Below are positions 1-64,000 of a stretch of 64,000 nt of DNA, one piece after another. A model generated the notes under the pieces. It was not told where the DNA came from and did no database searches. It saw only the letters and a program-made list of their open reading frames with translations. The stretch spans positions 124,001-188,000 of the forward strand of contig NZ_FOPS01000005.1 in the NCBI RefSeq assembly GCF_900113545.1, written 5' to 3'. A program made the position numbers and the translations under genes. The DNA is from Neisseria elongata subsp. elongata. Lineage in GTDB: Bacteria > Pseudomonadota > Gammaproteobacteria > Burkholderiales > Neisseriaceae. How positions within the stretch are numbered: the first letter of the stretch is position 1; each line of letters starts with the position of its first letter.

Positions 1-2
1 GG

Positions 3-248
3 ACGCTGTTTACCCTGGCCACACTGAGCGGCCGTATCCCCGTGATGCGTCCGAATCAGGGCTGGGCAATCGCCTGGCTGCTGCTCGCCCTGCCCTGCCT
101 GCTGACCGCCGCCAAATACTTCCGCTGGCAGGGCGCGAACAAATGGGGCTGGATTGCCTCCGCCCTGTTCGGCTATGCCGTGCTGTCCGTACCCGCCGCG
201 CTGCTGATTCACTTCCAAATCGCCGAATGGCTGGGAGTGAAACTGTGA
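3..248 (+). CDS. C-terminal part of a small membrane protein (cut by window start)
   Basis: The frame is open from the window edge to a TGA at 246-248, so the true start lies upstream. The visible 81 residues hold two or three hydrophobic stretches: one around the first visible residues, one at LLLALPCLLTAA and one at ALFGYAVLSVPAALLIHF, separated by a short basic loop (KYFRWQGANKWGW). This looks like an inner-membrane protein. I do not recognise the family. The stop overlaps a GTG start of the next gene (GTGA), which suggests the two are translated together. Confidence 0.6.
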   Translation, partial: TLFTLATLSGRIPVMRPNQGWAIAWLLLALPCLLTAAKYFRWQGANKWGWIASALFGYAVLSVPAALLIHFQIAEWLGVKL

Positions 249-808
249 GGCCGTCAGAAAACGGAGATACTGTCGGGCAGGCGGATGTCCGCGAAACCGA
301 AACAGGCAAACCGGCACGGAAGAAATGTTATCGGGGAACGGCTTCCAGCCTGCTGTGGGCGGGAGGTTTGGCCGCTTTCGCCCTTTATATGCTATGGGGT
401 ATGTTTTTCTGGCTGCTTTTCCTGCCGGTTGCCTTATTAAAAATTGTGCAGCACCTGTCCGCCATGCTTTTCAGACGGCCCGAACGCGAACTGCGCGCCT
501 GCAAAGCGGCCGTCTGGCTGGTCATAACCCTGATTTCGTACGGCATCACGCTCTACCGCGAAACCGCCGTAACCGAAAACGCCCTCCGCGCCGCCGATGC
601 CGTCGAACGCTACCGCGCGACACACAACGCCTACCCGCCGAATCTGGCCGCAGCAGGGATAACGGAAGAAAAAGGCTTGTACCACCTGTACTATTTCCCT
701 TCCGACCGCCGGCCGGAGCCACAGTTGGGCTACCCTTCCCCGTTCACACCGTACGACCGTTATTTCTACGATTTCGACCGCCGCGAATATGTGTTTTATC
801 CCGATTGA
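245..808 (+). CDS. Hypothetical two-TM membrane protein with pseudopilin-like tail
   Basis: Start chosen at GTG 245, which overlaps the upstream stop and has a GGGAG Shine-Dalgarno about 10 nt before it; this gives 187 residues. Two hydrophobic segments (roughly residues 32-58 and 78-96) are followed by a soluble part starting ENALRAADAVERYRATHNAYP. That helix-then-YPP pattern resembles the region after the N-terminal helix of type II pseudopilins, and the rest is rich in Tyr, Phe and Pro. The resemblance is only suggestive. The N-terminal residues RPSEN are a DUS-like sequence read in frame. Probably forms an operon with the preceding membrane protein. Confidence 0.6.
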   Translation: MRPSENGDTVGQADVRETETGKPARKKCYRGTASSLLWAGGLAAFALYMLWGMFFWLLFLPVALLKIVQHLSAMLFRRPERELRACKAAVWLVITLISYGITLYRETAVTENALRAADAVERYRATHNAYPPNLAAAGITEEKGLYHLYYFPSDRRPEPQLGYPSPFTPYDRYFYDFDRREYVFYPD

Positions 809-863
809 AATCCTTTTAGAAGCCGTCTGAAAAAACCATCTGTTGTTCGCCAAGGAACCTGAT

Positions 864-2360
864 ATGAAGTTTAACGAATACCACCGTTACGATGCCGTCG
901 GCTTGGCAGAGCTGATCCGCAAAAAAGAAGTGTCGGCCGATGAAGTGTTGCAGGCAGCTTTAAACCGCTTGGACGAAGTCAACCCCAAGCTCAATCTGTT
1001 GGCGCACGATTTGCGCGAACGCGCGGCGGCGTGGCAGGGGTCGTCTGAAAATGCCGATACGCCGCTGGCGGGCGTGCCGTTTTTGCTCAAAGACCTGCTG
1101 GCGGATTGGGAAGGCGCGCCGACATGGTCGGGTTCGCGCATGATGCAGCATTACATTGCCAAGCAAAACAGCGATTTGACCCAAGCCTATCTCGATGCGG
1201 GGCTGCGCGTATTCGGCAAAACCACCACGCCCGAATGGGGCGCGTATGCCGTTACCGAAACCGAAATCTACGGCATCACGCGCAATCCGTGGCATTTGGA
1301 CTATACCGCGGGCGGCAGCAGCGGAGGCGCAGCGGCGGCAGTGGCTTCGGGCGTCGTACCCGCAGCACACGGCAGCGACGGCGGCGGTTCCATCCGCTTA
1401 CCCGCGCACAACTGCGGCGTGTTCGGGCTGAAACCCACGCGCGGCCGCAGCAGTTACGCGCCGAACGCATCGGAGGCGTGGCAAGGCTTGGTATGCGACC
1501 ATGTGTTGACCCGCAGCGTGCGCGACAGCGCGGTTTTGCTGGACATCGCCGCCCAAACCCAAGAGCGCGCCCTGTATGCCTGCCCGCCGCCGCCAGAAAA
1601 CGGTTTTGCAGGCAGCCTGAAACAAGAAACAGGTCGTCTGAAAATCGCTTTTTGGAAGCAGACATGGTTTGGCGGCGGCAACGACGAAGGCACGGAAGCC
1701 GCGTTCGCCCATAGTTTGAAACTAATGCAAGATGCGGGACACGAATTGGAAGAAGCCGCGCCCGATTTTGCGCCACCCGAACAGCTCAACCGCGCCGCCC
1801 GCGTCATCGTTATGGGCGAAACGGCAAAACTGTTCTACCAATATCAATACGAAACCGGACAAAAACTGCCGCACCGCCTACTTGAGCCGACAACGTGGGC
1901 AATGATTGTGCAGGGTCGGCAAATCAGCGCGGGCGAAATGGCATGGGCGCGCGACGTGATGCTGGCGCAGGAGCGTGCCGCCAAAGCATTTTTTACGCGC
2001 TACGATATGTTGATGACGCCCGTCTGCCCGCGAACCACGCCGAAAATCGGCGAGATGATGCCGCCGCCCGCCGCGCAAAAAGCCATGCGCCTGCTGTTCG
2101 GCACGCTGCGCTTGGGTTTTCTGTTGAAAAACAACCCGTTTTTAGAAAAAGAAGCCGCCACGACGCTGCAATACGTCGGCTATACATCGCCGCTGAACAT
2201 GAGCGGCAACCCCGCCATGAGCGTGCCGCTTTACCGGCATCACGGGCTGCCCGTCGGTACTCAGTTCGCCGCCGCACACGGGCGCGAAGACACGCTGTTC
2301 CGCCTCGCCGCGCAGTTGGAACAGATACAGCCGTGGGCGGACCGCCTTCCTCCCGTATAA
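864..2360 (+). CDS. Amidase signature family hydrolase
   Basis: A 498-residue member of the amidase signature (AS) family, which hydrolyses C-N amide bonds with a Ser-cisSer-Lys triad. The triad is visible: Lys76 in LLKDL, the GGSSGG box at 150-155, and Ser176 in DGGGSIR. The length fits single-domain AS enzymes such as 6-aminohexanoate-cyclic-dimer hydrolases and GatA relatives. It stands alone without gatB or gatC, so it is a catabolic or unspecified amidase rather than the tRNA amidotransferase subunit. Start is ATG 864 with AAGGA seven bases upstream; an earlier in-frame TTG at 843 is less likely. Two uptake sequences inside the gene use the GGTCGTCTGAA dialect, unlike the surrounding DNA, suggesting transfer from another Neisseria. 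Confidence 0.88.
1038..1642 (+). repeat. Two AG-mucDUS-type uptake sequences inside the amidase gene
   Basis: GGGTCGTCTGAA at 1038-1049 (11 of 12 matches) and AGGTCGTCTGAA at 1631-1642 (12 of 12). This dialect is known from the N. mucosa/sicca group, whereas the host spelling around it is AGGCCGTCTGAA. At 1631 the sequence encodes Gly-Arg-Leu-Lys, which the host spelling would also encode, so coding constraint does not explain the change. Confidence 0.75.
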
Positions 2361-2361
2361 T
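2356..2361 (+). promoter_or_regulatory. -10 box (TATAAT) for the downstream gene pair
   Basis: CGTATAATCCCC overlaps the stop codon of the amidase and lies 27 nt before the next ATG. The same GTATAATCC/GCTATAATCC pattern stands before other genes in this window. No good -35 box is seen. Confidence 0.4.
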
Positions 2362-2388
2362 CCCCATTTTTCAGACGGCCTCCATACC

Positions 2389-2595
2389 ATGCAGGAAATC
2401 AACGAACTCATCCAAACCGAAACACCCACCATCGTCGGCGAAACACTCGACTTCATGCTCTACGAATGCAGCCTGGACGAAGCCCCTGCGGCGGAAGACA
2501 TTGCCCGCTGGCGCGACATCCTGCGCGCGCGCGGCGGCAAATTCCTACGCCTGGCCGACCTCTGCCAAACCTGGCTGGACGGAGAAGGCGCATGA
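2389..2595 (+). CDS. Small conserved-looking hypothetical protein (68 aa)
   Basis: A 68-residue acidic protein beginning MQEINELIQTETPTIVGETL. No signal peptide or membrane segment is visible. It is probably all-helical, with alternating charged and hydrophobic residues (ARWRDILRARGGKFLRLADL). I do not recognise a family. Its stop overlaps the ATG of the next gene in an ATGA junction, so the two are translationally coupled; a -10 box lies just upstream. Its role may be linked to the VanZ-like membrane protein that follows, but nothing shows this directly. Confidence 0.6.
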   Translation: MQEINELIQTETPTIVGETLDFMLYECSLDEAPAAEDIARWRDILRARGGKFLRLADLCQTWLDGEGA

Positions 2596-2963
2596 AGCTG
2601 CCGCGCAACAAATACACCCTGTTTGCCGCCGCCTGGTTTGTCCTTTTATGGGCCGCCCTGTTGCGCGAAAGCGGCGGACACATGCCGCCGCCTTTTCCGC
2701 ATTTCGACAAAGCCGCCCACTGCGCGGCCTTCTTCGCCCAATTCTGGCTCGCCGCGCGTGCCTGGCTGGAAGCCGGCCGCCGTCCGCCCTATCTGCCGTT
2801 GGCCGCCGCCGCGCTGATTTTGGCTGCCGCCACGGAAACGGCGCAGGCGTGGTTTACCGCCCACCGCAGCGGCGACCTGCTCGACGCACTGGCCGACCTT
2901 GCTGGCACCGCCCTCGCCCTGTTGCTGGCGCGGCAGGTTTACCGCAACCGGCGCGGTATGTAA
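2592..2963 (+). CDS. VanZ-like family membrane protein
   Basis: A 123-residue membrane protein starting at ATG 2592, which overlaps the upstream stop (ATGA). The pattern of a first helix (residues 8-24), then HFDKAAHCAAFFAQFWLAAR, then a hydrophobic helix and TETAQAWFTAHRSGDLLDALADLAGTALA matches VanZ-like proteins. In that family the motif D-K-x-x-H near residue 40 and R-x-x-D-x-x-D-x-x-x-N/D-x-x-G near the C-terminus are typical; here they read DKAAH and RSGDLLDALADLAG. Biochemical function in the family is poorly defined. Four membrane helices are expected. Confidence 0.75.
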   Translation: MKLPRNKYTLFAAAWFVLLWAALLRESGGHMPPPFPHFDKAAHCAAFFAQFWLAARAWLEAGRRPPYLPLAAAALILAAATETAQAWFTAHRSGDLLDALADLAGTALALLLARQVYRNRRGM

Positions 2964-3009
2964 AACAGGCCGTCTGAAAAGGCAAAACGGCGGCCTCAAC
3001 CGTTTAATC

Positions 3010-3627
3010 CTACGCCAATTCGTCCAATTCCGACTGCAAAATCAGTCCGTAATCCGCGCTCAACACATATTTCCCGTCTTCCAAATCCTGTGCGTACCGC
3101 GCAAAAAAACCGTATAAGGAATCGGCTTCCTTGCTGCGGATCGGGTCGTCGTGCCACATTTGGATAATCTGTCCGGCCGTGCCGTTTCCGGTCGGATCCA
3201 AATCAATCATTTTCCCGTTGCCGCCGCCGTCGGCCGTCAGCGGAATCCATTTCGGATTCCACCATAAATCCGGTTTGATGCCCGCATCCTCAGGCTCGCA
3301 ACCGAACGGCGTGCCGTCATCCTCTGCAAACAAACCTTCTTCATACAACTGTTTCCAAATCCGGTACTCTTCGATAATCCGCCTGACCGACAACCATTCT
3401 TCTCCCGCCAGCACGACCTCTTGGCCGGCTTCGCCGTCGGCAATGCGGTACAGTTCTTTGAAATCTTCCGGCAACGCATAGCCCAATTCTTTTTCCAATT
3501 CGGCAAAATCGGCTTCGTCCGCGCCTTTGTTCAAAGAAAAATCCGCTTCGTGTCTGACTGACGCTTCGGGATACTGCCATTTCAGCCTTTCCAGCTGCGC
3601 ATTGATTCTGTCAATTAACTGTTTCAT
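3010..3627 (-). CDS. SMI1/KNR4 (SUKH) family protein
   Basis: Start set at MKQLIDRINAQ (complement 3627), preceded by AGGAAACAGG; an upstream extension is in frame but lacks support. The 205 residues include the SUKH core: an N-terminal helix, EADFAELEKELGYALPEDFKELYRIADGEAG (roughly residues 38-68, where LP.DFKELY..ADG is the hallmark), and a downstream tract WIPLTADGGGNGKMIDLDP typical of the fold. SUKH proteins are often immunity proteins for contact-dependent or polymorphic toxins, but many stand alone. No toxin gene is adjacent, so any immunity role is speculative. Cytoplasmic and acidic. Confidence 0.82.
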   Translation of the reverse strand: MKQLIDRINAQLERLKWQYPEASVRHEADFSLNKGADEADFAELEKELGYALPEDFKELYRIADGEAGQEVVLAGEEWLSVRRIIEEYRIWKQLYEEGLFAEDDGTPFGCEPEDAGIKPDLWWNPKWIPLTADGGGNGKMIDLDPTGNGTAGQIIQMWHDDPIRSKEADSLYGFFARYAQDLEDGKYVLSADYGLILQSELDELA

Positions 3628-3729
3628 CCTGTTTCCTTTCCTGTTTCGGTTAAATGACAACAAACGGATAACCTGCTTATCCGCGATGCAAAACATATTT
3701 TCAGACGGCCTTCCCGCTTTGCCTGCCGC

Positions 3730-4530
3730 TCAATCCGCCAACACACCCAAATCGTGCAGTGCGTGCCAAATGCCGTCTTCGCCGGCCGGCGGGCAGATAT
3801 GGTCGGCAACGGCTTTCAATGCGGGATGCGCGTTGCCCATCGCCACGCCGAAGCCGACTGCGTGCAGCATTTCCATATCGTTCAAACCGTCGCCGAAAGC
3901 CATGGCATCGTTCATGGTCAAACCGAGTTTGTCCAGAGCCGCGCCTATGCCCCGCGCTTTGGAGCCGTTTCGCGCCAAAATGTCCATGCCGTATCGGTGC
4001 CAACGCGTTGTCCGCAGCGAAGGCGGCAGGCCGTTTTCGACTTCCGCCGCTTCGTCTTCGCCATAAAAGGCCAGCATTTGGTAAACGGGCGTGTCCGGCG
4101 GCAGGCTGCCTGTTTGATAGGGAATGGACAGTGAGGACAGGGCTTCGTGCAGATGGCCGCTTGTGCCGGGTATGCCGATGCCGTTGTCCGACACCAGCGC
4201 ATAGGCAGTGTTGCAGCGGCTAAGGTGCGCAACTGCCGCGTCGATGTCGGCCTGCGGGATGGGGAAGGCCGCCAACGGGCGGCGGCGGTATTCGACGTAT
4301 TGGCCGTTGATGGCCACCAGCATTTCGATGCCGGTTTCGTCCATCAGGCGGCGGATGTCTGCGGGCAGGATGACGGGCGAACGGCCGGTGGCGATGGCGG
4401 TAACGATGCCCTGCCGTTTCAGTTTGCGCAGTGCTTCGCGCGTGCTGTCGGGCACGGTGCCGCTTTCTTTCGGCCTCAGGGTGTCGTCGATGTCGAAGAA
4501 GATGATTTTGGGCTGGGATGCGGGTTTCAT
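3730..4530 (-). CDS. Cof-type HAD-IIB family hydrolase
   Basis: A 266-residue phosphatase of the haloacid dehalogenase superfamily. Motif I is FFDIDDTL (nucleophile Asp13, acid/base Asp15), motif II is the Thr in AIATGRS near residue 50, and motif IV is MAFGDGLNDMEML near 210-222. The C2B cap lies between them. Members dephosphorylate sugar phosphates, FMN or similar small substrates; the substrate here cannot be told. Start is ATG at complement 4530. The gene is monocistronic, with a DUS hairpin upstream and a single DUS downstream. Confidence 0.88.
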   Translation of the reverse strand: MKPASQPKIIFFDIDDTLRPKESGTVPDSTREALRKLKRQGIVTAIATGRSPVILPADIRRLMDETGIEMLVAINGQYVEYRRRPLAAFPIPQADIDAAVAHLSRCNTAYALVSDNGIGIPGTSGHLHEALSSLSIPYQTGSLPPDTPVYQMLAFYGEDEAAEVENGLPPSLRTTRWHRYGMDILARNGSKARGIGAALDKLGLTMNDAMAFGDGLNDMEMLHAVGFGVAMGNAHPALKAVADHICPPAGEDGIWHALHDLGVLAD

Positions 4531-4556
4531 GTGTTTTGCTTTTATCCGGTGGCAGG

Positions 4557-4598
4557 AAGGCCGTCTGAAAAGGTTGGAAACGGCTTTCAGACGGCCTT
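4557..4598. terminator. Inverted DUS pair, likely bidirectional terminator
   Basis: AAGGCCGTCTGAAA and TTTCAGACGGCCTT face each other across about 16 nt and are followed by T residues. Inverted uptake-sequence pairs serve as Rho-independent terminators in Neisseria. It probably ends the L,D-transpeptidase transcript. Confidence 0.7.
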
Positions 4599-4695
4599 TT
4601 CAATATGGATGCCTGATTGTAGCCGAAGCCGTATTTTGCAGGCGGCAAGATGTTGCGGCAAGGCCGCCCTTCGTTTTCAGACGGCCTTCGGGCGG

Positions 4696-5304
4696 CTACG
4701 GCAGGATTTCGATTTCGGCCTGCGGTTTGACCAAAGCGTAAAGTTCGTCGATTTCGCCGTCGGTTACGGCAATGCAGCCGTGCGTCCAGTCGCGGTGCAG
4801 GTGTTGTGCGCCGATTGCGCCCATACCGTTCCTCATGCCATGGATTTTGATGTCGCCGCCCGCACTTTTGCCCTGCGCGGCGGCATAGGCGCGGTCGGCA
4901 TCGTTGGGATAGGAAACGCCGAGGTTTTTATGATAGCCGCTGTTGGGATTGCGGTCGTTGATGGTGTAGCGGCCTTCCGGGGTTTTGCCGTCGCCTTCGA
5001 ATTGTTTGTGTCCGACGGGATTGAAACCCAGGGCGACGGGATAGGTTTTCAGCAGCCTGCCTTGTGCGTCGTAGGCATCCATTTCGCGGTCGGCTTTGCG
5101 GACGACGAGTTTGGCGATTTCACTGTCGGCCGGCAGGGCGGGCTGTCTCAACAGATTTTGCTGCCGCGCACTCAATCCTGCGGTATTGCCTATGCTGAGG
5201 CTTTCGGGCGTGCCGCTTTCGTGTTTGAAAAATACATATACGCCACCGATTAGCAGGAATATAACGCCGCCAAATAAAACAGCGGCTGTTTTTTTCTTCA
5301 TCAT
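4696..5304 (-). CDS. L,D-transpeptidase (YkuD domain) with N-terminal membrane anchor
   Basis: A 202-residue protein with an uncleaved signal anchor (residues 6-26) and a YkuD catalytic domain from about residue 65. The active-site signature is HGMRNGMG (His155) and THGCIAVT (His175, Cys177), the equivalent of HGx14-17[ST]HGC; the usual Arg after the cysteine motif is replaced by Ala (CIAV). Such enzymes form 3-3 peptidoglycan cross-links or attach proteins in the periplasm. Start is one of two adjacent ATGs (5304 or 5301) placed directly after AAGGAAAG of the leader element. It follows the DUF4291 gene with only that leader between them. Confidence 0.85.
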   Translation of the reverse strand: MMKKKTAAVLFGGVIFLLIGGVYVFFKHESGTPESLSIGNTAGLSARQQNLLRQPALPADSEIAKLVVRKADREMDAYDAQGRLLKTYPVALGFNPVGHKQFEGDGKTPEGRYTINDRNPNSGYHKNLGVSYPNDADRAYAAAQGKSAGGDIKIHGMRNGMGAIGAQHLHRDWTHGCIAVTDGEIDELYALVKPQAEIEILP

Positions 5305-5379
5305 CTTTCCTTAATGTTTACAAGGGCGTCATATGGGGGCTGTGCTTTATGTTTCCGCTTGTTTTTAAAAACCTGCCTG
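5305..5379 (-). promoter_or_regulatory. Recurring 5' leader element, copy E (short, divergent)
   Basis: The whole spacer between the DUF4291 stop and the L,D-transpeptidase start. Read on the minus strand it has AACATAAAGCACAGCCCCC, similar to ACATAAGGCGCAGCCCTGT of copy A, and ends ACATTAAGGAAAG directly before the ATG. In the reading frame matching copy A it encodes NIKHSPHMTPL followed by a stop, comparable with HIRRSPVCCPDL. Confidence 0.5.
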
Positions 5380-5952
5380 TCAAATCGGAACATGGACGGC
5401 GGGATAAGGTTGTTCCGGCGGCAGCAGGATTTGTACTTCGTCCAGTCTGTTTTGTTCTACCAATTCGCGTATCTGCCGCGCCAGCGGGGTGATTTCGGTA
5501 ATGTCCTGTATCCAGTCGTTCACATAATAGTTCACGGCTTCGCCGCTCAAACCGATTTGTATGCTGCGGTATGGCAGTGCTTTCAGTTGCAAATCGCGCT
5601 CGGGGTCCCATTGGATGCGGACGGGGCTTTGTGCTTTGAGCCTTTGCCAGTCGTCTTTGCCCATACCGGCCGGCGGATGACTCAGGCAGGCATGACGCAA
5701 TGCCCATTCGAAGCCTTCGTGGCTGATGTCTATGGCGAGTATGCGTTTTTGCCCTTCGTCTTTCAGCCCCCAGCCCGCGCGATACATCATCCATAAAAAA
5801 GACGGTTTTATCCAGGTCATGCGTTCCATTTTAAAGGGCGGGGAAACGAATGTGCCGTGCGCCAAGGCGGCATCGGCTATGGGGTCGCTATATGCCTGAT
5901 AAACGCGTATGGTGTGTTCGCCGTATACGGCGCGGATGGTGTTTTGATTCAT
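5380..5952 (-). CDS. DUF4291 domain-containing protein
   Basis: A 190-residue cytoplasmic protein starting MNQNTIRAVYGEHTIRVYQAY. The opening (IRA.Y....IRVYQAY...IA), the FKMERMTWIKPSFLWMMYRAGWG block at about residues 45-68 and IQWDPERDLQL at about 135 are characteristic of the DUF4291 family, whose function is unknown. Start chosen at complement 5952, where AAGGAAATTTTG of the leader element gives an ideal Shine-Dalgarno; the longer frame beginning in the leader is not needed. Between this gene and the upstream membrane-protein gene lies the best preserved copy of the recurring leader. Confidence 0.85.
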   Translation of the reverse strand: MNQNTIRAVYGEHTIRVYQAYSDPIADAALAHGTFVSPPFKMERMTWIKPSFLWMMYRAGWGLKDEGQKRILAIDISHEGFEWALRHACLSHPPAGMGKDDWQRLKAQSPVRIQWDPERDLQLKALPYRSIQIGLSGEAVNYYVNDWIQDITEITPLARQIRELVEQNRLDEVQILLPPEQPYPAVHVPI

Positions 5953-6090
5953 CAAAATTTCCTTAACGGTTGAAACCACGCCCTTTGGGGCGGTAGGATT
6001 TGGGTTTGTTTGGGAAGGGCGTAACCCCTTCCAAATCAGGGCAACACACAGGGCTGCGCCTTATGTGCGGCCCTGTGTGTTGAAACATCG
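5953..6090 (-). promoter_or_regulatory. Recurring 5' leader element, copy A (most complete)
   Basis: On the minus strand it contains hairpin 1 with perfect 11-bp arms (ACACACAGGGC / GCCCTGTGTGT) whose loop carries ACATAAGGCGCA, hairpin 2 (GGAAGGG / CCCTTCC), hairpin 3 (CCGCCC caaa GGGCG), and the 3' end AACCGTTAAGGAAATTTTG joined to ATG. It aligns closely with copy B at 36182-36293 and partly with copies C, D and E. It supplies the ribosome binding site of the gene behind it. Function unknown. Confidence 0.7.
5963..6088 (-). CDS. Putative 41-codon leader ORF inside leader copy A
   Basis: ATG at complement 6088 has an AAGGA eight bases upstream; the frame reads MFQHTGPHIRRSPVCCPDLE and runs 41 codons to a TAA at 5963. 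That TAA is part of the Shine-Dalgarno of the DUF4291 gene (TAAGGAAA), so termination would place a ribosome at the next start. The peptide is basic and Cys/Pro-rich. In copy B the corresponding frame has in-frame stops, so this may be a relic rather than an expressed peptide. Confidence 0.35.
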   Translation of the reverse strand: MFQHTGPHIRRSPVCCPDLEGVTPFPNKPKSYRPKGRGFNR

Positions 6091-6108
6091 AAAAATCCTT
6101 TTTTGTGT

Positions 6109-6432
6109 TTATTGTCCTAAGACTCCACGTATCAGTATGAAGATGTTGTTGAGCAGCCAAACGGTCACGCCGGCCGAAAGTATGATGCCGAAGATGATCA
6201 GCAATCCCGTTTTCGTGGAGATGCGGCCGTTTGCATCGGGTAGTGCGGGCATCGGCGGGGCGTACTGTTTCCATAGTTTTCCGCCCAATATCCAAAACAG
6301 GGCAATGCCGCCCAAAACGGCGGTAATGACTAGGGAGAGTATGAGGTTTTTCAGGCTATACTCGCCTGTATATTTCCAAATAAGCAATGTGTTGCATGTG
6401 ATTGCCGTGAAACTGTACAGGAGCTTTTTCAT
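6109..6432 (-). CDS. Hypothetical three-TM membrane protein
   Basis: A 107-residue hydrophobic protein. The MKKLLYS start (complement 6432) lies seven bases from a perfect AGGAGG; an ATG two codons earlier is too close to it. Hydrophobic helices are around residues 4-20, 29-51 and 77-102, with a short hydrophilic loop containing PPMPALPDANGR. No family recognised. It lies downstream of argD on the same strand and may be in its transcription unit. Confidence 0.65.
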   Translation of the reverse strand: MKKLLYSFTAITCNTLLIWKYTGEYSLKNLILSLVITAVLGGIALFWILGGKLWKQYAPPMPALPDANGRISTKTGLLIIFGIILSAGVTVWLLNNIFILIRGVLGQ

Positions 6433-6468
6433 CTGCATCCCTCCTCTTGGAATCGGTATTCAGTGAAA

Positions 6469-7653
6469 CTACCGTGCCAGCCATTCTTCCAACGCGGCTT
6501 TTAATTTCGGCACGGCTTCATCTATGTCGCGGTCTTCTATCAACAGGCTGGGGGCGAGACGGACGACGTTGGCTCCGGCCACTAAAACCATCACGCCGTG
6601 TTTGAGTGAGGCGGCGGTGATTTCGGCCGCCCTGCCCGCGTATGCTTCGGCCAATACGCAGCCGATGAGCAGGCCTTGTCCGCGCACGGTTTGGAATACG
6701 CCGGTTTCTTCGCCGATTTTCTGCAGGGCGGCGGTGAGTTTCGCGCTTTGGCGAACGGTATTGGCGCGGGCGGCTTCGCTGTTGATGATGTCGAAGGCGG
6801 CGCAGCCGACGGCGCAGGCCAGGGGGTTGCCGCCGAAGGTCGAGCCGTGCGTGCCGGGGCCGAACGACGGGGCGATGCGGTCGGTGGTAAGCATCGCGCC
6901 GATGGGGAAGCCGCTGCCCAGGGCTTTCGCGCTGGTCAGGATGTCGGGTGCGATGCCGCCGTGTTGGTAGGCGAAGAGTTTGCCGGTGCGCCCCATGCCG
7001 GTTTGGACTTCGTCGAATATCAGGGCGGCGTCGAAGCGGTCGCACAGTTCGCGCGCGGTTTGCAGGAACTCGGCAGTGGCGGGCAATACGCCGCTTTCGC
7101 CCTGCACGGGTTCGATGATGACGGCGCAGGTTTGCGCGGATACGGCTTGACGCAGTGCGTCGGGGTCGTTGAAGGGGACGTGGGTGATGCCTTCGGGCAG
7201 CGGGGCGAAGTCGCGGCTGTATTTGGGCTGGCCGCCGACGGAAACGGTAAACAGGGTGCGGCCGTGGAAGGCGTTGGTGCAGGCGATGATTTGGTGTTTG
7301 CCTTCGCCGTGGCGGTCGCGGGCGTATTTGCGCGCCAGTTTCAGGGCTGCTTCATTAGCTTCCGCACCTGAATTGCAAAAAAAGACCTTGTCGGCAAAGG
7401 TGTGTTCGGTGAGGCGTTTGGCCAGTGCCTGCGCGGGAGTTGTGGTGTAGATGTTGGAGATGTGCCAGAGTTTTTGCGCCTGTTCCGTCAGGGCGGACAG
7501 CAGGGCGGGATGGCAGTGGCCGAGTGCGTTTACGGCAATGCCGCCGGCCAGGTCGATGTACTCGCGCCCTTCGGTATCCCATACGCGGCTGCCTTGTCCG
7601 CGTTCGGGGATGATGGGGGCGAAGTTGAAGTTTGGAGTCAGGTAGTTTTGCAT
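6469..7653 (-). CDS. argD: Acetylornithine/succinyldiaminopimelate aminotransferase
   Basis: A 394-residue class-III PLP aminotransferase of arginine (and possibly lysine) biosynthesis that converts N-acetylglutamate semialdehyde to N-acetylornithine. Visible signatures: FFCNSGAEANEAALKLARKYA near residue 95, NAFHGRT near 130, the IFDEVQTGMGRTGK segment near 215, and the PLP lysine in TSAKALGSGFPIGAM near 243. Length is normal for ArgD. argB, acting one step before the preceding reductase, is 20 kb away. A sigma-70-like promoter with correct spacing lies upstream. Confidence 0.93.
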   Translation of the reverse strand: MQNYLTPNFNFAPIIPERGQGSRVWDTEGREYIDLAGGIAVNALGHCHPALLSALTEQAQKLWHISNIYTTTPAQALAKRLTEHTFADKVFFCNSGAEANEAALKLARKYARDRHGEGKHQIIACTNAFHGRTLFTVSVGGQPKYSRDFAPLPEGITHVPFNDPDALRQAVSAQTCAVIIEPVQGESGVLPATAEFLQTARELCDRFDAALIFDEVQTGMGRTGKLFAYQHGGIAPDILTSAKALGSGFPIGAMLTTDRIAPSFGPGTHGSTFGGNPLACAVGCAAFDIINSEAARANTVRQSAKLTAALQKIGEETGVFQTVRGQGLLIGCVLAEAYAGRAAEITAASLKHGVMVLVAGANVVRLAPSLLIEDRDIDEAVPKLKAALEEWLAR

Positions 7654-7689
7654 GATGCCGTCCGTGTTTTTTGTCGGTATGGACGGGGG

Positions 7690-7718
7690 ATTATGCGCTG
7701 TTTGGCTTCAGGCTTCAA
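7690..7718 (-). promoter_or_regulatory. Predicted sigma-70 promoter of argD
   Basis: On the minus strand TTGAAG (7713-7718), a 17-nt spacer and CATAAT (7690-7695), 36 nt before the argD ATG. Confidence 0.5.
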
Positions 7719-7773
7719 TGTTCAGGCCGTTTGAACGGTTTTTCAGACGGCCTGTCGATACTGCGGGCACGGT

Positions 7774-8262
7774 TTACATGAAGCTGCTGAAACGGCCGCC
7801 GCCACCGCCTTTGATTTCCATGTCGCATTCGGGGAATTTTTCCGATTCCCCTTTTTCATAACGGAGGCGTTCTTCTTGGGTACAGAATTTGAGCTCCTGA
7901 ATGCCCAAGCCGTCCATTGTGTCGTTAATCAGATTGGTCACATTACGGCCGCCTTCGTCGATACTGCCCTGCTTTTGCTCCATCGCGCGGGCAGCTTCTT
8001 TCAGCCCGGCCAAGGCCGGCTGCTTCAGGCATTCCACCAGGGTGTCGGCCTTGTCGTAATCTTGCTGTACAACCGGCAGGGCGCATTCGGAGCGTAACAG
8101 GCTTTTGCTGGTTTCAGATACGGTTTTGAAAACGCCTTGCGTAGCCGCACCCACCATATCCGCGCCCATTTGGCTGATGCTTTTCCAGTTTGTACCGTCT
8201 TTAGCGGCAGCCGAACCGCCTGCCAGTGTGATGCATAGGGCAAGTAGGATTTTGCGCATCAT
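7774..8262 (-). CDS. Hypothetical secreted protein
   Basis: A 162-residue protein with a Sec signal peptide (MRKILLALCITLAGGSAAAKD, cleavage probably after the AAA near residue 21). The mature part is helical and charged, holds four cysteines (SECALP, VECLKQ, KFCTQ and PECDME), and ends in a GGGGGRFSSF tail. No family recognised. It starts three bases after the stop of the entericidin-like lipoprotein gene without its own Shine-Dalgarno, so it is probably translationally coupled to that gene. Confidence 0.65.
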   Translation of the reverse strand: MMRKILLALCITLAGGSAAAKDGTNWKSISQMGADMVGAATQGVFKTVSETSKSLLRSECALPVVQQDYDKADTLVECLKQPALAGLKEAARAMEQKQGSIDEGGRNVTNLINDTMDGLGIQELKFCTQEERLRYEKGESEKFPECDMEIKGGGGGRFSSFM

Positions 8263-8265
8263 GGT

Positions 8266-8403
8266 TTAGCGGTGTTTATGCTGATTTTGATAATCTTCGT
8301 TCCATGCCTGAACGGCGGTGTTGGCATCGCGCGCTATGGAATGCACGGTGTTGCAGGCCGACAAGATGCCGCATAAAACGGCAAACAAAATTGCTTTTTT
8401 CAT
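8266..8403 (-). CDS. Entericidin EcnA/B-like small lipoprotein
   Basis: A 45-residue protein starting MKKAILFAVLCGILSACNTV. The lipobox LSAC puts the lipidated cysteine at residue 16, followed by NTVHSIARDANTAVQ, which resembles the CNTxxGxGxDxxxxG start of mature entericidins. Those are tiny cell-envelope lipoproteins reported to act as a bacteriolytic toxin/antidote pair. Start is the ATG directly behind AAGGAACAATCG of leader copy D; an in-frame extension into the leader exists but would bury the signal peptide. Confidence 0.7.
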   Translation of the reverse strand: MKKAILFAVLCGILSACNTVHSIARDANTAVQAWNEDYQNQHKHR

Positions 8404-8494
8404 CGATTGTTCCTTAATGGTTGGTGCTTTGCCGTTGAGGACGGCCGGATCAGAATTTATTGGGGATGTTTCAACACAGGGCTGTGTTTTATAG
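8404..8494 (-). promoter_or_regulatory. Recurring 5' leader element, copy D (partial)
   Basis: On the minus strand it has the palindrome AACACAGCCCTGTGTT, then about 50 nt of unlike sequence and the family 3' end ACCATTAAGGAACAATCG before the ATG. The central CATAAGG box is not preserved. A GCTATAAAA stretch just upstream could be a -10 box. Confidence 0.45.
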
Positions 8495-8530
8495 CGGGCA
8501 AACAAAACGGCGGCATTCTAACCGATTTTT

Positions 8531-9127
8531 TCAGGCCGTCAATAAACCCGCCGCTTCAAAAAACGCCCGATACGCCGCCGCCTTCTTCGCCAAACTCAAA
8601 GGATAGGCGCGTGAGGTGGACGGCAGGCGGGTCAGGGTCAAGTCCCGCCCGGCAAACGGAAACGGCACGGTTTCACCCGTTTTCGGCATTTTGATGCCGC
8701 CGCCCTGAATATCGAGCAAGATTTCCGTTGCCTTACCGCCGGTGGTGCAGATATAGCAGCAGTCGGGCATCTGCGCCAACACCGCCGCCAAATCGACGGT
8801 TTCGACCACTTGCAGGAATTTGTCAGACGCATTGCCGTGTTCCCGTACGGCCTTTAAGACTGTCGGACAGGAAGCAATACCCTTTGTCCGCAGGAATGCT
8901 TTGATTTTCTCCGCGTCAAATGCTTTTTCAGACGGCCTCTGAAAGTATGCCGCATCATTGAAAAACACCAGCCCGTAAATGCGCCACATATCGTTTTGGA
9001 AATTCGGATAATGAAACTGCATCGCGCGTTTGTCTTCCGTAGGCGGGAACGTACCCATCATCATGACGGTTGCCGCCGGCGGCAGCAGGGCGGGGAAAGG
9101 ATGGGTTTCGATGATTTGATCGGTCAT
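8531..9127 (-). CDS. Uracil-DNA glycosylase-like protein
   Basis: A 198-residue cytoplasmic protein. MMMGTFPP at about residues 22-29 corresponds to the N-terminal uracil-binding strand motif of the UDG superfamily (compare GTFPS/GQNPG), followed by a region with WRIYG and FFND. LPSTSRAYPL near residue 168 matches the C-terminal HPSPLS-type motif, with Leu-Pro replacing His-Pro. Such enzymes remove damaged or deaminated bases. The histidine replacement makes activity uncertain. Within it AYFQRPSEKAF is a DUS read in frame. Confidence 0.65.
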   Translation of the reverse strand: MTDQIIETHPFPALLPPAATVMMMGTFPPTEDKRAMQFHYPNFQNDMWRIYGLVFFNDAAYFQRPSEKAFDAEKIKAFLRTKGIASCPTVLKAVREHGNASDKFLQVVETVDLAAVLAQMPDCCYICTTGGKATEILLDIQGGGIKMPKTGETVPFPFAGRDLTLTRLPSTSRAYPLSLAKKAAAYRAFFEAAGLLTA

Positions 9128-9281
9128 GCTCGGTTTGGCTTTCCGTTTGTCGGTTTGAAGCTTTTCAGGCCGTCTGAAAGCATAGTGAATTAACTAAAAA
9201 TGCTATTGTGTCGGCTTGCCTTGCCCTATTATCTGTACCGTCCGCAATTCGCCGCTTTGTCGCGTTGTTTTATTGACCGGC

Positions 9282-10175
9282 TTATTCCGTTGCGGCACGG
9301 AGAAGTTGTTTGCCCCAGCAGCTTGGGGGCAGCTTAGCTTGGGTTTCAATGCGGACAATATCGGCTTGCCGTGCATCCCACTGCAGCCGTTCCCCGCCCG
9401 ATAAAGGCGGACAGGCGGCAGCGATCCGTTTGTCCAATAAAAGATCGAGTTTGGTGATTCTGTTTTGCTCAAGCCAAACCGTACCAAACGGCGGCAGTAT
9501 CATCAGGCGGGCGACCCATTCGTTTTCCTCATCACGGCTCCGCTCTACTTCAGACCATTTAAGCGTCGCTCCCAACCACGGCACATCCTGCTCCACAGCT
9601 GTCGCCAGACGGCAGGAATCCAAGCGGTAATCGGCGGGCGACACGGGTTTGCGCCCCGACTTGTCCGCAAACCGCCACCCTATCGGTTCCCCAGTATCGC
9701 AATCCCAACCTTCAATCGGTATGTGTCCGGGCTGTTGTCTGGTTTCAAGATATACGCCGGATATACCGTAATCGTGCGCCACATGCTCCATTTCAGCCAC
9801 TTTCACACCGTGCCAATCAAGCGGAACGGCAAACTCGGCTGTGGAAAAAGCCGCAAAATCAGGTTGCTTACCATACTTGACCGGCTGCACGGTCAGCTTT
9901 GCCCCTTTGGGCAACGGAATGCCGTCTATAACCATATCCTGCTGCAACTCCTGATTCGCAGAAGCAAAATAAGCCCTTTCGCGGAAATAAGATGCCAACC
10001 AAACGATACCCGCCAGCACGCCCAGCAAGACATATGCCCCGCTTATCGAGCGTATCTGCCGATTGTGCGAGCCAAACAGAGCCGCCAGGGCAACCAGCCA
10101 CAAAACCGCAGCTGCAGCCGCAATAACAAGCAACCAAACAACTAGTGGCGCCAGTGCGCTTCCGTCCCCCATCAT
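9282..10175 (-). CDS. Hypothetical membrane protein, paralogue 1 of a tandem pair
   Basis: 297 residues with two N-terminal membrane helices (about 8-34 and 44-62) and a C-terminal domain of about 230 residues. It shares with the next gene the blocks IDGIPLPKGAKLTVQP, DF.AFS..E...P.DW..V.V.EMEHV..Y, EGW.C, GRKPVSPADYRLDSC and a final SCWGKQLLRA. The family is unknown to me. Two adjacent ATGs (10175, 10172) follow AAAAAGGAAAG. A DUS separates it from its paralogue. Confidence 0.7.
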   Translation of the reverse strand: MMGDGSALAPLVVWLLVIAAAAAVLWLVALAALFGSHNRQIRSISGAYVLLGVLAGIVWLASYFRERAYFASANQELQQDMVIDGIPLPKGAKLTVQPVKYGKQPDFAAFSTAEFAVPLDWHGVKVAEMEHVAHDYGISGVYLETRQQPGHIPIEGWDCDTGEPIGWRFADKSGRKPVSPADYRLDSCRLATAVEQDVPWLGATLKWSEVERSRDEENEWVARLMILPPFGTVWLEQNRITKLDLLLDKRIAAACPPLSGGERLQWDARQADIVRIETQAKLPPSCWGKQLLRAATE

Positions 10176-10202
10176 CTTTCCTTTTTAACGCATTCAGACG
10201 GC

Positions 10203-11126
10203 CTATTCCCTCTGTTCCCCATCTTTCGGCACAGGTCGGACAACCTTTTTACCCCAGCAATATTCGGGTAAATCGACATAGCTTCTTATCGTAACGACAT
10301 CCGGCTGTTTGCTGTCCCATTCCAATGAGGCCCCCTCATCGGCAATCGCGCAGCCCTGCAGATTTTTTTGGCTAAACGACAAATTGATACTGCTTATCCG
10401 TTTGTCTGCGTCAAAATAAACCTTGCCCCAATAGGGCAGGTTCTCCGAAAGGATATCCGCCTCCCAATATGCCCCCAACTGCTCGTACCTCACCTTTTCC
10501 AAGGGCAGTTTCATCGCTTCCGGCCATTGCGGGACCGATACTTCCGCCGACTTGTCCAATAGGCATTCCAACAGCCTGTAGTCGGCCGGATTTGACGGTT
10601 TCCGTCCGTTCTCGTTCTTCACGCCCCAAAGGATATCGTTGTCGCTACGGCAACGCCAACCCTCCACTTCCACCACACCTCCCGTGCCGTTGCCGGAGCG
10701 CGTGGTCAAAGTCGCCTCATAATGTCCATCGTACTGACTGACAACACGCTCCATCTCACCAACTGTAACGCTTTTCCAATCAATCGGATGAAGGTATTCG
10801 ACGCGGGAGAAGGTGGAAAAATCGGGGACTTTCTTTATCCCCATTTGAGGCTCTACAACCAACCTCGAACCGGCTGGTATGCGGATGCCGTCAATCAATA
10901 ATTCCTTGTCATTCTCTTGATAACGGGATTCCTCATACGCCTGCTCTCCCATATCATCAATGACGGAAAGGATAAAACCCGACAGAATCAGCAAATTAAG
11001 CACTATTGCCAAAGTCTTGATTACGGGATTTTTAGCTACAAAAATTGCTACGATACTCGCAAGCCACACTCCGAAAGCAACAAGTATCAAAAAACCCAAG
11101 CCGTAAAATAAAGCGTCCAAACCCAT
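10203..11126 (-). CDS. Hypothetical membrane protein, paralogue 2 of a tandem pair
   Basis: 307 residues with the same layout as the downstream neighbour: helices at about 5-31 and 36-56, then a soluble domain containing IDGIRIPAGSRLVVEP, DFSTFSRVEYLHPIDW, VTVGEMERVV, EGWRCRSD, GRKPSNPADYRLLEC and EYCWGKKVVRP. Conserved cysteines in the EGW.C, PADYRL..C and .YCWGK blocks suggest disulphides, hence an extracytoplasmic domain. The two genes look like an old duplication because spacing is kept while identity is moderate. Function unknown. Confidence 0.7.
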   Translation of the reverse strand: MGLDALFYGLGFLILVAFGVWLASIVAIFVAKNPVIKTLAIVLNLLILSGFILSVIDDMGEQAYEESRYQENDKELLIDGIRIPAGSRLVVEPQMGIKKVPDFSTFSRVEYLHPIDWKSVTVGEMERVVSQYDGHYEATLTTRSGNGTGGVVEVEGWRCRSDNDILWGVKNENGRKPSNPADYRLLECLLDKSAEVSVPQWPEAMKLPLEKVRYEQLGAYWEADILSENLPYWGKVYFDADKRISSINLSFSQKNLQGCAIADEGASLEWDSKQPDVVTIRSYVDLPEYCWGKKVVRPVPKDGEQRE

Positions 11127-11148
11127 ATCCTGTTTCCTTCCCTGGTTT

Positions 11149-11769
11149 TCAGACGGCCTTCAATGCCGCCGCGAATGCCTTGATTTTCAAAGCATCTTTA
11201 ATTCCTGCCGCGCTTTCCACACCGCCGGACACATCCACCGCCGCCGCCTCGCTGGTTTTCACCGCTTCGGCAACGTTCTCCGGCGTCAGCCCGCCCGCCA
11301 GAATCCACGTTTTACCGATGTTGCCGCGCAACAGTGTCCAGTCGAAACTTTGCCCCGTGCCGCCGTATTCGGTCGGATGGTAGGCATCGAACAACAGTGC
11401 GCGGGCATTGGGGAACTTGGTGCAGGCCGTCTGAATATCGGCAGCCGACCGCACGCGCACGGCTTTAAGATACGGCCGGTCGAACTGACGGCAGAAGTCA
11501 TCGTCTTCGTCGCCGTGGAACTGAATCACGTCTATCGGCACTTGACGCAGGATTTGACGGATAACGTCCGGTTGCTCGTTCACAAACAGCGCGACTGCCG
11601 ACACAAACGGCGGCAACACCGCCGCAATTTCCCTTGCCTGCACCGCCGTTACCGCGCGTTTGCTTTTGGCGTAAAACACCAGCCCGACTGCATCCGCGCC
11701 CACTTCGGCGGCAGCCAGTGCGTCTTCGGGGCGAGTGATGCCGCAGATTTTGATACGGATGGGTTTCAT
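11149..11769 (-). CDS. trpF: Phosphoribosylanthranilate isomerase
   Basis: A 206-residue TIM-barrel enzyme catalysing the Amadori rearrangement of PRA to CdRP in tryptophan synthesis. Visible: [12 protein letters not shown] at the N-terminus (catalytic Cys9), [21 protein letters not shown] near 85, LLFDAY (catalytic Asp region), [11 protein letters not shown] and VDVSGGVES at the phosphate-binding end. Start is ATG at complement 11769; a TTG just before it belongs to leader copy C. The last codons Ala-Val-stop are formed by a DUS. No other trp genes are near. Confidence 0.93.
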
Positions 11770-11901
11770 CAAAACTTCCTTTATGGTTCAGACTCCGCGC
11801 TTTTTAATGCTCAAAGCAAAGGGCTTTCGGCAGAAATATAACTCCTACCGGCGATAAAATACACAGGGCGTCGCTTATGTCGCATACTGTGCGTTAAAGC
11901 A
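11770..11901 (-). promoter_or_regulatory. Recurring 5' leader element, copy C
   Basis: It fills the spacer between the acidic-protein stop and trpF. Minus-strand landmarks: TTTAACGCACAGTATGCGAC, then ATAAGCGACGCCCTGTGTAT (matching CACATAAGGCGCAGCCCTGT of copy A), and the 3' end ACCATAAAGGAAGTTTTG directly before ATG. A 32-codon frame (complement 11811-11909) gives THSMRHKRRPVYFIAGR, comparable with QHTGPHIRRSPVCCPDLE of copy A. Confidence 0.55.
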
Positions 11902-12276
11902 TCACTCATTTCTTTCAGACGGCCTATCCATACAGCGAAAAACGTAATCCGCCACCGTGCGATAGTCATACCCCAAACGGTTGGAAACGGCAGCGGCCAA
12001 TGCCTGCTCATTTTCAGAATTGCCCATATCGGCAGCCAAATCGACAAACAAATCGGCAATTTCCGCCGCACCGATATTGCGAAATGCGGCGGCAAATCCG
12101 TCGGCCAGAAATTCCGCAGCATAATCATCGGCAAAATCAGCCCCCATATCGCACAGCAATTCGGCTTCGGCAATCAGAAAAACCGTACGCTGCCAATTAT
12201 TCAAACCGTCCATTCCGTTCAGCCGCCCTGCTTCGACCGCCTCCGCAATCGCCCCTTCGACATCACGCATCGTCAT
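11902..12276 (-). CDS. Small acidic hypothetical protein
   Basis: 124 residues, strongly acidic (about two dozen Asp/Glu against nine Arg) and Ala-rich. It reads [20 protein letters not shown] at the start and has [21 protein letters not shown] in the middle. All-helical by appearance, with no signal peptide. The acidity and size recall DNA-mimic or immunity proteins, but no motif proves that. Its ATG overlaps the stop of truA (ATGA), so it is coupled to that gene. Leader copy C starts at its stop codon. Confidence 0.6.
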
Positions 12277-13103
12277 AAACCGCCTTCAAACGGCCACAAC
12301 CAATCGGGCGGCGGCGGCACGGGCAGGCCGAACTCGGGCGGATAATCCACACCCGTCAGATACAGCCCGTCCGGCATAAAGGTCGGCGGGGCTTTCAGAC
12401 GGCTTTTTTCGGCCAACAGTTCGGCAAAACCCTGCATACTCAAACGTCCGTTGCCCACATACACCAGCGCGCCAACGATATTGCGCACCATATGATGCAA
12501 AAAGGCATTGCCGTGTAGATCCAAAGCCATCAATTGCGGTGTGCCGTGCAAAACCACGCTATATAAAGTTTTGACCGGAGATTTTGCCTGACACTGCGAC
12601 GCGCGAAAACTGGAAAAATCATGTTCGCCGACCAACAGCGCGGCAGCAGCCTGCATGGCGGCAAAATCCAGCGGCGTATGCGTCCAACCGACACGGGCGG
12701 CCAACAACGGCGAACGGACAGGCGAAGATTGCAGCACATAACGGTAGCGGCGGCCGAAAGCATCAAAACGCGCATGAAAATGCGGCGCAACCCGCTTGGC
12801 CTGCCAAACAGCCACGCCTTGCGGCAACAGGCTGTTCACGCCGCGTATCCATGACTGCTCGCCGCGCTCGGCAGCAGTATCGAAATGTACCACCTGAGCC
12901 GTGGCATGCACACCCGTATCCGTTCGGCCTGCAGCAACGACATTCACCGTTTCACCGGCAATTTGACTCAATGCCGATTCCAAAGCCGCCTGAACCGAAA
13001 CTACCCCGTCGGCCTGTTTTTGCCAACCGAAAAACCGACTGCCGTCGTAAGACAACGTCAATGCCCAGCGGCTGGTGCTTTCAGACGGCCTCTCTAATAT
13101 CAT
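12273..13103 (-). CDS. truA: tRNA pseudouridine(38-40) synthase
   Basis: 276 residues from ATG at complement 13103 (GCAGGG precedes it). Longer frames upstream are not conserved-looking, and [19 protein letters not shown] is the usual TruA beginning. The catalytic aspartate is Asp62 in [18 protein letters not shown]. The tail [20 protein letters not shown] and LYLTGVDYP are also typical. It converts U38-40 of the tRNA anticodon arm to pseudouridine. It lies downstream of fimV on the same strand. RPSEST at the N-terminus is a DUS read in frame. Confidence 0.93.
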
Positions 13104-13243
13104 GACCCTGCATTCCAAAAAAACATCATTAAAAATATCGGGCGGCATTATATCCAGCAGCTTAAATTCGAACCAGCCGCCATCGCAACCCCATGATAAA
13201 AATAAACCCCGAGTATAAACCCGGGGTTTCATTCCGATTACTG

Positions 13244-16027
13244 TCAGCCTCCGATACTGTTCAGCAATGCCCTCGATTTCGCCTGTATCTCACCGCTGGA
13301 CTCTTCAATCAATTCATTCAAAGTCTCGCGGGCGGCCTCAGGATCACCAATCTCAATATACATTTCCGCCAATTCGTACTTCGCTTCAAGCGGGGCAGTC
13401 ATACCGACCGATTCGGAAACGAATGCCGGTTTACTGTCGCCCTCGGCCATATCCAAATCAGACCAGTCAATGGCCAACTCATCGGACGAATCTGCCGAAC
13501 CATCGTCAAAAGTAATATTGGTATCGCTGAAATCAACCTCGTTATCCGACCAACCTTTACTACCGGCTGCAGACACCTCAGGCTCAGCTTGAACCGCCTG
13601 TGCTTCCTGTACTTCCGGGATTTGCACGTTGAAATCAGGCAACTCGTCGGCTGCCACCGTCTCAACAACCTCCTCTTCGGCAACCTGAACTGTTTCAACG
13701 GCAGGAACAGATACCGGCTCAACCTCAGGAATTTCAGGCTCTAAAATTTCGGGAACTGCAACTTCAGGAGCAAAAGGTTCTTCAGCTTCAAACGAAAACG
13801 GCTCGACAGCTGCAGGTTGAGGCTCTTCGACCAAAGCTGTTTCAGGTACAGCAACAGGCTCGAACTCAACCGTTTCGGCAGATTCAACAGCTTCCACCTC
13901 AACCGACGGCTGGCTGACTTCAGCCTGCTCAACCGGCATAGGCTCCAATGCAAACGACAATGTCGGCACCGGTGTTTCAACATCAACCTTGACCGTTTCA
14001 GGTTCAGACAGCGCATCAGTATCAAATGGCTGGTCATCCACAACAAAAGCCAATGCCTCTTCCGCAGGCTCTGCTGTTTTTTCCTCTATAGGCGTTGCCG
14101 CAACCACCTCAGCAGGCTCGGGAGCGACAAATTCCAACGCATCTTCGACCGTTGTTTCAGTTGCAACTTGGATGTCCTCCGCAAACACCTCCTGTCCGGC
14201 TTGCGGAGTTTCGGCAACAGGCTGGATTTCTTCAGATGAAACCACTGCAAATTCCAGCGGTTCTTCAATTTCGGCAACCTGCCCGATATCATTTTCTGCC
14301 CATGAAACTGTTGCAGGCTCGACAATCTCGTTCTCTGCCACATATGCAACTTCGGAAGCCGGCGAAGCTGTTTTCCGTTCTTCGTATTTAGCAATTGCTT
14401 CGGGATTAGCCCACGAAGTAATGGTTTCCTCTGCCGCTTCGTTTTGCTCTGTTTCCACCGCTTCAGACCAATCAAGTACAGGGGCAGATTCGGTTGTTAC
14501 GGTTTCAATAGGAGCAGGAGACGGTTCAACAGCTGGCGGGGTGACAGAAGCATCTTTGACCAGACCAAAATCATCAGGTTCAAATACGCTGTCGGTTGAT
14601 TCAATATTGTCCCAATCGGCATTGGCTCGGCTCAGGGTTTCTTCATCATCCGTAACAGCACTACTCACAATGCCGGCTTGCTGCTGATCAATGGACAGCG
14701 CATTCAGATTTAAATCGAAGCCGTCATCCTGCGATGCAGGCTTATCGTCACCGACCACCTCGAAGAATACGTCATCGTCTTCTACATCATCTGCCGCCAT
14801 CGCGGTTTCGGCCATTGCCGTTTCTTTAGTGATAGGTGCTTTCGGGTGTTCCGGCTTAGCTATGGGCTGATGCAAACGTATGCCATCATTCTGCTCATCA
14901 AACGGAGTTTCTTCTCCGAGTTGATCACCTTGGCGTGATTTGGCTGCGGCTTTGCGATCTAAAAACAGCTTGGCCAATAGCAAGATAATCGTCAAACCTA
15001 TACCACCGGCCAAAACCAGTTTCCACAAAGAACCGCCTTCATCTTCCGAGCCGGTATCTTCGGCTTCCGCAGGCTGCGGCTTGATCTTGGCACTTTCCTC
15101 TTCGGAAACTACAGGCTGAGACGGTGTGGCAGGAGCCACCTCTTTAGATGCTTGCTGCACTTCCGAAATAGGCTGAACAGGAGGCACCTGTTCGGACGGT
15201 TTCGAATCCTCAACCACTTCCTGTTTAACTATCTTCTCTTGAGGCTCTGTAGCAACTGGTTCTTGTTTTTTAGGTTCTGTTTTTTCTTCAACAGGTTTTA
15301 CCTGTTCTTTTTCTTTTGTTTCTGCTGCCGGCTTAATAGGGGGAGCCTCCTTCGCAGGCTTTTTCTCTACCTGAACTGAAGCCGATTGTTTGAACGAAGA
15401 AGGTAAATCTAAAACAACGCCTGCAAAAAGCTGATTGGGATTGCGGCCCAACTTTTTCTGGTTGGCATTGATTAACGCCCGAACTGCCTGATCTACCGGC
15501 ATATTGGCGGGTTTCAGCTGTTCGGCAATAATTGTCAGCGTTTCGCCAGTCTGTACCGTATGCTGCCCGGATGTCGCTACCGGGGCGGCATCTATCTTCT
15601 TCTTACCCGAATCGGGAACCGGATTCTTTTTCTCGGCGGCTTCGCGCTCGGCTTTTTTAGCCTCGGCCACGGCAGCTTTCGCTTTGGCGCTGGAAGGATC
15701 AAGTACGGCCGTGTATTGACGTGACTGCCCTTTCACACCCATCTGAAACACGATGACAGGCTCATTAATGGCACCAGACGAACGCAGACTGACAATTGCA
15801 TCATTGCCTGATTTGCGTACATTTGCCTTCAACCGATTATCGGACAAGTTGAGTTTGGTGCCCCTTAATAATTCTTTTGCTTCTTTTCCTGTCACGGTAA
15901 CTGTTGCGGAAAATGGTTCGCCCAAACCGGAACTTACTCTCAACCCACCCAAGGCTGCTACGGAACCGGTGGAGGCCAACAGCGACACAGACAATGCTAT
16001 CAGTTTGATTTTACTATCCACTTTCAA
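13244..16027 (-). CDS. fimV: FimV/HubP family protein (TspA homologue)
   Basis: 927 residues. Signal peptide (1-25, ending SVAALGG), then a FimV N-terminal domain ([20 protein letters not shown]), a LysM domain at about 153-212 ([18 protein letters not shown]), a Pro/Glu/Lys-rich stretch, one membrane helix at about 340-357 ([20 protein letters not shown]), and some 500 residues of very acidic, low-complexity Glu/Val/Ala/Pro sequence. It ends in the FimV C-terminal domain, with the TPR-like [20 protein letters not shown]. Neisseria members are called TspA. FimV/HubP proteins organise the cell pole and type IV pilus function. Neighbours yciB-yciI-bolA-PPIase match the meningococcal tspA locus as I remember it. 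Confidence 0.88.
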
Positions 16028-16318
16028 AATTTATCCCCTGATTATTCGGCGGCATGATTTCAACGCCCACAATTCAGCTTCCTATCATATCTTTTATTTA
16101 CCTTTCTTGCCAAATTTAATCATAAGAAAATATCTATTACTCATACGTCTTGTCGCTATCTTGCCATTACGCTTGCCTACATCGCTTACGCATTCCCCAC
16201 ATCAACAACTTCCATCTCTGCCTTACCTCATTCAGGCAACCATGAAAAGGATGCAAAAATCAGCGGCTATCTGTATGATGGCGGTTTTCATTTAAATCAT
16301 TCTTATATTTTTATTTAT
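16028..16318. other. AT-rich divergent intergenic region between fimV and yciB
   Basis: 291 bp without a convincing gene. It holds the fimV promoter (minus strand) and presumably the yciB promoter; TATATT about 10 nt before the yciB ATG is a weak -10 candidate. No uptake sequence or hairpin is seen. Confidence 0.6.
16084..16113 (-). promoter_or_regulatory. Predicted sigma-70 promoter of fimV
   Basis: Minus strand TTGGCA (16108-16113), 18-nt spacer, TATGAT (16084-16089), about 57 nt before the fimV ATG. Confidence 0.55.
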
Positions 16319-16870
16319 ATGAAAGCTGCCAGCGATTTTATTGCCGTCATACTCTTTTTTCTAACCTACATCCTAACTAAGAATATTATTTGGGCAACGT
16401 CTGTTGCCGTTGTTGCCGGTATTGCCCAGGCGGCATTTTTGTGGTGGAAATTCAGAAAACTGGAAACAATGCAATGGGTCAGCCTGTTGTTAATCGTCGT
16501 TTTCGGCGGAGCCACCATTTTAACCGGCAACCGTACCTTCATCATGTGGAAACCAACCCTGCTCTTTTGGACCGGCGCCATTGCCATCCTAATCAGCAAC
16601 ATCATTAAGAAAAACGGTCTTCAAGCCCTACTGGGTAAAGAGATTTCGTTACCGGATGCCGTGTGGAAAAAATTGGCAATAAGCTGGATGTTCTTCCTTA
16701 TTATTATGGGTTTTGTCAATTTAGCTGTCGCTTATCCTTTTTCCGCAGAGCGTGAGGCCGTCTGGAACAATTACAAATTTTTCGGTGCCATTCCGCTGAC
16801 TTTCCTTTTTTCTTTGGCACAAGTTATCTATCTGAACCGTTACCTCCCCAAGGAGAACAAAAATGACTGA
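16319..16870 (+). CDS. yciB: Septation protein A / YciB inner-membrane protein
   Basis: 183 residues, five predicted helices. The beginning (FIAVILFFLTYILTKNIIWAT), WWKFRKLETMQWVSLLLIVVFGGATIL, FIMWKPTLLFW and GFVNLAVAYPFSAEREAVWNNYKFFGAIPLTFLF are the IspZ/YciB family pattern. The family interacts with elongation and division machinery and affects cell-envelope integrity. Start ATG 16319 lacks a strong Shine-Dalgarno, but no better start fits the family. Its end overlaps yciI by 8 nt. Confidence 0.9.
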   Translation: MKAASDFIAVILFFLTYILTKNIIWATSVAVVAGIAQAAFLWWKFRKLETMQWVSLLLIVVFGGATILTGNRTFIMWKPTLLFWTGAIAILISNIIKKNGLQALLGKEISLPDAVWKKLAISWMFFLIIMGFVNLAVAYPFSAEREAVWNNYKFFGAIPLTFLFSLAQVIYLNRYLPKENKND

Positions 16871-17159
16871 ACAATACTATATGCTGCTGGCAACAGACGG
16901 CGAAGATGTGCATGAGGCACGCATGGCAGCCCGGCCCGACCATCTGGCCCGCTTGGAACACCTGCAATCTGAAGGCCGCCTGCTTACTGCCGGTCCAAAC
17001 CCATTACCCGACAACGCCGACCGTGTTTCCGGCAGCCTGATTATCGCTTCCTTCCCCTCACTCGATGCAGCCCAAGAATGGGCGGAGCAAGACCCTTATG
17101 TAGAAGCGGGCGTATACGAAGAAATATTGATCAAACCCTATAAAGCGGTTTTTAAATGA
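16863..17159 (+). CDS. yciI: YciI family protein
   Basis: 98 residues with the YciI-like dimeric alpha+beta barrel pattern: YYMLLATDG at the start, the conserved Ala-Arg-x-Asp-His element in AARPDHLARLEHL, GRLLTAGPNP, GSLIIASFPSLDAAQEWAEQDPYVEAGVYE (His/Asp pair of the putative active site) and a final KPYKAVF. Function in the cell is unclear. It overlaps yciB at its start and bolA at its stop (ATGA), so the three genes form one translational unit. Confidence 0.9.
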   Translation: MTEQYYMLLATDGEDVHEARMAARPDHLARLEHLQSEGRLLTAGPNPLPDNADRVSGSLIIASFPSLDAAQEWAEQDPYVEAGVYEEILIKPYKAVFK

Positions 17160-17437
17160 CGCTCTGCATGGAACAGCAAATTCAGACGGCCTTAGGGCAT
17201 TTAAGTCCCGAGATATTCGAATTCTCCGACGAAAGCCACCTCCATGCCGGACATGCCGGCAATCAAGGCGGCGGACATTACCGCATCCTTGTGGTAAGTA
17301 CGGCCTTTCACGACATCCCGCGCCTTCAGCGTCAAAGGATGGTTAAAGAGGCTTTGCACGAATGGTTTTCAGACGGCCGCATCCATGCCCTCAGCATCCG
17401 CGCGCTCACACCCGACGAATACTTCCATCAGATTTAA
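17156..17437 (+). CDS. bolA: BolA family protein
   Basis: 93 residues from ATG 17156, which overlaps the yciI stop; a second ATG at 17168 (MEQQIQTAL) is the alternative and resembles the usual BolA start. BolA signatures: DESHLHAGHAGNQGGGHYRILVVS (conserved His and Gly), F.DIPRLQRQRMVKEAL and IHALSIRALTPDEY. BolA proteins bind monothiol glutaredoxins with a [2Fe-2S] cluster and influence morphology and stress response. The internal SDGRIH is a DUS read in frame. Confidence 0.9.
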   Translation: MTLCMEQQIQTALGHLSPEIFEFSDESHLHAGHAGNQGGGHYRILVVSTAFHDIPRLQRQRMVKEALHEWFSDGRIHALSIRALTPDEYFHQI

Positions 17438-17449
17438 GCGAGAAACAAA

Positions 17450-18325
17450 ATGAAAAAGCACTACTTCCTCCCTGCATTGATCATGGCACTGTTTTCAGGC
17501 GGCCTAATGGCCGAAACCCTGCTAACCGTAAACGGCAATAAAATCGACAGCCGGGAAATCGACCGGCAAATCAAACTGATCCGCCAAGACAACCCCCAAA
17601 TTTCCGATTCGCCCGAACTGCGAAACGAACTTCTCAGCAACACGGTTACCCGCATGTTGGTCAATCAGGAAGCACGCCGTCTGAAACTGGAACAAGGGCA
17701 GGAGTTTAAAACCGCCAGCGAAAATGCACGCAAATCAGCCAAAGAACAAGGCGCCGACAAACATCCCGACTTCAAACAACAGTGGGAAGACTTCCAGGCC
17801 GAACTGCTGGCTGAAGCCTTTGTTGCCCACATCGTCCAAACCGACCCCGTCAGCGACCAAGAAGTTCACCAGACCTATGACGAAAGTAAAAAATACTACC
17901 AAGGCAGCAGCGAAGTCCGGCTTGGTGAAATACTGACACCCAAAAAAGCAGATGCCGAACAGGCCATCAAAGACCTGAAGGCAAAAAAACCGTTTACCGA
18001 TACTGCCCGCAAATATTCCGCCGATCCAACAGTCAAACAAACCGGCGGCATCAATCCCGAATTTGATGCATTAAAAGACCTTGAACAAAGCGTACCGCCG
18101 ATTTACGCCGCCGTAAAAGACTTGAAAAAAGGACAGTTTACATCCACACCGGTTGTCGGCAACGGCGTATTCGGCATTTTCTATATCCACGACAAACGTC
18201 CGCTGCAACTACCGCCATTCGAACAGGTTCAAAACAACATCCGTCACAACCTGCAGCAACAGAAAATCAGCCGGGCTGTCGGTGCGCTGTATCAAAAAGC
18301 CACCATTACCCCGGCAAACAAATAG
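17450..18325 (+). CDS. Periplasmic peptidyl-prolyl isomerase (parvulin type)
   Basis: 291 residues. Signal peptide MKKHYFLPALIMALFSGGLMA, then a SurA/PrsA-like N-terminal helical domain (ETLLTVNGNKIDSREIDRQI) and a parvulin domain at about 150-245 (EVRLGEILTPKKADAEQAI, FTDTARKYSADPTVKQTGGIN, GQFTSTPVVGNGVFGIFYI). The match to rotamase motifs is recognisable, though the catalytic histidines are not obvious. Homologues next to bolA in Neisseria are annotated cell-binding factor/PPIase. Likely a chaperone for outer-membrane proteins. It is 12 nt after bolA and 9 nt before a related gene. Confidence 0.85.
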   Translation: MKKHYFLPALIMALFSGGLMAETLLTVNGNKIDSREIDRQIKLIRQDNPQISDSPELRNELLSNTVTRMLVNQEARRLKLEQGQEFKTASENARKSAKEQGADKHPDFKQQWEDFQAELLAEAFVAHIVQTDPVSDQEVHQTYDESKKYYQGSSEVRLGEILTPKKADAEQAIKDLKAKKPFTDTARKYSADPTVKQTGGINPEFDALKDLEQSVPPIYAAVKDLKKGQFTSTPVVGNGVFGIFYIHDKRPLQLPPFEQVQNNIRHNLQQQKISRAVGALYQKATITPANK

Positions 18326-18334
18326 GAAAGAAAC

Positions 18335-19069
18335 ATGAAACATAAACGACTACTCACTTTTATCGCACTGGCATTAACCGGCATTTCCATCGCTGCGCCC
18401 CAAATTGATTCGGCACGCGTGGATGCCATGCTGGAACAGTTTGGCAATGCGGAACAAAACCAACTCCCTCCCGATGCCCGCCAGCAAATCGAAAAGACTT
18501 TGGCCGCAACCGACATACTGAAAGCAGAAGCCTTAAAACAGGGCTTGGACAAACAGCCCGCCGTCCAAGCGCGTTGGAAGAATTTGGAAGCGCAATTCTA
18601 TGCCTCCCAATACGAAGAACACCTGGTTAAAACCGTTTCCGTCAGCGACAGCGAGGCACTTGCCGCTTACGGCAACCTGACCCGAATCGTCAAGCTGGCA
18701 CAAGTCCGTTTTGCCACGGCAGACGAAGCACGCGCCGCACAGCAACTGCTGCTGAAAGGCTTAAGCTTCGAGAAACTGATGGAACGCTACCCCAATCCCG
18801 ATCAGCCCGCCATGCAAGAACCTTTGCCGATTGGTCGCCTTCCGGTAGAAATTGCAAATATCGTCGGCAATATGCAAAAAGGCGATGTCAGCCGCGAGCC
18901 GGTAGCCTATCAAAACGAATTTTACCTGTTCAAAATTACCGCCTCCGAGCAAGCACAGGATGCACCGCCGTTTGAACAAGTAAAAGAAGCCGTTATCCAG
19001 CAAGTGAAACGGCAGAAGGCACAGGAACAAATTGACCAACTGTTGAAAGCAAACGGTATTTCCCTGTAA
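18335..19069 (+). CDS. Divergent periplasmic PPIase-like protein
   Basis: 244 residues with a short signal peptide ([20 protein letters not shown]). Its fold appears related to the gene just upstream: helical part ([32 protein letters not shown]) and a rotamase-like part at about 120-210 ([56 protein letters not shown]). The parvulin hallmark HIL and downstream catalytic residues are missing, so it may have kept only chaperone activity. The tandem pair probably arose by duplication. An imperfect DUS hairpin terminates the unit. Confidence 0.8.
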
Positions 19070-19087
19070 TACCGCCGGCGAAAGCAT

Positions 19088-19121
19088 GAGGCCGTCTAAA
19101 AATGACTTTTCAGACGGCCTC
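19088..19121 (+). terminator. Imperfect DUS hairpin terminator
   Basis: GAGGCCGTCTAAAA pairs with TTTTCAGACGGCCTC; the left uptake sequence carries one change (TCTAAA). It lies 19 nt after the PPIase-like gene. Confidence 0.65.
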
Positions 19122-19148
19122 AACTTCAAATACAGCCCGACAGGGTTA

Positions 19149-19255
19149 TATAGTGGATTAAATTTAAATCAGGACAAGGCGACGAAGCCGCAGACAGTAC
19201 AGATAGTACGGCAAGGCGAGGCAACGCCGTACTGGTTTAAATTTAATCCACTATA
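19149..19255. repeat. Correia repeat-type element (CREE), 107-bp short form
   Basis: Bounded by inverted TATAGTGGATTAAATTTAAA ends and containing GGACAAGGCGACGAAGCCGC and GCAAGGCGAGGCAACGCCGT, the core of Neisseria Correia elements. The central segment with the IHF site found in long forms is absent. It is flanked by TA, the usual target. It differs from the copy at 21947-22053 by one base and sits 8 bp from the stop of the RsiV-like gene. Confidence 0.9.
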
Positions 19256-19263
19256 CTTAAAAG

Positions 19264-20067
19264 TTATTCTGCACCCTTATAATGCTCTGACTCCTTCAAA
19301 ATTTCAGGTTTCACGATTCCCTGCAAATCCTTAGTGGAAATGGTCAATTCAGGTGTGCCTAAAACATATGCACCAATTTCGTAACTTTGATACAAGAAAG
19401 TCAAGCCGTTTTTATCAAACCGCCAGTTTTCCGTGGCGGAAAAATCATTGCCGTTATACTCGACAATATATTCGCGCGCGCTTTTTTCGTCACCCTCTCG
19501 GCTTTCCAACAAATACTTGACATAGGCTTCTTTAATCAGATGCGTCAGTTTTGCTTTTTGTCTGGGCAACAGGATGTCATCCAACTTAAGCGGTTTCGGA
19601 TTGGCAATACCGCGTTTCAATACCGTCAGGGTATGCACGCCGTTTCCGTGTGCGCCACAGGTATATCCCCAGTCTCTGTGGCCGAAAACGGCATAATTGG
19701 GCGTATAACCCGTCAGTTCCAACGTATCCATATAGTCCAACGCACAAGGAGAACCACCCTCTTTACGGCTCCTCCTGTTTTCCTGATTGGTTTCCTTTAC
19801 GTCTTTGTCGCGCATTAAGGCCGTCTGAACCGATTTCTGTGTCGGCAGTTTGCCCCCCATTTGTTTTCTGACCCAGTTATCCAAATGTTTATCGCCGGTA
19901 ATCGGATAGCCGACGGTAAGTTGATGGCAAAGGGGTTTGCCTTCACTGTTTTTTCCGTCACAGGATTTGGCTTCCAAGGTTTTGGATTGAAACGATAAAG
20001 GGGCAGCCTGAACATTTGCAGAGAAAACGAGGGACAGTGCTGCGGCAGCAAGCGTTTTGCGGAACAT
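19264..20067 (-). CDS. Secreted DUF3298/RsiV-like domain protein
   Basis: 267 residues with signal peptide ([21 protein letters not shown]). The mature part has a DUF4163/DUF3298-like arrangement: [46 protein letters not shown] in the middle, and a C-terminal [23 protein letters not shown] with a final DLQGIV, the hallmark of RsiV-type lysozyme-binding domains. Cysteines at [18 protein letters not shown] and YTCGAH may form disulphides. It may sense or bind envelope ligands. A Correia element follows the stop directly. Confidence 0.75.
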
Positions 20068-20078
20068 ATCAACACCTA

Positions 20079-20981
20079 TTAGGATTTGGATTTAATCAGC
20101 GGGAAGCCCAATGCTTCGCGGCTTTCGACGTATTTCTGCGCGACGATACGGCTGAGGGCGCGGATGCGGCCGATGTAGGTGGCGCGTTCGGTCACGGAAA
20201 TGGCGCCGCGTGCGTCTAATAGGTTGAAGGTGTGTCCGGCTTTGAGGACCAGCTCGTAGGCGGGCAGGGCGAGGCTGGCGTTTTCTTCGGCGAGCAGGCG
20301 TTTGGCTTGCGCTTCGTAGTCGTTGAATTGGCTCAGCAGCCAGTCGGCATCGCTGTATTCGAAGTTGTAGGTGGATTGTTCGACTTCGTTTTGGTGGTAA
20401 ACGTCGCCGTAAGTTACTGTATTACCGTCGAGCGTTTTTGCCCAAACGAGATCGTAGACGTTTTCCACGCCTTGCAGGTACATCGCCAAGCGTTCGATGC
20501 CGTAGGTGATTTCGCCGAGTACGGGGGTACAGTCGATGCCGCCGACTTGTTGGAAGTAAGTGAACTGGGTCACTTCCATGCCGTTGAGCCAGACTTCCCA
20601 GCCCAAGCCCCATGCGCCGAGGGTGGGGTTTTCCCAGTCGTCTTCGACGAAGCGGATGTCGTGGACTTTGGGGTCGATGCCCAATTCGCGCAGGGAATCG
20701 AGATAAAGGTCTTGGATATTGGCGGGCGCGGGTTTGAGGGCGACTTGGAATTGGTAATAGTGTTGCAGGCGGTTGGGGTTGTCGCCGTAGCGGCCGTCTT
20801 TGGGGCGGCGGCTGGGTTGGACGTAGGCGGCAAACCAAGGCTCGGGGCCGAGTGCGCGCAGGCAGGTGGCGGGGTGGGAAGTACCGGCGCCGACTTCCAT
20901 GTCGAAAGGTTGGATGACGGTGCAGCCTTTGTCTGCCCAGAATGTTTGCAGTTTGAAGATGATTTCTTGGAAAGTGAGCAT
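20079..20981 (-). CDS. glyQ: Glycine--tRNA ligase alpha subunit
   Basis: 300 residues from [20 protein letters not shown], the standard GlyQ start (complement 20981); a longer frame adds 11 unsupported residues. Class II synthetase motifs are visible: [58 protein letters not shown] and [10 protein letters not shown]. It pairs with GlyS as alpha2beta2 to charge tRNA-Gly. Unlike the usual glyQS arrangement, glyS lies 20 kb away at 41121-43184 on the same strand. It lies between two Correia elements. Confidence 0.96.
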
Positions 20982-21115
20982 GGTAAAGTTGTGTATTTTG
21001 CAAAAGAAAGGCATTTTACTGTTTTGACGGTACTTTGAATAGCTTGGGATAGCTTGCTTTCCTCATTGCATTTATAATGCGGAAAATTTTGTTTGGCTTA
21101 TGTTAAAGGAATGTT

Positions 21116-21841
21116 ATGAATAACGGTAAAAATGAACACAAAGAACAAAAAATCGGCCTGTGGCTGGTTGGCGGCGCAGCCGGTTTATCTGTGCTGACCA
21201 TCCTGTTTTTATCGGTTTGGGGCTGGGAAACAGGCAAAATCGAAGGCTCTCCCACTTACGGCCAAGCCGCCGCATCCGAAATGGCCGCATCAGCCGTATC
21301 GCAAGCCGCCGCATCCGAAAGCAACGAACCTGCCGTCATTACCGACTTAGAAACGGGCGAAACCGGCACGGCAGGCGGTTCGTTATTCATCATCCAAGAA
21401 GCACCTCCGCTTGAAGTCGAACTCGCGCCGTCCGAATCTGTCGGCGACAAAGGCCTCTCCGTCCCTATTGAGGAAAGCGTCGTGCAAAACCAAGGTTCGG
21501 CAAACGAAGCGCAAGACGAAGCCCGCATCGTTACTGCAAACGGCGCAGTGAAATTCTACTTCGCCACAGGCAAAGCCGATGTTGCCCCGGGCGCGCAGGA
21601 AGCATTGAAAGATGTGCTGGTTGCGGCATTGGGCGGCAAAAAAATCGTGGTTTCCGGCTATCACGACAGCACCGGCAATGCGCAAGTCAACGAAGAACTG
21701 TCTAAACAGCGTGCATTTGCAGTCCGCACGGTATTGCTGGGCTTCGGCGTACCGGACAAACAAATCGAACTGCGCAAACCGAGCGACACCGAAGCAGGCA
21801 GCGGCGCAGAAGCCCGCCGTGTGGAAGTGTTCGTCGAGTAA
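21116..21841 (+). CDS. OmpA-family protein with N-terminal membrane anchor
   Basis: 241 residues. An uncleaved helix at about 13-36 (IGLWLVGGAAGLSVLTILFLSVWGW) anchors it in the inner membrane, followed by an Ala/Glu/Ser-rich linker of about 95 residues and an OmpA C-terminal peptidoglycan-binding domain (VKFYFATGKADVAPGAQEAL, KIVVSGYHDSTGNAQVNEELSKQRAFAVRTVL, AEARRVEVFVE). The usual AHTD of the domain is replaced by GYHDSTG. It probably tethers the inner membrane to peptidoglycan. TATAAT at 21073-21078 is a likely -10; AAAGGA precedes the ATG. Confidence 0.88.
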   Translation: MNNGKNEHKEQKIGLWLVGGAAGLSVLTILFLSVWGWETGKIEGSPTYGQAAASEMAASAVSQAAASESNEPAVITDLETGETGTAGGSLFIIQEAPPLEVELAPSESVGDKGLSVPIEESVVQNQGSANEAQDEARIVTANGAVKFYFATGKADVAPGAQEALKDVLVAALGGKKIVVSGYHDSTGNAQVNEELSKQRAFAVRTVLLGFGVPDKQIELRKPSDTEAGSGAEARRVEVFVE

Positions 21842-21870
21842 TCACTCCAATACACAGCGCATTGAATTTC

Positions 21871-21908
21871 AAAGGCCGTCTGAAAGCATCTGTTTTCAGA
21901 CGGCCTTT
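21871..21908 (+). terminator. DUS hairpin terminator after the OmpA-family gene
   Basis: AAAGGCCGTCTGAAA and TTTCAGACGGCCTTT form a 15-bp stem with a short loop, followed by T residues. Confidence 0.75.
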
Positions 21909-21946
21909 CTGTCCGACGGACTTCTCTGCCGGCAGCGGGCGGAATG

Positions 21947-22053
21947 TATAGTGGATTAAATTTAAATCAGGACAAGGCGACGAAGCCGCAGACAGTACAA
22001 ATAGTACGGCAAGGCGAGGCAACGCCGTACTGGTTTAAATTTAATCCACTATA
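21947..22053. repeat. Correia repeat-type element (CREE), 107-bp short form, second copy
   Basis: Same element and orientation as 19149-19255 with one substitution (CAGATAGTAC becomes CAAATAGTAC). The near identity points to recent mobilisation or gene conversion. The left end generates the stop codon of a coding remnant on the minus strand. Confidence 0.9.
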
Positions 22054-22180
22054 CGAATCCGCTATAAATTTTCCCCTCCATCAACTCTCTCACGGTTTGA
22101 ACAATCTTGGATTTCCCCGCCCGGCCCTGCTTGAAGTTCAAGCCATAACAGGTTTGCGTCAAGCCATCGTTTCCGTACCA
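22049..22180 (-). pseudogene. Possible 3' remnant of a gene truncated by the Correia element
   Basis: On the minus strand a frame of 43 codons reads [19 protein letters not shown] and then [20 protein letters not shown] up to a TAG contributed by the Correia end. The residue mix looks like a real protein C-terminus, but there is no start and no recognised family. Upstream the frame runs into a DUS hairpin. Confidence 0.3.
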
Positions 22181-22182
22181 AT

Positions 22183-22238
22183 AAGGCCGTCTGAAAAACG
22201 TTTCCGCTTTGCGGCTGATGTTTTTCAGACGGCCTTTT
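22183..22238. terminator. DUS hairpin downstream of dsbD
   Basis: AAGGCCGTCTGAAAAAC and GTTTTTCAGACGGCCTT form a 17-bp stem with a 22-nt loop, 25 nt after the dsbD stop. Confidence 0.7.
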
Positions 22239-22262
22239 ACCGATACGAGTCAAACCCTTGCC

Positions 22263-24056
22263 TTATTTTGCGTTCTGCCGGTACCACTCGATAAACGCAT
22301 CAGGTTGGACGAAACCCAACAAGGCTTCGCCGTGGCTGCCGTCGGCTTTGACCACAAACACGCCCGGCGGGCCGAACAGGCCGTATTCTTTCAACAAAGC
22401 CTGATGGTCGGCGGTATTCGCAGTTACGTCGGCTTGAAAGAAACGGTTCATCGGCACGGCCTGACGCACTTGCGGCGTGTTCAGGGTATAGGCTTCCATT
22501 TCTTTGCACGACACGCACCAGTCGGCGTAGAAATCCAGAATCACCGGCGTATTGGGGTCTTCCTGCCATGCCGCCGCCATTGCGGCTTTCAGCTCGGCCA
22601 CATCGGTGAATTTATGGGCGGCTTCCCCGGCCGGATGCAGGGTCAGAAAACGGTGCATCGCGGTTTGTCCGCCGCGCAGGCTTTGCAGGCCGAACCAGCC
22701 GCCGCACGCCAGCAGGAATACTGCCAAAACCGCAGAAACGGTTTTCAGACGGCCTTTCTGTCCGCCAAGCTTCATCAGCAGCAGGGCGGCCGGAGCAAGC
22801 AGCAGCAGGGTGTACAGCGTCGCGGCAAGGGCGTAAGGCAGGAAGGACGAGGCCAGATAAACCGCCACCGCCAGCAGGATAAAGCCGAAGGTGTATTTGA
22901 CGCCGTTCATCCAATCACCTGCTTTAGGCAAGATATGGCCGCCGAAAGTGCCGATGATGACCAGCGGCACGCCGGTACCCAGTGCCATGGCATACAGTGC
23001 CAGGCCGCCGAGCACGGCATCGCCGGTTTGGCCGATGTAGCCTAGTGCCAAGGCCAGCGGCGGGGCGACGCACGGGCCGACAATCAGGGCGGAGAACATG
23101 CCCATGCCGAATACGCCGGCGATTTTGCCGCCCGACAATTTGTTGCTCTGCTGTTGAAAATAGCTTTGCACGGCGTTGGGCAATTGAATGTTGAACAGGC
23201 CGAACATGGACAACGCCAGCACCACCATCAGGGCGGCCGCAGACAATACGACGGCGGGCTGTTGCAGCCAAACGGTCAGCAGCGCGCCGGTCAGTCCGGC
23301 AATCACGCCGACGATGGTATAAGTCAGGGCCAGGCCTTGGGTGTACACCATCGTCAGGGCGAAGGCCCGGCCTTTTCCGGCGTTTTTATCGCCGACTACG
23401 ATGCTGGAAACAATGGGAATCAGCGGATACATGCAGGCAGTGAAACTCAATCCCAGCCCGGCAGTAAAAAACGCCAATAAATTGGCGCTTAACGTATCCC
23501 ACGACAGTTTGAAACGGCTGCTGTCGGCCTTGTTTGCCGGAGCGGGCGGCACGGCTTCCGCTTCGTTCAACGTGGCTTTCGGTGCGGTAAACCGGCCGGA
23601 GGGCTTGTCGGCCGCACTATCGTTTTGCACCGTGTGCAACCCTTCGCGGTCGATTTCGAATGTGGTTTCGTTCGGCGGATAGCACACGCCGACATCGGCA
23701 CAGCCCTGATACAGCACGGTCAGCTTATATGTGCCCGAAGGGGCGGCCTTATAAGGGAAAACCGCTTGGGCTGCGTGGTAATACACGGTTTGCTTGCCGA
23801 AGAATTCGTCTTCCTTTTCTTTGCCGGGCGCGTATTGCGTGTCGCCGAACGCGGTTTGCGGCTCGGCGGCGACGGTTATCTTGTCGCGGTAGAGATAATA
23901 GCCGTCGGCGATTTTGAATTCGACGGTTACGCCCTGCTTGTCGGCCTTCACCTGCGGCACAAACGCCTGTTCGGGCGGCAGCAGTTGCGAGGCATCGACG
24001 GCGAAGGCGCGGCTCAGGCTGAAGAAGGCGGCGAGGAAGAAAATCAATTTTTTCAT
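22263..24056 (-). CDS. dsbD: Thiol:disulfide interchange protein DsbD
   Basis: 597 residues from [19 protein letters not shown] (signal peptide; complement 24056). Periplasmic N-terminal domain with the CADVGVC redox pair near residue 113, eight-helix membrane domain with Cys in [13 protein letters not shown] and in [14 protein letters not shown], and a C-terminal thioredoxin-like domain with [10 protein letters not shown] near residue 510. All three cysteine pairs needed to move electrons from cytoplasmic thioredoxin to DsbC/CcmG-type partners are present. Monocistronic. Confidence 0.95.
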
Positions 24057-24337
24057 TGTACTGACTCGGTTGTGGATTGGCTGCAACGGGCGGTTTATAG
24101 ACATTTCCCGCCATACTGTCAAACGGTTTGCCGACAAATATTGAGCAAACTCAGCAAAGGGCGGATTATCCGTTCGAATGCGTGCGGCGAATCGTCGGAA
24201 AGTCGCATTCGCAGGCAGAATTGCAACAGGCCATCTGAAAAAAACGTTGCGGCATTTTTCAGACGGCCTCTTCCGCCCGCATCGGGCATGGCGATGGCGG
24301 CCAAACAAAAAGGCGGTACGCTATGCCGCCCGAAGCG

Positions 24338-25390
24338 TTAATAATCGACTCTGATTTTCGGCTGCTGCTTCGCGGCCTGATATTCGCCTTCCAGCTCGAA
24401 TTGCAGCGGATAAAGGTTCAGCTTTTCCATCAGCAGGCGGTCGCCGTCTTCGCCGGGGTTTTCGGTGGTTAAGAGCTTGTCGCCGTAGAAAATCGAGTTC
24501 GCGCCCGCCAAGAAACACATCGCCTGCATGGATTCCGGCATATTGCTGCGGCCTGCAGACAGGCGGACGTAGCTCTCGGGCATGGTAATCCGTGCCACGG
24601 CGATGGTGCGGACGAACTCCGTCCAGTCCAAATCTTCGGCATCGGCCAGCGGCGTGCCTTCCACTTTGACGAGCTGGTTAATCGGCACGCTTTCGGGCTG
24701 CGGGTCGAGGTTGGCGAGGCTGGCAATCAGCCCCGCGCGTTCGGCGCGGGTTTCGTTCATGCCGACGATGCCGCCGCAGCAGACTTTCAAACCGGCGTTG
24801 CGGACTTTGCCCAAGGTGTCCATGCGGTCTTCGTGTTTGCGCGTGTGGATGATGTCGTTGTAGCGGTCGGGGTCGGTGTCGAGGTTGTGGTTGTAATAGT
24901 CCAAACCTGCTTTTTTGAAGTCTTCCGCCATACCGTCTTCGAGCATGCCGAAGGTTCCGCACACTTCCATACCCAGCCCTTTGACCGCGCTGATGATTTC
25001 GGAAACCACGGCCACGTCTTTCGGCTTCGGCCCGCGCCATGCCGCACCCATGCAGAAACGGCTTGCGCCGCGCGATTTGGCGATTTTCGCTTTTTCGACG
25101 ATTTCGTCCACATCCATCATCTGCTCTTTGCCCAGATTGGTGTTGTGGTGCGCCGATTGCGGGCAGTAGGCGCAGTCTTCGGGACAACCGCCGGTTTTGA
25201 TGGACATTAAGGTGGAAAGCTGGATTTCGCGCGGGTTGAAATGGCTGCGGTGGATTTCGGCCGCCTGAAAAACCAAATCCAGAAACGGCAGGTCGAACAG
25301 GGCTTCGACATCGCATTTTTTCCAATAACGCGCGGTCGGATGCGGCTTGCGCTCGGTTTGGCGGCGCAAGGCAACGGGAGATACGGTCAT
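24338..25390 (-). CDS. bioB: Biotin synthase
   Basis: 350 residues. Radical-SAM cluster motif CPEDCAYC gives Cys69, Cys73 and Cys76; further signatures are [33 protein letters not shown] (second-cluster cysteines), VARITMP and [15 protein letters not shown]. It inserts sulfur into dethiobiotin, using a [4Fe-4S] and a sacrificial [2Fe-2S] cluster. Length is typical. No other bio genes are in the window, so the pathway is dispersed. Confidence 0.96.
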
Positions 25391-25562
25391 ATTGTGTTCC
25401 TTTGTGTTCGCAGCGGCGCAATGACGCTGACCGGCCCAACCGTCATCGCAATGATGCCGGCGGCACTTTCAGGGGAATAAAGATTTGACGCTTGCCGAAG
25501 GATTCGGGCCGACCGCTTACCGCTTCAGGCCGTCCGAACCCGCCGTTTGGCACGGCTTCGCG

Positions 25563-25937
25563 CTAATCTCGCGGGGTGTATTCATTCAAATCGATTTCTT
25601 CGGGCGGATACAAAATCCACGAAATACCGTCGGACTGCTGTTTGACATGCCACACGACCACGCCGTGCGTATGCGTCCACATATGCCGGGTACCGTCTAT
25701 ATCGTTGATGGCAAACGGCGGTATCCACATCAGCGAAATTTCGCCGTCCCCCGCCCAACCCGCCTCCAAAAACCGCTGCCGCGCGATGTCCAGATAGGGT
25801 TCGGCATTATCGACAAAGCCGGCAGGATTCAGGCCGAAGTGCAGATTATCCACATATTCAAACCAAATCAGCTTGAATTCGTGCAGTTTTTGCGGCGGAT
25901 AGGGAATAACGGCCGCTTTCGGAATGGTGTATGCCAT
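25563..25937 (-). CDS. Hypothetical protein (124 aa)
   Basis: A 124-residue soluble protein beginning MAYTIPKAAVIPYPPQKLHE. It is rich in aromatic residues and Pro (WFEYVDNLHFGLNPAGFVDN, MWIPPFAINDIDGTRHMWTH) and ends ILYPPEEIDLNEYTPRD. Clustered His (RHMWTHTHGVVVWH) could bind metal, but this is a guess. No family recognised. It lies alone upstream of bioB on the same strand, 170 bp away. Confidence 0.6.
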   Translation of the reverse strand: MAYTIPKAAVIPYPPQKLHEFKLIWFEYVDNLHFGLNPAGFVDNAEPYLDIARQRFLEAGWAGDGEISLMWIPPFAINDIDGTRHMWTHTHGVVVWHVKQQSDGISWILYPPEEIDLNEYTPRD

Positions 25938-26095
25938 GATGCAGAGTTTAAACGGAATCGGGTGTATCAGGCCGTCTGAAAAGCGCGCGGCAGTTTAACA
26001 TTTTTTAATTTCGGGCGGCAAACCGTCGGCACGATAATTCAAACTCAGGCAATCTGATGCGGGAAGCGGCGGTATCATGTTTCTTTTTCGAGTCT

Positions 26096-26129
26096 GAGGC
26101 CGTCTGAAAAGGTGTTTTCAGACGGCCTC
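26096..26129. terminator. DUS hairpin terminator
   Basis: GAGGCCGTCTGAAAA and TTTTCAGACGGCCTC form a 15-bp stem with a 4-nt loop, 11 nt from the stop of the RBBP9-like gene. Confidence 0.8.
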
Positions 26130-26140
26130 TTCGTTTTGCC

Positions 26141-26674
26141 TCAGGCCAGCAGCATTTCCTGCATCAGCTTCATGCCCCACTGCCACCCTTGCAGCGGCCC
26201 GTTCAGACGGCCTGCCTGCGGCGCGGCCAATAATGTCGCGCACCACACCTGCGCCTGCCGTCCCACCCATTCTTCGGGACAGTCGGAATCGTCGCGGCCG
26301 ACGACCAATGCGGTGCGGCAGGGGCAGCGGACGCGTTGGAACGTATGCTCGGCATCGTCGGGGAACGCGGTTTGCAGCGGGGCGGCGAGGATGATGTTGC
26401 GCACCCGCCGCTGCGAGAGGATGTCTGCCCGATACAGCCAAGCCAGCCAGGCCGAAACGCCTGCGCCGTGGGCAACGACGGCGACGTTTTGACTGTGTAT
26501 CTGCTCCCAGGCCGCCTGAATCCGCCGCTGCCATTCATCTATGCTTTGGCTGCGGGACGCGGCGGCCGTGCGGACGGTGGGATAGCTCACCGCCCAGCGG
26601 TCTATCCACATTTCGGCTTCGTCGGCATCGCGGACGAGCAGCAGGGTGAGGTCTTCCAGTTCTTGGCTTTGCAT
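26141..26674 (-). CDS. RBBP9/YdeN-type alpha/beta hydrolase, nucleophile motif altered
   Basis: 177 residues with the layout of the RBBP9/YdeN family: a central NVAVVAHGAGVSAWLAW (about residues 63-79), VRNIILAAPL, then an Ala/Val strand with VVGRDDSDCPEEW (acid region) and a C-terminal GPLQGWQWG. In active members the nucleophile elbow reads GHSxG; here it is AHGAG, so the serine is replaced by glycine and the first glycine by alanine. The C-terminal His of the triad is not evident either. It is probably a non-catalytic relative or has a changed mechanism. Confidence 0.65.
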   Translation of the reverse strand: MQSQELEDLTLLLVRDADEAEMWIDRWAVSYPTVRTAAASRSQSIDEWQRRIQAAWEQIHSQNVAVVAHGAGVSAWLAWLYRADILSQRRVRNIILAAPLQTAFPDDAEHTFQRVRCPCRTALVVGRDDSDCPEEWVGRQAQVWCATLLAAPQAGRLNGPLQGWQWGMKLMQEMLLA

Positions 26675-26778
26675 GGCGGTCGGGTTGTCGGTAAAAAAGA
26701 CGGACTGGGTTTGATGTTGTATCCCGTGTCCGTTCGGCGGGAATAGGGAGGCCGTCTGAAACGTTTTTTGTTTTGTAA

Positions 26779-26848
26779 AAACTCAGTTTGCTTCGGCGGA
26801 TTCGTTTTGGCTTCGCAGAAACTCAGCCTCCTTCGGAAGCTTCGTTTT
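26779..26848 (+). repeat. Two imperfect 30-bp direct repeats
   Basis: Units at 26779-26808 and 26819-26848 agree at 24 of 30 positions, sharing AAACTCAG, CTTCGG and TTCGTTTT. Each unit is GC-variable in the middle and the period is 40 bp. It lies between the RBBP9-like gene and argB, next to a DUS hairpin. Confidence 0.6.
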
Positions 26849-26888
26849 CAGACGGCCTTTTTTTGATGCGGTAAAGGCCGTCTGAAAA
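26845..26888. terminator. DUS hairpin downstream of argB
   Basis: TTTTCAGACGGCCTTT and AAAGGCCGTCTGAAAA face outward around a 12-nt loop, 10 nt after the argB stop. Confidence 0.7.
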
Positions 26889-26898
26889 AACAATGTTT

Positions 26899-27792
26899 TT
26901 ATTCTTCGTGCCCCAGAATCATGGAGCCTACACCCTCGTCGGTAAACACTTCCAGCAGGAGAGCGTTGGGAACGCGTCCGTCTATGATGTGGACTGCGCC
27001 GACGCCGTTGGAGGCCGCTTCGATGGCGGAGGCGATTTTCGGCAGCATGCCGCCGTAGAGGGTGCCGTCGGCGGTCAGTTCGTCGATGCGGCGCGGGGTG
27101 AGGCGGGTCAGCAGGCTGCCGTTTTTGTCCAGCACGCCTGCGGTGTTGGTCATCATAATCAGTTTTTCGGCCTTCAGTTCTTCGGCCAGTTTGCCGGCGA
27201 CGAGGTCGGCGTTGATGTTGAAGGCGCCGCCGTCTTTGCCCACGCCTATCGGGGCGACGACGGGGATGCAGCCGCGTTCGATGATGCCGGTAATCAGGGC
27301 GGTGTCTATGCTTTCGACCGTGCCGACGCGGCCGATGTCCGCTTGTGTTTGTTCGGGGGTGTCGATGAGGAGTTTTTCCGCTTTGATGAAGTGGTTGTCG
27401 CGGCCGGTGATGCCGACGGCTTTCGCGCCGCTTTGGTTGAGCAGGGAGACGATTTCTTTGTTGACGAGGCCGCCGAGCACCATTTCGACGATGCTCATGG
27501 TTTCGTCGTCGGTAACGCGCATTCCTTGTACAAACTCGCCTTTTTTGCCAATTTTTTCCAGCATTTCGTTAATCTGCGGCCCGCCGCCATGGACGATGAC
27601 GGGGTGGATGCCGACGAGTTTGAGCAGGGTGATGTCTTTGGCGAAGCCTTCTTTCAGATGTTGCTCGGTCATGGCGTTGCCGCCGTATTTGACGACGAAG
27701 ACGCTGCCGGCGAAGCGGCGGATGTAGGGCAGGACTTCGGCCAATACGGCGGCCTTGGTTTCGGCTGTTACGGTGTTGTGCGGTACGTTCAT
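26899..27792 (-). CDS. argB: Acetylglutamate kinase
   Basis: 297 residues. Amino-acid kinase signatures: [10 protein letters not shown] at about residue 34, [18 protein letters not shown] near 63, [23 protein letters not shown] near 130, and [29 protein letters not shown] near 200. It phosphorylates N-acetylglutamate in the second step of arginine synthesis. It is usually feedback-controlled by arginine when an N-terminal helix is present; only a short N-terminal helix ([18 protein letters not shown]) is seen. argD is 19 kb away. Confidence 0.96.
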
Positions 27793-27840
27793 GTGCTTGC
27801 CTTTTTCTGTCGGATCGTAAATGCGGCTTTTGCCGGGCAG

Positions 27841-27870
27841 AGGCCGTCTGAAAATGTTTTCAGACGGCCT
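27841..27870. terminator. DUS hairpin between argB and mltG
   Basis: AGGCCGTCTGAAAA and TTTTCAGACGGCCT form a 14-bp stem with a 2-nt gap, just past the mltG stop. Confidence 0.75.
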
Positions 27871-27876
27871 GTTTAG

Positions 27877-28872
27877 TTATTTGCGCTTTAAGATGTATTG
27901 GCGGACGGCGGCGTTGTGTTCGTCGAGGGTGTGGCTGAACTGGCTCAGGCCGGTGTCGTCCATGCGGGAAACGAAATACAGGTATTTTTCCGAAGAGGGA
28001 TGGGCGGCGGCCTCCAGTGCGGCTTTACCCGGCAGGGCGATGGGCGTGGGGGTGAGGCCGTTGCGGGTGTAGGTGTTGTAGGGAGTGTCACGCCGGAGGT
28101 CGGCTTTGCGGATGCGGCCGTTGTAGGCATCGCCCATGCCGTAGATGACAGTGGGGTCGGTTTGCAGGCGCATGCCGATGTTGAGCCTGTTGACGAAGAC
28201 GGCGGCAACGTGGCGGCGGTCGTTTTCGTGGGCGGTTTCTTTTTCGATGATGCTGGCCATGGTCAGCAGTTCGTAGGGGGTTTTGTACGGCAGGCCGCTT
28301 TGGCGTTCTTCCCAGGCCTGATTGAGGTTTTTCTGCATGGTGCGGTAGGCGAGTTTGTAGAGTTGCAAATCGCTGCTGCCGGCGTCAAGTTCGTAGCTGT
28401 CGGGGGCAAACAGGCCTTCCGCGCGGGTGTACCCTGCTTCGGGATCGATTTCTTTCAGCAGTTTTTCGTCGCTCCAGCCTGCGGTGTCGTGTTTCAAATC
28501 GGCGGTCTGGTTGATGATACGGCGCATTTGGGCAAAACGCATGCCTTCGATGATTTGTATGGTTACGGTGTCGGACTCTGCTTTTTTCAGTTTTTGCAGA
28601 ATCTGCCAGGCCGAAACTTTCTGCTGCAGTTTGTAGCTGCCGCTTTGCAGGCGGTTGTGTACGCCGAGCATGTAGGCCGCACCGACCAGCACGTGGCGGC
28701 TGTAAATGATGTCGTCTTTGGCCAAACGGTTGCCGACGGCGGCAATGCCCTGGCCGTTTTCGATTTTGATGCGGTAGGTTTGCGGGTTGGTTTTCGGTAA
28801 GAACAGCAGGGCGGCGAAAACGGCCGCAGCCAGCAGCATCAGTGCCGAAAGGAAAACAAAGGCTTTTTTCAT
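27877..28872 (-). CDS. mltG: Endolytic murein transglycosylase MltG
   Basis: 331 residues from MKKAFVFLSALMLLAAAVFA (complement 28872; a longer frame lacks support). An N-terminal membrane anchor is followed by a LysM-like region (TYRIKIENGQGIAAVGNRLAKD) and the YceG domain with IIEGMRFAQMRRII, EGLFAPDSYE, the catalytic glutamate in LLTMASIIEKET, and VFVNRLNIGMRLQTDPTVIYG. It cuts nascent glycan strands in the periplasm. The usual neighbour tmk is not adjacent. Confidence 0.95.
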   Translation of the reverse strand: MKKAFVFLSALMLLAAAVFAALLFLPKTNPQTYRIKIENGQGIAAVGNRLAKDDIIYSRHVLVGAAYMLGVHNRLQSGSYKLQQKVSAWQILQKLKKAESDTVTIQIIEGMRFAQMRRIINQTADLKHDTAGWSDEKLLKEIDPEAGYTRAEGLFAPDSYELDAGSSDLQLYKLAYRTMQKNLNQAWEERQSGLPYKTPYELLTMASIIEKETAHENDRRHVAAVFVNRLNIGMRLQTDPTVIYGMGDAYNGRIRKADLRRDTPYNTYTRNGLTPTPIALPGKAALEAAAHPSSEKYLYFVSRMDDTGLSQFSHTLDEHNAAVRQYILKRK

Positions 28873-29015
28873 AGGGAAAAGCGGAAATGCAAAGGGCGGC
28901 AGTATAAAGGCAAAGAATCCGTCGGGCAATTTCAGACGGCCTGTTTGCCTCGGCGGCCGCCTGCGGGTAAAGTATCGTGTTGTTACCGACCACTATCAGG
29001 AAAGGCAGGGTTTAG

Positions 29016-29447
29016 ATGGAAAACAAACAGAGTCATCAGTCGGACGACGTTATCGACGTCAAACCGGTCAGGGTGGAAAGACAACGGCAGGCGGCAGGCG
29101 TGCCCGATATGACCGAAGAGCAGCGGCGCAATTATATGTATGTGATTTACGGCCTGTTTGCCGCCGGCATTTTTACCGGCGGGCTGGCCGTCCTGATCGG
29201 TGCCGTCATCGCCTATGCCAAACGCGAAGACATGGCCGGTACGATTTATGCCGACCACATCAGCTTTTTGATTAAAACCTTCTGGGTTTCGCTGGCAGGA
29301 TTTGTCATCTGCTCCATACTGATGCTGATTTTAATCGGTTTTTGGCTGATGCCGCTGGTGGGAATATGGTATGTCTTCCGTGTAGTGGTCGGCATCATCC
29401 GCCTGCTGGACAACCGCACTGTAACGCCCAACGGCTGGCTGATGTAA
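29016..29447 (+). CDS. DUF4870-like membrane protein
   Basis: 143 residues: a charged N-terminal 40 residues (SDDVIDVKPVRVERQRQAAG), then helices at about 42-66, 82-106 and 108-128 in the pattern YVIYGLFAAGIFTGGLAVLIGAVIAYAKR, FLIKTFWVSLAGFVICSILM and PLVGIWYVFRVVVGIIRLLDNR. This matches small DUF4870-type inner-membrane proteins of Neisseria and Pseudomonas. Function unknown. An AGGAAAGG-like sequence lies upstream of ATG 29016. A DUS hairpin follows. Confidence 0.75.
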   Translation: MENKQSHQSDDVIDVKPVRVERQRQAAGVPDMTEEQRRNYMYVIYGLFAAGIFTGGLAVLIGAVIAYAKREDMAGTIYADHISFLIKTFWVSLAGFVICSILMLILIGFWLMPLVGIWYVFRVVVGIIRLLDNRTVTPNGWLM

Positions 29448-29460
29448 GGCTTTTTCTGTT

Positions 29461-29498
29461 TTTCAGACGGCCTCCAATCTTTGTGAGGCCGTCTGAAA
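29461..29498. terminator. DUS hairpin terminator
   Basis: TTTCAGACGGCCTC and GAGGCCGTCTGAAA around an 11-nt loop between the DUF4870-like gene and ampD. Confidence 0.7.
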
Positions 29499-29537
29499 AC
29501 TTCCCAAACCGTTTGACAGACAATACGGACAAACATC

Positions 29538-30086
29538 ATGGACACTTGGCACAACGGCCGCTGGTCGGGTGCGCGGCAGGCCTTTTCGCCCAACTGCGAA
29601 CTGCGTCCGGCAGGCGAAACCGTCGGACTCGCAGTCATCCACAACATTTCCCTGCCGCCGTTCGAATACGGCACCGGCGCGGTGGAGAAACTCTTTACCA
29701 ATAACATCGACGAAACGGAACATCCGTTTTACAGCGTCATCAAAGACCTACGCGTTTCCAGCCACTTCTTCATCACCCGCGCGGGCGAAACGGTGCAGTT
29801 CGTCTCCTGCAACGACATGGCCTATCATGCAGGCGCGTCCTCGTTTCGCGGCCGGGAAAAATGCAACCGTTTTTCAGTCGGCATCGAACTGGAAGGCTGC
29901 GACTTCGAACCCTTCGCCGACGAACAATACGACGCGCTAAACCGCCTGCTCACCGCCCTGCGCCGCCAATACCCGATAACGGCCGTTACCGGCCACCAAA
30001 ACATCGCCCCCGGCCGTAAAACCGACCCCGGACACTTCTTCGACTGGGCACAAATAGGCGGCTGCGACAGCGCACAGGCCGTCTGA
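29538..30086 (+). CDS. ampD: 1,6-anhydro-N-acetylmuramyl-L-alanine amidase AmpD
   Basis: 182 residues, the usual size of cytoplasmic AmpD. Zinc and catalytic residues are all visible: His35 (AVIHNISLPP), Glu117 (VGIELEG), His153 (TGHQNIAPGR), Lys161 and Asp163 (KTDPGHFFDW). It releases peptide from anhydromuropeptides in peptidoglycan recycling. The two final codons and stop (Ala-Val-stop) are provided by a DUS. Start ATG 29538 lacks a strong Shine-Dalgarno. Confidence 0.95.
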   Translation: MDTWHNGRWSGARQAFSPNCELRPAGETVGLAVIHNISLPPFEYGTGAVEKLFTNNIDETEHPFYSVIKDLRVSSHFFITRAGETVQFVSCNDMAYHAGASSFRGREKCNRFSVGIELEGCDFEPFADEQYDALNRLLTALRRQYPITAVTGHQNIAPGRKTDPGHFFDWAQIGGCDSAQAV

Positions 30087-30122
30087 AAAAGCAATACGGC
30101 TGATGACGGCGGCGAATTTCGC

Positions 30123-30128
30123 TATAAT
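30123..30128 (+). promoter_or_regulatory. -10 box of zipA
   Basis: TATAAT inside CGCTATAATCCCCGCC, 40 nt before the zipA ATG; no clear -35 box. Confidence 0.4.
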
Positions 30129-30168
30129 CCCCGCCATTGCCAATCAAATAAGCGACAAACGGAAACTT

Positions 30169-31638
30169 ATGGACGCAAAAATCTGGATTGCGGCCGCCAT
30201 CGGCCTGCTGATTATCTTGGGCGTAATCGCCTACAATATGTATCAGGAAAACCAATACCGCCGCCAAGTGCGCGAACAATTCGGCCATGCCGACAAAGAC
30301 GCGCTGCTTGAAAGCCAAACCGAATCCGTGCGCGACGGCAAAACCCACGGCGTCGCCGCCCCGCAGGGCAAGCAGGGCAAGCCGCTGGTCGTCGTCCGCC
30401 AGGCAGACGTCTCCCGCGAAGATGCCCCGCCTGCGGCTACAACCAAAGCGCAAGTGAAAGCCGGAAACAGCCGCCCCGCACCGGCCAAAGAGAAGCCCGC
30501 GCAAACCGCACCGGTCGACCTCTTCTCCGAACCCGACCAGGCCGAGACAGCGCAAAACGAAGCAACCAAACCGCTGTCGTTTGCCGAAATCCGCGAACAG
30601 GAGAAAAAACCCGCGCGTGAAAAAGCCGTCCTCGTGATGGAGCAATTCCTCGCCGAACACGACAGCGGCAAGAAAAACACAGACACCGAAGCAGAAACCA
30701 AGGAATCCGTCCTTCAGGAAGCCGGCAGCACAGACGGCAACTACACCTTCGCTTCCGTTGCCTCCCCCAAATACACGCAGGAAAAAAACACCGCCAAAGG
30801 CAAATTGCTGATGGACTTGGACGACATGGTGAAACAGGAGCTGCCCTGGTTCGAACCGCGCTTCGACTACATGGCCTACATCTCCCTGAGCGAGCCGCAG
30901 GAATTCCGCTCCCTGCCGCGCTTTTCCGGCCGCCACCGCTTCCAAATCTCCGGCTGCACCATGGACGGCGTATGGCAGACCGTAGAACCCGTGCCCAACA
31001 TCTATTACCAAGGCTTCATCGTCGCGCTTCAAGCCATCTCCCGCAAAGGACTGGCCACTGTGCAGGAATTGGAAGCCTTCGGCAGCCAAGTTAACGAATT
31101 TGCGGCCAAACTCGATGCCGGTATGAAACTGATGGACATCCCCACCTTCCTCGAAACCGCCCGTCCTTTGGACGAATTGTGCGAACGCGTCGACCAAAGC
31201 ATCGCCATGCACCTGATTTCGCGCACCTCCGTCAGCGGTACCGAACTGCGGGCCGCCGTCGAGCGCGCGGGCTTCGAATTGAGCCACGACGGGGCATTCC
31301 ACCTCGACAACGGCAACGGCCGCCCACTGTTCAGCATCGTCACCATGGACGGCAGCGCGTTCACCGCCGCCCTGCTCTCTTCCCAGCCTTATAAAGGTTT
31401 CAGCATCCTGTTCGACATCCCGCATGTTCCCGCAGGCAGCAAGAACTTCGACCGCTTCATGGATTTGACCGTCCGCTTCTCCAGCGAGCTGGGTTTGGAC
31501 TTGGTTAACGACAAACTGGAAGAACTGTCTATGGAATGGCTGAAAGATGTCGGCCGCTACGTCAATGCGCGACAAGAAGAAATGCGTAAAGTCGGCATCG
31601 AACCCGGCGGCGAACTGGCCCAACGGTTGTTCTCCTAA
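30169..31638 (+). CDS. zipA: Cell division protein ZipA homologue
   Basis: 489 residues from ATG 30169. An N-terminal helix (IWIAAAIGLLIILGVIAYNMY) with the N-out orientation of ZipA is followed by about 230 residues of Lys/Glu/Ala/Pro-rich linker, and the C-terminal ZipA domain from about residue 340 (VSGTELRAAVERAGFELSHD, LFSIVTMDGSAF, GFSILFDIPHVP, FDRFMDLTVRFSSELGLDLVND). It tethers FtsZ to the membrane. The zipA-ligA order is conserved in many proteobacteria and supports the call. Confidence 0.85.
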   Translation: MDAKIWIAAAIGLLIILGVIAYNMYQENQYRRQVREQFGHADKDALLESQTESVRDGKTHGVAAPQGKQGKPLVVVRQADVSREDAPPAATTKAQVKAGNSRPAPAKEKPAQTAPVDLFSEPDQAETAQNEATKPLSFAEIREQEKKPAREKAVLVMEQFLAEHDSGKKNTDTEAETKESVLQEAGSTDGNYTFASVASPKYTQEKNTAKGKLLMDLDDMVKQELPWFEPRFDYMAYISLSEPQEFRSLPRFSGRHRFQISGCTMDGVWQTVEPVPNIYYQGFIVALQAISRKGLATVQELEAFGSQVNEFAAKLDAGMKLMDIPTFLETARPLDELCERVDQSIAMHLISRTSVSGTELRAAVERAGFELSHDGAFHLDNGNGRPLFSIVTMDGSAFTAALLSSQPYKGFSILFDIPHVPAGSKNFDRFMDLTVRFSSELGLDLVNDKLEELSMEWLKDVGRYVNARQEEMRKVGIEPGGELAQRLFS

Positions 31639-31657
31639 TCCGGGCGTTACCTGCCTC

Positions 31658-34201
<2,544 letters not shown>

Positions 34202-34338
34202 ATCTTACCGAATAAAGGGCGGATTAGCCGGTTGCCGATATCAGGCTGCAAACCGATACAGCATCAAAATTCGTCTCCTATGGCAGGCCGTCTGAAAGCG
34301 GCCGTGCCTTTTATCCGCATCATCATTGGTGAAGAAAT

Positions 34339-35028
34339 ATGCAATGCTCCAACGCCGCACAGGCTTTCTCCCAAATCGTCAAAGATTTGCATACCCTGCT
34401 CAAACCGCTCGGTTTCAAGAAGAAGGGCAACCATTTCCACCGCCAAACCGAACACGGCGTCGGCCAACTTATCCATACGCAAAAAAGTCAATGGAACGAC
34501 AAAAGCCGCTTGGGCTTTACCTTCAACATCGGCCTGACCTGCCCGCTGCTGCAAAACGATCCGCGCTTTCATGAAAACGGGCGGGCACTGCCCGATTTCC
34601 CCGGTCTGTATGATTGTCTGACCCATGAGCGTATCGGTCGGTTGCTGCCGGAGCAGGAACGGCACGACCTTTGGTTTGAAGTGGCAGACGACGGCAGCGG
34701 TTCAACCGTCGTGCACGAAGTCCAAACCATGATGCAGAAATTGGTGTTGCCGTACTTTGCCGCGCACACTAAACCGCAACAACTTTATCCGCTAATAGGT
34801 AACCGGTACGCGATGCGTCTGGCTGTCAAATTGGGCGAAGCAGAACAGGCAAAACGGTTTTATCAGGCGGAATATGAATGGGCACAACGGCGTTATCGGG
34901 AAGAATGCCGGGCGGCGGAGCATTACCGGCCTAAAGGAAGAGGAAATCCGCCCGATCCGCAAATTTGGTTGGATTATTTGGAAGAATTGGAGCAGGACGC
35001 TGCCAAGTGGGACGTGCCGGAGATATAG
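34339..35028 (+). CDS. DUF4304-like domain protein
   Basis: 229 residues. The N-terminal part (IVKDLHTLLKPLGFKKKGNHFHRQ, then GVGQLIHTQKSQWNDKSRLGFTFNIGL) matches the DUF4304 pattern: LKPxGFKKxGxxFxR..., followed by a strand reporting FxxNxG. DUF4304 proteins have no established role and sometimes occur as immunity-type genes. The C-terminal third is charged and helical with many Glu/Arg (YQAEYEWAQRRYREECRAAE). No signal peptide. Start ATG 34339; no promoter is obvious. Confidence 0.72.
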   Translation: MQCSNAAQAFSQIVKDLHTLLKPLGFKKKGNHFHRQTEHGVGQLIHTQKSQWNDKSRLGFTFNIGLTCPLLQNDPRFHENGRALPDFPGLYDCLTHERIGRLLPEQERHDLWFEVADDGSGSTVVHEVQTMMQKLVLPYFAAHTKPQQLYPLIGNRYAMRLAVKLGEAEQAKRFYQAEYEWAQRRYREECRAAEHYRPKGRGNPPDPQIWLDYLEELEQDAAKWDVPEI

Positions 35029-35110
35029 CGGCTTGACTTTAACGTGAACGGATTTTCAATAGGGGCGGCTTTATTCCGCCCTACCCCAATTTGGAACCAT
35101 AAGGCCATGG

Positions 35111-35142
35111 AGGCCGTCTGAAAACACCGTTTCAGACGGCCT
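35111..35142. terminator. DUS hairpin overlapping the end of the GT4 gene
   Basis: AGGCCGTCTGAAA and TTTCAGACGGCCT around a short loop; the right copy supplies the stop codon of the glycosyltransferase gene on the minus strand. Confidence 0.75.
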
Positions 35143-36181
35143 GCAGCATTTTATCCAACTGCGCAAGATGGTGCGCCAACGTCGGGTCATAGTTCAACGC
35201 CTGCAACGGGGAGGCAATACGGTGCGCACCTCCTGCTTTCAGGGCAACTGCGCGGGCGACGGCATCGGCCAAAGTCTGCGGGTTTGCTCGCTTGAAGAAA
35301 AAGCCTGCTTCGGGTTTCATCACTTCGCAACAGGCCATGTTGTCGGCCAGTACGACGCGCGTGCCGCACAACACCGATTCGATGCCCACCAAGCCGAAGG
35401 GTTCGTACAGCGAGGCCATGATGGTGTAATCGGCGGCGCGGTATAAATCGGGCATATTGTTGCAAAAGCCGAGTTCCTGCACATTCTTCATCGGGCGCGG
35501 CAGGGGTGAACCGGCCACGGCCAGCCTGACGGGCAGCTCGGTGCGTTCGAAAAATTCTGCCAGTAAATCCAATCCCTTGCGTTTGTGGCCGGTAGACGGA
35601 AACAGGAAAACGGTTTCATCGTCGCGCCAGCCGTATTGCCGGCGTGTGGCGGCGATGCCGTCCGGACGGGGGGAAAAGCGGTCTGTATCCGCCGGCGGAT
35701 AGATGGTGCGGATTTTTTCAGACGGCACTTGATACAGTTCCACCAATTCGCGCCGCATCATTTCCGAATGCGCCATGATGGATTTGGCCGTGGCGTAGTT
35801 GCTGCGGTTGCGGCGGATGGTCAGTCGGTCAATGAAGTTCGGCTTCTGCCCCATCGCGCGCAGATAGCCCAGATGGTTGCCGCCGCAAATGTATACGTCG
35901 GCATGGTCGGCGGGGTTGCAGGCAATCAGGTATTCGTCTTTGCGGCGGATGCTGTCGAGCTGGCGGGCGAAAAAAAACGGCCGCAATTTTTTCGGGATTT
36001 TTTTTTGGTTGATTAAAACGGGTTCGATGTGCCGGTAAATCGGCAGTGTGTCGTCAAATTTCGCCGCATATACTTTCACTGCACGCCCTTGTGCCGTCAT
36101 TTGCTTGACCAAGTCGAAAGTATAGCTTTCCATGCCGCCGCCGCTGCGGAAAACATTGATGCTGATTGCCGTGTTTTTCAT
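35132..36181 (-). CDS. Glycosyltransferase family 4 protein
   Basis: 349 residues with GT-B fold signatures: N-terminal INVFRSGGGMESYTFDLVKQM (GG motif), a middle MAHSEMMRRELVELYQVPSEKIRTIYPPADTDRF, then FPSTGHKRKGLDLLAEFF and the nucleotide-sugar motif EPFGLVGIESVLCGTRVV (E-x7-E). It probably adds a sugar to lipooligosaccharide or a related glycan at the cytoplasmic membrane face. RfaK-like activity is possible but unproven. The A9 tract (35998-36006) and A/T8 tract (35970-35977) in the gene could slip. It ends with Ala-Val-stop from a DUS. Start is the ATG behind leader copy B. Confidence 0.85.
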   Translation of the reverse strand: MKNTAISINVFRSGGGMESYTFDLVKQMTAQGRAVKVYAAKFDDTLPIYRHIEPVLINQKKIPKKLRPFFFARQLDSIRRKDEYLIACNPADHADVYICGGNHLGYLRAMGQKPNFIDRLTIRRNRSNYATAKSIMAHSEMMRRELVELYQVPSEKIRTIYPPADTDRFSPRPDGIAATRRQYGWRDDETVFLFPSTGHKRKGLDLLAEFFERTELPVRLAVAGSPLPRPMKNVQELGFCNNMPDLYRAADYTIMASLYEPFGLVGIESVLCGTRVVLADNMACCEVMKPEAGFFFKRANPQTLADAVARAVALKAGGAHRIASPLQALNYDPTLAHHLAQLDKMLQAV

Positions 36182-36293
36182 CAAGATTTCCTTAATGGTT
36201 GAACTCCGCCCTTCGGGGCGGCAGGTTTGGGAGTTTAGTCAGGGCAATGAATGGGCATGCGCCTTATGCACACTCCGGCGTGTTAAATCTTCG
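36182..36293 (-). promoter_or_regulatory. Recurring 5' leader element, copy B
   Basis: It closely matches copy A on the minus strand: GTGCATAAGGCGCATGCCC, then ATTGCCCTGA, CTCCCAAACCTGCCGCCCC, AAGGGCGGAGTTCAACC and ATTAAGGAAATCTTG joined to ATG. It lacks the GGAAGGG hairpin of copy A. The frame equivalent to the copy A leader ORF gives VCIRRMPIHCPD but is broken by stops on both sides. Confidence 0.7.
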
Positions 36294-36339
36294 TAGACCC
36301 TTGTCAAAACTATTCGGATTTTACCCGAAAACATTTGAA

Positions 36340-36370
36340 GAGGCCGTCTGAAAACGTTTCAGACGGCCTC
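36340..36370. terminator. DUS hairpin downstream of rmlC
   Basis: GAGGCCGTCTGAAA and TTTCAGACGGCCTC form a tight stem just past the rmlC stop. Confidence 0.75.
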
Positions 36371-36376
36371 AATCAC

Positions 36377-36919
36377 TCAATCGAACCACACCGCCTGACT
36401 CAGCGGCCTGCCTGCCAAGTCTTTGGGCGACAAATTCGGTTCGCCTTGCAGCGGCCATTCGATGCCGACTGACGGATCGTTCCAAATCAGCGAATGTTCG
36501 GCTTTCGGGTTGTAATAATCCGTGCATTTGTAAACGAATTCGGCTTCATCACTCAAAACGTAAAAGCCGTGGGCGAAGCCTTCGGGTACCCACAGTTGGC
36601 GTTTGTTTTCCGCCGACAAGATTTCGCCTGCCCATTTGCCGAAAGTCGGCGAGTCTTTACGCATATCGACGGCAACGTCAAATACTTCGCCGACAACAAC
36701 GCGCACAAGTTTGCCTTGCGTGTTTTCGGTTTGGTAATGCAGGCCGCGCAATACACCTTTGCTTGATTTGGAGTGGTTTTCCTGCACGAAGGTGCGGTCG
36801 CAGACGTTGGCCTTAAACCATTCGTCGCGGAAGGTTTCCATAAAGAAGCCGCGCGCGTCGCCGAAGACTTGCGGTTCTAAAAGTTTGACTTCGGGGATGG
36901 CAGTGTTGATGATTTTCAT
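36377..36919 (-). CDS. rmlC: dTDP-4-dehydrorhamnose 3,5-epimerase
   Basis: 180 residues from MKIINTAIPEVKLLEPQVFG (complement 36919). Cupin enzyme with GDARGFFMETF, VQENHSKSSKGVLRGLHYQ (catalytic His), GEVFDVAVDMRKDSPTFGKW, WVPEGFAHGFYVLSD and the final DYYNPKAEHSLIWND. It epimerises C3 and C5 of dTDP-4-keto-6-deoxyglucose. It is the last gene of an rmlB-rmlA-rmlC cluster transcribed on the minus strand. Confidence 0.95.
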   Translation of the reverse strand: MKIINTAIPEVKLLEPQVFGDARGFFMETFRDEWFKANVCDRTFVQENHSKSSKGVLRGLHYQTENTQGKLVRVVVGEVFDVAVDMRKDSPTFGKWAGEILSAENKRQLWVPEGFAHGFYVLSDEAEFVYKCTDYYNPKAEHSLIWNDPSVGIEWPLQGEPNLSPKDLAGRPLSQAVWFD

Positions 36920-36986
36920 ATTTTGAATTCCACTTGAATCATCCAAAAAATCTATCCTTGATTCAATGAAGATAATCTGTTTTACC

Positions 36987-37862
36987 TTATCGGCCGATAC
37001 CCGATAGCAGGCGCAACAGATATTGGCCGTATTGGTTTTTTGCCATCGGGCGGGCGAGTTCTTCCAAACGCTCGTCTGAAAGCCAGCCGTTGCGCCAAGC
37101 AATTTCTTCGAGACAGGCAACTTGCAGGTCTTGAATGTTCTGCACGGTTTGGACGAATGAGGCGGCTTCGTGCAGGCTTTCGTGCGTGCCGGTGTCCAAC
37201 CAAGCAAAGCCGCGTCCCAAAAGCTGGACGGACAATGAACCGTCGTCAAGATACATCTGATTCAGACTGGTGATTTCCAATTCACCGCGTTCAGACGGCC
37301 TAACTTGTTTGGCGAACTCTATCACGCGGTTGTCGTAGAAATATAAGCCTGTTACTGCCCAGTCGGATTTGGGCTGTTTCGGTTTTTCCTCGATGGATAA
37401 GGCGTTGAAGTTTTCATCAAATTCAACGACGCCGAAACGTTCGGGGTCTTTGACTTGGTAGCCGAATACGGTGGCACCGTATTTTTTGGAGGCGGCTTGT
37501 TTCAGGGTTTGGGTAAACGACTGACCGTAGAAAATATTGTCGCCCAAGACCAAGCAGACGTTGTCGTTGCCGATAAATTCTTCGCCGATGATGAATGCTT
37601 GCGCCAAGCCGTCGGGGCTGGGCTGCTCGGCATAGCTGATGGAGATGCCGAAATCGCTGCCGTCACCAAGCAGTCGCCTGAAAGATGGGTTGTCTTCAGG
37701 GGTGGTAATAACCAAGATTTCGCGTATTCCTGCCAGCATCAATACGGACAGGGGATAGTAAATCATGGGTTTGTCGTACACGGGCAGAAGCTGTTTGGAC
37801 ACGCCGCGCGTGATGGGGTATAGGCGTGTGCCGCTGCCGCCGGCAAGGATGATGCCTTTCAT
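36987..37862 (-). CDS. rmlA: Glucose-1-phosphate thymidylyltransferase
   Basis: 291 residues from [20 protein letters not shown] (complement 37862). Signature GGSGTRLYP...[25 protein letters not shown] with the metal-binding Asp, and GLYFYD in the sugar-binding region; the C-terminus [15 protein letters not shown] and [15 protein letters not shown] is typical. It makes dTDP-glucose, the first step to dTDP-L-rhamnose. It lies between rmlB and rmlC with spacers of 128 and 67 bp, the first with a DUS hairpin. Confidence 0.96.
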
Positions 37863-37949
37863 GGGTTTCTCCTGAAGTATTGATGGGCGGGGTATTGTTT
37901 TAAGCCATATTTGAATAAGGCATTGAAACGAAGCAATACGCAAATAATG

Positions 37950-37989
37950 TTTTCAGACGGCCTTGTATCTCAAAAAGGCCGTCTGAAAA
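37950..37989. terminator. DUS hairpin between rmlB and rmlA
   Basis: TTTTCAGACGGCCTT and AAGGCCGTCTGAAAA around a 10-nt loop, directly after the rmlB stop; it may separate rmlB from rmlAC transcription. Confidence 0.65.
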
Positions 37990-37990
37990 C

Positions 37991-39055
37991 TTATTTCCCC
38001 GTTCCCAAACGTTCCAGACGGTAACTACCGTTCAGTACATTTTGCCACCAAGTTTTGTTGTCCAAATACCATTGCACCGTTTTTCGGATGCCGGATTCGA
38101 ATGTTTCCTGCGGTTTCCAGCCCAGTTCCCTGCCGATTTTGGCGGCGTCGATGGCATAGCGTACGTCATGGCCAGGGCGGTCTTGCACGAAGGTAATCAA
38201 ATCTTCGTAGTGCGTCACACCGGCCGGTTTTTCAGGAACGAGTTCTTCCAGCAGGGCGCAGATGGTTTTGACCACTTCGATATTGGCTTTTTCATTGTGC
38301 CCGCCGATATTGTAGGTTTCTCCAACAACGCCTTCTGTAACAACCTGATACAGCGCGCGGGCGTGGTCTTCGACAAACAGCCAGTCGCGGATTTGCATCC
38401 CGTCACCGTATACGGGCAGTGGTTTGCCGTCGAGTGCGTTCAAAATCATCAACGGAATGAGTTTTTCAGGGAAATGGTATGGACCGTAGTTGTTCGAACA
38501 GTTGGTTACGATGGTCGGCAGACCGTAGGTGCGCAGCCATGCGCGGACGAGATGGTCGCTGGACGCCTTGGAAGCGGAATAGGGGCTGGACGGGGCGTAG
38601 GGCGTAGTTTCGGTAAACAAATCGTCCGTGCCGTGCAAATCGCCATAAACTTCATCGGTGGAAATATGGTGGAAACGGAAAGCTTCGCGTTTTTCAGACA
38701 GCATCCGTTGCCAGTAGGCACGTGCGGCTTCAAGCAGGTTGAACGTGCCGACGATGTTGGTTTGGATGAATTCGCCGGCGGAATCGATAGAGCGGTCGAC
38801 ATGACTTTCCGCCGCCAAATGCATGACGGCATCTGGCCGGTGTTGGGCAAACACACGGTCAAGTTCGGCGCGATCGCAAATGTCCACTTGCTCAAAGGCG
38901 TAGCGCGGGCTGTCGGCTACGTCGGTCAGCGATTCGAGATTGCCTGCGTAAGTTAACTTGTCGAGATTGATGACGGAATTTTGGGTATTTTGGATGATGT
39001 GGCGGACAACTGCCGAGCCGATAAAGCCCGCGCCGCCGGTAACGAGGATTTTCAT
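37991..39055 (-). CDS. rmlB: dTDP-glucose 4,6-dehydratase
   Basis: 354 residues. Rossmann motif [27 protein letters not shown], the [12 protein letters not shown] segment with Asp-Glu of the dehydratase active site, and [15 protein letters not shown] (YxxxK). It oxidises C4 and removes water from dTDP-glucose. Length and motifs are normal. It starts at complement 39055, with AT-rich DNA upstream leading into the acquired-looking glycosyltransferase pair. Confidence 0.96.
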
Positions 39056-39171
39056 ATAAGCATCATTAGTTTAAATAATTTAATACATCATGTATAGAAT
39101 ATCTATTCTTTAAACAACGCAATATTGCATATTCGGTATAATTTATATAAATAAATTTATATTTTAAAGAA

Positions 39172-40014
39172 TTAATCTACCGGATATAAAAGCGCGTAAC
39201 GATGCGGTTTAAATATTCTATAATACAACTTTCTTAACGGCATATTATAGTGTCTGACTTTTCTCTCCCTATCTTTTATAAAGCTTTCCATCATATCATG
39301 GAAAAATAGACCATTTTCCTTATATAGGCTATAGTGCTTATTATATATTTTCAGCATATTGTCAGATTTCTTCTGCTTGGTTGCCGTATTGCATACGGAA
39401 GACGAATCTTCTCTTTGGCGATAAAAAAACAATGCTTCCGGTATTTTATAAGGTATGCCGCCATCTTTAATTATAGAAATAAACAAATCCCAATCTTCAT
39501 ACATCCCTAAATCTGTATCAAACCCCCCAACTTTATCAAAATGAGATTTTCTAATTAACGCAGTAATATAAATACCATTATTTAATAAGAAATCTGTCAT
39601 TTTAAATTGCGGCTGCCACAATTGATTTTTCCTGCCAAAAAGTTGGACATCGCTATAAACAATAGATATTGATTCATCCTGTTCTGCAACCGACACACAT
39701 TTTTTTAGATAATCTGGATGCAATTTATCATCCGAATCCAAACATACCAGATATTTCCCCGTTGCACGCCTAATCGCATTCATTCTCGCAATAATACAAT
39801 AACTGTTTTTTTGTGAAATTACAGTTAAATTAGCATGTTTTTCCTTATATCTATTAAGCACATCCAATGTATTGTCAGTAGATCCATCATCAACGGCAAT
39901 AACTTCAAAATCCTGTAAAGTTTGCGCAAACAAACTATCCAATGTTTCAGGCAGGTATTTGGCAGTATTAAAACAAGGAATAATGACGGAAACCAAGGGA
40001 TTTTGTGTATTCAT
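39172..40014 (-). CDS. Glycosyltransferase family 2 protein
   Basis: 280 residues, GT-A fold: VSVIIPCFNTAKYLPETLDSL, DFEVIAVDDGSTDNTLDVL, and the metal-binding CLDSDDKLHPDYL near residue 93; MYEDWDLFISII near 175 carries the catalytic-region ED. It likely adds a sugar to the lipooligosaccharide or O-linked glycan. The gene is visibly AT-rich (many AAA/TAT/ATT codons) against its GC-rich surroundings and has no DUS, both signs of recent transfer. Shine-Dalgarno AGGAC seven bases before ATG. Confidence 0.88.
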   Translation of the reverse strand: MNTQNPLVSVIIPCFNTAKYLPETLDSLFAQTLQDFEVIAVDDGSTDNTLDVLNRYKEKHANLTVISQKNSYCIIARMNAIRRATGKYLVCLDSDDKLHPDYLKKCVSVAEQDESISIVYSDVQLFGRKNQLWQPQFKMTDFLLNNGIYITALIRKSHFDKVGGFDTDLGMYEDWDLFISIIKDGGIPYKIPEALFFYRQREDSSSVCNTATKQKKSDNMLKIYNKHYSLYKENGLFFHDMMESFIKDRERKVRHYNMPLRKLYYRIFKPHRYALLYPVD

Positions 40015-40033
40015 TTAAAGTCCTATTATTATT

Positions 40034-41059
40034 TTAATTGGGGAGATTTATTTCCTGATACGGGTTAATTTTTAAAATGTAGTTTATCCAATTGCCGAAA
40101 CTATATTTTTTTCTTATAGATTCATCAATTTGAACATATGGTTTTTCTAAAAAATCATCCAATGCGGCAAAATCATAGCCGTCCCAAATTAAAAAATTAT
40201 TCGGATGATAAAAATCATAATATTTGACTTGGGGGTTAGTCGTAATGAGTTTTTGCTGATACCCTAAGGCCTCAAAGGTACGAAAAGATAGGCCTTTATG
40301 CTCATCAATAACAAAATCAATTAAAACCCTTGCCTGACGCGCCCTATTAATATTTTCTTCAAAATCAATTATCTTATCAATAATTGTTATACTATCATCA
40401 GGGTATATCTTACGTCCATCACCGTTCCTTTTCCAAAGAATGTTAATATCCGCCGTTTTTTTTCTTTCTTTAACATAACGGCCGAATCTGGCAATTACTG
40501 CCGCCCGGGAATCCATATGGACACCCGTAAAATAAAAGTCCAATGTTCTTTCAGGCACATTTTCCAAATTATTATCAAAATAAAAATTTGTGGCGGGGAA
40601 CAGCGGATAATCCGGATTTTTTAAATCATCCGGATCAAATACATAAAATCTATCAAATTCTTTAATTAACGGATAAATGGCAGGAAATCGATGTAACCCG
40701 TCAAATTGATAATTAACCACGCCATGCTTGCTCTGCCGTTTCAGAAATCGAATAAATTCCTGGCTATATATATCGCCACTAATCAACAAAACATAATCTA
40801 GCCCGCCTGCCTGCTTAATTTTTTCATTAATATTATTTTGTAGCACCTGCCATTTAAGCTGTTTTTTTGCATAGGTATCGTTATAAACAATTTTCCGCCA
40901 CTTTACTTTCAACCAGCTGCCAAATGACGGATAACGGAAACTTTCTCCATTTTCCACAATATCGATAACGTTGAATCCATGATATTTTAGATTCTCATGT
41001 ATCAGTTTATACAAACCCGATACAACCGGCATACCAAACAAAATGGTTTTAGCTGTCAT
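40034..41059 (-). CDS. LPS/capsule biosynthesis glycosyltransferase-like protein
   Basis: 341 residues. N-terminal strand KTILFGMPVVSGLYKLIHENLKYHGFNVI and a C-terminal part with HKGLSFRTFEALGYQQKLITTN resembling the E-rich donor-binding region of CgeB/GT-B type enzymes and putative LPS biosynthesis proteins of Haemophilus and Neisseria. DYVLLISGDIYSQEFI and NYQFDGLHRFPAIYPLI are consistent with that group. No membrane helix. AT-rich and DUS-free like its neighbour 39172-40014, 19 bp away; the two were probably acquired together. Confidence 0.65.
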   Translation of the reverse strand: MTAKTILFGMPVVSGLYKLIHENLKYHGFNVIDIVENGESFRYPSFGSWLKVKWRKIVYNDTYAKKQLKWQVLQNNINEKIKQAGGLDYVLLISGDIYSQEFIRFLKRQSKHGVVNYQFDGLHRFPAIYPLIKEFDRFYVFDPDDLKNPDYPLFPATNFYFDNNLENVPERTLDFYFTGVHMDSRAAVIARFGRYVKERKKTADINILWKRNGDGRKIYPDDSITIIDKIIDFEENINRARQARVLIDFVIDEHKGLSFRTFEALGYQQKLITTNPQVKYYDFYHPNNFLIWDGYDFAALDDFLEKPYVQIDESIRKKYSFGNWINYILKINPYQEINLPN

Positions 41060-41120
41060 GCTGCATTCCTAGATAAATCTAAAGCCGTCCAAATTCTCAG
41101 ACGGCCTTGCAATTTTCGAT

Positions 41121-43184
41121 TTACTCGCCCAAGAGCGCAATATCCGCTACCGCGTTCATCTGTTCTGCCAAACGGTTCAGCAAATTCAGGCGGTTTTGTT
41201 TTACGGCGGGGTCTTCCGCCATCACCATTACGCCGTCGAAGAAGGCATCGACTTGCGGTTTAACGGAAGCCAGTTCGGACAAGGCGGTTTGGAAATTGCC
41301 TTCGGCAACAGCAGCGGCGATTTTCGGCTGCAAGCCTTGTGCAGCGGCATACAGGGCTTTTTCTTCATCTTGTTGCAGCAGGCTTTCATTGACTTCGCCC
41401 AGCGCGGCATCGGCTTTTTTCAGCAGGTTTTGCACGCGTTTGTTGGCGGCAGCGAGCGCGGCGGCTTCGGGCAGTTGTTTAAACGCGGCAACGGCTTGCA
41501 GTTTGGTGGTCAAATCGTCCAAACGGCGCGGCTGTTTGGCGAGTACGGCGGCGACGATGTCTTGCGGATAGTCGTTTTGCAGCAACACGGCAAGGCGCGC
41601 CTGCATGAAGTCGGCGGTTTCAGACGGCGTTTTTTCGTTGAGCAAACCTTTGGGGAAGCTGTCGAAGGTCGTCTGAATCAGCTCGTTCACGTCCAAGCCA
41701 TACTGCATCAGCATCCGCAAAATACCCAAGGCAGCGCGGCGCAGGGCGTAGGGGTCTTTGTCGCCGGTCGGGATCAAACCGATGCCCCAAATGCCGACCA
41801 GGGTTTCCAGTTTGTCTGCCAGCGCAACGGCAGTGGCGGTTTTGCTTTCAGGTAGCCTATCGCCGGCAAAACGCGGCTGATAGTGCTGCTCGATGGCTTC
41901 GGCGATTTCTTCGGTTTCGCCGTCTAGGAGGGTATAGTATTTGCCCATCGTGCCTTGCAGTTCGGGAAACTCGCCGACCATTTCGGTCACCAAGTCGGCT
42001 TTCGCCAAACGCGCGGCGCGTTCGGCTGCGGCGGCATCCGCACCCAAAGCTTTGGCGATGTGGGCGGCAATGCTTTGCAGGCGTTCGATGCGTTCGGCTT
42101 GCGAGCCGATTTTGTTGTGGTACACCACGTTTGCCAGCTTGGGCAGGCGGCTTTCCAAAGTCGCTTTCTGGTCTTGTTTGTAGAAGAACTCGGCATCAGA
42201 CAGGCGCGCGCGCAAAACGCGTTCGTTGCCTTGGATGATGTGCGACGGGTCTTCGGTTTGCAGGTTGGAGACCAGCAGGAAGCGGTTCATCAGCTTGCCG
42301 TTTTGGTCGAGCAGCGGGAAGTATTTTTGGTTTTGCTGCATGGTCAGAATCAGGCATTCCTGCGGTACGGCGAGGAAATGTTCTTCAAAACCGGCTTCCA
42401 ATACCACAGGCCATTCAACCAGCGCGGTCACTTCGTCCAGCAGGGCTTCATCGGCGGCTACGGTGGCTTTCAGACGACCTGCCTGCTCGTTCAAAGCCGT
42501 CTGAATCACGGCTTTGCGCTCGACAAACGAAGCGACGACTTTGCCTTGCTCGCGCATTTGTGCGGCGTAGCTGTCGGCGTTTTCAATGGTGATTTCGCCG
42601 CTGGAAAGGAAGCGGTGTCCCAAGGTTTGATTGCCACTTTGCAGACCCAAAACGCTGACGTTCACGATGTCGCCGCCGTGCAGCACAATCAGCCCGTGAA
42701 CGGGGCGCACGAAGGTAAACGTGCTGCTGCCCCAACGCATTACTTTCGGAATCGGCAGTTTCTTAACGGCTTGATTGATAATGTCTTCCAAAAGTTCGCC
42801 CAACGGTTTGCCGGTTTGGATATATTCGTAGGCGTACACATCCTGCTTGCCGTCGTGGACGATGGTCAAGTCTTCGATTTTCGCACCCGCACCGCGCGCA
42901 AAACCTTCCAAGGCCTTGGTCGGCGCACCATCTTTCATGGCATTCGCCACGGCAGGACCTTTTTTCACGATTTTCTGATCGGCTTGAACGGCTTTAACGT
43001 TTTTGATTTGAACAGCCAAACGGCGCGGCGAGGCGTAGGCGGTAAATTCGGCTGCGCCGTCAATCAGTTGCGCTTTTTCCAAGCCTTCGGCAACAGAAGC
43101 AGCGAAGTGGTTGCCTAAATTATTCAGGGCTTTGGGAGGAAGTTCTTCGGTAAGGAGTTCGATTAAAAGGGTTTGGGTTGTCAT
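41121..43184 (-). CDS. glyS: Glycine--tRNA ligase beta subunit
   Basis: 687 residues, standard size. Begins MTTQTLLIELLTEELPPKAL, with VKKGPAVANAMKDGAPTKALEGFARG, MRWGSSTFTFVRPVHGLIVL, VPQECLILTMQQNQKYFPL and a C-terminal DALR-like anticodon-binding part with DGVMVMAEDPAVKQNRLNLLNRLAEQMN. It binds tRNA-Gly and completes the alpha2beta2 enzyme with GlyQ, encoded 20 kb away. It contains both host-type and mucosa-type uptake sequences, suggesting a mosaic gene. Confidence 0.96.
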   Translation of the reverse strand: MTTQTLLIELLTEELPPKALNNLGNHFAASVAEGLEKAQLIDGAAEFTAYASPRRLAVQIKNVKAVQADQKIVKKGPAVANAMKDGAPTKALEGFARGAGAKIEDLTIVHDGKQDVYAYEYIQTGKPLGELLEDIINQAVKKLPIPKVMRWGSSTFTFVRPVHGLIVLHGGDIVNVSVLGLQSGNQTLGHRFLSSGEITIENADSYAAQMREQGKVVASFVERKAVIQTALNEQAGRLKATVAADEALLDEVTALVEWPVVLEAGFEEHFLAVPQECLILTMQQNQKYFPLLDQNGKLMNRFLLVSNLQTEDPSHIIQGNERVLRARLSDAEFFYKQDQKATLESRLPKLANVVYHNKIGSQAERIERLQSIAAHIAKALGADAAAAERAARLAKADLVTEMVGEFPELQGTMGKYYTLLDGETEEIAEAIEQHYQPRFAGDRLPESKTATAVALADKLETLVGIWGIGLIPTGDKDPYALRRAALGILRMLMQYGLDVNELIQTTFDSFPKGLLNEKTPSETADFMQARLAVLLQNDYPQDIVAAVLAKQPRRLDDLTTKLQAVAAFKQLPEAAALAAANKRVQNLLKKADAALGEVNESLLQQDEEKALYAAAQGLQPKIAAAVAEGNFQTALSELASVKPQVDAFFDGVMVMAEDPAVKQNRLNLLNRLAEQMNAVADIALLGE
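41666..42480. repeat. AG-mucDUS-type uptake sequences inside glyS
   Basis: AGGTCGTCTGAA at 41666-41677 (exact) and its reverse TTCAGACGACCT at 42469-42480 (exact). A host-type GCCGTCTGAA lies only about 20 bp from the second, so both dialects occur in one gene. Confidence 0.75.
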
Positions 43185-43290
43185 GCGGGTTTCTTTCGAT
43201 TTTTTGTGTTTTGTACCAATCGGTTTGTCTCATTCAGAATTTAGAGGCAGGCCGTCTGAAAGCGGAGCGGGAATGATGATGCAGCATTCG

Positions 43291-45138
43291 TTACGCCGTT
43301 TCCGGACGCTTGCTCAACTCGGCATAGTAGCCTTGTTTTTCCAATAATTCTTTATGCGTTCCTTCTTCAATGATGCGGCCGTCGCTCATCACGATAATGC
43401 GGTCGGACTGCTCGATGGTGGTCAGGCGGTGGGCAACGATGATGCTGGTCCGGCCGTGCATCAGGCGTTCCAATGCTTGCTGAACCAGCCGTTCGGATTC
43501 ATTATCCAGCGCGCTGGTGGCTTCGTCGAGCAGCAGGATGGGTGCGTCTTTCAGGATGGCGCGTGCAATGGAAACACGCTGCCGTTGGCCGCCTGAAAGT
43601 TTGTGGCCGTTCGCACCGATTTCCATGTCCCACCCTTGCGGATTTTGCCGGACAAAATCCCACAAGTTGGCGGCTTTCAGCGCGCGCTCCACCGAATCGG
43701 CATCGGCATTGGGACAACCGTAAAGCACGTTATTATACAGGGTATCGTCAAATAGAAATACATCTTGGGATACCAAGGCAAACTGTTTGCGCAGGCTTTC
43801 CAAGGTCAAATCGCCGATGTCGATGCCGTCAAGCGAGATGCGGCCGGATTCGGGCGTAATGAAGCGCGGCAATAGGTTGATGGCCGTGGTTTTCCCGCTT
43901 CCGGAACGGCCGACCATGGCGACTTTTTCCCCCGGCCGGATATGGAGCGTGAAATCGTCCAAGGCTTTGTTTTCCTGCTCGGGATAACGCACATCGATGT
44001 GCTCGAAACGGATGCTGCCTTTTGCGGTCTCGATGGTTTGCGTACCGTTGTCGGCTTCATTTTCCGTATCGAGGAAGGCATATACGTTGTCGGCGGCGAT
44101 AAACATGGCCTGCATGGGAATCCCGATGTTAGACAAGTTTTTAATCGGGCTGACCATTTGCAGCATGGCAATGATAAAGGCCATGAATTCGCCGATGGTG
44201 GTCGCCCCGCTGCGGCTCTGCCACAAGGCGATAAAGATGACGACGGCTAATGCGGCTGAAGCAATGAACTCGCTGATGGGCGAACGGGCGGAGGAAGCCT
44301 GTGCGATTTTTTTGTTGATACGGGTAATTTTTTGGTTTACCGCCGTGAAGCGGTCAAGCGCGTTTTGATAACCGCCGAACAGTTTGACGATGCGGTGGCC
44401 CTGATGCAGTTCGTTAATGACTGTGGTCAGCTCCGCCATACTAGTTTGTGCGCCGATTTGCGGTTCTTTCAGCCGGTTTCTGTAGTAGCGCGATAATCCC
44501 AGCAGTAACGGGAACATGACAACCACCACCAAGCTCAACTGCCAGTTGAGATACAGCAGGACACACACCAAACCGGCCACAATCAGGCTGTCCCGGGTAA
44601 CGGTGATGAAAACATCGGAGGCATTGGAAATGGCGATATTGGCCTGAACCAAAAAACGGCTGGAAATGTTGCCCGAAGATTCGGCCTGCTGTTTTTCGGA
44701 CGACAAGTGCAGCATTTTGTCGAACATGTCCTGCCGCAGGTGCTTAATCGCCTCTATGCCGACCCAGGAAAGCAGATAGCCGCTGGAAAAGCGGCCGATG
44801 CCGCGCAAGGCTACCAACACCAGCAGAAACAAAGGCACAGCCCAGATTTTCTGCTCCGTCCCCCAAATCAGGTAGTTCATTTTGTCTTTGAAGGTAATCA
44901 GTGCGCCGTACCAATGCGCCGCCTCGCCGGACACGGGTGCGGCCTGCGGCGCGGCAAAACCCTGATTGACCAAAGGTGCAATAAAGGCAGCAAGGTAGCT
45001 TTCCGTAGCCGCCACCACCATAATGGCCAGCAAAGCCCAGACAATGCGGATTTTGTAGGGTGTGAGGTATTTCAGCAGCCGCATAAAATTGCGGGTGTCT
45101 TTTTTATTGAACAGGCTGAAGTTTGTTTGTTCTGTCAT
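43291..45138 (-). CDS. msbA: Lipid A export ABC transporter MsbA
   Basis: 615 residues: six-helix membrane domain (for example IRIVWALLAIMVVAATESYLAAFIAPLVN and LVVVVMFPLLLGLSRYYRNRL) and an ATPase domain with Walker A GRSGSGKTT near residue 420, signature LSGGQRQRVSIARAIL, Walker B ILLLDEATSALDNE and the switch His in VAHRLTT. The order and the beginning (FMRLLKYLTPYKIRIVWALL) fit MsbA, which flips lipid A core to the periplasmic leaflet. Nearby rml and galU genes support a lipooligosaccharide role. Confidence 0.93.
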   Translation of the reverse strand: MTEQTNFSLFNKKDTRNFMRLLKYLTPYKIRIVWALLAIMVVAATESYLAAFIAPLVNQGFAAPQAAPVSGEAAHWYGALITFKDKMNYLIWGTEQKIWAVPLFLLVLVALRGIGRFSSGYLLSWVGIEAIKHLRQDMFDKMLHLSSEKQQAESSGNISSRFLVQANIAISNASDVFITVTRDSLIVAGLVCVLLYLNWQLSLVVVVMFPLLLGLSRYYRNRLKEPQIGAQTSMAELTTVINELHQGHRIVKLFGGYQNALDRFTAVNQKITRINKKIAQASSARSPISEFIASAALAVVIFIALWQSRSGATTIGEFMAFIIAMLQMVSPIKNLSNIGIPMQAMFIAADNVYAFLDTENEADNGTQTIETAKGSIRFEHIDVRYPEQENKALDDFTLHIRPGEKVAMVGRSGSGKTTAINLLPRFITPESGRISLDGIDIGDLTLESLRKQFALVSQDVFLFDDTLYNNVLYGCPNADADSVERALKAANLWDFVRQNPQGWDMEIGANGHKLSGGQRQRVSIARAILKDAPILLLDEATSALDNESERLVQQALERLMHGRTSIIVAHRLTTIEQSDRIIVMSDGRIIEEGTHKELLEKQGYYAELSKRPETA

Positions 45139-45174
45139 TGGTTTCCGATTGGGATGTGTTGCCTCGGTTTTATT

Positions 45175-45206
45175 TTTTCAGACGGCCTCCGAAGGCCGTC
45201 TGAAAA
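45175..45206. terminator. DUS hairpin between msbA and galU
   Basis: TTTTCAGACGGCCT and AGGCCGTCTGAAAA around a 4-nt loop in the spacer upstream of msbA and downstream of galU. Confidence 0.7.
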
Positions 45207-45289
45207 TCGGCGCGGCCGGGTTCGGCAAGGCGGATTATGCCACAAGCCGCCCTCTTCCGCCTTGGTGCGGCACGCTTCACACCTGCCGA

Positions 45290-46162
45290 TCAAACCCCGG
45301 CGGCATACTGCCGCAGCAGTTCGCGGAATTGCTCGCCGGTTTCGGGGTGTTTCAAACCGTAGGCGACGGTGGCTTCGAGATAGCCGAGTTTACTGCCGCA
45401 GTCGTAGCGTTTGCCTTCAAAAGCATGGGCGAGGACGAACTCGTGGTCCAGCAGGCGGGCAATGCCGTCGGTCAGTTGGATTTCGTTGCCTGCGCCGCGC
45501 GGCAAATTGGTCAGAAGGTCGAAGATGCGCGGAGTCAGAATATAGCGGCCGACAACGGCCAGGTTGGAGGGTGCTTCTTCGGGCTTCGGTTTTTCGACGA
45601 TATTGGTAATCCGCTGGAAGTTTTTCAGTTTTTCCACTTCGACAATACCGTAAGAGCCGGTTTGCGACGGATCGACGGTTTCCACCCCCAGTACGCTGTT
45701 GCCGCTTTGATTGTAAACTTCGACCATCTGTTTCAGCGCACCTTTGGGCGCATCAATCAAATCGTCGGCAAGGATGACGGCGAACGGCTCGTCGCCCACA
45801 GCCGCACGGGCGCACAATACGGCGTGTCCCAAGCCCAATGCTTCGGTTTGACGGATGTAAAGGCAGGTGATATTCGGCGGCAGGATGTCGCGGACGTGTT
45901 CCAGCAGCTTGTCTTTATGGCGTATTTCCAATTCGGTTTCCAGCTCGTAGGCTTTGTCGAAATGGTCTTCGATACTGCGTTTGTTGCGGCCGGTGATGAA
46001 CACCATTTCTGTGCAACCCGCTTCCACCGCTTCTTCCACCGCATATTGAATCAACGGCTTATCAACGATAGGCAGCATTTCTTTCGGGCTGGCCTTGGTG
46101 GCGGGCAGGAAGCGCGTACCCATGCCTGCAACGGGGAAAACGGCTTTTTTTATCGGTTTCAT
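45290..46162 (-). CDS. galU: UTP--glucose-1-phosphate uridylyltransferase
   Basis: 290 residues from [20 protein letters not shown] (complement 46162). Nucleotidyltransferase loop [60 protein letters not shown] and [10 protein letters not shown]. It makes UDP-glucose for lipooligosaccharide and other glycans. An in-frame extension upstream runs through a DUS and is not used. Confidence 0.95.
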
Positions 46163-46237
46163 TACATTTCCTTTTTCAGACGGCCTTCTTGAAGCCGCCG
46201 ATTCTACCTTCCGACAGGGCAGGCTTTCAACCGACAA

Positions 46238-46269
46238 AGGCCGTCTGAAAACCTGATTTCAGACGGCCT
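46238..46269. terminator. DUS hairpin downstream of the MarR gene
   Basis: AGGCCGTCTGAAA and TTTCAGACGGCCT around a short loop, 15 nt past the stop of the MarR gene. Confidence 0.7.
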
Positions 46270-46283
46270 CTATGATTGATCGG

Positions 46284-46781
46284 CTATTTATTCAGTTTAT
46301 CCAACAGCTTGCCTAAAAGCCGTTGCAGCTCGCGGTGGTCTTTTTCGCTGAAACCCGTCCACAGGCCGCTGCGTTTTTCGTTCAACATCGGCTGTATCTG
46401 CTTGATGAGCTTTTCGCCTTCCTTGGTCAGGCTCAACACGATTTGACGGCGGTCGTATTCGTTGATACGGCGGGTTACCCATTTGTTGGCCACCATTTCG
46501 TCCGACAGGCGGGTGGCACTGGTGCGGGTCAGGTTCAGAATGTCGCTGAGACGGGAAGGCATGATTTCCTGATCGGGGCTGAGGTATACCGCCAACAGCG
46601 ACAACCACATGTTTTCATTGATGCCCGTGCCTTTCAGGCATTGGTTGAGGTTTTCGCTCATCGATTCGGCGGTCAGCCGCACAAGGCGTGCCGTCAGGGC
46701 TTCCTGCAAGGGGTATTCCGGCAGTTTTTCCGCCAACGAGGTTAATTGTTCGGTTACTTCGGTACGTGAAAAGTTCATCAT
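46284..46781 (-). CDS. MarR family transcriptional regulator (EmrR/MprA-like)
   Basis: 165 residues from two adjacent ATGs (46781, 46778). Winged-helix core: INENMWLSLLAVYLSPDQEIMPSRLSDILNLTRTSATRLSDEMVANKWVTRRINEYDRRQIVLSLTKEG, with the DxRR wing (DRRQ) near residue 118. Overall spacing matches EmrR/MprA rather than the FarR-type MarR protein of Neisseria as I remember it. EmrR proteins control drug-efflux genes; no efflux gene is adjacent, so the target is unknown. RBS context is weak (GGAAG). Confidence 0.85.
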   Translation of the reverse strand: MMNFSRTEVTEQLTSLAEKLPEYPLQEALTARLVRLTAESMSENLNQCLKGTGINENMWLSLLAVYLSPDQEIMPSRLSDILNLTRTSATRLSDEMVANKWVTRRINEYDRRQIVLSLTKEGEKLIKQIQPMLNEKRSGLWTGFSEKDHRELQRLLGKLLDKLNK

Positions 46782-46931
46782 GCTTCCATTCTTTCCGGTT
46801 GATTTTATTGCAGACGCAGCCTGCAATTAGTAGGAATCCGTATAGTAAACTGAGTAACTTGCAGCATGGCTGATTGTCGGATAATCGGTTATATCAATCG
46901 GTCAAACGGTTGTATTTTTCAGACGGCCTGC

Positions 46932-48158
46932 CTATTCCGCCCCCTCTTTCCGCGTTTGGCGTTCAAACTCTGCCAAAGACATATCCATGCTTTCCAAACC
47001 CGGGGTCAGGATGCGCGAAACGGCCTCGCCCACGGCATCCTGCGTGGTACGGGCGGGACGGTAGACGAAGAGTTTGAACAGTTCGCCCAACCCGATATGC
47101 TCGGCATTGGTTTTCAGCACCCAGCCGTGCTGCACTTGGTAAACATAACCGTGCCGCGCCAGCTTTTCCAAAAGGTCGCCCAATTCGTCGTAGCCCATAT
47201 TGATGCGGCTGCGGAAATCCTTAACGCGCAGGGTCAGGCCGTCGTTTTGCGCCCGATAGAGCATCAGCAGGATTTTCAATACGTCGTCGAAACGGCCGTG
47301 CGCGCCAAACGAGCGGCGGAATGCGTCGTCCTGCCAATAGGAAAGCGAAGCGGTCAGCACTGCGCCGGTGAGCAGTAGCATCCACAGCAGGTTCAGCCAG
47401 ATGAGGAATACGGGGATGGCGGCAAACGCGCCGTAAATCAATGTATAGCTGTTGAACGTGCCGACATACCAGCCAAACCCGCGCTGAGCCAAATCGAGCA
47501 GCACGGCGGTCAGTGCGGCACCGATCAGCGCGTGGCGGGCGGGCACATAGCGGTTGGGCACCACACGGTACAGCAGCCACAGCGCGGCGGCGTTCATCAC
47601 CAGCCCGCCGACCGTTTTGATGCCGTCTGAAAGGCGCGTATCTTGATTCGCCCACTCCTGATGCCGCAGCAGCAGTTCCCACACCGACAATCCCGCGCCG
47701 ACGGCCAGCGGTGCGAAGGTCAGCAGCATCCAGTACACCAAAAACTGCGTCCACAGAGGACGGCGGTTCTGCGCACGCCAAATGCGGTTGAAGGTTTGGT
47801 CTATCGTGCGGATCAGCATCACGGCGGTAACGCCGAGGAACACGATACCGATGGCGGTCAGATTGCCGGCATTGCTTTGAAATGTCGCCAGATAACCGTG
47901 CACCGCATCCGCGCCCTGCGGCACCAGATAACCGTCTATCAGCTCAATAACCGACGACGACAGATCGTCGAACACCGGAAAGGCCGACAAAATAACCAGT
48001 GCGACGGTCAGCACCGGCACCAGCGCCAACAGCGAAGTAAACGTCAGGCTGGCCGACACCTGCGGCACGTCCACCTCGTTAAACCGTTGGTAAAGAAAGC
48101 GTGCAAACCCGAACAGGCGCGACTCGCGCACGGCTTGCCATGATGGTTGTTTCAGCAT
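46932..48158 (-). CDS. YihY/BrkB family inner-membrane protein
   Basis: 408 residues: LYQRFNEVDVPQVSASLTFTSLLALVPVLTVALVILSAFPVFDDL is the YihY/virulence factor BrkB family opening, then helices with GNLTAIGIVFLGVTAVMLIRTID, YWMLLTFAPLAVGAGLSVWELLL and FNSYTLIYGAFAAIPVFLIWLNLLWMLLLTGAVLTASLSYW. The soluble C-terminal 110 residues (RFDDVLKILLMLYRAQNDGLTLRVKDF) may be a winged-helix domain. Function is not established. The family was once wrongly called RNase BN. Confidence 0.9.
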   Translation of the reverse strand: MLKQPSWQAVRESRLFGFARFLYQRFNEVDVPQVSASLTFTSLLALVPVLTVALVILSAFPVFDDLSSSVIELIDGYLVPQGADAVHGYLATFQSNAGNLTAIGIVFLGVTAVMLIRTIDQTFNRIWRAQNRRPLWTQFLVYWMLLTFAPLAVGAGLSVWELLLRHQEWANQDTRLSDGIKTVGGLVMNAAALWLLYRVVPNRYVPARHALIGAALTAVLLDLAQRGFGWYVGTFNSYTLIYGAFAAIPVFLIWLNLLWMLLLTGAVLTASLSYWQDDAFRRSFGAHGRFDDVLKILLMLYRAQNDGLTLRVKDFRSRINMGYDELGDLLEKLARHGYVYQVQHGWVLKTNAEHIGLGELFKLFVYRPARTTQDAVGEAVSRILTPGLESMDMSLAEFERQTRKEGAE

Positions 48159-48178
48159 ATTCTGCCTTCGTCCGCCTG

Positions 48179-48219
48179 TTTTCAGACGGCCTCCGAAGCA
48201 CGCAGAGGCCGTCTGAAAA
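48179..48219. terminator. DUS hairpin upstream of YihY and of the flavoprotein gene
   Basis: TTTTCAGACGGCCTC and GAGGCCGTCTGAAAA around an 11-nt loop between divergent genes; more likely an uptake hotspot than a functional terminator here. Confidence 0.6.
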
Positions 48220-48262
48220 CGAATTCTCCGACATTATCCAAACATTTCTTCAATCATTCTAA

Positions 48263-48883
<621 letters not shown>

Positions 48884-48900
48884 CCCCGCCCTCAACAAAC

Positions 48901-48942
48901 AGGCCGTCTGAAAAACCGTCCGCAAGGTTTTCAGACGGCCTT
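48901..48942 (+). terminator. DUS hairpin after the flavoprotein gene
   Basis: AGGCCGTCTGAAAAACC and GGTTTTCAGACGGCCT around an 8-nt loop, followed by T residues; another DUS follows at 48959. Confidence 0.75.
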
Positions 48943-49131
48943 TCGCATCCTGTCGCAGAGGCCGTCTGAAAGCACGGCTGAAAAACAACCGGTGCGCTTC
49001 CTTCCGTTTTTCTGATGGCCTCCATCAAAATTTCGGATTACACCCGTTTACACAAACTTACTATACTGCCTGCCAACGGCCGTCTGAAAGCCGTTCAAAC
49101 AAAATATATATGACTACGACGGAGAAACTCC

Positions 49132-50601
49132 ATGAGCAACACAAACGAAAAAAGCTATGCGGAACTGCACCGCCCCGCCTCGTCGTTCGACAACCGCGAC
49201 GCCTACCTCGAACACGAACTGGAAATCCTGAATCCCAAACGCTGGAAAATCAACCTCCCCCTGCGCGACTACCGCTTCGAATGGGAAGACCTTATCCCCG
49301 CGATGGCCGGCACCATAGGCAAAGTCGTGATGGTGGGCGCGGTGGCGGCGGCCTTTGCCGTCCCCTTGGGCCTGCCCGACGGCTTCGTCCTTGAAAACGT
49401 GCGCTACGAACTGCTGATTGCCTCGTTCTTCATCCTGCTGCTGTCCGGCTTCTTCCTGCCCACGGCCAACCTGCCCGGCACGCACGGCCCGCTCATCCCG
49501 CTTATCCCCATCGTGGTCGCCGCCGGCGGCCACCCGCTGGCCTTCGGCATCCTGATTGCCGTATTCGGCTTCATACTCGGCATTTCCAAAGGCGGCAGCC
49601 TGATGGCCAAACTGACGGGCAACGGCGTCTGCGGCGGCCTGCTGCTCTACCTCGGCTTCATCGGCACCACAGGACAGGTGAAACAGCTCTTCGAATGGGC
49701 GGGCAGTTTCAACATGTCGCATATCGCCTTCATCATCATTCTCGGCACCATCATCCTCTACGCCCTGCTGGAACACTGGCAGAAACGCTGGCTGGCCGTA
49801 CCTTTGGGCTGCCTGCTGGCAGGCGTAACCGCCTACATCCTCGGCGCACCCTTCGCCTTCAAAACCGCCCCCGGCCTGCCGCCGCTCTCCCCGAACTACT
49901 GGTGGGGCGAAAACACCGGCTGGATGCTCGGCTGGCCGACCCTCGACAGCTTCCTGGTCGTCTTCCCCTTCGCCGTACTGGCCGTAGCCATGTGGTCGCC
50001 CGACTTCCTCGGCCATCAGGTTTTCCAAAAACTGAGCTACCCCGAAAAAGCCGAACGCGCACACATGAACATTGACGACACCATGGTCAGCTGTGCCGCA
50101 CGCCAGGCCGCAGGCTCACTCTTGGGCGGTGCGAACTTCACCTCATCATGGGGCACCTACATCATCCCCGCCTCCGTGGCCAAACGCCCGATTCCCGCAG
50201 GCGCGATCCTCACCGCCGTCTTCTGCATCATCGCCGGCATCTGGGGCTATCCGATGGACTTGGCGATATGGAAACCCGTATTGAGCGTGGCCCTGATTGT
50301 CGGCGTATACGTCCCGCTGCTTGAAGCAGGCATGGAAATGACCCGCAAAGGCAAAACCACCCAATCTGCCGCCATCGTCGTTTTCTCGTCCGCACTGGTC
50401 AATCCCGTTTTCGGCTGGTCGCTGACCATGCTGCTCGACAACCTCGGCCTCATCGGCTGTAAAGCGCGCAGCGCGGAGTTGGGTTTTGTCGGCCGCGTCG
50501 TCGTCCCAACCGTCGGCTTCGTCATCCTCTGCCTGGCCATGGGCGCGGTCGGTATGTTCCCGGGCATCCCCGCCTTCCTGCCTCATTTCCAAAAAATGTA
50601 G
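49132..50601 (+). CDS. DUF3360 family membrane transporter-like protein
   Basis: 489 residues with about twelve helices. After a polar N-terminus (residues 1-50) the sequence shows LPLRDYRFEWEDLIPAMAGTIGKVVMVGAVA, the GTHGPLIPLIPIVVAAGGHPLAFGILIAVFGFILGISKGGS segment resembling the NCS2/SulP-type fold, and VSCAARQAAGSLLGGANFTSSWGTYIIP further on. The matching family is DUF3360, which has no assigned substrate. The gene is alone, with TATACT at 49062-49067 as a possible -10. Confidence 0.75.
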   Translation: MSNTNEKSYAELHRPASSFDNRDAYLEHELEILNPKRWKINLPLRDYRFEWEDLIPAMAGTIGKVVMVGAVAAAFAVPLGLPDGFVLENVRYELLIASFFILLLSGFFLPTANLPGTHGPLIPLIPIVVAAGGHPLAFGILIAVFGFILGISKGGSLMAKLTGNGVCGGLLLYLGFIGTTGQVKQLFEWAGSFNMSHIAFIIILGTIILYALLEHWQKRWLAVPLGCLLAGVTAYILGAPFAFKTAPGLPPLSPNYWWGENTGWMLGWPTLDSFLVVFPFAVLAVAMWSPDFLGHQVFQKLSYPEKAERAHMNIDDTMVSCAARQAAGSLLGGANFTSSWGTYIIPASVAKRPIPAGAILTAVFCIIAGIWGYPMDLAIWKPVLSVALIVGVYVPLLEAGMEMTRKGKTTQSAAIVVFSSALVNPVFGWSLTMLLDNLGLIGCKARSAELGFVGRVVVPTVGFVILCLAMGAVGMFPGIPAFLPHFQKM

Positions 50602-50620
50602 CAGCAGGCCAAAAATGAAA

Positions 50621-50662
50621 AAGGCCGTCTGAAAAGCATATTATCGGCTTTTCAGACGGCCT
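50621..50662 (+). terminator. DUS hairpin after the DUF3360 gene
   Basis: AGGCCGTCTGAAAAGC and GCTTTTCAGACGGCCT form a 16-bp stem with a 10-nt loop. Confidence 0.75.
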
Positions 50663-50822
50663 CCCTTATCTTTACCCGATTCCAACCGGTTGCTTCAAAC
50701 AACCCGTCCCGCCGCGGAAAATCCCGCGGCAGGCACCACAAGCCGACACAATCCCGCTGTGGCGCAAAACGCAACGCCCCTGCCCGACGGCAAACCGCCT
50801 GATGCCCGCCAACCGCTTCCTT

Positions 50823-50831
50823 TGCTATAAT
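50823..50831 (+). promoter_or_regulatory. Extended -10 promoter of the aryl-polyene gene cluster
   Basis: TGCTATAAT combines the TGn extension with a perfect TATAAT, 40 nt before the first ATG of the cluster. No -35 is obvious, as expected for extended -10 promoters. Confidence 0.5.
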
Positions 50832-50870
50832 CCCGCCACTTTTCACCCGCCCGACAGGCCGCCTGAAACC

Positions 50871-51617
50871 ATGACCGCCGATTTCCGCCTCCGCTTTTCC
50901 ATCCAAAGCTGGCACGCCGCCTCCACCCGCCTGCACACGGGCGAAGACTGGGCGGCGTGGGCATCCGGCCGCTTAAACGCCGCCGATTTGCCCGACACGC
51001 CGCCGAAGGTGGATTTTCTGCCCGCCATGCAGCGGAGGCGACTCAGCCTCTCGGCGCGGCTGCTGTTTGCGGCGGCGCATCCGCTCTTGGCGGAAGGCGA
51101 ATCCTGCCCGCTGGTGCTCGCCTCGCACGACGGCGAAATCAACCGCAGCTTCGACTTATGGGCAACGCTGTTTCGCGACAACGAAGTTTCCCCCACCTCC
51201 TTCGGCCTTTCCGTGCACAACGCCCTGGCCGGGCAGTGGTCAATGCTGCGCGGCGACATGAGCGAATACACCGCGCTTTCCGTGCGGCAGAGCAGTTTGG
51301 AAACCGCCGTACTCGAAGCCGCCGGCCTGCTGGCCGATGGTGCGGAACGCGTGCTAGTACTGGTGGCGGACGAACCCTTGCAGGCGCAATACCCCGTCGC
51401 ACCGGTAGAACGCGCACCCTTCGCCCACGCGCTCGCCCTGCTGCTCACCGCCGGAGAAGAATGGGAACTTTCCCCCGCCGCGCACGATGCCGGCGGCACG
51501 GCAAACTGCGGCTATTGGGGCGCGCTCGAATGGCTGCGGCAACGGCATTCAGACGGCCGCCTGTGGATAAACCGTTATGCAGACAAGGCTTGGCAATGGC
51601 AGCGGCTTACCCCTTGA
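50871..51617 (+). CDS. Aryl-polyene chain-length factor-like ketosynthase (ApeC-type)
   Basis: 248 residues. It resembles the short beta-ketoacyl synthase-like proteins of aryl-polyene loci that act as chain-length factor partners of a ketosynthase: LPAMQRRRLSLSARLLFAAAHPLL, VLASHDGEINRSFDLWATLFRDNEVSPTSFGLSVHNALAGQWSMLRGD and VLVLVADEPLQ. It lacks the active-site cysteine of real ketosynthases, fitting a CLF role. Start ATG 50871; a longer frame begins in the promoter region. It overlaps the acyltransferase gene by 22 bp. Confidence 0.78.
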   Translation: MTADFRLRFSIQSWHAASTRLHTGEDWAAWASGRLNAADLPDTPPKVDFLPAMQRRRLSLSARLLFAAAHPLLAEGESCPLVLASHDGEINRSFDLWATLFRDNEVSPTSFGLSVHNALAGQWSMLRGDMSEYTALSVRQSSLETAVLEAAGLLADGAERVLVLVADEPLQAQYPVAPVERAPFAHALALLLTAGEEWELSPAAHDAGGTANCGYWGALEWLRQRHSDGRLWINRYADKAWQWQRLTP

Positions 51618-52378
51618 GCGCCCGCCTTAACCGCCTGTGGCGATTGCTGGCTACCGGGCTGGGCTTCGTGTTTTTCGGCGTGTTCGGCGTGCTGCTACAA
51701 ATCGTGCTGCTGCCCTGGCTGCTGCACCGCTCGCCCGATTTGGCACAGCAAAAGCAGGCGCGCCGCGTGGTGATGCGCACCTGGCTGTGGTTTAGCTACT
51801 ACTTGATGCGCTCCGGCATTTTGAGCGCGGAATTTGAAGGCTTTGATCGGCTCGGCCGCCCCGGCCAGCTGATTTTGGCCAACCATCCCTCGCTGCTGGA
51901 TGTGGTGTTCCTGCTCGGCCGCGTGCCCGAAGCCAACTGCATCGTGAAAGCCGATTTGCAGCGCAATCCGGCCATGGCCGGGCAAATCCGCGCCTGCGGC
52001 TACCTGCCCAATCAGGAAGATTTGGATTTTATCGATGCAGTGCACGAAGTTTTACAGCAGCAATGCCTGTTGGTATTTCCCGAAGGCACGCGCACCGGTT
52101 GGGACGGTGTGGTGAAATTTCATCGCGGCGCAGTGTCTATCGGTCTCAGAAGCGCGCAGGTCATCACACCCGTGGTGATTAAAATGCAGCCGCCGAACTT
52201 CAAAAAAGGCCAGCCGTGGTACAAAATCCCGCTGCAAAAACCGGCCTACCGCTTTATCGTCGGCGACGACATCAACCCGCAGGACTGGTTAAACAAGCAC
52301 CCCCTGCCCATTGCCGCCCGCCGCCTCAACGACCACCTGCAACAATATTTCAACGAAAGAAGCCAAAAACATGACTGA
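51596..52378 (+). CDS. Lysophospholipid acyltransferase family protein (ApeD-type)
   Basis: 260 residues with one N-terminal helix (LLATGLGFVFFGVFGVLLQIVLLPWLL). PlsC-family motifs are present: NHPSLLDVVFLL (H-x4-D, about residue 96), FPEGTRTGWDGVVKFHRGA and a VIKMQPPNF segment. In aryl-polyene clusters this acyltransferase is thought to load or anchor the polyene on lipid. It starts inside the end of the CLF gene and overlaps the first ACP gene by 8 bp, so the genes are tightly coupled. Confidence 0.85.
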   Translation: MAAAYPLSARLNRLWRLLATGLGFVFFGVFGVLLQIVLLPWLLHRSPDLAQQKQARRVVMRTWLWFSYYLMRSGILSAEFEGFDRLGRPGQLILANHPSLLDVVFLLGRVPEANCIVKADLQRNPAMAGQIRACGYLPNQEDLDFIDAVHEVLQQQCLLVFPEGTRTGWDGVVKFHRGAVSIGLRSAQVITPVVIKMQPPNFKKGQPWYKIPLQKPAYRFIVGDDINPQDWLNKHPLPIAARRLNDHLQQYFNERSQKHD

Positions 52379-52631
52379 CTTGAAACAAGAAATCAAACAA
52401 CTGATTATCGACAGCCTCGGCCTGGAAGACCTCACGCCCGCCGACATCGGCGACGAAGAAGCCCTGTTCGGCGACAGCGGCCTCGGCCTCGATTCCGTAG
52501 ACGCACTCGAACTCGGCCTGGCCGTGCAAAAACACTTCGGCTTCCAGCTCGACGGAGAAAACCAAGAGCTGCGCGACAGCTTCGCCAATGTGTCCACGCT
52601 GGCCGCCTTCGTGCAGAAACAACGCAGCTAA
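52371..52631 (+). CDS. Acyl carrier protein 1 (ApeE-type)
   Basis: 86 residues, very acidic. The phosphopantetheine site is Ser42 in GLGLDSVDALELGLAVQKHFG. It begins MTDLKQEIKQLIIDSLGLED. It carries intermediates of aryl-polyene assembly. It starts inside the acyltransferase gene; a 168-bp gap with a DUS follows before the second ACP. Confidence 0.9.
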   Translation: MTDLKQEIKQLIIDSLGLEDLTPADIGDEEALFGDSGLGLDSVDALELGLAVQKHFGFQLDGENQELRDSFANVSTLAAFVQKQRS

Positions 52632-52799
52632 ACCAAGCACTTCTTTTCCCTCAGGCATTGTCTTGCAAGGAAAAAGAACCGATTTAACAAACAGCTTGGA
52701 AAAGGCCGTCTGAAAACCCCAGCTTCGGCACGGCCAAAACACAGGCCGCCCCCCAAATCCGGCAAACCGACCACATCCCATCATGCAAAGGACCATCCC

Positions 52800-53060
52800 A
52801 TGACCGAAAACGAAATCCGCGCCTTCCTGTTCGACATCCTGGAAAACATGTTTGAAATCGACACCGGCAACGTAACCGGCAGCACCAACCTCTACGAAGA
52901 CCTCGAAATCGACAGCATCGACGCCATCGACCTGCTCGACCAAATCAAACGCCAAACCGGCTACAAACTCCAAGCCGAGGACTTCCGCAACGTCCGCACC
53001 ATCGACGACATCATTGCCGCCGTATCCAAGCTCTACCAAGAAACCAAGCCCGAAGCGTGA
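52800..53060 (+). CDS. Acyl carrier protein 2 (ApeF-type)
   Basis: 86 residues, with Ser39 in LEIDSIDAIDLLDQIK as the phosphopantetheine site and the usual VRTIDDIIAAV helix near the end. Aryl-polyene loci typically encode two ACPs side by side. Shine-Dalgarno AAAGGA lies 8 bases before ATG 52800. Its stop overlaps a GTG start of the membrane protein (GTGA). Confidence 0.9.
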   Translation: MTENEIRAFLFDILENMFEIDTGNVTGSTNLYEDLEIDSIDAIDLLDQIKRQTGYKLQAEDFRNVRTIDDIIAAVSKLYQETKPEA

Positions 53061-53629
53061 AAACCGCCGCCAAAATCCTGCTCGGCATCTTGAGCGTACT
53101 CTACCCCCTGCTGTGGTATTACGGCCGCGAGCAGGGCTGGTTTTATCCGCTGGCCGGCTTCATGCTCCTGCTTTGGCTCGCCCGCGCCGCCATGCAGCGA
53201 AATTCCGGCCAGCGGCGCGTTTCCTTGCTTGTGGCCGCCTTTTTCGCCGCCGTCCTCCTTTTCAGATGGCCTGACAGCATGTATTGGTATCCCGTATGGG
53301 TAAACGGCCTGCTATTGCTGCTGTTCGGCCTCAGCCTCACGCAAAAACAAAGCCTGATCGAACGCCTTGCCCGCCTGCAACACCCGGGCCTGCCACCCGA
53401 AGGCGTGGCCTACACCCGCCGTGTTACCCAAATCTGGTGCGGCTTTTTCGCCCTCAACGGCAGCCTTGCTGCCCTCCTGGTGATGCTCGAACAATACCGC
53501 TGGTGGGCACTCTACACCGGCATCATCGCCTACATCCTGATGGGCATCCTGATGGGCGGCGAATTCACCTACCGCAAATGGGTGTTGAAGCTGAATCCGA
53601 AAACTTCGGACAAACGCCATACCGACTAA
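53057..53629 (+). CDS. Aryl-polyene cluster membrane protein (COG4648-like, ApeG-type)
   Basis: 190 residues with five or six helices (ILLGILSVLYPLLWYYG, LAGFMLLLWLARA, VSLLVAAFFAAVLLFR, WYPVWVNGLLLLLFGLSL, IWCGFFALNGSLAALLVML and YTGIIAYILMGILMGGEF). LPPEGVAYTRRVTQIWCGFFALNG and EFTYRKWVL are characteristic of the COG4648 proteins of aryl-polyene clusters. GTG start overlapping the ACP2 stop. It probably helps assembly or transport at the inner membrane. The gene end overlaps the convergent PPTase gene by 4 bp. Confidence 0.78.
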   Translation: MKTAAKILLGILSVLYPLLWYYGREQGWFYPLAGFMLLLWLARAAMQRNSGQRRVSLLVAAFFAAVLLFRWPDSMYWYPVWVNGLLLLLFGLSLTQKQSLIERLARLQHPGLPPEGVAYTRRVTQIWCGFFALNGSLAALLVMLEQYRWWALYTGIIAYILMGILMGGEFTYRKWVLKLNPKTSDKRHTD

Positions 53630-54270
53630 ACGAAGTCATACAATAAGCGTCTCTCCGCATTCCGCCAGTTACCAAACCCCTGCCAAACCGGCACGGCAGC
53701 CACTTCCTGCGGCCACACTGCGGCACACACCCATTCTCCATCCAGCAAAAACACAACGCCCCGCCACAACTTCCCAGCCGCACAAAGCCGCCAGCCATCC
53801 GTCCCGCCGTCCCGCCGCCTCAAACCCACTTGGGGCAAATCGGCCAAGGCCTGCCCCGTGGCTTTAAGCAAGGCCTCTTTCAGCGTCCACAGCGCATAGC
53901 GGTCGGACAATTCAAAATGCCGTTGCAGCCAGCGCGCCTCATCTTCATGCAGCACCCAATCCAGCCAGACATCGAAACGGCGTTCCCGCAGCCGCTCCAA
54001 ATCCACGCCCACGGCAAAACCGGCAGACGGCACGACCAATACGGCATGGCCGCCACTGTGGCTGAGGCTGAAGAGGCCGTCTGAAAACACACCTGCCCGC
54101 CGCTTGAGAAAACGGCTGACCCGCCAGCCGGTTTGCGCGGCGCGCGCGGGATGGTGCAACAGACGGATATGGTCGGCCTCGTCCAGCCATTCGGGACGGT
54201 AATATTCGGCACAGTCGGGTGCGGCCAGATAGAAGCGGATGCTGTATTCGTCAGATGGGCGGGTAGGCAT
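53626..54270 (-). CDS. 4'-phosphopantetheinyl transferase (Sfp/AcpT type)
   Basis: 214 residues from MPTRPSDEYSIRFYL (complement 54270, preceded by AGGAA). Motifs: FSLSHSGGHAVLVV, VGVDLERLRER (GVDxE magnesium site near residue 95), WTLKEALLKATGQAL (W-x-x-KE-A-x-x-K). It converts apo-ACPs to holo form and is presumably meant for the two ACPs of this locus. It is convergent with the ACP-containing operon and lies where, in E. coli-type clusters, genes for ligase and dehydratase follow. Confidence 0.85.
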   Translation of the reverse strand: MPTRPSDEYSIRFYLAAPDCAEYYRPEWLDEADHIRLLHHPARAAQTGWRVSRFLKRRAGVFSDGLFSLSHSGGHAVLVVPSAGFAVGVDLERLRERRFDVWLDWVLHEDEARWLQRHFELSDRYALWTLKEALLKATGQALADLPQVGLRRRDGGTDGWRLCAAGKLWRGVVFLLDGEWVCAAVWPQEVAAVPVWQGFGNWRNAERRLLYDFV

Positions 54271-54393
54271 TTCCTGGGTTTTCAAATATACTGTTAAATT
54301 AAGTGAAACTGCTGAATTATAGTGGGTTAAACACACCATATTCGGGGCGGTTCAAGATGGATTTGTTTTTTCCAACCGATAAAGGGAGCAAAA

Positions 54394-54942
54394 ATGAAAT
54401 CTCGCAATATGATGCTGGCGGCCGCGATTGTAGCCGCTTTCGGCCTGGGCGGCTGCAACAGCAACCGCGCGCCGGACAACGGCGGTACAGATTCACACCA
54501 CACCGAAACCCGTGCTACCGGCGGCAATACGAAAACCACCGGCCGCGTGTGCCAACTGCTGCAAGACGACAATCCGAACCGCAGCGGCCGCAAAGTGGTA
54601 TACCGCTGCAACGGCCGTGCCGTGCTGGCTTCCGATGAAGCCAAACGCCTGCTGAACCCGAGCGTGCCGGTCAGCTTCGGCGGCAGCGGAAGTGTGGTGC
54701 AGTCCAACCTCATCACCCGCCAGGCCGCCAACGCCACCGGAAAATCAGACGAAGCCGCCTGCGAACGCGCCTTCATCAATGCCGCACACAAATTCCAAGC
54801 AACCGCCCAAAGCCGCAATGCCAACCGCGTCAGCAATTTCCACAGTTACTATAACCGCAAAATCCTGCACGGCGGACAGTACGACTGCGAAGTCGGCACC
54901 TTCCACGCCCGCGTCGTGATGCGCGGCGACATTGCCCGCTAA
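54394..54942 (+). CDS. Putative lipoprotein of the small 'excinuclease'-misnamed family
   Basis: 182 residues with signal peptide and lipobox LGGC (Cys21), then a low-complexity linker (NNGGTDSHHTETRATGGN) and a C-terminal domain ending EAACERAFINAAHKFQATAQ ... RNANRVSNFHSYYNRKI ... YDCEVGTFHARVVMRGDIA. The pattern AC.RAF..A...FQ..A....AN.V......Y and YxCxxGxxxAxVxxxGxxA matches small secreted proteins often mis-annotated excinuclease subunit. Function unknown. It separates two halves of the aryl-polyene locus. Confidence 0.65.
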   Translation: MKSRNMMLAAAIVAAFGLGGCNSNRAPDNGGTDSHHTETRATGGNTKTTGRVCQLLQDDNPNRSGRKVVYRCNGRAVLASDEAKRLLNPSVPVSFGGSGSVVQSNLITRQAANATGKSDEAACERAFINAAHKFQATAQSRNANRVSNFHSYYNRKILHGGQYDCEVGTFHARVVMRGDIAR

Positions 54943-54989
54943 TTGACCTATCGCTTCATCAAGGCCGCCTGAAACTGCCTCCCGCATTT

Positions 54990-55001
54990 TTCAGGTAGCC
55001 T
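54990..55001 (-). repeat. Eikenella-type uptake sequence (AGGCTACCTGAA)
   Basis: The minus strand reads AGGCTACCTGAA. This is the AG-eikDUS dialect as I remember it, unlike the AGGCCGTCTGAA used elsewhere. It faces a hybrid GGCCGCCTGAAA at 54963-54974, giving an imperfect hairpin before the glycosyl/acyltransferase gene. Confidence 0.65.
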
Positions 55002-55012
55002 TTCCCCCCTTT

Positions 55013-55021
55013 TGTTAAAAT
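55013..55021 (+). promoter_or_regulatory. Extended -10 promoter before the ApeJ-type gene
   Basis: TGTTAAAAT (TGn plus TAAAAT) in TTTTGTTAAAATCCC, 30 nt before the ATG. Confidence 0.45.
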
Positions 55022-55050
55022 CCCATTTTTCCACCGTTTCCCGCCCCATC

Positions 55051-56718
55051 ATGAAACTCCTCGCCGTCATCCCCCACTACCGACATCTCGGCACGCTGCC
55101 GCAGGTGGTTTCAGCCCTGCGAGATTGCGGCCTGCCCGTTTTGGTGGTGGACGACGGCTCGGGCGAGGATTGCCGCGCCGGTTTGGAGGCCTTGCGTGAA
55201 GAAGGCGTTCAGGTTGCCTTCCGCCCGGTGAACGGCGGTAAAGGCAGTGCGATGAAATGGGGTTTCAAATTGGCAGCGCAGCAGGGTTTCAGCCACATTT
55301 TGCAGATTGATGCCGACGCGCAGCACAGCTTTGCCGACATCCCGCGCTTTATCGAAACCGCGCAGTCGCAGCCGCAGGCCGTGGTATGCGGGCGGCCGGT
55401 GTACGGTGGCGACGTGCCCAAATCCCGCCTCTACGGCCGCAAAATCACCGATTTTTGGAACGTGCTGCACACTTGGTCGTTCGACATCAAAGACGGCATG
55501 TGCGGCTTCCGCGTTTATCCGCTGGATGCCGTCCTGCCCATCATCCAATACGGCGGTGCCGTCCTCGGCGAGCGCATGGATTTCGACAACGAAATCCTCA
55601 TCCGCCTGCATTGGGCGGGTACACCTTTCCTCTGGCTGGACACGCCCGTGCGCTACGAAGCAGGCGGCGTGTCGCACTTCAACCTGCGCCGCGACAACCT
55701 GCTCATCAGCAAAATGCACGCCCGCCTGTTTTGCGGCATGGTTGCCCGCCGCCTCGGCTGCCTGTTCAGACGGCCTCAAACGGTACCAACCGAACAGGCG
55801 CATTGGTCGGCACAGCGCGAACGCGGCCACCGCCTCTTCCTCAAGATTACCGAATGGCTGGTGCGCTACCTGCCCCTGTGGCCGGTGCACGGCATTGCTA
55901 CCCTTGTTGCCGCCTATTTCTACCTCACCTCCGCCGCCCAACGCCGCAGTGTGCGCCAATATCAGGGTTACCTGAAAAGCAGTTTTCCCGCCGCACCGCT
56001 ACCCGTGCGTTTTCCCGTATACCGCCAGTTTGCAGCCTTCGGCCAAGCCGTGGCCGACCGCTTCGCCGTATGGCAGCATAAAATCACCGTGCCCGACCTC
56101 GTGGTGGAAGACCCCGACAACCTGTATGCCGATATAGACAACCACAACGCACGCGGCCAAATCATCATCTGCTCGCATCTGGGCAACATCGAAGTGTGCC
56201 GCGCCCTCGTCTCCCACCATCAAGGCTTCAAACTCAACGTGCTCGTGCACAACGCCCACGCCGAAGATTTCAACCGCGCCCTCAAAGCGGCCGGTGCCAG
56301 CGATTTGCAGCTGATTCAGGTAGCCGACCTCGACGCGGCCAAAATGCTCCAGCTCTCGCAAAAACTCGATGCCGGAGAGTGGCTCGCCATTGCCGCCGAC
56401 CGCACCCCCGTGCGCGGCAACAAAACCGTGCCCGTGCAATTCCTCGGCCACACCGCCTATCTGCCGCAAGGCCCCTGGCTGCTTGCCGGCCTCTTGCGTG
56501 CGCCCACCAACACCGTGTTCGTGTTAAAAGAGCAAGGCCGTTATCATTTATGCCTGAAGCGTTTTCAGACGACCCCAAGCTGGACAGCCGCCACGCGCAA
56601 ACAAGTGATTGAAAACATGGCGCAGCAATACGCCGACGTTTTGGCCGCCCACGCCGCCCGCGCGCCGCTGCAATGGTTCAACTTCTACGACTTCTGGAGC
56701 AATACCCCTCATGGCTAA
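55051..56718 (+). CDS. Fused glycosyltransferase 2 / LpxL-type acyltransferase (ApeJ-type)
   Basis: 555 residues. Residues 1 to about 235 are a GT-A glycosyltransferase (LLAVIPHYRHLGTLPQVVSAL, VLVVDDGSGEDC, QIDADAQHSFADIP with the DxD site, DIKDGMCGFRVYP). From about 270 an LpxL/HtrB-like acyltransferase follows with HX4E SHLGNIE near 375 and AIAADRTPVRG. This fusion is typical of aryl-polyene loci, where it probably modifies the polyene lipid. Start ATG 55051. A mucosa-like DUS (11 of 12 bases) lies near the 3' end. It overlaps the thioesterase gene by 8 bp. Confidence 0.85.
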   Translation: MKLLAVIPHYRHLGTLPQVVSALRDCGLPVLVVDDGSGEDCRAGLEALREEGVQVAFRPVNGGKGSAMKWGFKLAAQQGFSHILQIDADAQHSFADIPRFIETAQSQPQAVVCGRPVYGGDVPKSRLYGRKITDFWNVLHTWSFDIKDGMCGFRVYPLDAVLPIIQYGGAVLGERMDFDNEILIRLHWAGTPFLWLDTPVRYEAGGVSHFNLRRDNLLISKMHARLFCGMVARRLGCLFRRPQTVPTEQAHWSAQRERGHRLFLKITEWLVRYLPLWPVHGIATLVAAYFYLTSAAQRRSVRQYQGYLKSSFPAAPLPVRFPVYRQFAAFGQAVADRFAVWQHKITVPDLVVEDPDNLYADIDNHNARGQIIICSHLGNIEVCRALVSHHQGFKLNVLVHNAHAEDFNRALKAAGASDLQLIQVADLDAAKMLQLSQKLDAGEWLAIAADRTPVRGNKTVPVQFLGHTAYLPQGPWLLAGLLRAPTNTVFVLKEQGRYHLCLKRFQTTPSWTAATRKQVIENMAQQYADVLAAHAARAPLQWFNFYDFWSNTPHG

Positions 56719-57157
56719 ACACATCTACTGCCGCCACCACACCGAAATCGAAGTCCCCTTTTTCGACGTAGACGTGATGCAGATTGTCTGGCACGGCCAC
56801 TATGTCAAATACCTCGAAATCGCCCGCTGCGCCTTCCTTGACGAAGTCGGCTACAACTACACCGTCATGCTCGAACAAGGCCATGCCTGGCCCGTGGTGA
56901 AGCTCGACCTCAAATACGTCCGCCCGGCTCGCTTCGGCCAGAAAATCCGCGTGGAGATGGCCGTAACCGAATACGAAAGCTGCCTGCGCATCGACTACAT
57001 CCTGCGCGACGCAGAAAGCGGCACCAAACTCACCCAGGCCCACACCACCCAAGTCGTCCAACGCCTTGATAACGGCGAAATGCAGTTCCAAACCCCCGAA
57101 AACTGGCAAAAAGCCGTACGGCAGTTTAAAGGGTTCACACCTTTGGCAAACGGCTGA
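56711..57157 (+). CDS. 4-hydroxybenzoyl-CoA-type thioesterase (ApeK-type)
   Basis: 148 residues of hot-dog fold: EIEVPFFDVDVMQIVWHGHYVKYLEIARCAFLDE, with Asp21 and His28 in the family positions (xxDxDxxxxVxHxxY). VVKLDLKYVRPARFGQKIRVEM follows. It releases an acyl chain from ACP or CoA. It overlaps the preceding gene; a longer in-frame upstream stretch is spurious. In E. coli this gene lies between the ApeJ and LolA-like genes, as here. Confidence 0.87.
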   Translation: MAKHIYCRHHTEIEVPFFDVDVMQIVWHGHYVKYLEIARCAFLDEVGYNYTVMLEQGHAWPVVKLDLKYVRPARFGQKIRVEMAVTEYESCLRIDYILRDAESGTKLTQAHTTQVVQRLDNGEMQFQTPENWQKAVRQFKGFTPLANG

Positions 57158-57384
57158 GATAAGGGCCGTCTGAAAGATAACCGGCCTCCGTTGCAGGCTT
57201 CATCCGTCAAGAAAAGAAACGGCATAAAATAATAAAACGGCAAACCCAAGCCCTGCCCGCCCGCCAATTGAAAGGCCGTCTGAAAGGCTGCCAAGAACCC
57301 TGCAACCTTCCCCGCATCACACCCTTTCACCATAAATCCACTATACTATGCCCCCTCCCAACTCCCCCGACACCCCCTGACAAC

Positions 57385-57981
57385 ATGAAAAAACTCCTCA
57401 TCAGCCTCCTCCTTTCCCTTACAACCCTACCCACGCTTGCCTTCAGCACCGCCGAACTTGCCGCACAGCTTCAAGCACCGCAGAGCGTACAGGGCGGGTT
57501 TACCCAGCAGCGTTTTTTACGCTCAATGGACAAACCCGTACAAACCGGCGGCCGCTTCGCCCTGCGCCCTGGCCACGGCCTCTTTTGGCATCTGCAAAAA
57601 CCGTTTGACATGAAACTGCGCGTCCGTCGCGACGGCATCAGCCGCCAAGACGCACAAGGCCAGTGGCGCGCCAACGGCAGCCAAACCGCACAGGCCGCAC
57701 AAGTAAAACTTTTCATGGCCGTACTCGGCGGCGACACCGCCGAATTGCAACGCCACTTCGACCTCGCCCTTTCCGGCGATGCCCGGCAATGGCAGCTTAC
57801 CCTTACCCCGAAAACAGCCGTCATGCGGCAAGTATTCAACAAAATCGTCATCAGCGGCGGCCAGCTGGTGCAGAAAGTAGAGCTGGACGAAAAACAGGGC
57901 GACCGCACCGTGATGCAGTTCACCCAGCTGCAAACCAACCGCCCACTCTCCCCGGCTGCCCGTCAGGCTTTGGGGGAATAA
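57385..57981 (+). CDS. LolA-like outer-membrane lipoprotein carrier (ApeL-type)
   Basis: 198 residues from MKKLLISLLLSLTTLPTLAFS (signal peptide; ATG 57385). The domain has the LolA pattern LAAQLQAPQSVQGGFTQQRFLRSMDKPVQTGGRFALRPGHGLFWHLQKPFDMKLRV and VELDEKQGDRTVMQFTQLQTNRPL. Aryl-polyene loci carry such a LolA copy next to an MMPL exporter. No exporter follows here: the next 685 bp are non-coding. Confidence 0.85.
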   Translation: MKKLLISLLLSLTTLPTLAFSTAELAAQLQAPQSVQGGFTQQRFLRSMDKPVQTGGRFALRPGHGLFWHLQKPFDMKLRVRRDGISRQDAQGQWRANGSQTAQAAQVKLFMAVLGGDTAELQRHFDLALSGDARQWQLTLTPKTAVMRQVFNKIVISGGQLVQKVELDEKQGDRTVMQFTQLQTNRPLSPAARQALGE

Positions 57982-58051
57982 ACCGTAAAGCCCGCTATGC
58001 CGGCTTCGCCCGACTGCATTTTCAGACGTCCTTAAAGGCCGTCTGAAACCG

Positions 58052-58203
58052 TTGGAAATAGAGAAAATACAATTCGAAGATGACGGCTATACGCATAACC
58101 TGAAGTATTTTTATCTTTAAATCCAAATAATAAAAATGAAATTTATGTAATCTTAGGCAGCGGTCCGAACAATAGATTGGGAAATCCCCCTATCCGGCGG
58201 TAA
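58052..58203 (+). pseudogene. Possible frameshifted remnant of a small gene
   Basis: One frame reads EIEKIQFEDDGYTHNLKYFY and stops at 58118; a second frame picks up at 58123 as PNNKNEIYVILGSGPNNRLG to a stop at 58201. Both look protein-like, and a single frameshift in the T-rich stretch near 58108 would join them. No start codon or family is recognisable. Confidence 0.25.
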
Positions 58204-58276
58204 AGTAATTTGATAAGTTTTACATCTTTTCAGCCAATGTCGGCTCAGGCAAAAACAAAATATCATGCTATTGATA

Positions 58277-58320
58277 AAAAGGCCGTCTGAAACGCAATTT
58301 TCGGTTTCAGACGGCCTTTT
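58277..58320. terminator. DUS hairpin in the gene-free region
   Basis: AAAAGGCCGTCTGAAAC and GTTTCAGACGGCCTTTT form a 17-bp stem with a 10-nt loop. Confidence 0.7.
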
Positions 58321-58666
58321 AAGTAGGCTTGATAATGTTTGGGGATAATCATGTAGCTGTCGGAAAAAATAAAAAGCCGACTTTTAAGGCAAATTGTTGA
58401 ATTTGACAGGTAGATCGCGTTTTAAATCACTCCAGCAACAGACTCATAATCCGCAGTTTCGGCAACAGAACGAACAACCCTGAAAAGCAAATGACTTCAT
58501 AGCAAAATTTGCGCAGCATCAATATTTTCTGTTTTTTTCGGTACAAAGTATGACCTATACCAATATTTGTCATTGCAGCAGTATAGCAATTGATATGATA
58601 TATGATAAAATTTCCTAGTTGTTTTATAAAACAGCACCTTAACCATAAATTTAAGAAGGATAGAAC

Positions 58667-59182
58667 ATGAACAAATTACTAATTGCCGCAATGATGATGG
58701 CCGCTTTGACAGCCTGCTCCCAAGAGGCTAAGCAAGAAACCAAAGAAGCTGCCCAAGCTATTGCATCCGATGTTAAAAATAATACGGCTTCTGCCGTTGA
58801 TGCCGCCGCATCTTCCGTTCAAGAAGCTGCAAGCAAAGTAGCGGATACTGCCGAGAAAGCTGCATCTGAAGTCAAAGAAGCCGTTGCTCCTGAAGCCAAA
58901 CCGGCAGAAAAAACTGAAGCTCCTGCTGCCAAAGTAGACGGTAAAGCTGTTTATGAAGCCAGCTGTAAAGCATGCCATAGCGGCAACATCCCGAGCGCCC
59001 CGGGCGTAGGTAAAAAAGACGAGTGGGGGCCACGCATCAAACAAGGTCAAGAAACCCTGCACAAACATGCAATTGAAGGCTTCAAAGGCATGCCTGCCAA
59101 AGGTGGTAACGAAGGCTTAAGCGACGACGAAGTCAAAGCGGCAGTTGACTTTATGGCTAACGAGTCCGGTGCCAAATTCTAA
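58667..59182 (+). CDS. Cytochrome c5-like lipoprotein with Ala/Lys-rich helical stalk
   Basis: 171 residues. Lipobox LTAC (Cys17), then about 65 residues of Ala/Lys/Glu heptad-like repeats (QEAKQETKEAAQAIASDVKN, EKAASEVKEAVAPEAK) and a C-terminal haem domain with CKACH near residue 106 and axial Met in FKGMPAKGG near 145. It probably shuttles electrons in the periplasm while anchored to a membrane, as c5-type cytochromes feed terminal oxidases or nitrite reductase. A single haem domain distinguishes it from the larger di-haem c5 of the meningococcus as I remember it. Good Shine-Dalgarno AAGAAGGA. A hairpin terminator follows. Confidence 0.85.
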   Translation: MNKLLIAAMMMAALTACSQEAKQETKEAAQAIASDVKNNTASAVDAAASSVQEAASKVADTAEKAASEVKEAVAPEAKPAEKTEAPAAKVDGKAVYEASCKACHSGNIPSAPGVGKKDEWGPRIKQGQETLHKHAIEGFKGMPAKGGNEGLSDDEVKAAVDFMANESGAKF

Positions 59183-59197
59183 ATCGTCTGAATAATG

Positions 59198-59229
59198 AAA
59201 ACGCACCTTGCAATAAGGTGCGTTTTTTT
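59198..59229 (+). terminator. Rho-independent terminator of the cytochrome gene
   Basis: AAAACGCACCTT and AAGGTGCGTTTT with a 5-nt loop and a run of T. No DUS is involved. The following 220 bp up to the tRNA terminator are AT-rich with no recognisable gene. Confidence 0.9.
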
Positions 59230-59452
59230 ATGATACAACTACTCTTGGTAACAAAGAAGTAACTTATCTGTAGGAAGCATGTGCAGTATAAGCGCGATTT
59301 GGCGGAATTTTATCTAACCGCCTAATGCAATTGCTGATGCAAATCCAATGCAACCATAGCCAAAAACAAACAGAAAACGAACTACTCGGAACAAATTGTA
59401 AAGATAAATTAACAGAATAATACTGAAATCAAATTATTAATTTTAAAGAAAA

Positions 59453-59490
59453 AAATAAACCCTTACTGTTTTCTAAGTAAGGGTTTATTT
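59453..59490 (-). terminator. Terminator of the tRNA unit
   Basis: 15-bp arms (59453-59467 and 59476-59490) with an 8-nt loop, 6 nt past the CCA end of tRNA-Glu. On the minus strand it is followed by a T-rich stretch. Confidence 0.85.
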
Positions 59491-59496
59491 AAAATC

Positions 59497-59571
59497 TGGC
59501 ACGCCCACGGGGAATCGAACCCCGGTTACCGCCGTGAAAGGGCGATGTCCTAACCGCTAGACGATGGGCGC
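59497..59571 (-). tRNA. tRNA-Glu (anticodon TTC)
   Basis: 75 nt including an encoded CCA. The minus strand shows acceptor GCGCCCA/TGGGCGT (first pair G-U), anticodon loop CCTTTCACG with TTC, and a GGTTCGATTCC T-loop. It is followed on the minus strand by a strong terminator and preceded by tRNA-Arg 19 bp away, so the two are cotranscribed. Confidence 0.95.
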
Positions 59572-59590
59572 GGATAAAATAAATTTTCTT

Positions 59591-59667
59591 TGGCGCACCC
59601 GGAGCGATTCGAACGCCCGACCCTCTGGTTCGTAGCCAGATACTCTATCCAACTGAGCTACGGGTGC
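59591..59667 (-). tRNA. tRNA-Arg (anticodon ACG)
   Basis: 77 nt including encoded CCA. The minus strand has GCACCCG/CGGGTGC acceptor arms, D-loop AGCTCAGTTGGATAGAG, anticodon loop CTACGAA with ACG (A34 expected to be deaminated to inosine by TadA), and T-loop GTTCGAATC. First gene of the tRNA-Arg/tRNA-Glu unit. Confidence 0.95.
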
Positions 59668-59804
59668 ATTACCGTTTACCTGCATGAAGCAAAGTAAAGA
59701 CAGGCATTATATTGAACAGACAATCGTTTGTCTAGGATATTTTCACCATCCCCGATTAAAAACATCTATCCCAATATAAAAAATAAGAATTTTCTCAGCT
59801 ATTT

Positions 59805-61157
59805 TTAAATCATACCAATCCCGGACAACTCTCTTGCCATTTTTGCTGCGGCGTTATCGGTCATTCCGCCGACGAAATCGAGGATTTTCATATAAGCATG
59901 ATATAGGCTGTCTTCGCGGCTAATCGGATGTTCATTTTTCAGCAATTCCAAAGCCAACGACTGGCGGACGCCGCTATGCCCTTCTGTCAGCAACTGATGC
60001 GCTGCCGGGACGAGCAAATCCAATATCGAACCTAAGCAAGGGAAAGAGGCAATTTCCGTCATTAATTTGCTTTGATGGCGGAAGATTCGCGTTTTAGCCA
60101 ATTCCTTGGCGTTTTCCAATGTATCCTGCACTTCCGGGCTACATAAGGCCAATAAATCTTTTCCTTTGAATTCGCCATTCAACAAATCCGATTGGTGCTT
60201 CATAAAAGTTTGCGCCACATCATCGATAGCGCGGCCGATGGCGATGCCGCGCAGCATGGCGCATCGTTGGCGGCTGGATTGTGCATGCCAAGTCGGTTCG
60301 ACAAATGTTAAGCCGGACAATACGCTTTCAACTTCCGTATCGCTCAGCAGTTCCAAATCCACCGCATCTTCTAAGTCCAACAGGGCGTAACAGATGTCAT
60401 CGGCCGCTTCCATCAGATAAGACAGGGGGTGACGCGCCCAATGGTCGCTGCCCAATTCCACCAAACCCAATTCCTCTGCCACACGGCGGATAAACGGCAG
60501 TTCAGTTTGATAAATATTGAATTTTTTCCGTCCGTTCGGATGGCGGGTCGTCCACGGATATTTCAACAAAGCGGCGATGGTAGCGGCCGTGAGTCGCATG
60601 CCGCCGCGGTTCGGATACATTTCCAAACTGGCGAGGATGCGCAGGCTGTGGGCATTGCCTTCGTAAGTTTGCACATCATTGCGTTCGACCTCTTCCAATC
60701 CTTGCAAAAAAACGGCGTTTTTCGGGCTTCGAAACCAATCACGCAAGGCATCTTCACCTGTATGGCCAAACGGCGGGTTACCCAAATCATGCGCCAAACA
60801 GGCCACTTGAACGACTGCGCCGATGTCGCTCGGCGTATTGCCTTCTGGCAGAAAGCCGCCCGCCTGCATCATCATGCCGACACGGTTGCCGATACTGCGG
60901 CCGACACTGGCCACTTCGACACTGTGCGTCAGACGGTTATGCGTCAAATCATGCTCGGCCAACGGATGCACCTGCGTTTTCCGTCCCAAACGGCGGAATG
61001 CGCCGGAAAACACCACACGGTCGTAATCGATGTGGAAGTCCGTACGCAACGCGTCTGCGCCTTCCTGCGTAGACGGCGTACTGGTCGGCACGATTTCATT
61101 GTCTTTCAGGCGGAAACGCTGCGTACTCAGCAAACGCTGCCAATTCGTTTTTGTCAT
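59805..61157 (-). CDS. dgt: Deoxyguanosinetriphosphate triphosphohydrolase-like protein
   Basis: 450 residues with HD-domain metal ligands: FSGAFRRLGRKTQVHPL, NRLTHSVEVASVGRSIG (first His), LAHDLGNPPFGHTGEDALRDW (HD and following His), and YLMEAADDICYALLDLEDAVDL (final Asp). This is the dGTPase type that hydrolyses dNTPs to nucleoside and tripolyphosphate. Length is typical of Dgt-like proteins in betaproteobacteria. Confidence 0.92.
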   Translation of the reverse strand: MTKTNWQRLLSTQRFRLKDNEIVPTSTPSTQEGADALRTDFHIDYDRVVFSGAFRRLGRKTQVHPLAEHDLTHNRLTHSVEVASVGRSIGNRVGMMMQAGGFLPEGNTPSDIGAVVQVACLAHDLGNPPFGHTGEDALRDWFRSPKNAVFLQGLEEVERNDVQTYEGNAHSLRILASLEMYPNRGGMRLTAATIAALLKYPWTTRHPNGRKKFNIYQTELPFIRRVAEELGLVELGSDHWARHPLSYLMEAADDICYALLDLEDAVDLELLSDTEVESVLSGLTFVEPTWHAQSSRQRCAMLRGIAIGRAIDDVAQTFMKHQSDLLNGEFKGKDLLALCSPEVQDTLENAKELAKTRIFRHQSKLMTEIASFPCLGSILDLLVPAAHQLLTEGHSGVRQSLALELLKNEHPISREDSLYHAYMKILDFVGGMTDNAAAKMARELSGIGMI

Positions 61158-61180
61158 CGCAAACCTCCGAACAGATAAAA

Positions 61181-61219
61181 AGGCCGTCTGAAAACCGTTC
61201 CCCGATTTTCAGACGGCCT
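61181..61219. terminator. DUS hairpin between dgt and rmlD
   Basis: AGGCCGTCTGAAAA and TTTTCAGACGGCCT with an 11-nt loop, 9 nt past the rmlD stop. Confidence 0.75.
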
Positions 61220-61228
61220 GATAACTTC

Positions 61229-62092
61229 TCAAATTTCGGCCAGTGCCGCCAATACCGACGGCACGCTTTTCTGCCAGTCGCCCTGCACGAAACCCAACGC
61301 GCGCGCCTTTTCGCAATTGAGCACCGAATACAGCGGCGCGCCACCCTTACCCATCTCTGCGGCGGATGCCTGCACCAACTGCGGCATTTTGAATGCGGGA
61401 TTACGTTCCGCTTCGGCCTTCAACACCGCTTGGGCAAACGCATAGTCGCTGAATGCCTTATTGCCGCAATAATGCAGCAGGCCTTGCGGAAATTTCGGCA
61501 ATTGCAGCAGGCGGATAATCACGTCGGCCAAATCCCCGGCATAGGTCGGACAAGCGGCATTGTCGGCACTCAGCCGGATTTCACCCTGTTCCGCCACCTG
61601 ATGCAGCAGGTTTTGAATGAAATTGCGGCCGTATTCGCTGTATACCCAAGATGTCCTGAGCACCACCGTATCCGGTTCCGCAGCCAATGCCAACAACTCT
61701 CCGGCCAGTTTCGAGCGGGCATACACACATTTCGGATTGGGCGGGTCAATCTCGGAATAAGGGATGCGACTGCCACCGCCAAATACATAATCGGTTGAAA
61801 TATGAACGAATTTCGCACCAACGGCAAAAGCGGCCTGCGCCAGATTACGCGTACCCGAAGCATTGACGGCAAAGACGCGTTCGACATCCTCCGCCGCCTT
61901 GCCGACGGCCATATAAGCGGCAGTATTGACCACCGCGTCGGGCTGGAAACTTTCGACCATTTTTAAAACGGCCTCATGATCGGTGATGTCCAACGTTTTC
62001 GAATCGGTGGCAATCAACTCCCAATCTTCAGGCAAACGTTTCCTAATCGATTGGCCAAGCTGGCCTTTCGAACCGGTAAGCAGGATACGCAT
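61229..62092 (-). CDS. rmlD: dTDP-4-dehydrorhamnose reductase
   Basis: 287 residues from MRILLTGSKGQLGQSIRKRL (complement 62092). NAD(P)-binding GSKGQLGQ, VVNTAAYMAVGKAAED, HISTDYVFGG and YARSKLAGE (YxxxK), then RTSWVYSEYGRNF. It completes dTDP-L-rhamnose synthesis with rmlABC, which are 22 kb away rather than adjacent. Transcribed on the same strand as dgt; a DUS hairpin separates them. Confidence 0.94.
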   Translation of the reverse strand: MRILLTGSKGQLGQSIRKRLPEDWELIATDSKTLDITDHEAVLKMVESFQPDAVVNTAAYMAVGKAAEDVERVFAVNASGTRNLAQAAFAVGAKFVHISTDYVFGGGSRIPYSEIDPPNPKCVYARSKLAGELLALAAEPDTVVLRTSWVYSEYGRNFIQNLLHQVAEQGEIRLSADNAACPTYAGDLADVIIRLLQLPKFPQGLLHYCGNKAFSDYAFAQAVLKAEAERNPAFKMPQLVQASAAEMGKGGAPLYSVLNCEKARALGFVQGDWQKSVPSVLAALAEI

Positions 62093-62177
62093 AAATCTAT
62101 TCCTCAAATTGTTCGGGCATTCGGTTAAAGTACTCAATCGCGAGTTTACCCCGTCATCAGCCTGTTTGAAAAGGCTT

Positions 62178-62218
62178 GAGGCCGTCTGAAAAAGCGGAGT
62201 GCGTTTTCAGACGGCCTC
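62178..62218. terminator. DUS hairpin upstream of rmlD
   Basis: GAGGCCGTCTGAAAA and TTTTCAGACGGCCTC around an 11-nt loop between divergent genes rmlD and the YdcH-type gene. Confidence 0.55.
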
Positions 62219-62358
62219 TTTCCGCCAAACCAGACAGCGTATTCCAATACGCCTCCCGCCTGCCGAAGGCCGTCTGAAAACAATGGAAGATACCTGCCAA
62301 ACTGCCTTTGCGGTACGTCAAGCAAAGTTAAAATTTGTGTGCCGCTTCCAACGTGATT

Positions 62359-62367
62359 TGTTATAAT
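62359..62367 (+). promoter_or_regulatory. Extended -10 promoter of the YdcH-type gene
   Basis: TGTTATAAT (TGn plus TATAAT), 57 nt before the ATG. The leader then contains a small hairpin (AACCTG GAAGA CAGGTT) right after the expected transcription start and AAGAGGA before the ATG. Confidence 0.55.
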
Positions 62368-62423
62368 TGCATCGAACCTGGAAGACAGGTTGGTTACCTT
62401 AATCATTAACAAGAGGACGATTT

Positions 62424-62654
62424 ATGTTTCCCGAATACCGCGATTTGATTTCCAAATTGAAACAAGAAGATGCCCACTTTGCCCGCATTTTCGACGAACA
62501 CAACGAACTGGACGACAAAATCTCCGGTTTGGAAAACAACCCCGTTACCAGCGTAACCGCTCAAGATGAAATCGATGCGCTGAAAGTGAAAAAACTGGCA
62601 CTGAAAGACCAGTTGTTCCAACTGTTGAAACAAGCTGAAGCCGAAGGCAAATAA
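62424..62654 (+). CDS. YdcH family (DUF465) protein
   Basis: 76 residues: MFPEYRDLISKLKQEDAHFA, RIFDEHNELDDKISGLENNP, and LKVKKLALKDQLFQLLKQAE. This is a coiled-coil hairpin typical of DUF465, whose members are small abundant proteins of unknown function. Strong extended -10 promoter and Shine-Dalgarno suggest high expression. A DUS hairpin ends the unit. Confidence 0.88.
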   Translation: MFPEYRDLISKLKQEDAHFARIFDEHNELDDKISGLENNPVTSVTAQDEIDALKVKKLALKDQLFQLLKQAEAEGK

Positions 62655-62682
62655 GCCGTCTACCAAACAGCCGAACCGAATT

Positions 62683-62714
62683 AGGCCGTCTGAAACATTT
62701 TCAGACGGCCTTTT
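62683..62714 (+). terminator. DUS hairpin terminator
   Basis: AGGCCGTCTGAAA and TTTCAGACGGCCT around a 3-nt loop followed by TTTT. Confidence 0.8.
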
Positions 62715-62757
62715 ATGCTAAACTTGCGCCCTTTCCAAACCGCCGACACACCACCTC

Positions 62758-63606
62758 ATGCCCACTCTGAAATTCACCAAAATGCACGGCCTGGGTAACG
62801 ACTTTATCGTTATCAACGGCATCAGCAGCCCGTTCGACCCCGCTTCGGCACCGATTGCCGCCTGGGCCGACCGCCATACCGGCATAGGCTTCGACCAACT
62901 CCTGCTGGTAGAACGGCCTACGTCCGAGCAAGCCGACTTCCGTTATCGGATTTTCAACGCCGACGGTGGCGAAGTCGAACAATGCGGCAACGGCGCACGC
63001 TGTTTCGCCCGTTTCGTGGCCGATAAAGGACTGAGCGGGAAACAGGAAATCAGAGTTGAAACCGCACGCGGCATCATCGTCCCCAAGCTGGCGGAACACG
63101 GCCTCGTAACAGTAAACATGGGCAAACCGCGTTTCAGGCCGTCTGAAATCCCCTTCCTGCCGCTTGAAAACGCAAGCGGGGAAGCGTTGCAATATGATGT
63201 CCGTCTCGACGGCGGAAGCGTAACGGTCGGCTGCGTCAATATGGGTAACCCGCACGCCGTTCTGACAGTCGAAAACACCGAATCGGCCGCCGTTGCCGAA
63301 CTGGGCGCACAAATCGAACCACACCCGCAATTCCCCGAAAAGGTCAATGTCGGCTTTATGCAAATCCTCAACCGCCGCCACATCAAACTGCGCGTTTTCG
63401 AACGCGGCGTGGGTGAAACCCGTGCCTGCGGAACCGGAGCCTGCGCGGCGGTGGTTTACGGCGTGCGCGCCGGATGGCTGGATGAGGGCAGGGACATCCG
63501 CGTCAGCCTGCCCGGCGGCGACCTGCTGATTGCCTGGCAGCCCGGCGGCGATGTTTTCATGACCGGCCCTGCCGAAACGGTTTTCGAAGGCGAACTGGTT
63601 TACTGA
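62758..63606 (+). CDS. dapF: Diaminopimelate epimerase
   Basis: 282 residues. [13 protein letters not shown] at the start, catalytic Cys in [13 protein letters not shown] near residue 80, [10 protein letters not shown], and the second catalytic Cys in [16 protein letters not shown] near 225. It converts LL- to meso-diaminopimelate for lysine and peptidoglycan. [11 protein letters not shown] contains an in-frame DUS. The next gene begins 7 bp after its stop. Confidence 0.97.
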
Positions 63607-63613
63607 GTCCGAC

Positions 63614-64000
63614 ATGACCGATCCAAACCTTTGGTGCATTGCCGCCTATTTTAGCCTGTTTGTCATTGCCGTCATGCAAAGCCGCAGTTTGTTGTGGGCA
63701 TTGTCGGCCCTCTCCCTTTGGCTGGCGGCAGGCGGTCTGGCCTTATGGCTGGCGCCCGGCGTACTGTCGCCCTTCAGCCTCAGTATCCTCTATATGCCGC
63801 AACTGTATATCGCGCCTGCGGGTATGCTGTTCCTCTTCCTACGCAGTAAAAGCCTTCCCGACCGGTCTCACTATCAAACCGCCTGCCCTCCCCTGCCCGC
63901 ACTGTTTGCTCAAACAGGCACTGCCATGACCTTGGCCCACTGGCTGATTCTCCTGCTGGCCTTCCTCAGTTATCCCGAAGGGCTGACACCGCGCATCTTG
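63614..64000 (+). CDS. N-terminal part of a membrane protein (cut by window end)
   Basis: ATG 63614 starts 7 bp after the dapF stop and stays open to the window end (129 codons). It begins MTDPNLWCIAAYFSLFVIAV and shows at least three hydrophobic stretches (ALSALSLWLAAGGLALWLAP, YIAPAGMLFLFL, LAHWLILLLAFLSYP). No family can be named from this part. Likely cotranscribed with dapF. Confidence 0.7.
   Translation, partial: MTDPNLWCIAAYFSLFVIAVMQSRSLLWALSALSLWLAAGGLALWLAPGVLSPFSLSILYMPQLYIAPAGMLFLFLRSKSLPDRSHYQTACPPLPALFAQTGTAMTLAHWLILLLAFLSYPEGLTPRIL

Follow-up and report, generated by a model that had tools for sequence, protein, structure and literature searches.

REP2/CREN repeats before unrelated genes of Neisseria elongata: allele comparison points to a short mobile element inserting at start codons

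Why should related hairpin-rich leaders stand directly before the start codons of genes that share no pathway? This question is raised by five minus-strand leaders (copies A to E, Table 1) in a stretch of 64,000 nucleotides from Neisseria elongata subsp. elongata, hereafter the window, for which a preliminary description had proposed either a mobile or duplicated expression cassette or a general regulatory leader. The positions and the strand proved as described, all five leaders adjoin an ATG with AAGGA before it, and our gene assignments bear out that the downstream genes are unrelated. With a probability of roughly 0.86, we take the repeats to be copies of a short non-autonomous mobile element that inserts at ATG/AA (the slash marking the junction), in one orientation, and that carries a replacement initiation region.

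Table 1. Copies of the repeat in the window and features of copy A.
Feature	Position	Strand	Context and basis
Copy A, full-length, 136 nt	5953..6088	-	Upstream of DUF4291 gene (Pfam PF14124); own 5' ATG at 6086-6088, gene ATG at 5950-5952
Copy B, without hairpin 2	36182..36291	-	Upstream of GT4 glycosyltransferase gene
Copy C, 3' part recognized	8404..8505	-	Upstream of 45-aa entericidin-like lipoprotein gene (name from the preliminary description)
Copy D, diverged yet full-length	11770..11902	-	Upstream of trpF (PF00697)
Putative copy E, possible decayed remnant	5305..5374	-	Upstream of L,D-transpeptidase gene (PF03734)
Sixth remnant, decayed 3' half	46190..46247	+	Away from any start codon; 17.3 bits, E 1.1e-4 (40-copy profile)
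Hairpin 1 of copy A (CAACACACAGGGC ... GCCCTGTGTGTTG)	6042..6082	-	Fold; helix 1, both sides changed at 7/16 pairs, 77.4% of cells paired
Hairpin 2 of copy A	6008..6036	-	Fold; helices 2 and 3, both sides changed at 5/11 pairs; missing in copy B
Hairpin 3 of copy A (CCGCCC CAAA GGGCG)	5979..5993	-	Fold; helix 4, both sides changed at 5/6 pairs
Shine-Dalgarno AAGGA, element-borne	5960..5964	-	7 nt upstream of gene ATG; conserved in relatives
Upstream open frame from the element's 5' ATG	5963..6088	-	41 codons; stop overlaps Shine-Dalgarno
AAAAAAGGATTTTTCG adjoining copy A upstream	6089..6104	-	Sequence; same pattern in relatives

Copies, distribution, and family identity

Significance was tested with profiles containing no copies from the host genome. 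Using a profile of 62 copies from the relative G031, a search of the window returned copies A (160.6 bits, E 7e-49), B (49.4 bits, E 1.4e-14), D (31.7 bits, E 3.9e-9, positions 2-139), and C (19.3 bits, E 2.6e-5, positions 55-138), and a second profile of 40 copies from other genomes gave E values of 4.4e-43 for A, 6.4e-13 for B, 4.9e-10 for D, and 1.7e-6 for C. In 20 random windows (first-order Markov), the top scores were 12.9 bits with the 62-copy profile and 8.9 bits with the 40-copy one. Copy E gave no match with the former and 5.1 bits (E 0.68, 5' part) with the latter, while model R1, derived from eight copies of the host, with A, B, and D among them, scored it at E 0.0052; it may be a decayed remnant. 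Hence, among the five related leaders first proposed, A, B, D, and C were recovered and E was not, and the plus-strand remnant had been overlooked. The accompanying statement that C, D, and E keep only parts fits C, of which the 3' part is recognized, does not fit D, and concerns in E a leader without significance in the independent profiles. Nor was it confirmed that copy C begins where the preceding gene stops: the R1 match has its first position at 8505, some 25 nt beyond the stop of the ORF at 8531-9127.

The host genome holds eight clear copies. With copy A alone as the BLAST query, five more host copies emerged (E 1.2e-56 to 2.9e-7) before yjgA, iscX, hscB, a pseudouridine synthase gene, and a helicase-like gene, all named by reading their translations. 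Model R1 gave 19 matches at E ≤ 1 in this genome, the weaker ones including copy C and the leader of an aroK-like gene; its eight strong matches (E ≤ 2.2e-21) are the copies from which it was built, so their scores are circular. Two side observations concern the same genome (G000): a lone 5' hairpin (L009, C10:70754-70794, minus strand) lies reversed and directly upstream of another gene start, and several short matches cluster in a probable CRISPR array on contig C6 at ~110.9-114.6 kb. As for the DUF4291 gene (5380-5952) downstream of copy A, it has relatives in several phyla, and in a genome scan for homologues no Neisseria title occurred among the 80 loci kept of 108 found; the gene was probably acquired.

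Further copies, the check proposed in the preliminary description, are thus present not only in the host genome but also in its relatives. At E ≤ 0.01, R1 matched 25 of 46 genus genomes, and at E ≤ 1e-4 it matched 21 of the 46 together with three of 37 other Neisseriaceae genomes, which makes 3 of 12 genera overall. Copy numbers are lower bounds, as only some candidates were scored: at E ≤ 0.01 there are at least 71 in G031, at least 30-49 in each of G005, G014, G019, G022, and G039, at least 14 in the host, and at least 0-8 in the remaining genus genomes, and at E ≤ 1e-4 a second genus has two genomes with at least 24 and at least 28, and a third genus one genome with at least 5. Some weak matches at E ≤ 0.01 are probably CRISPR repeats (L148-L151). 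These CRISPR-like repeats of relatives, GTTTCAACACACAGCCGCC.GAAGGCGGCT, have the 14-nt GTTTCAACACACAG in common with the element's 5' end. For the G031 sample, the 71 matches led to 60 retrieved stretches with 65 copies in them; three partial copies were dropped and 62 counted, one of these being cut by a contig end. With one G019 copy as the query, the sole matches in a plasmid collection were N. gonorrhoeae NZ_CP119140.1 and NZ_CP119142.1 (2.17 Mb each), at 26 and 25 places, respectively; both are apparently chromosomes filed as plasmids. The same query found no match among 50,697 phage records at E 1e-5, and the exact 3'-end pattern matched eight IMG/VR contigs.

The family itself is already known, and the earlier remark that no element of this form had been described does not stand. 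We identify the leaders as copies of the Neisseria REP2/CREN repeat, because copies lie before pilC and crgA in the genus relative G019, which is the reported location of REP2 in N. meningitidis; the identification follows from these locations and the general form, not from a letter-by-letter consensus. G019 has two pilC genes, and one match lies just 5' of one of them, ending 38 nt before its ORF, whereas the 5' end of the second has no match nearby among the 41; to our knowledge, pilC2 is without REP2. Another G019 copy adjoins a gene whose N-terminus matches PDB 3hhg_A (LysR regulator) at E 1.1e-30 over 60/60 residues, and as we take 3hhg to be CrgA, this gene is presumably crgA. Morelle, in 2003, reportedly placed the REP2 ribosome-binding site 5-13 nt before the ATG at its 3' end, and the element has its Shine-Dalgarno within this spacing. 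REP2 also has a -24/-12 type promoter; the corresponding GG-N10-GC fits copy A, the G of its GC is kept at 52% in G031, and copy B is without the region. According to the available parts of the sources, REP2 repeats influence pilC1 and crgA and REP2 is marked upstream of pilC1 (PMC3898611), CREN is a 150-bp element tied to contact induction (PMC9031163, PMC5079597; the former citing the REP2 paper there), and CrgA is CREN-dependent (PMC9072670).

Filled and empty alleles at start codons

Comparable filled and empty alleles were available at six genes (yjgA, iscX, U32 peptidase, crgA, xseB, and parC), with one filled allele per gene and 14 empty ones in total. The site reads ATGAA in 14/14 empty alleles, and in 11 of them the last 15 nt before the ATG match the filled-allele flank at 12-15/15, the exceptions being L350, with an unaligned upstream flank (3/15), and L366 and L370, where the match is poor (10/15). 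At yjgA, filled in the host and empty in G031, 58/60 upstream nucleotides and the last 15/15 are identical. Likewise, iscX is filled in the host and empty in G021, and the other four genes are filled in G019 and empty in various relatives. In the filled alleles, the old sequence runs as far as the start codon and continues as ATGTTTCAAC or ATGTTCCAAC; at the right end, AAGGAAA (AAGGGAA at yjgA) and a few bases precede the gene. At parC, the filled allele of G019 (L165) has ATA as its right triplet, and an ATG is found two codons on, where the empty L353, L354, L357, L358, and L361 have ACG, such that the start codon has apparently shifted after insertion.

Read in this way, the alleles show an element cleanly inserted at the start codon, with the old leader kept upstream and, at its right end, a Shine-Dalgarno of its own that leaves the gene with a start. 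The evidence for insertion is thus a comparison of alleles. As to the earlier alternative of a mobile or duplicated expression cassette, mobility is borne out by these filled and empty sites, whereas duplication of a whole cassette is not, given that the element inserts at ATG/AA with its own Shine-Dalgarno and ATG. The loci examined for empty sites comprised 20 for yjgA, 10 for iscX, five for rluF, seven for trpF, two for hscB, and 35 of seven G019 genes, and the six-gene comparison excludes element-free alleles with poorly aligning flanks (18 at yjgA, eight at iscX). For 13 of the 19 genes compared there was no clean empty site, and the host rluF and trpF align only partially to G031.

Remnants of displaced leaders can also be discerned beside the G031 copies. 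In 22 of 61 copies, Shine-Dalgarno-like words occupy positions -16 to -4 relative to the ATG of the element, compared with 2-5 of 61 in four 12-nt windows further upstream (starting -40 to -28), and these words are probably the earlier ribosome-binding sites of the genes. In the element-free orthologues of adk, surE, ubiE, and ispF, such sites lie directly before the ATG in several of the four relatives examined. For the DUF4291 gene, no empty allele was found, and we infer that the adjoining AAAAAAGGATTTTTCG is probably its former ribosome-binding site, now cut off.

Hairpins, placement, and competing explanations

The element measures ~136 nt, or ~150 nt in relatives carrying an extra insert in hairpin 3. 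Copy A starts with ATGTTTCAAC, continues through three hairpins, and finishes with AAGGAAATTTTG immediately 5' of the DUF4291 ATG; folded alone, it is far more stable than shuffled sequence (z -4.25). For a structure count, we used 44 copies from several genomes, hand-chosen from those fetched and excluding the CRISPR-like L148-L151 and short or truncated copies, in an alignment made without structure, the structure itself being hand-written from copy A and relatives. Here, 82.0% of cells are paired, and cells with both sides changed number 78 versus 35.4 +/- 4.6 in shuffled alignments (reached in 0/500) and at most 25 with the partners slid. By a weaker measure, 17 of 33 pairs have both sides changed versus 12.3 +/- 1.9 (7/500 shuffles as high). 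In helix 4, the inner pair of hairpin 3 even swaps between C-G and G-C, while some pairs of hairpin 1 are broken in many copies, with one failing in 30/41. Compensatory changes in the stems, which had been named beforehand as a check, are therefore seen, and the three hairpins are under pairing constraint. Such pairing could act as RNA or, alternatively, as single-stranded DNA during transposition. A promoter and terminator scan of copy A gave one sigma-70-like site on the opposite strand, versus 0.4 expected by chance, and no terminator. As a separate observation, a sub-family (L138 in G018, L141 in G021, and L168 in G019; element from 1501 on) keeps the hairpins, with the end TTTCAACCATATTCCGTCGGYG in place of the Shine-Dalgarno and ATG; the match in L141 ends after ATATT.

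Regarding placement, the right-flank site in the 60 G031 copies with enough flank is ATGAA in 52, ATAAA in six, ATAAG in one, and ATGGA in one. The edge triplets of all 62 copies are ATG on the left in 54 and, on the right, ATG in 54 and ATA in seven, and the element's own ATG may be either the left-edge or the right-edge one. In the window, ATGAA is found at 21 of 65 crudely predicted gene starts, and the word occurs 136 times on both strands, with 101 occurrences elsewhere in genes and 14 intergenic. If insertions within genes are lost, 21/35 (60%) of the remaining sites would be starts; in G031, 43/62 copies (69%) adjoin a start (in 40 the ORF is 60 aa or longer, and in three it runs off the stretch earlier), and 19 are not clearly before a gene. 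A preference for ATG/AA targets combined with the loss of damaging insertions can thus account for copies that abut start codons, a shared pathway is not needed, and the placement need not reflect positive selection.

These figures bear upon the best surviving alternative, a selected regulatory leader, riboswitch-like or belonging to a contact-response regulon, with copies kept at gene starts to co-regulate, which we regard as unlikely. In its favor are the covarying hairpins and, from the available portions of the reports, the induction of genes downstream of CREN on host-cell contact (PMC5079597, PMC9031163, PMC9072670), including that of nhba in a CREN-bearing strain and not in a CREN-less one (PMC5079597). 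Against it, the downstream genes are unrelated, close to a third of the G031 copies do not clearly precede a gene, the start placement is close to that expected from ATGAA sites lying outside genes, several orthologues are without a copy, and NHBA thermoregulation is independent of CREN in the accessible part of PMC9031163. What has been reported on regulation by CREN relates to other genes, in pathogens, and not to the DUF4291, trpF, GT4, or entericidin-like genes of the window. A regulatory role can nonetheless hold for some copies as a later step. A riboswitch in particular was rejected, in line with the preliminary description, given the unrelated downstream genes and the result from Rfam, where none of 4227 families matches the element at the gathering score and the window matches are two tRNAs only.

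Less probable still is that the leader has no mobility of its own and spread from gene to gene through homologous recombination or gene conversion. Neisseria is naturally transformable, and the zwf flank in G031, which suggests that part of the old leader was lost, resembles a partial replacement; the ksgA leaders of G009 and G022 are strongly diverged versions. Copying of this kind sits poorly, however, with the six genes in which the old flank is intact up to the start codon, or with G031 copies that have no common flank beyond ATG/AA, save the Shine-Dalgarno-like words at the left.

Least probable, by a small measure, is a translated, attenuator-like leader peptide as the conserved function: the upstream frame is open for 41 codons in the G031 consensus as in copy A, its TAA overlaps the Shine-Dalgarno, its stop is kept 10 nt before the gene ATG in 37/62 G031 copies, and per-cell synonymous changes are slightly high (178 vs 155 +/- 10, P 0.019), but distinct variants have no synonymous enrichment (39 vs 38.0 +/- 3.3), stops are not avoided (3 vs 2.1 by distinct variants, 12 vs 5.8 by cell), net length changes within the frame, present in 21 copies, put 15 of these out of frame, and the full-length G019-type copies inspected stop at about codon 30. 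Peptide coding was rejected, as the substitution pattern in relatives gives no clear coding constraint.

Proposed mechanism and comparison with known systems

Under the preferred reading of a mobile element, a trans-acting recombinase or transposase would move the repeat, and insertion at ATG/AA would be tolerated most often at the start codons of genes. The element would then replace the translation-initiation region of the gene, and the displaced start codon would open a short frame upstream, which via the hairpins may couple translation or attenuate it. In the meningococcus, going by published work, some copies may have become regulated promoters. As for the mobilizer, the Y1 transposase (PF01797) was found in 7 of 12 genomes searched and not in G031 (83% complete), the genome with most copies, and beside 12 Y1 loci there were only weak matches to element ends (E 0.23 or worse). 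For IS110 (PF02371), 17 of the 46 genomes of the genus gave a match, and neither G031 nor the host genome did. We have accordingly set aside both as candidates. At four partial G019 copies, where ORFs were read by eye with no family search, no autonomous parent was seen. The broader proposition that REP2/CREN is the visible part of an unrecognized mobile system, a transposable translation-initiation module of at least three Neisseriaceae genera that seeks ATG/AA and repairs the damage with its Shine-Dalgarno and ATG, we hold at even odds.

Our claim is limited to start-codon insertion, the ATG/AA target, covarying hairpins, and spread to other genera as shown here, with no priority claimed. 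None of the four was encountered in the accessible parts of the literature searched, which did not extend to the primary REP2 papers. In particular, REP2 insertion at start codons is undescribed in the available portions of PMC9031163, PMC3898611, PMC4553322, PMC3733652, PMC5383966, PMC4423775, PMC5383330, PMC5079597, PMC3960869, PMC8445170, and PMC9072670. What the allele comparison offers is a concrete origin for repeats discussed as meningococcal contact-response elements, since any one of them may be understood as an insertion that captured the start of a gene; with filled and empty alleles in close relatives, the effect on expression becomes directly testable. An element that targets start codons and itself repairs translation would, if true, represent an unusual strategy for mobile DNA.

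Among known systems, REP and IS200-IS605-type elements are mobilized by Y1 transposases (RAYTs), and have hairpins near their ends, no inverted ends, and oriented insertion at a short site, features to which the present element bears a likeness as far as this general background goes. It differs from REP in being much longer, in the lack of a Y1 match in G031, and in that the surroundings of the 12 Y1 loci examined show no clear element ends. With REP2/CREN it shares the location directly before pilC and crgA in G019, a length of ~136-150 nt, and a Shine-Dalgarno a few nucleotides before the ATG at its end. Its downstream genes are different, and unlike CREN, called specific for pathogenic Neisseria in the available part of PMC5079597, it also occurs in the window genome and in two other genera. 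Lastly, the element resembles the Correia elements (CREE, NEMIS) and ATR, the classical Neisseria MITEs, in being a short non-coding mobile repeat, and MITEs generally in its clean insertion relative to the empty sites of six genes; ATR insertions, for their part, vary among strains (PMC5383966, available part). A Correia-type element also appears to have inserted within a REP2 copy of G019, at TA (L401 ~2560-2746; C1, ~986.6 kb). In contrast to the Correia and ATR MITEs, however, the ends ATGTTTCAAC and AAGGAAATTTTG(ATG) are by inspection not complementary, and no terminal inverted repeats are seen; the ATG/AA target is asymmetric and taken in one orientation, and the element brings along a Shine-Dalgarno and a start codon.
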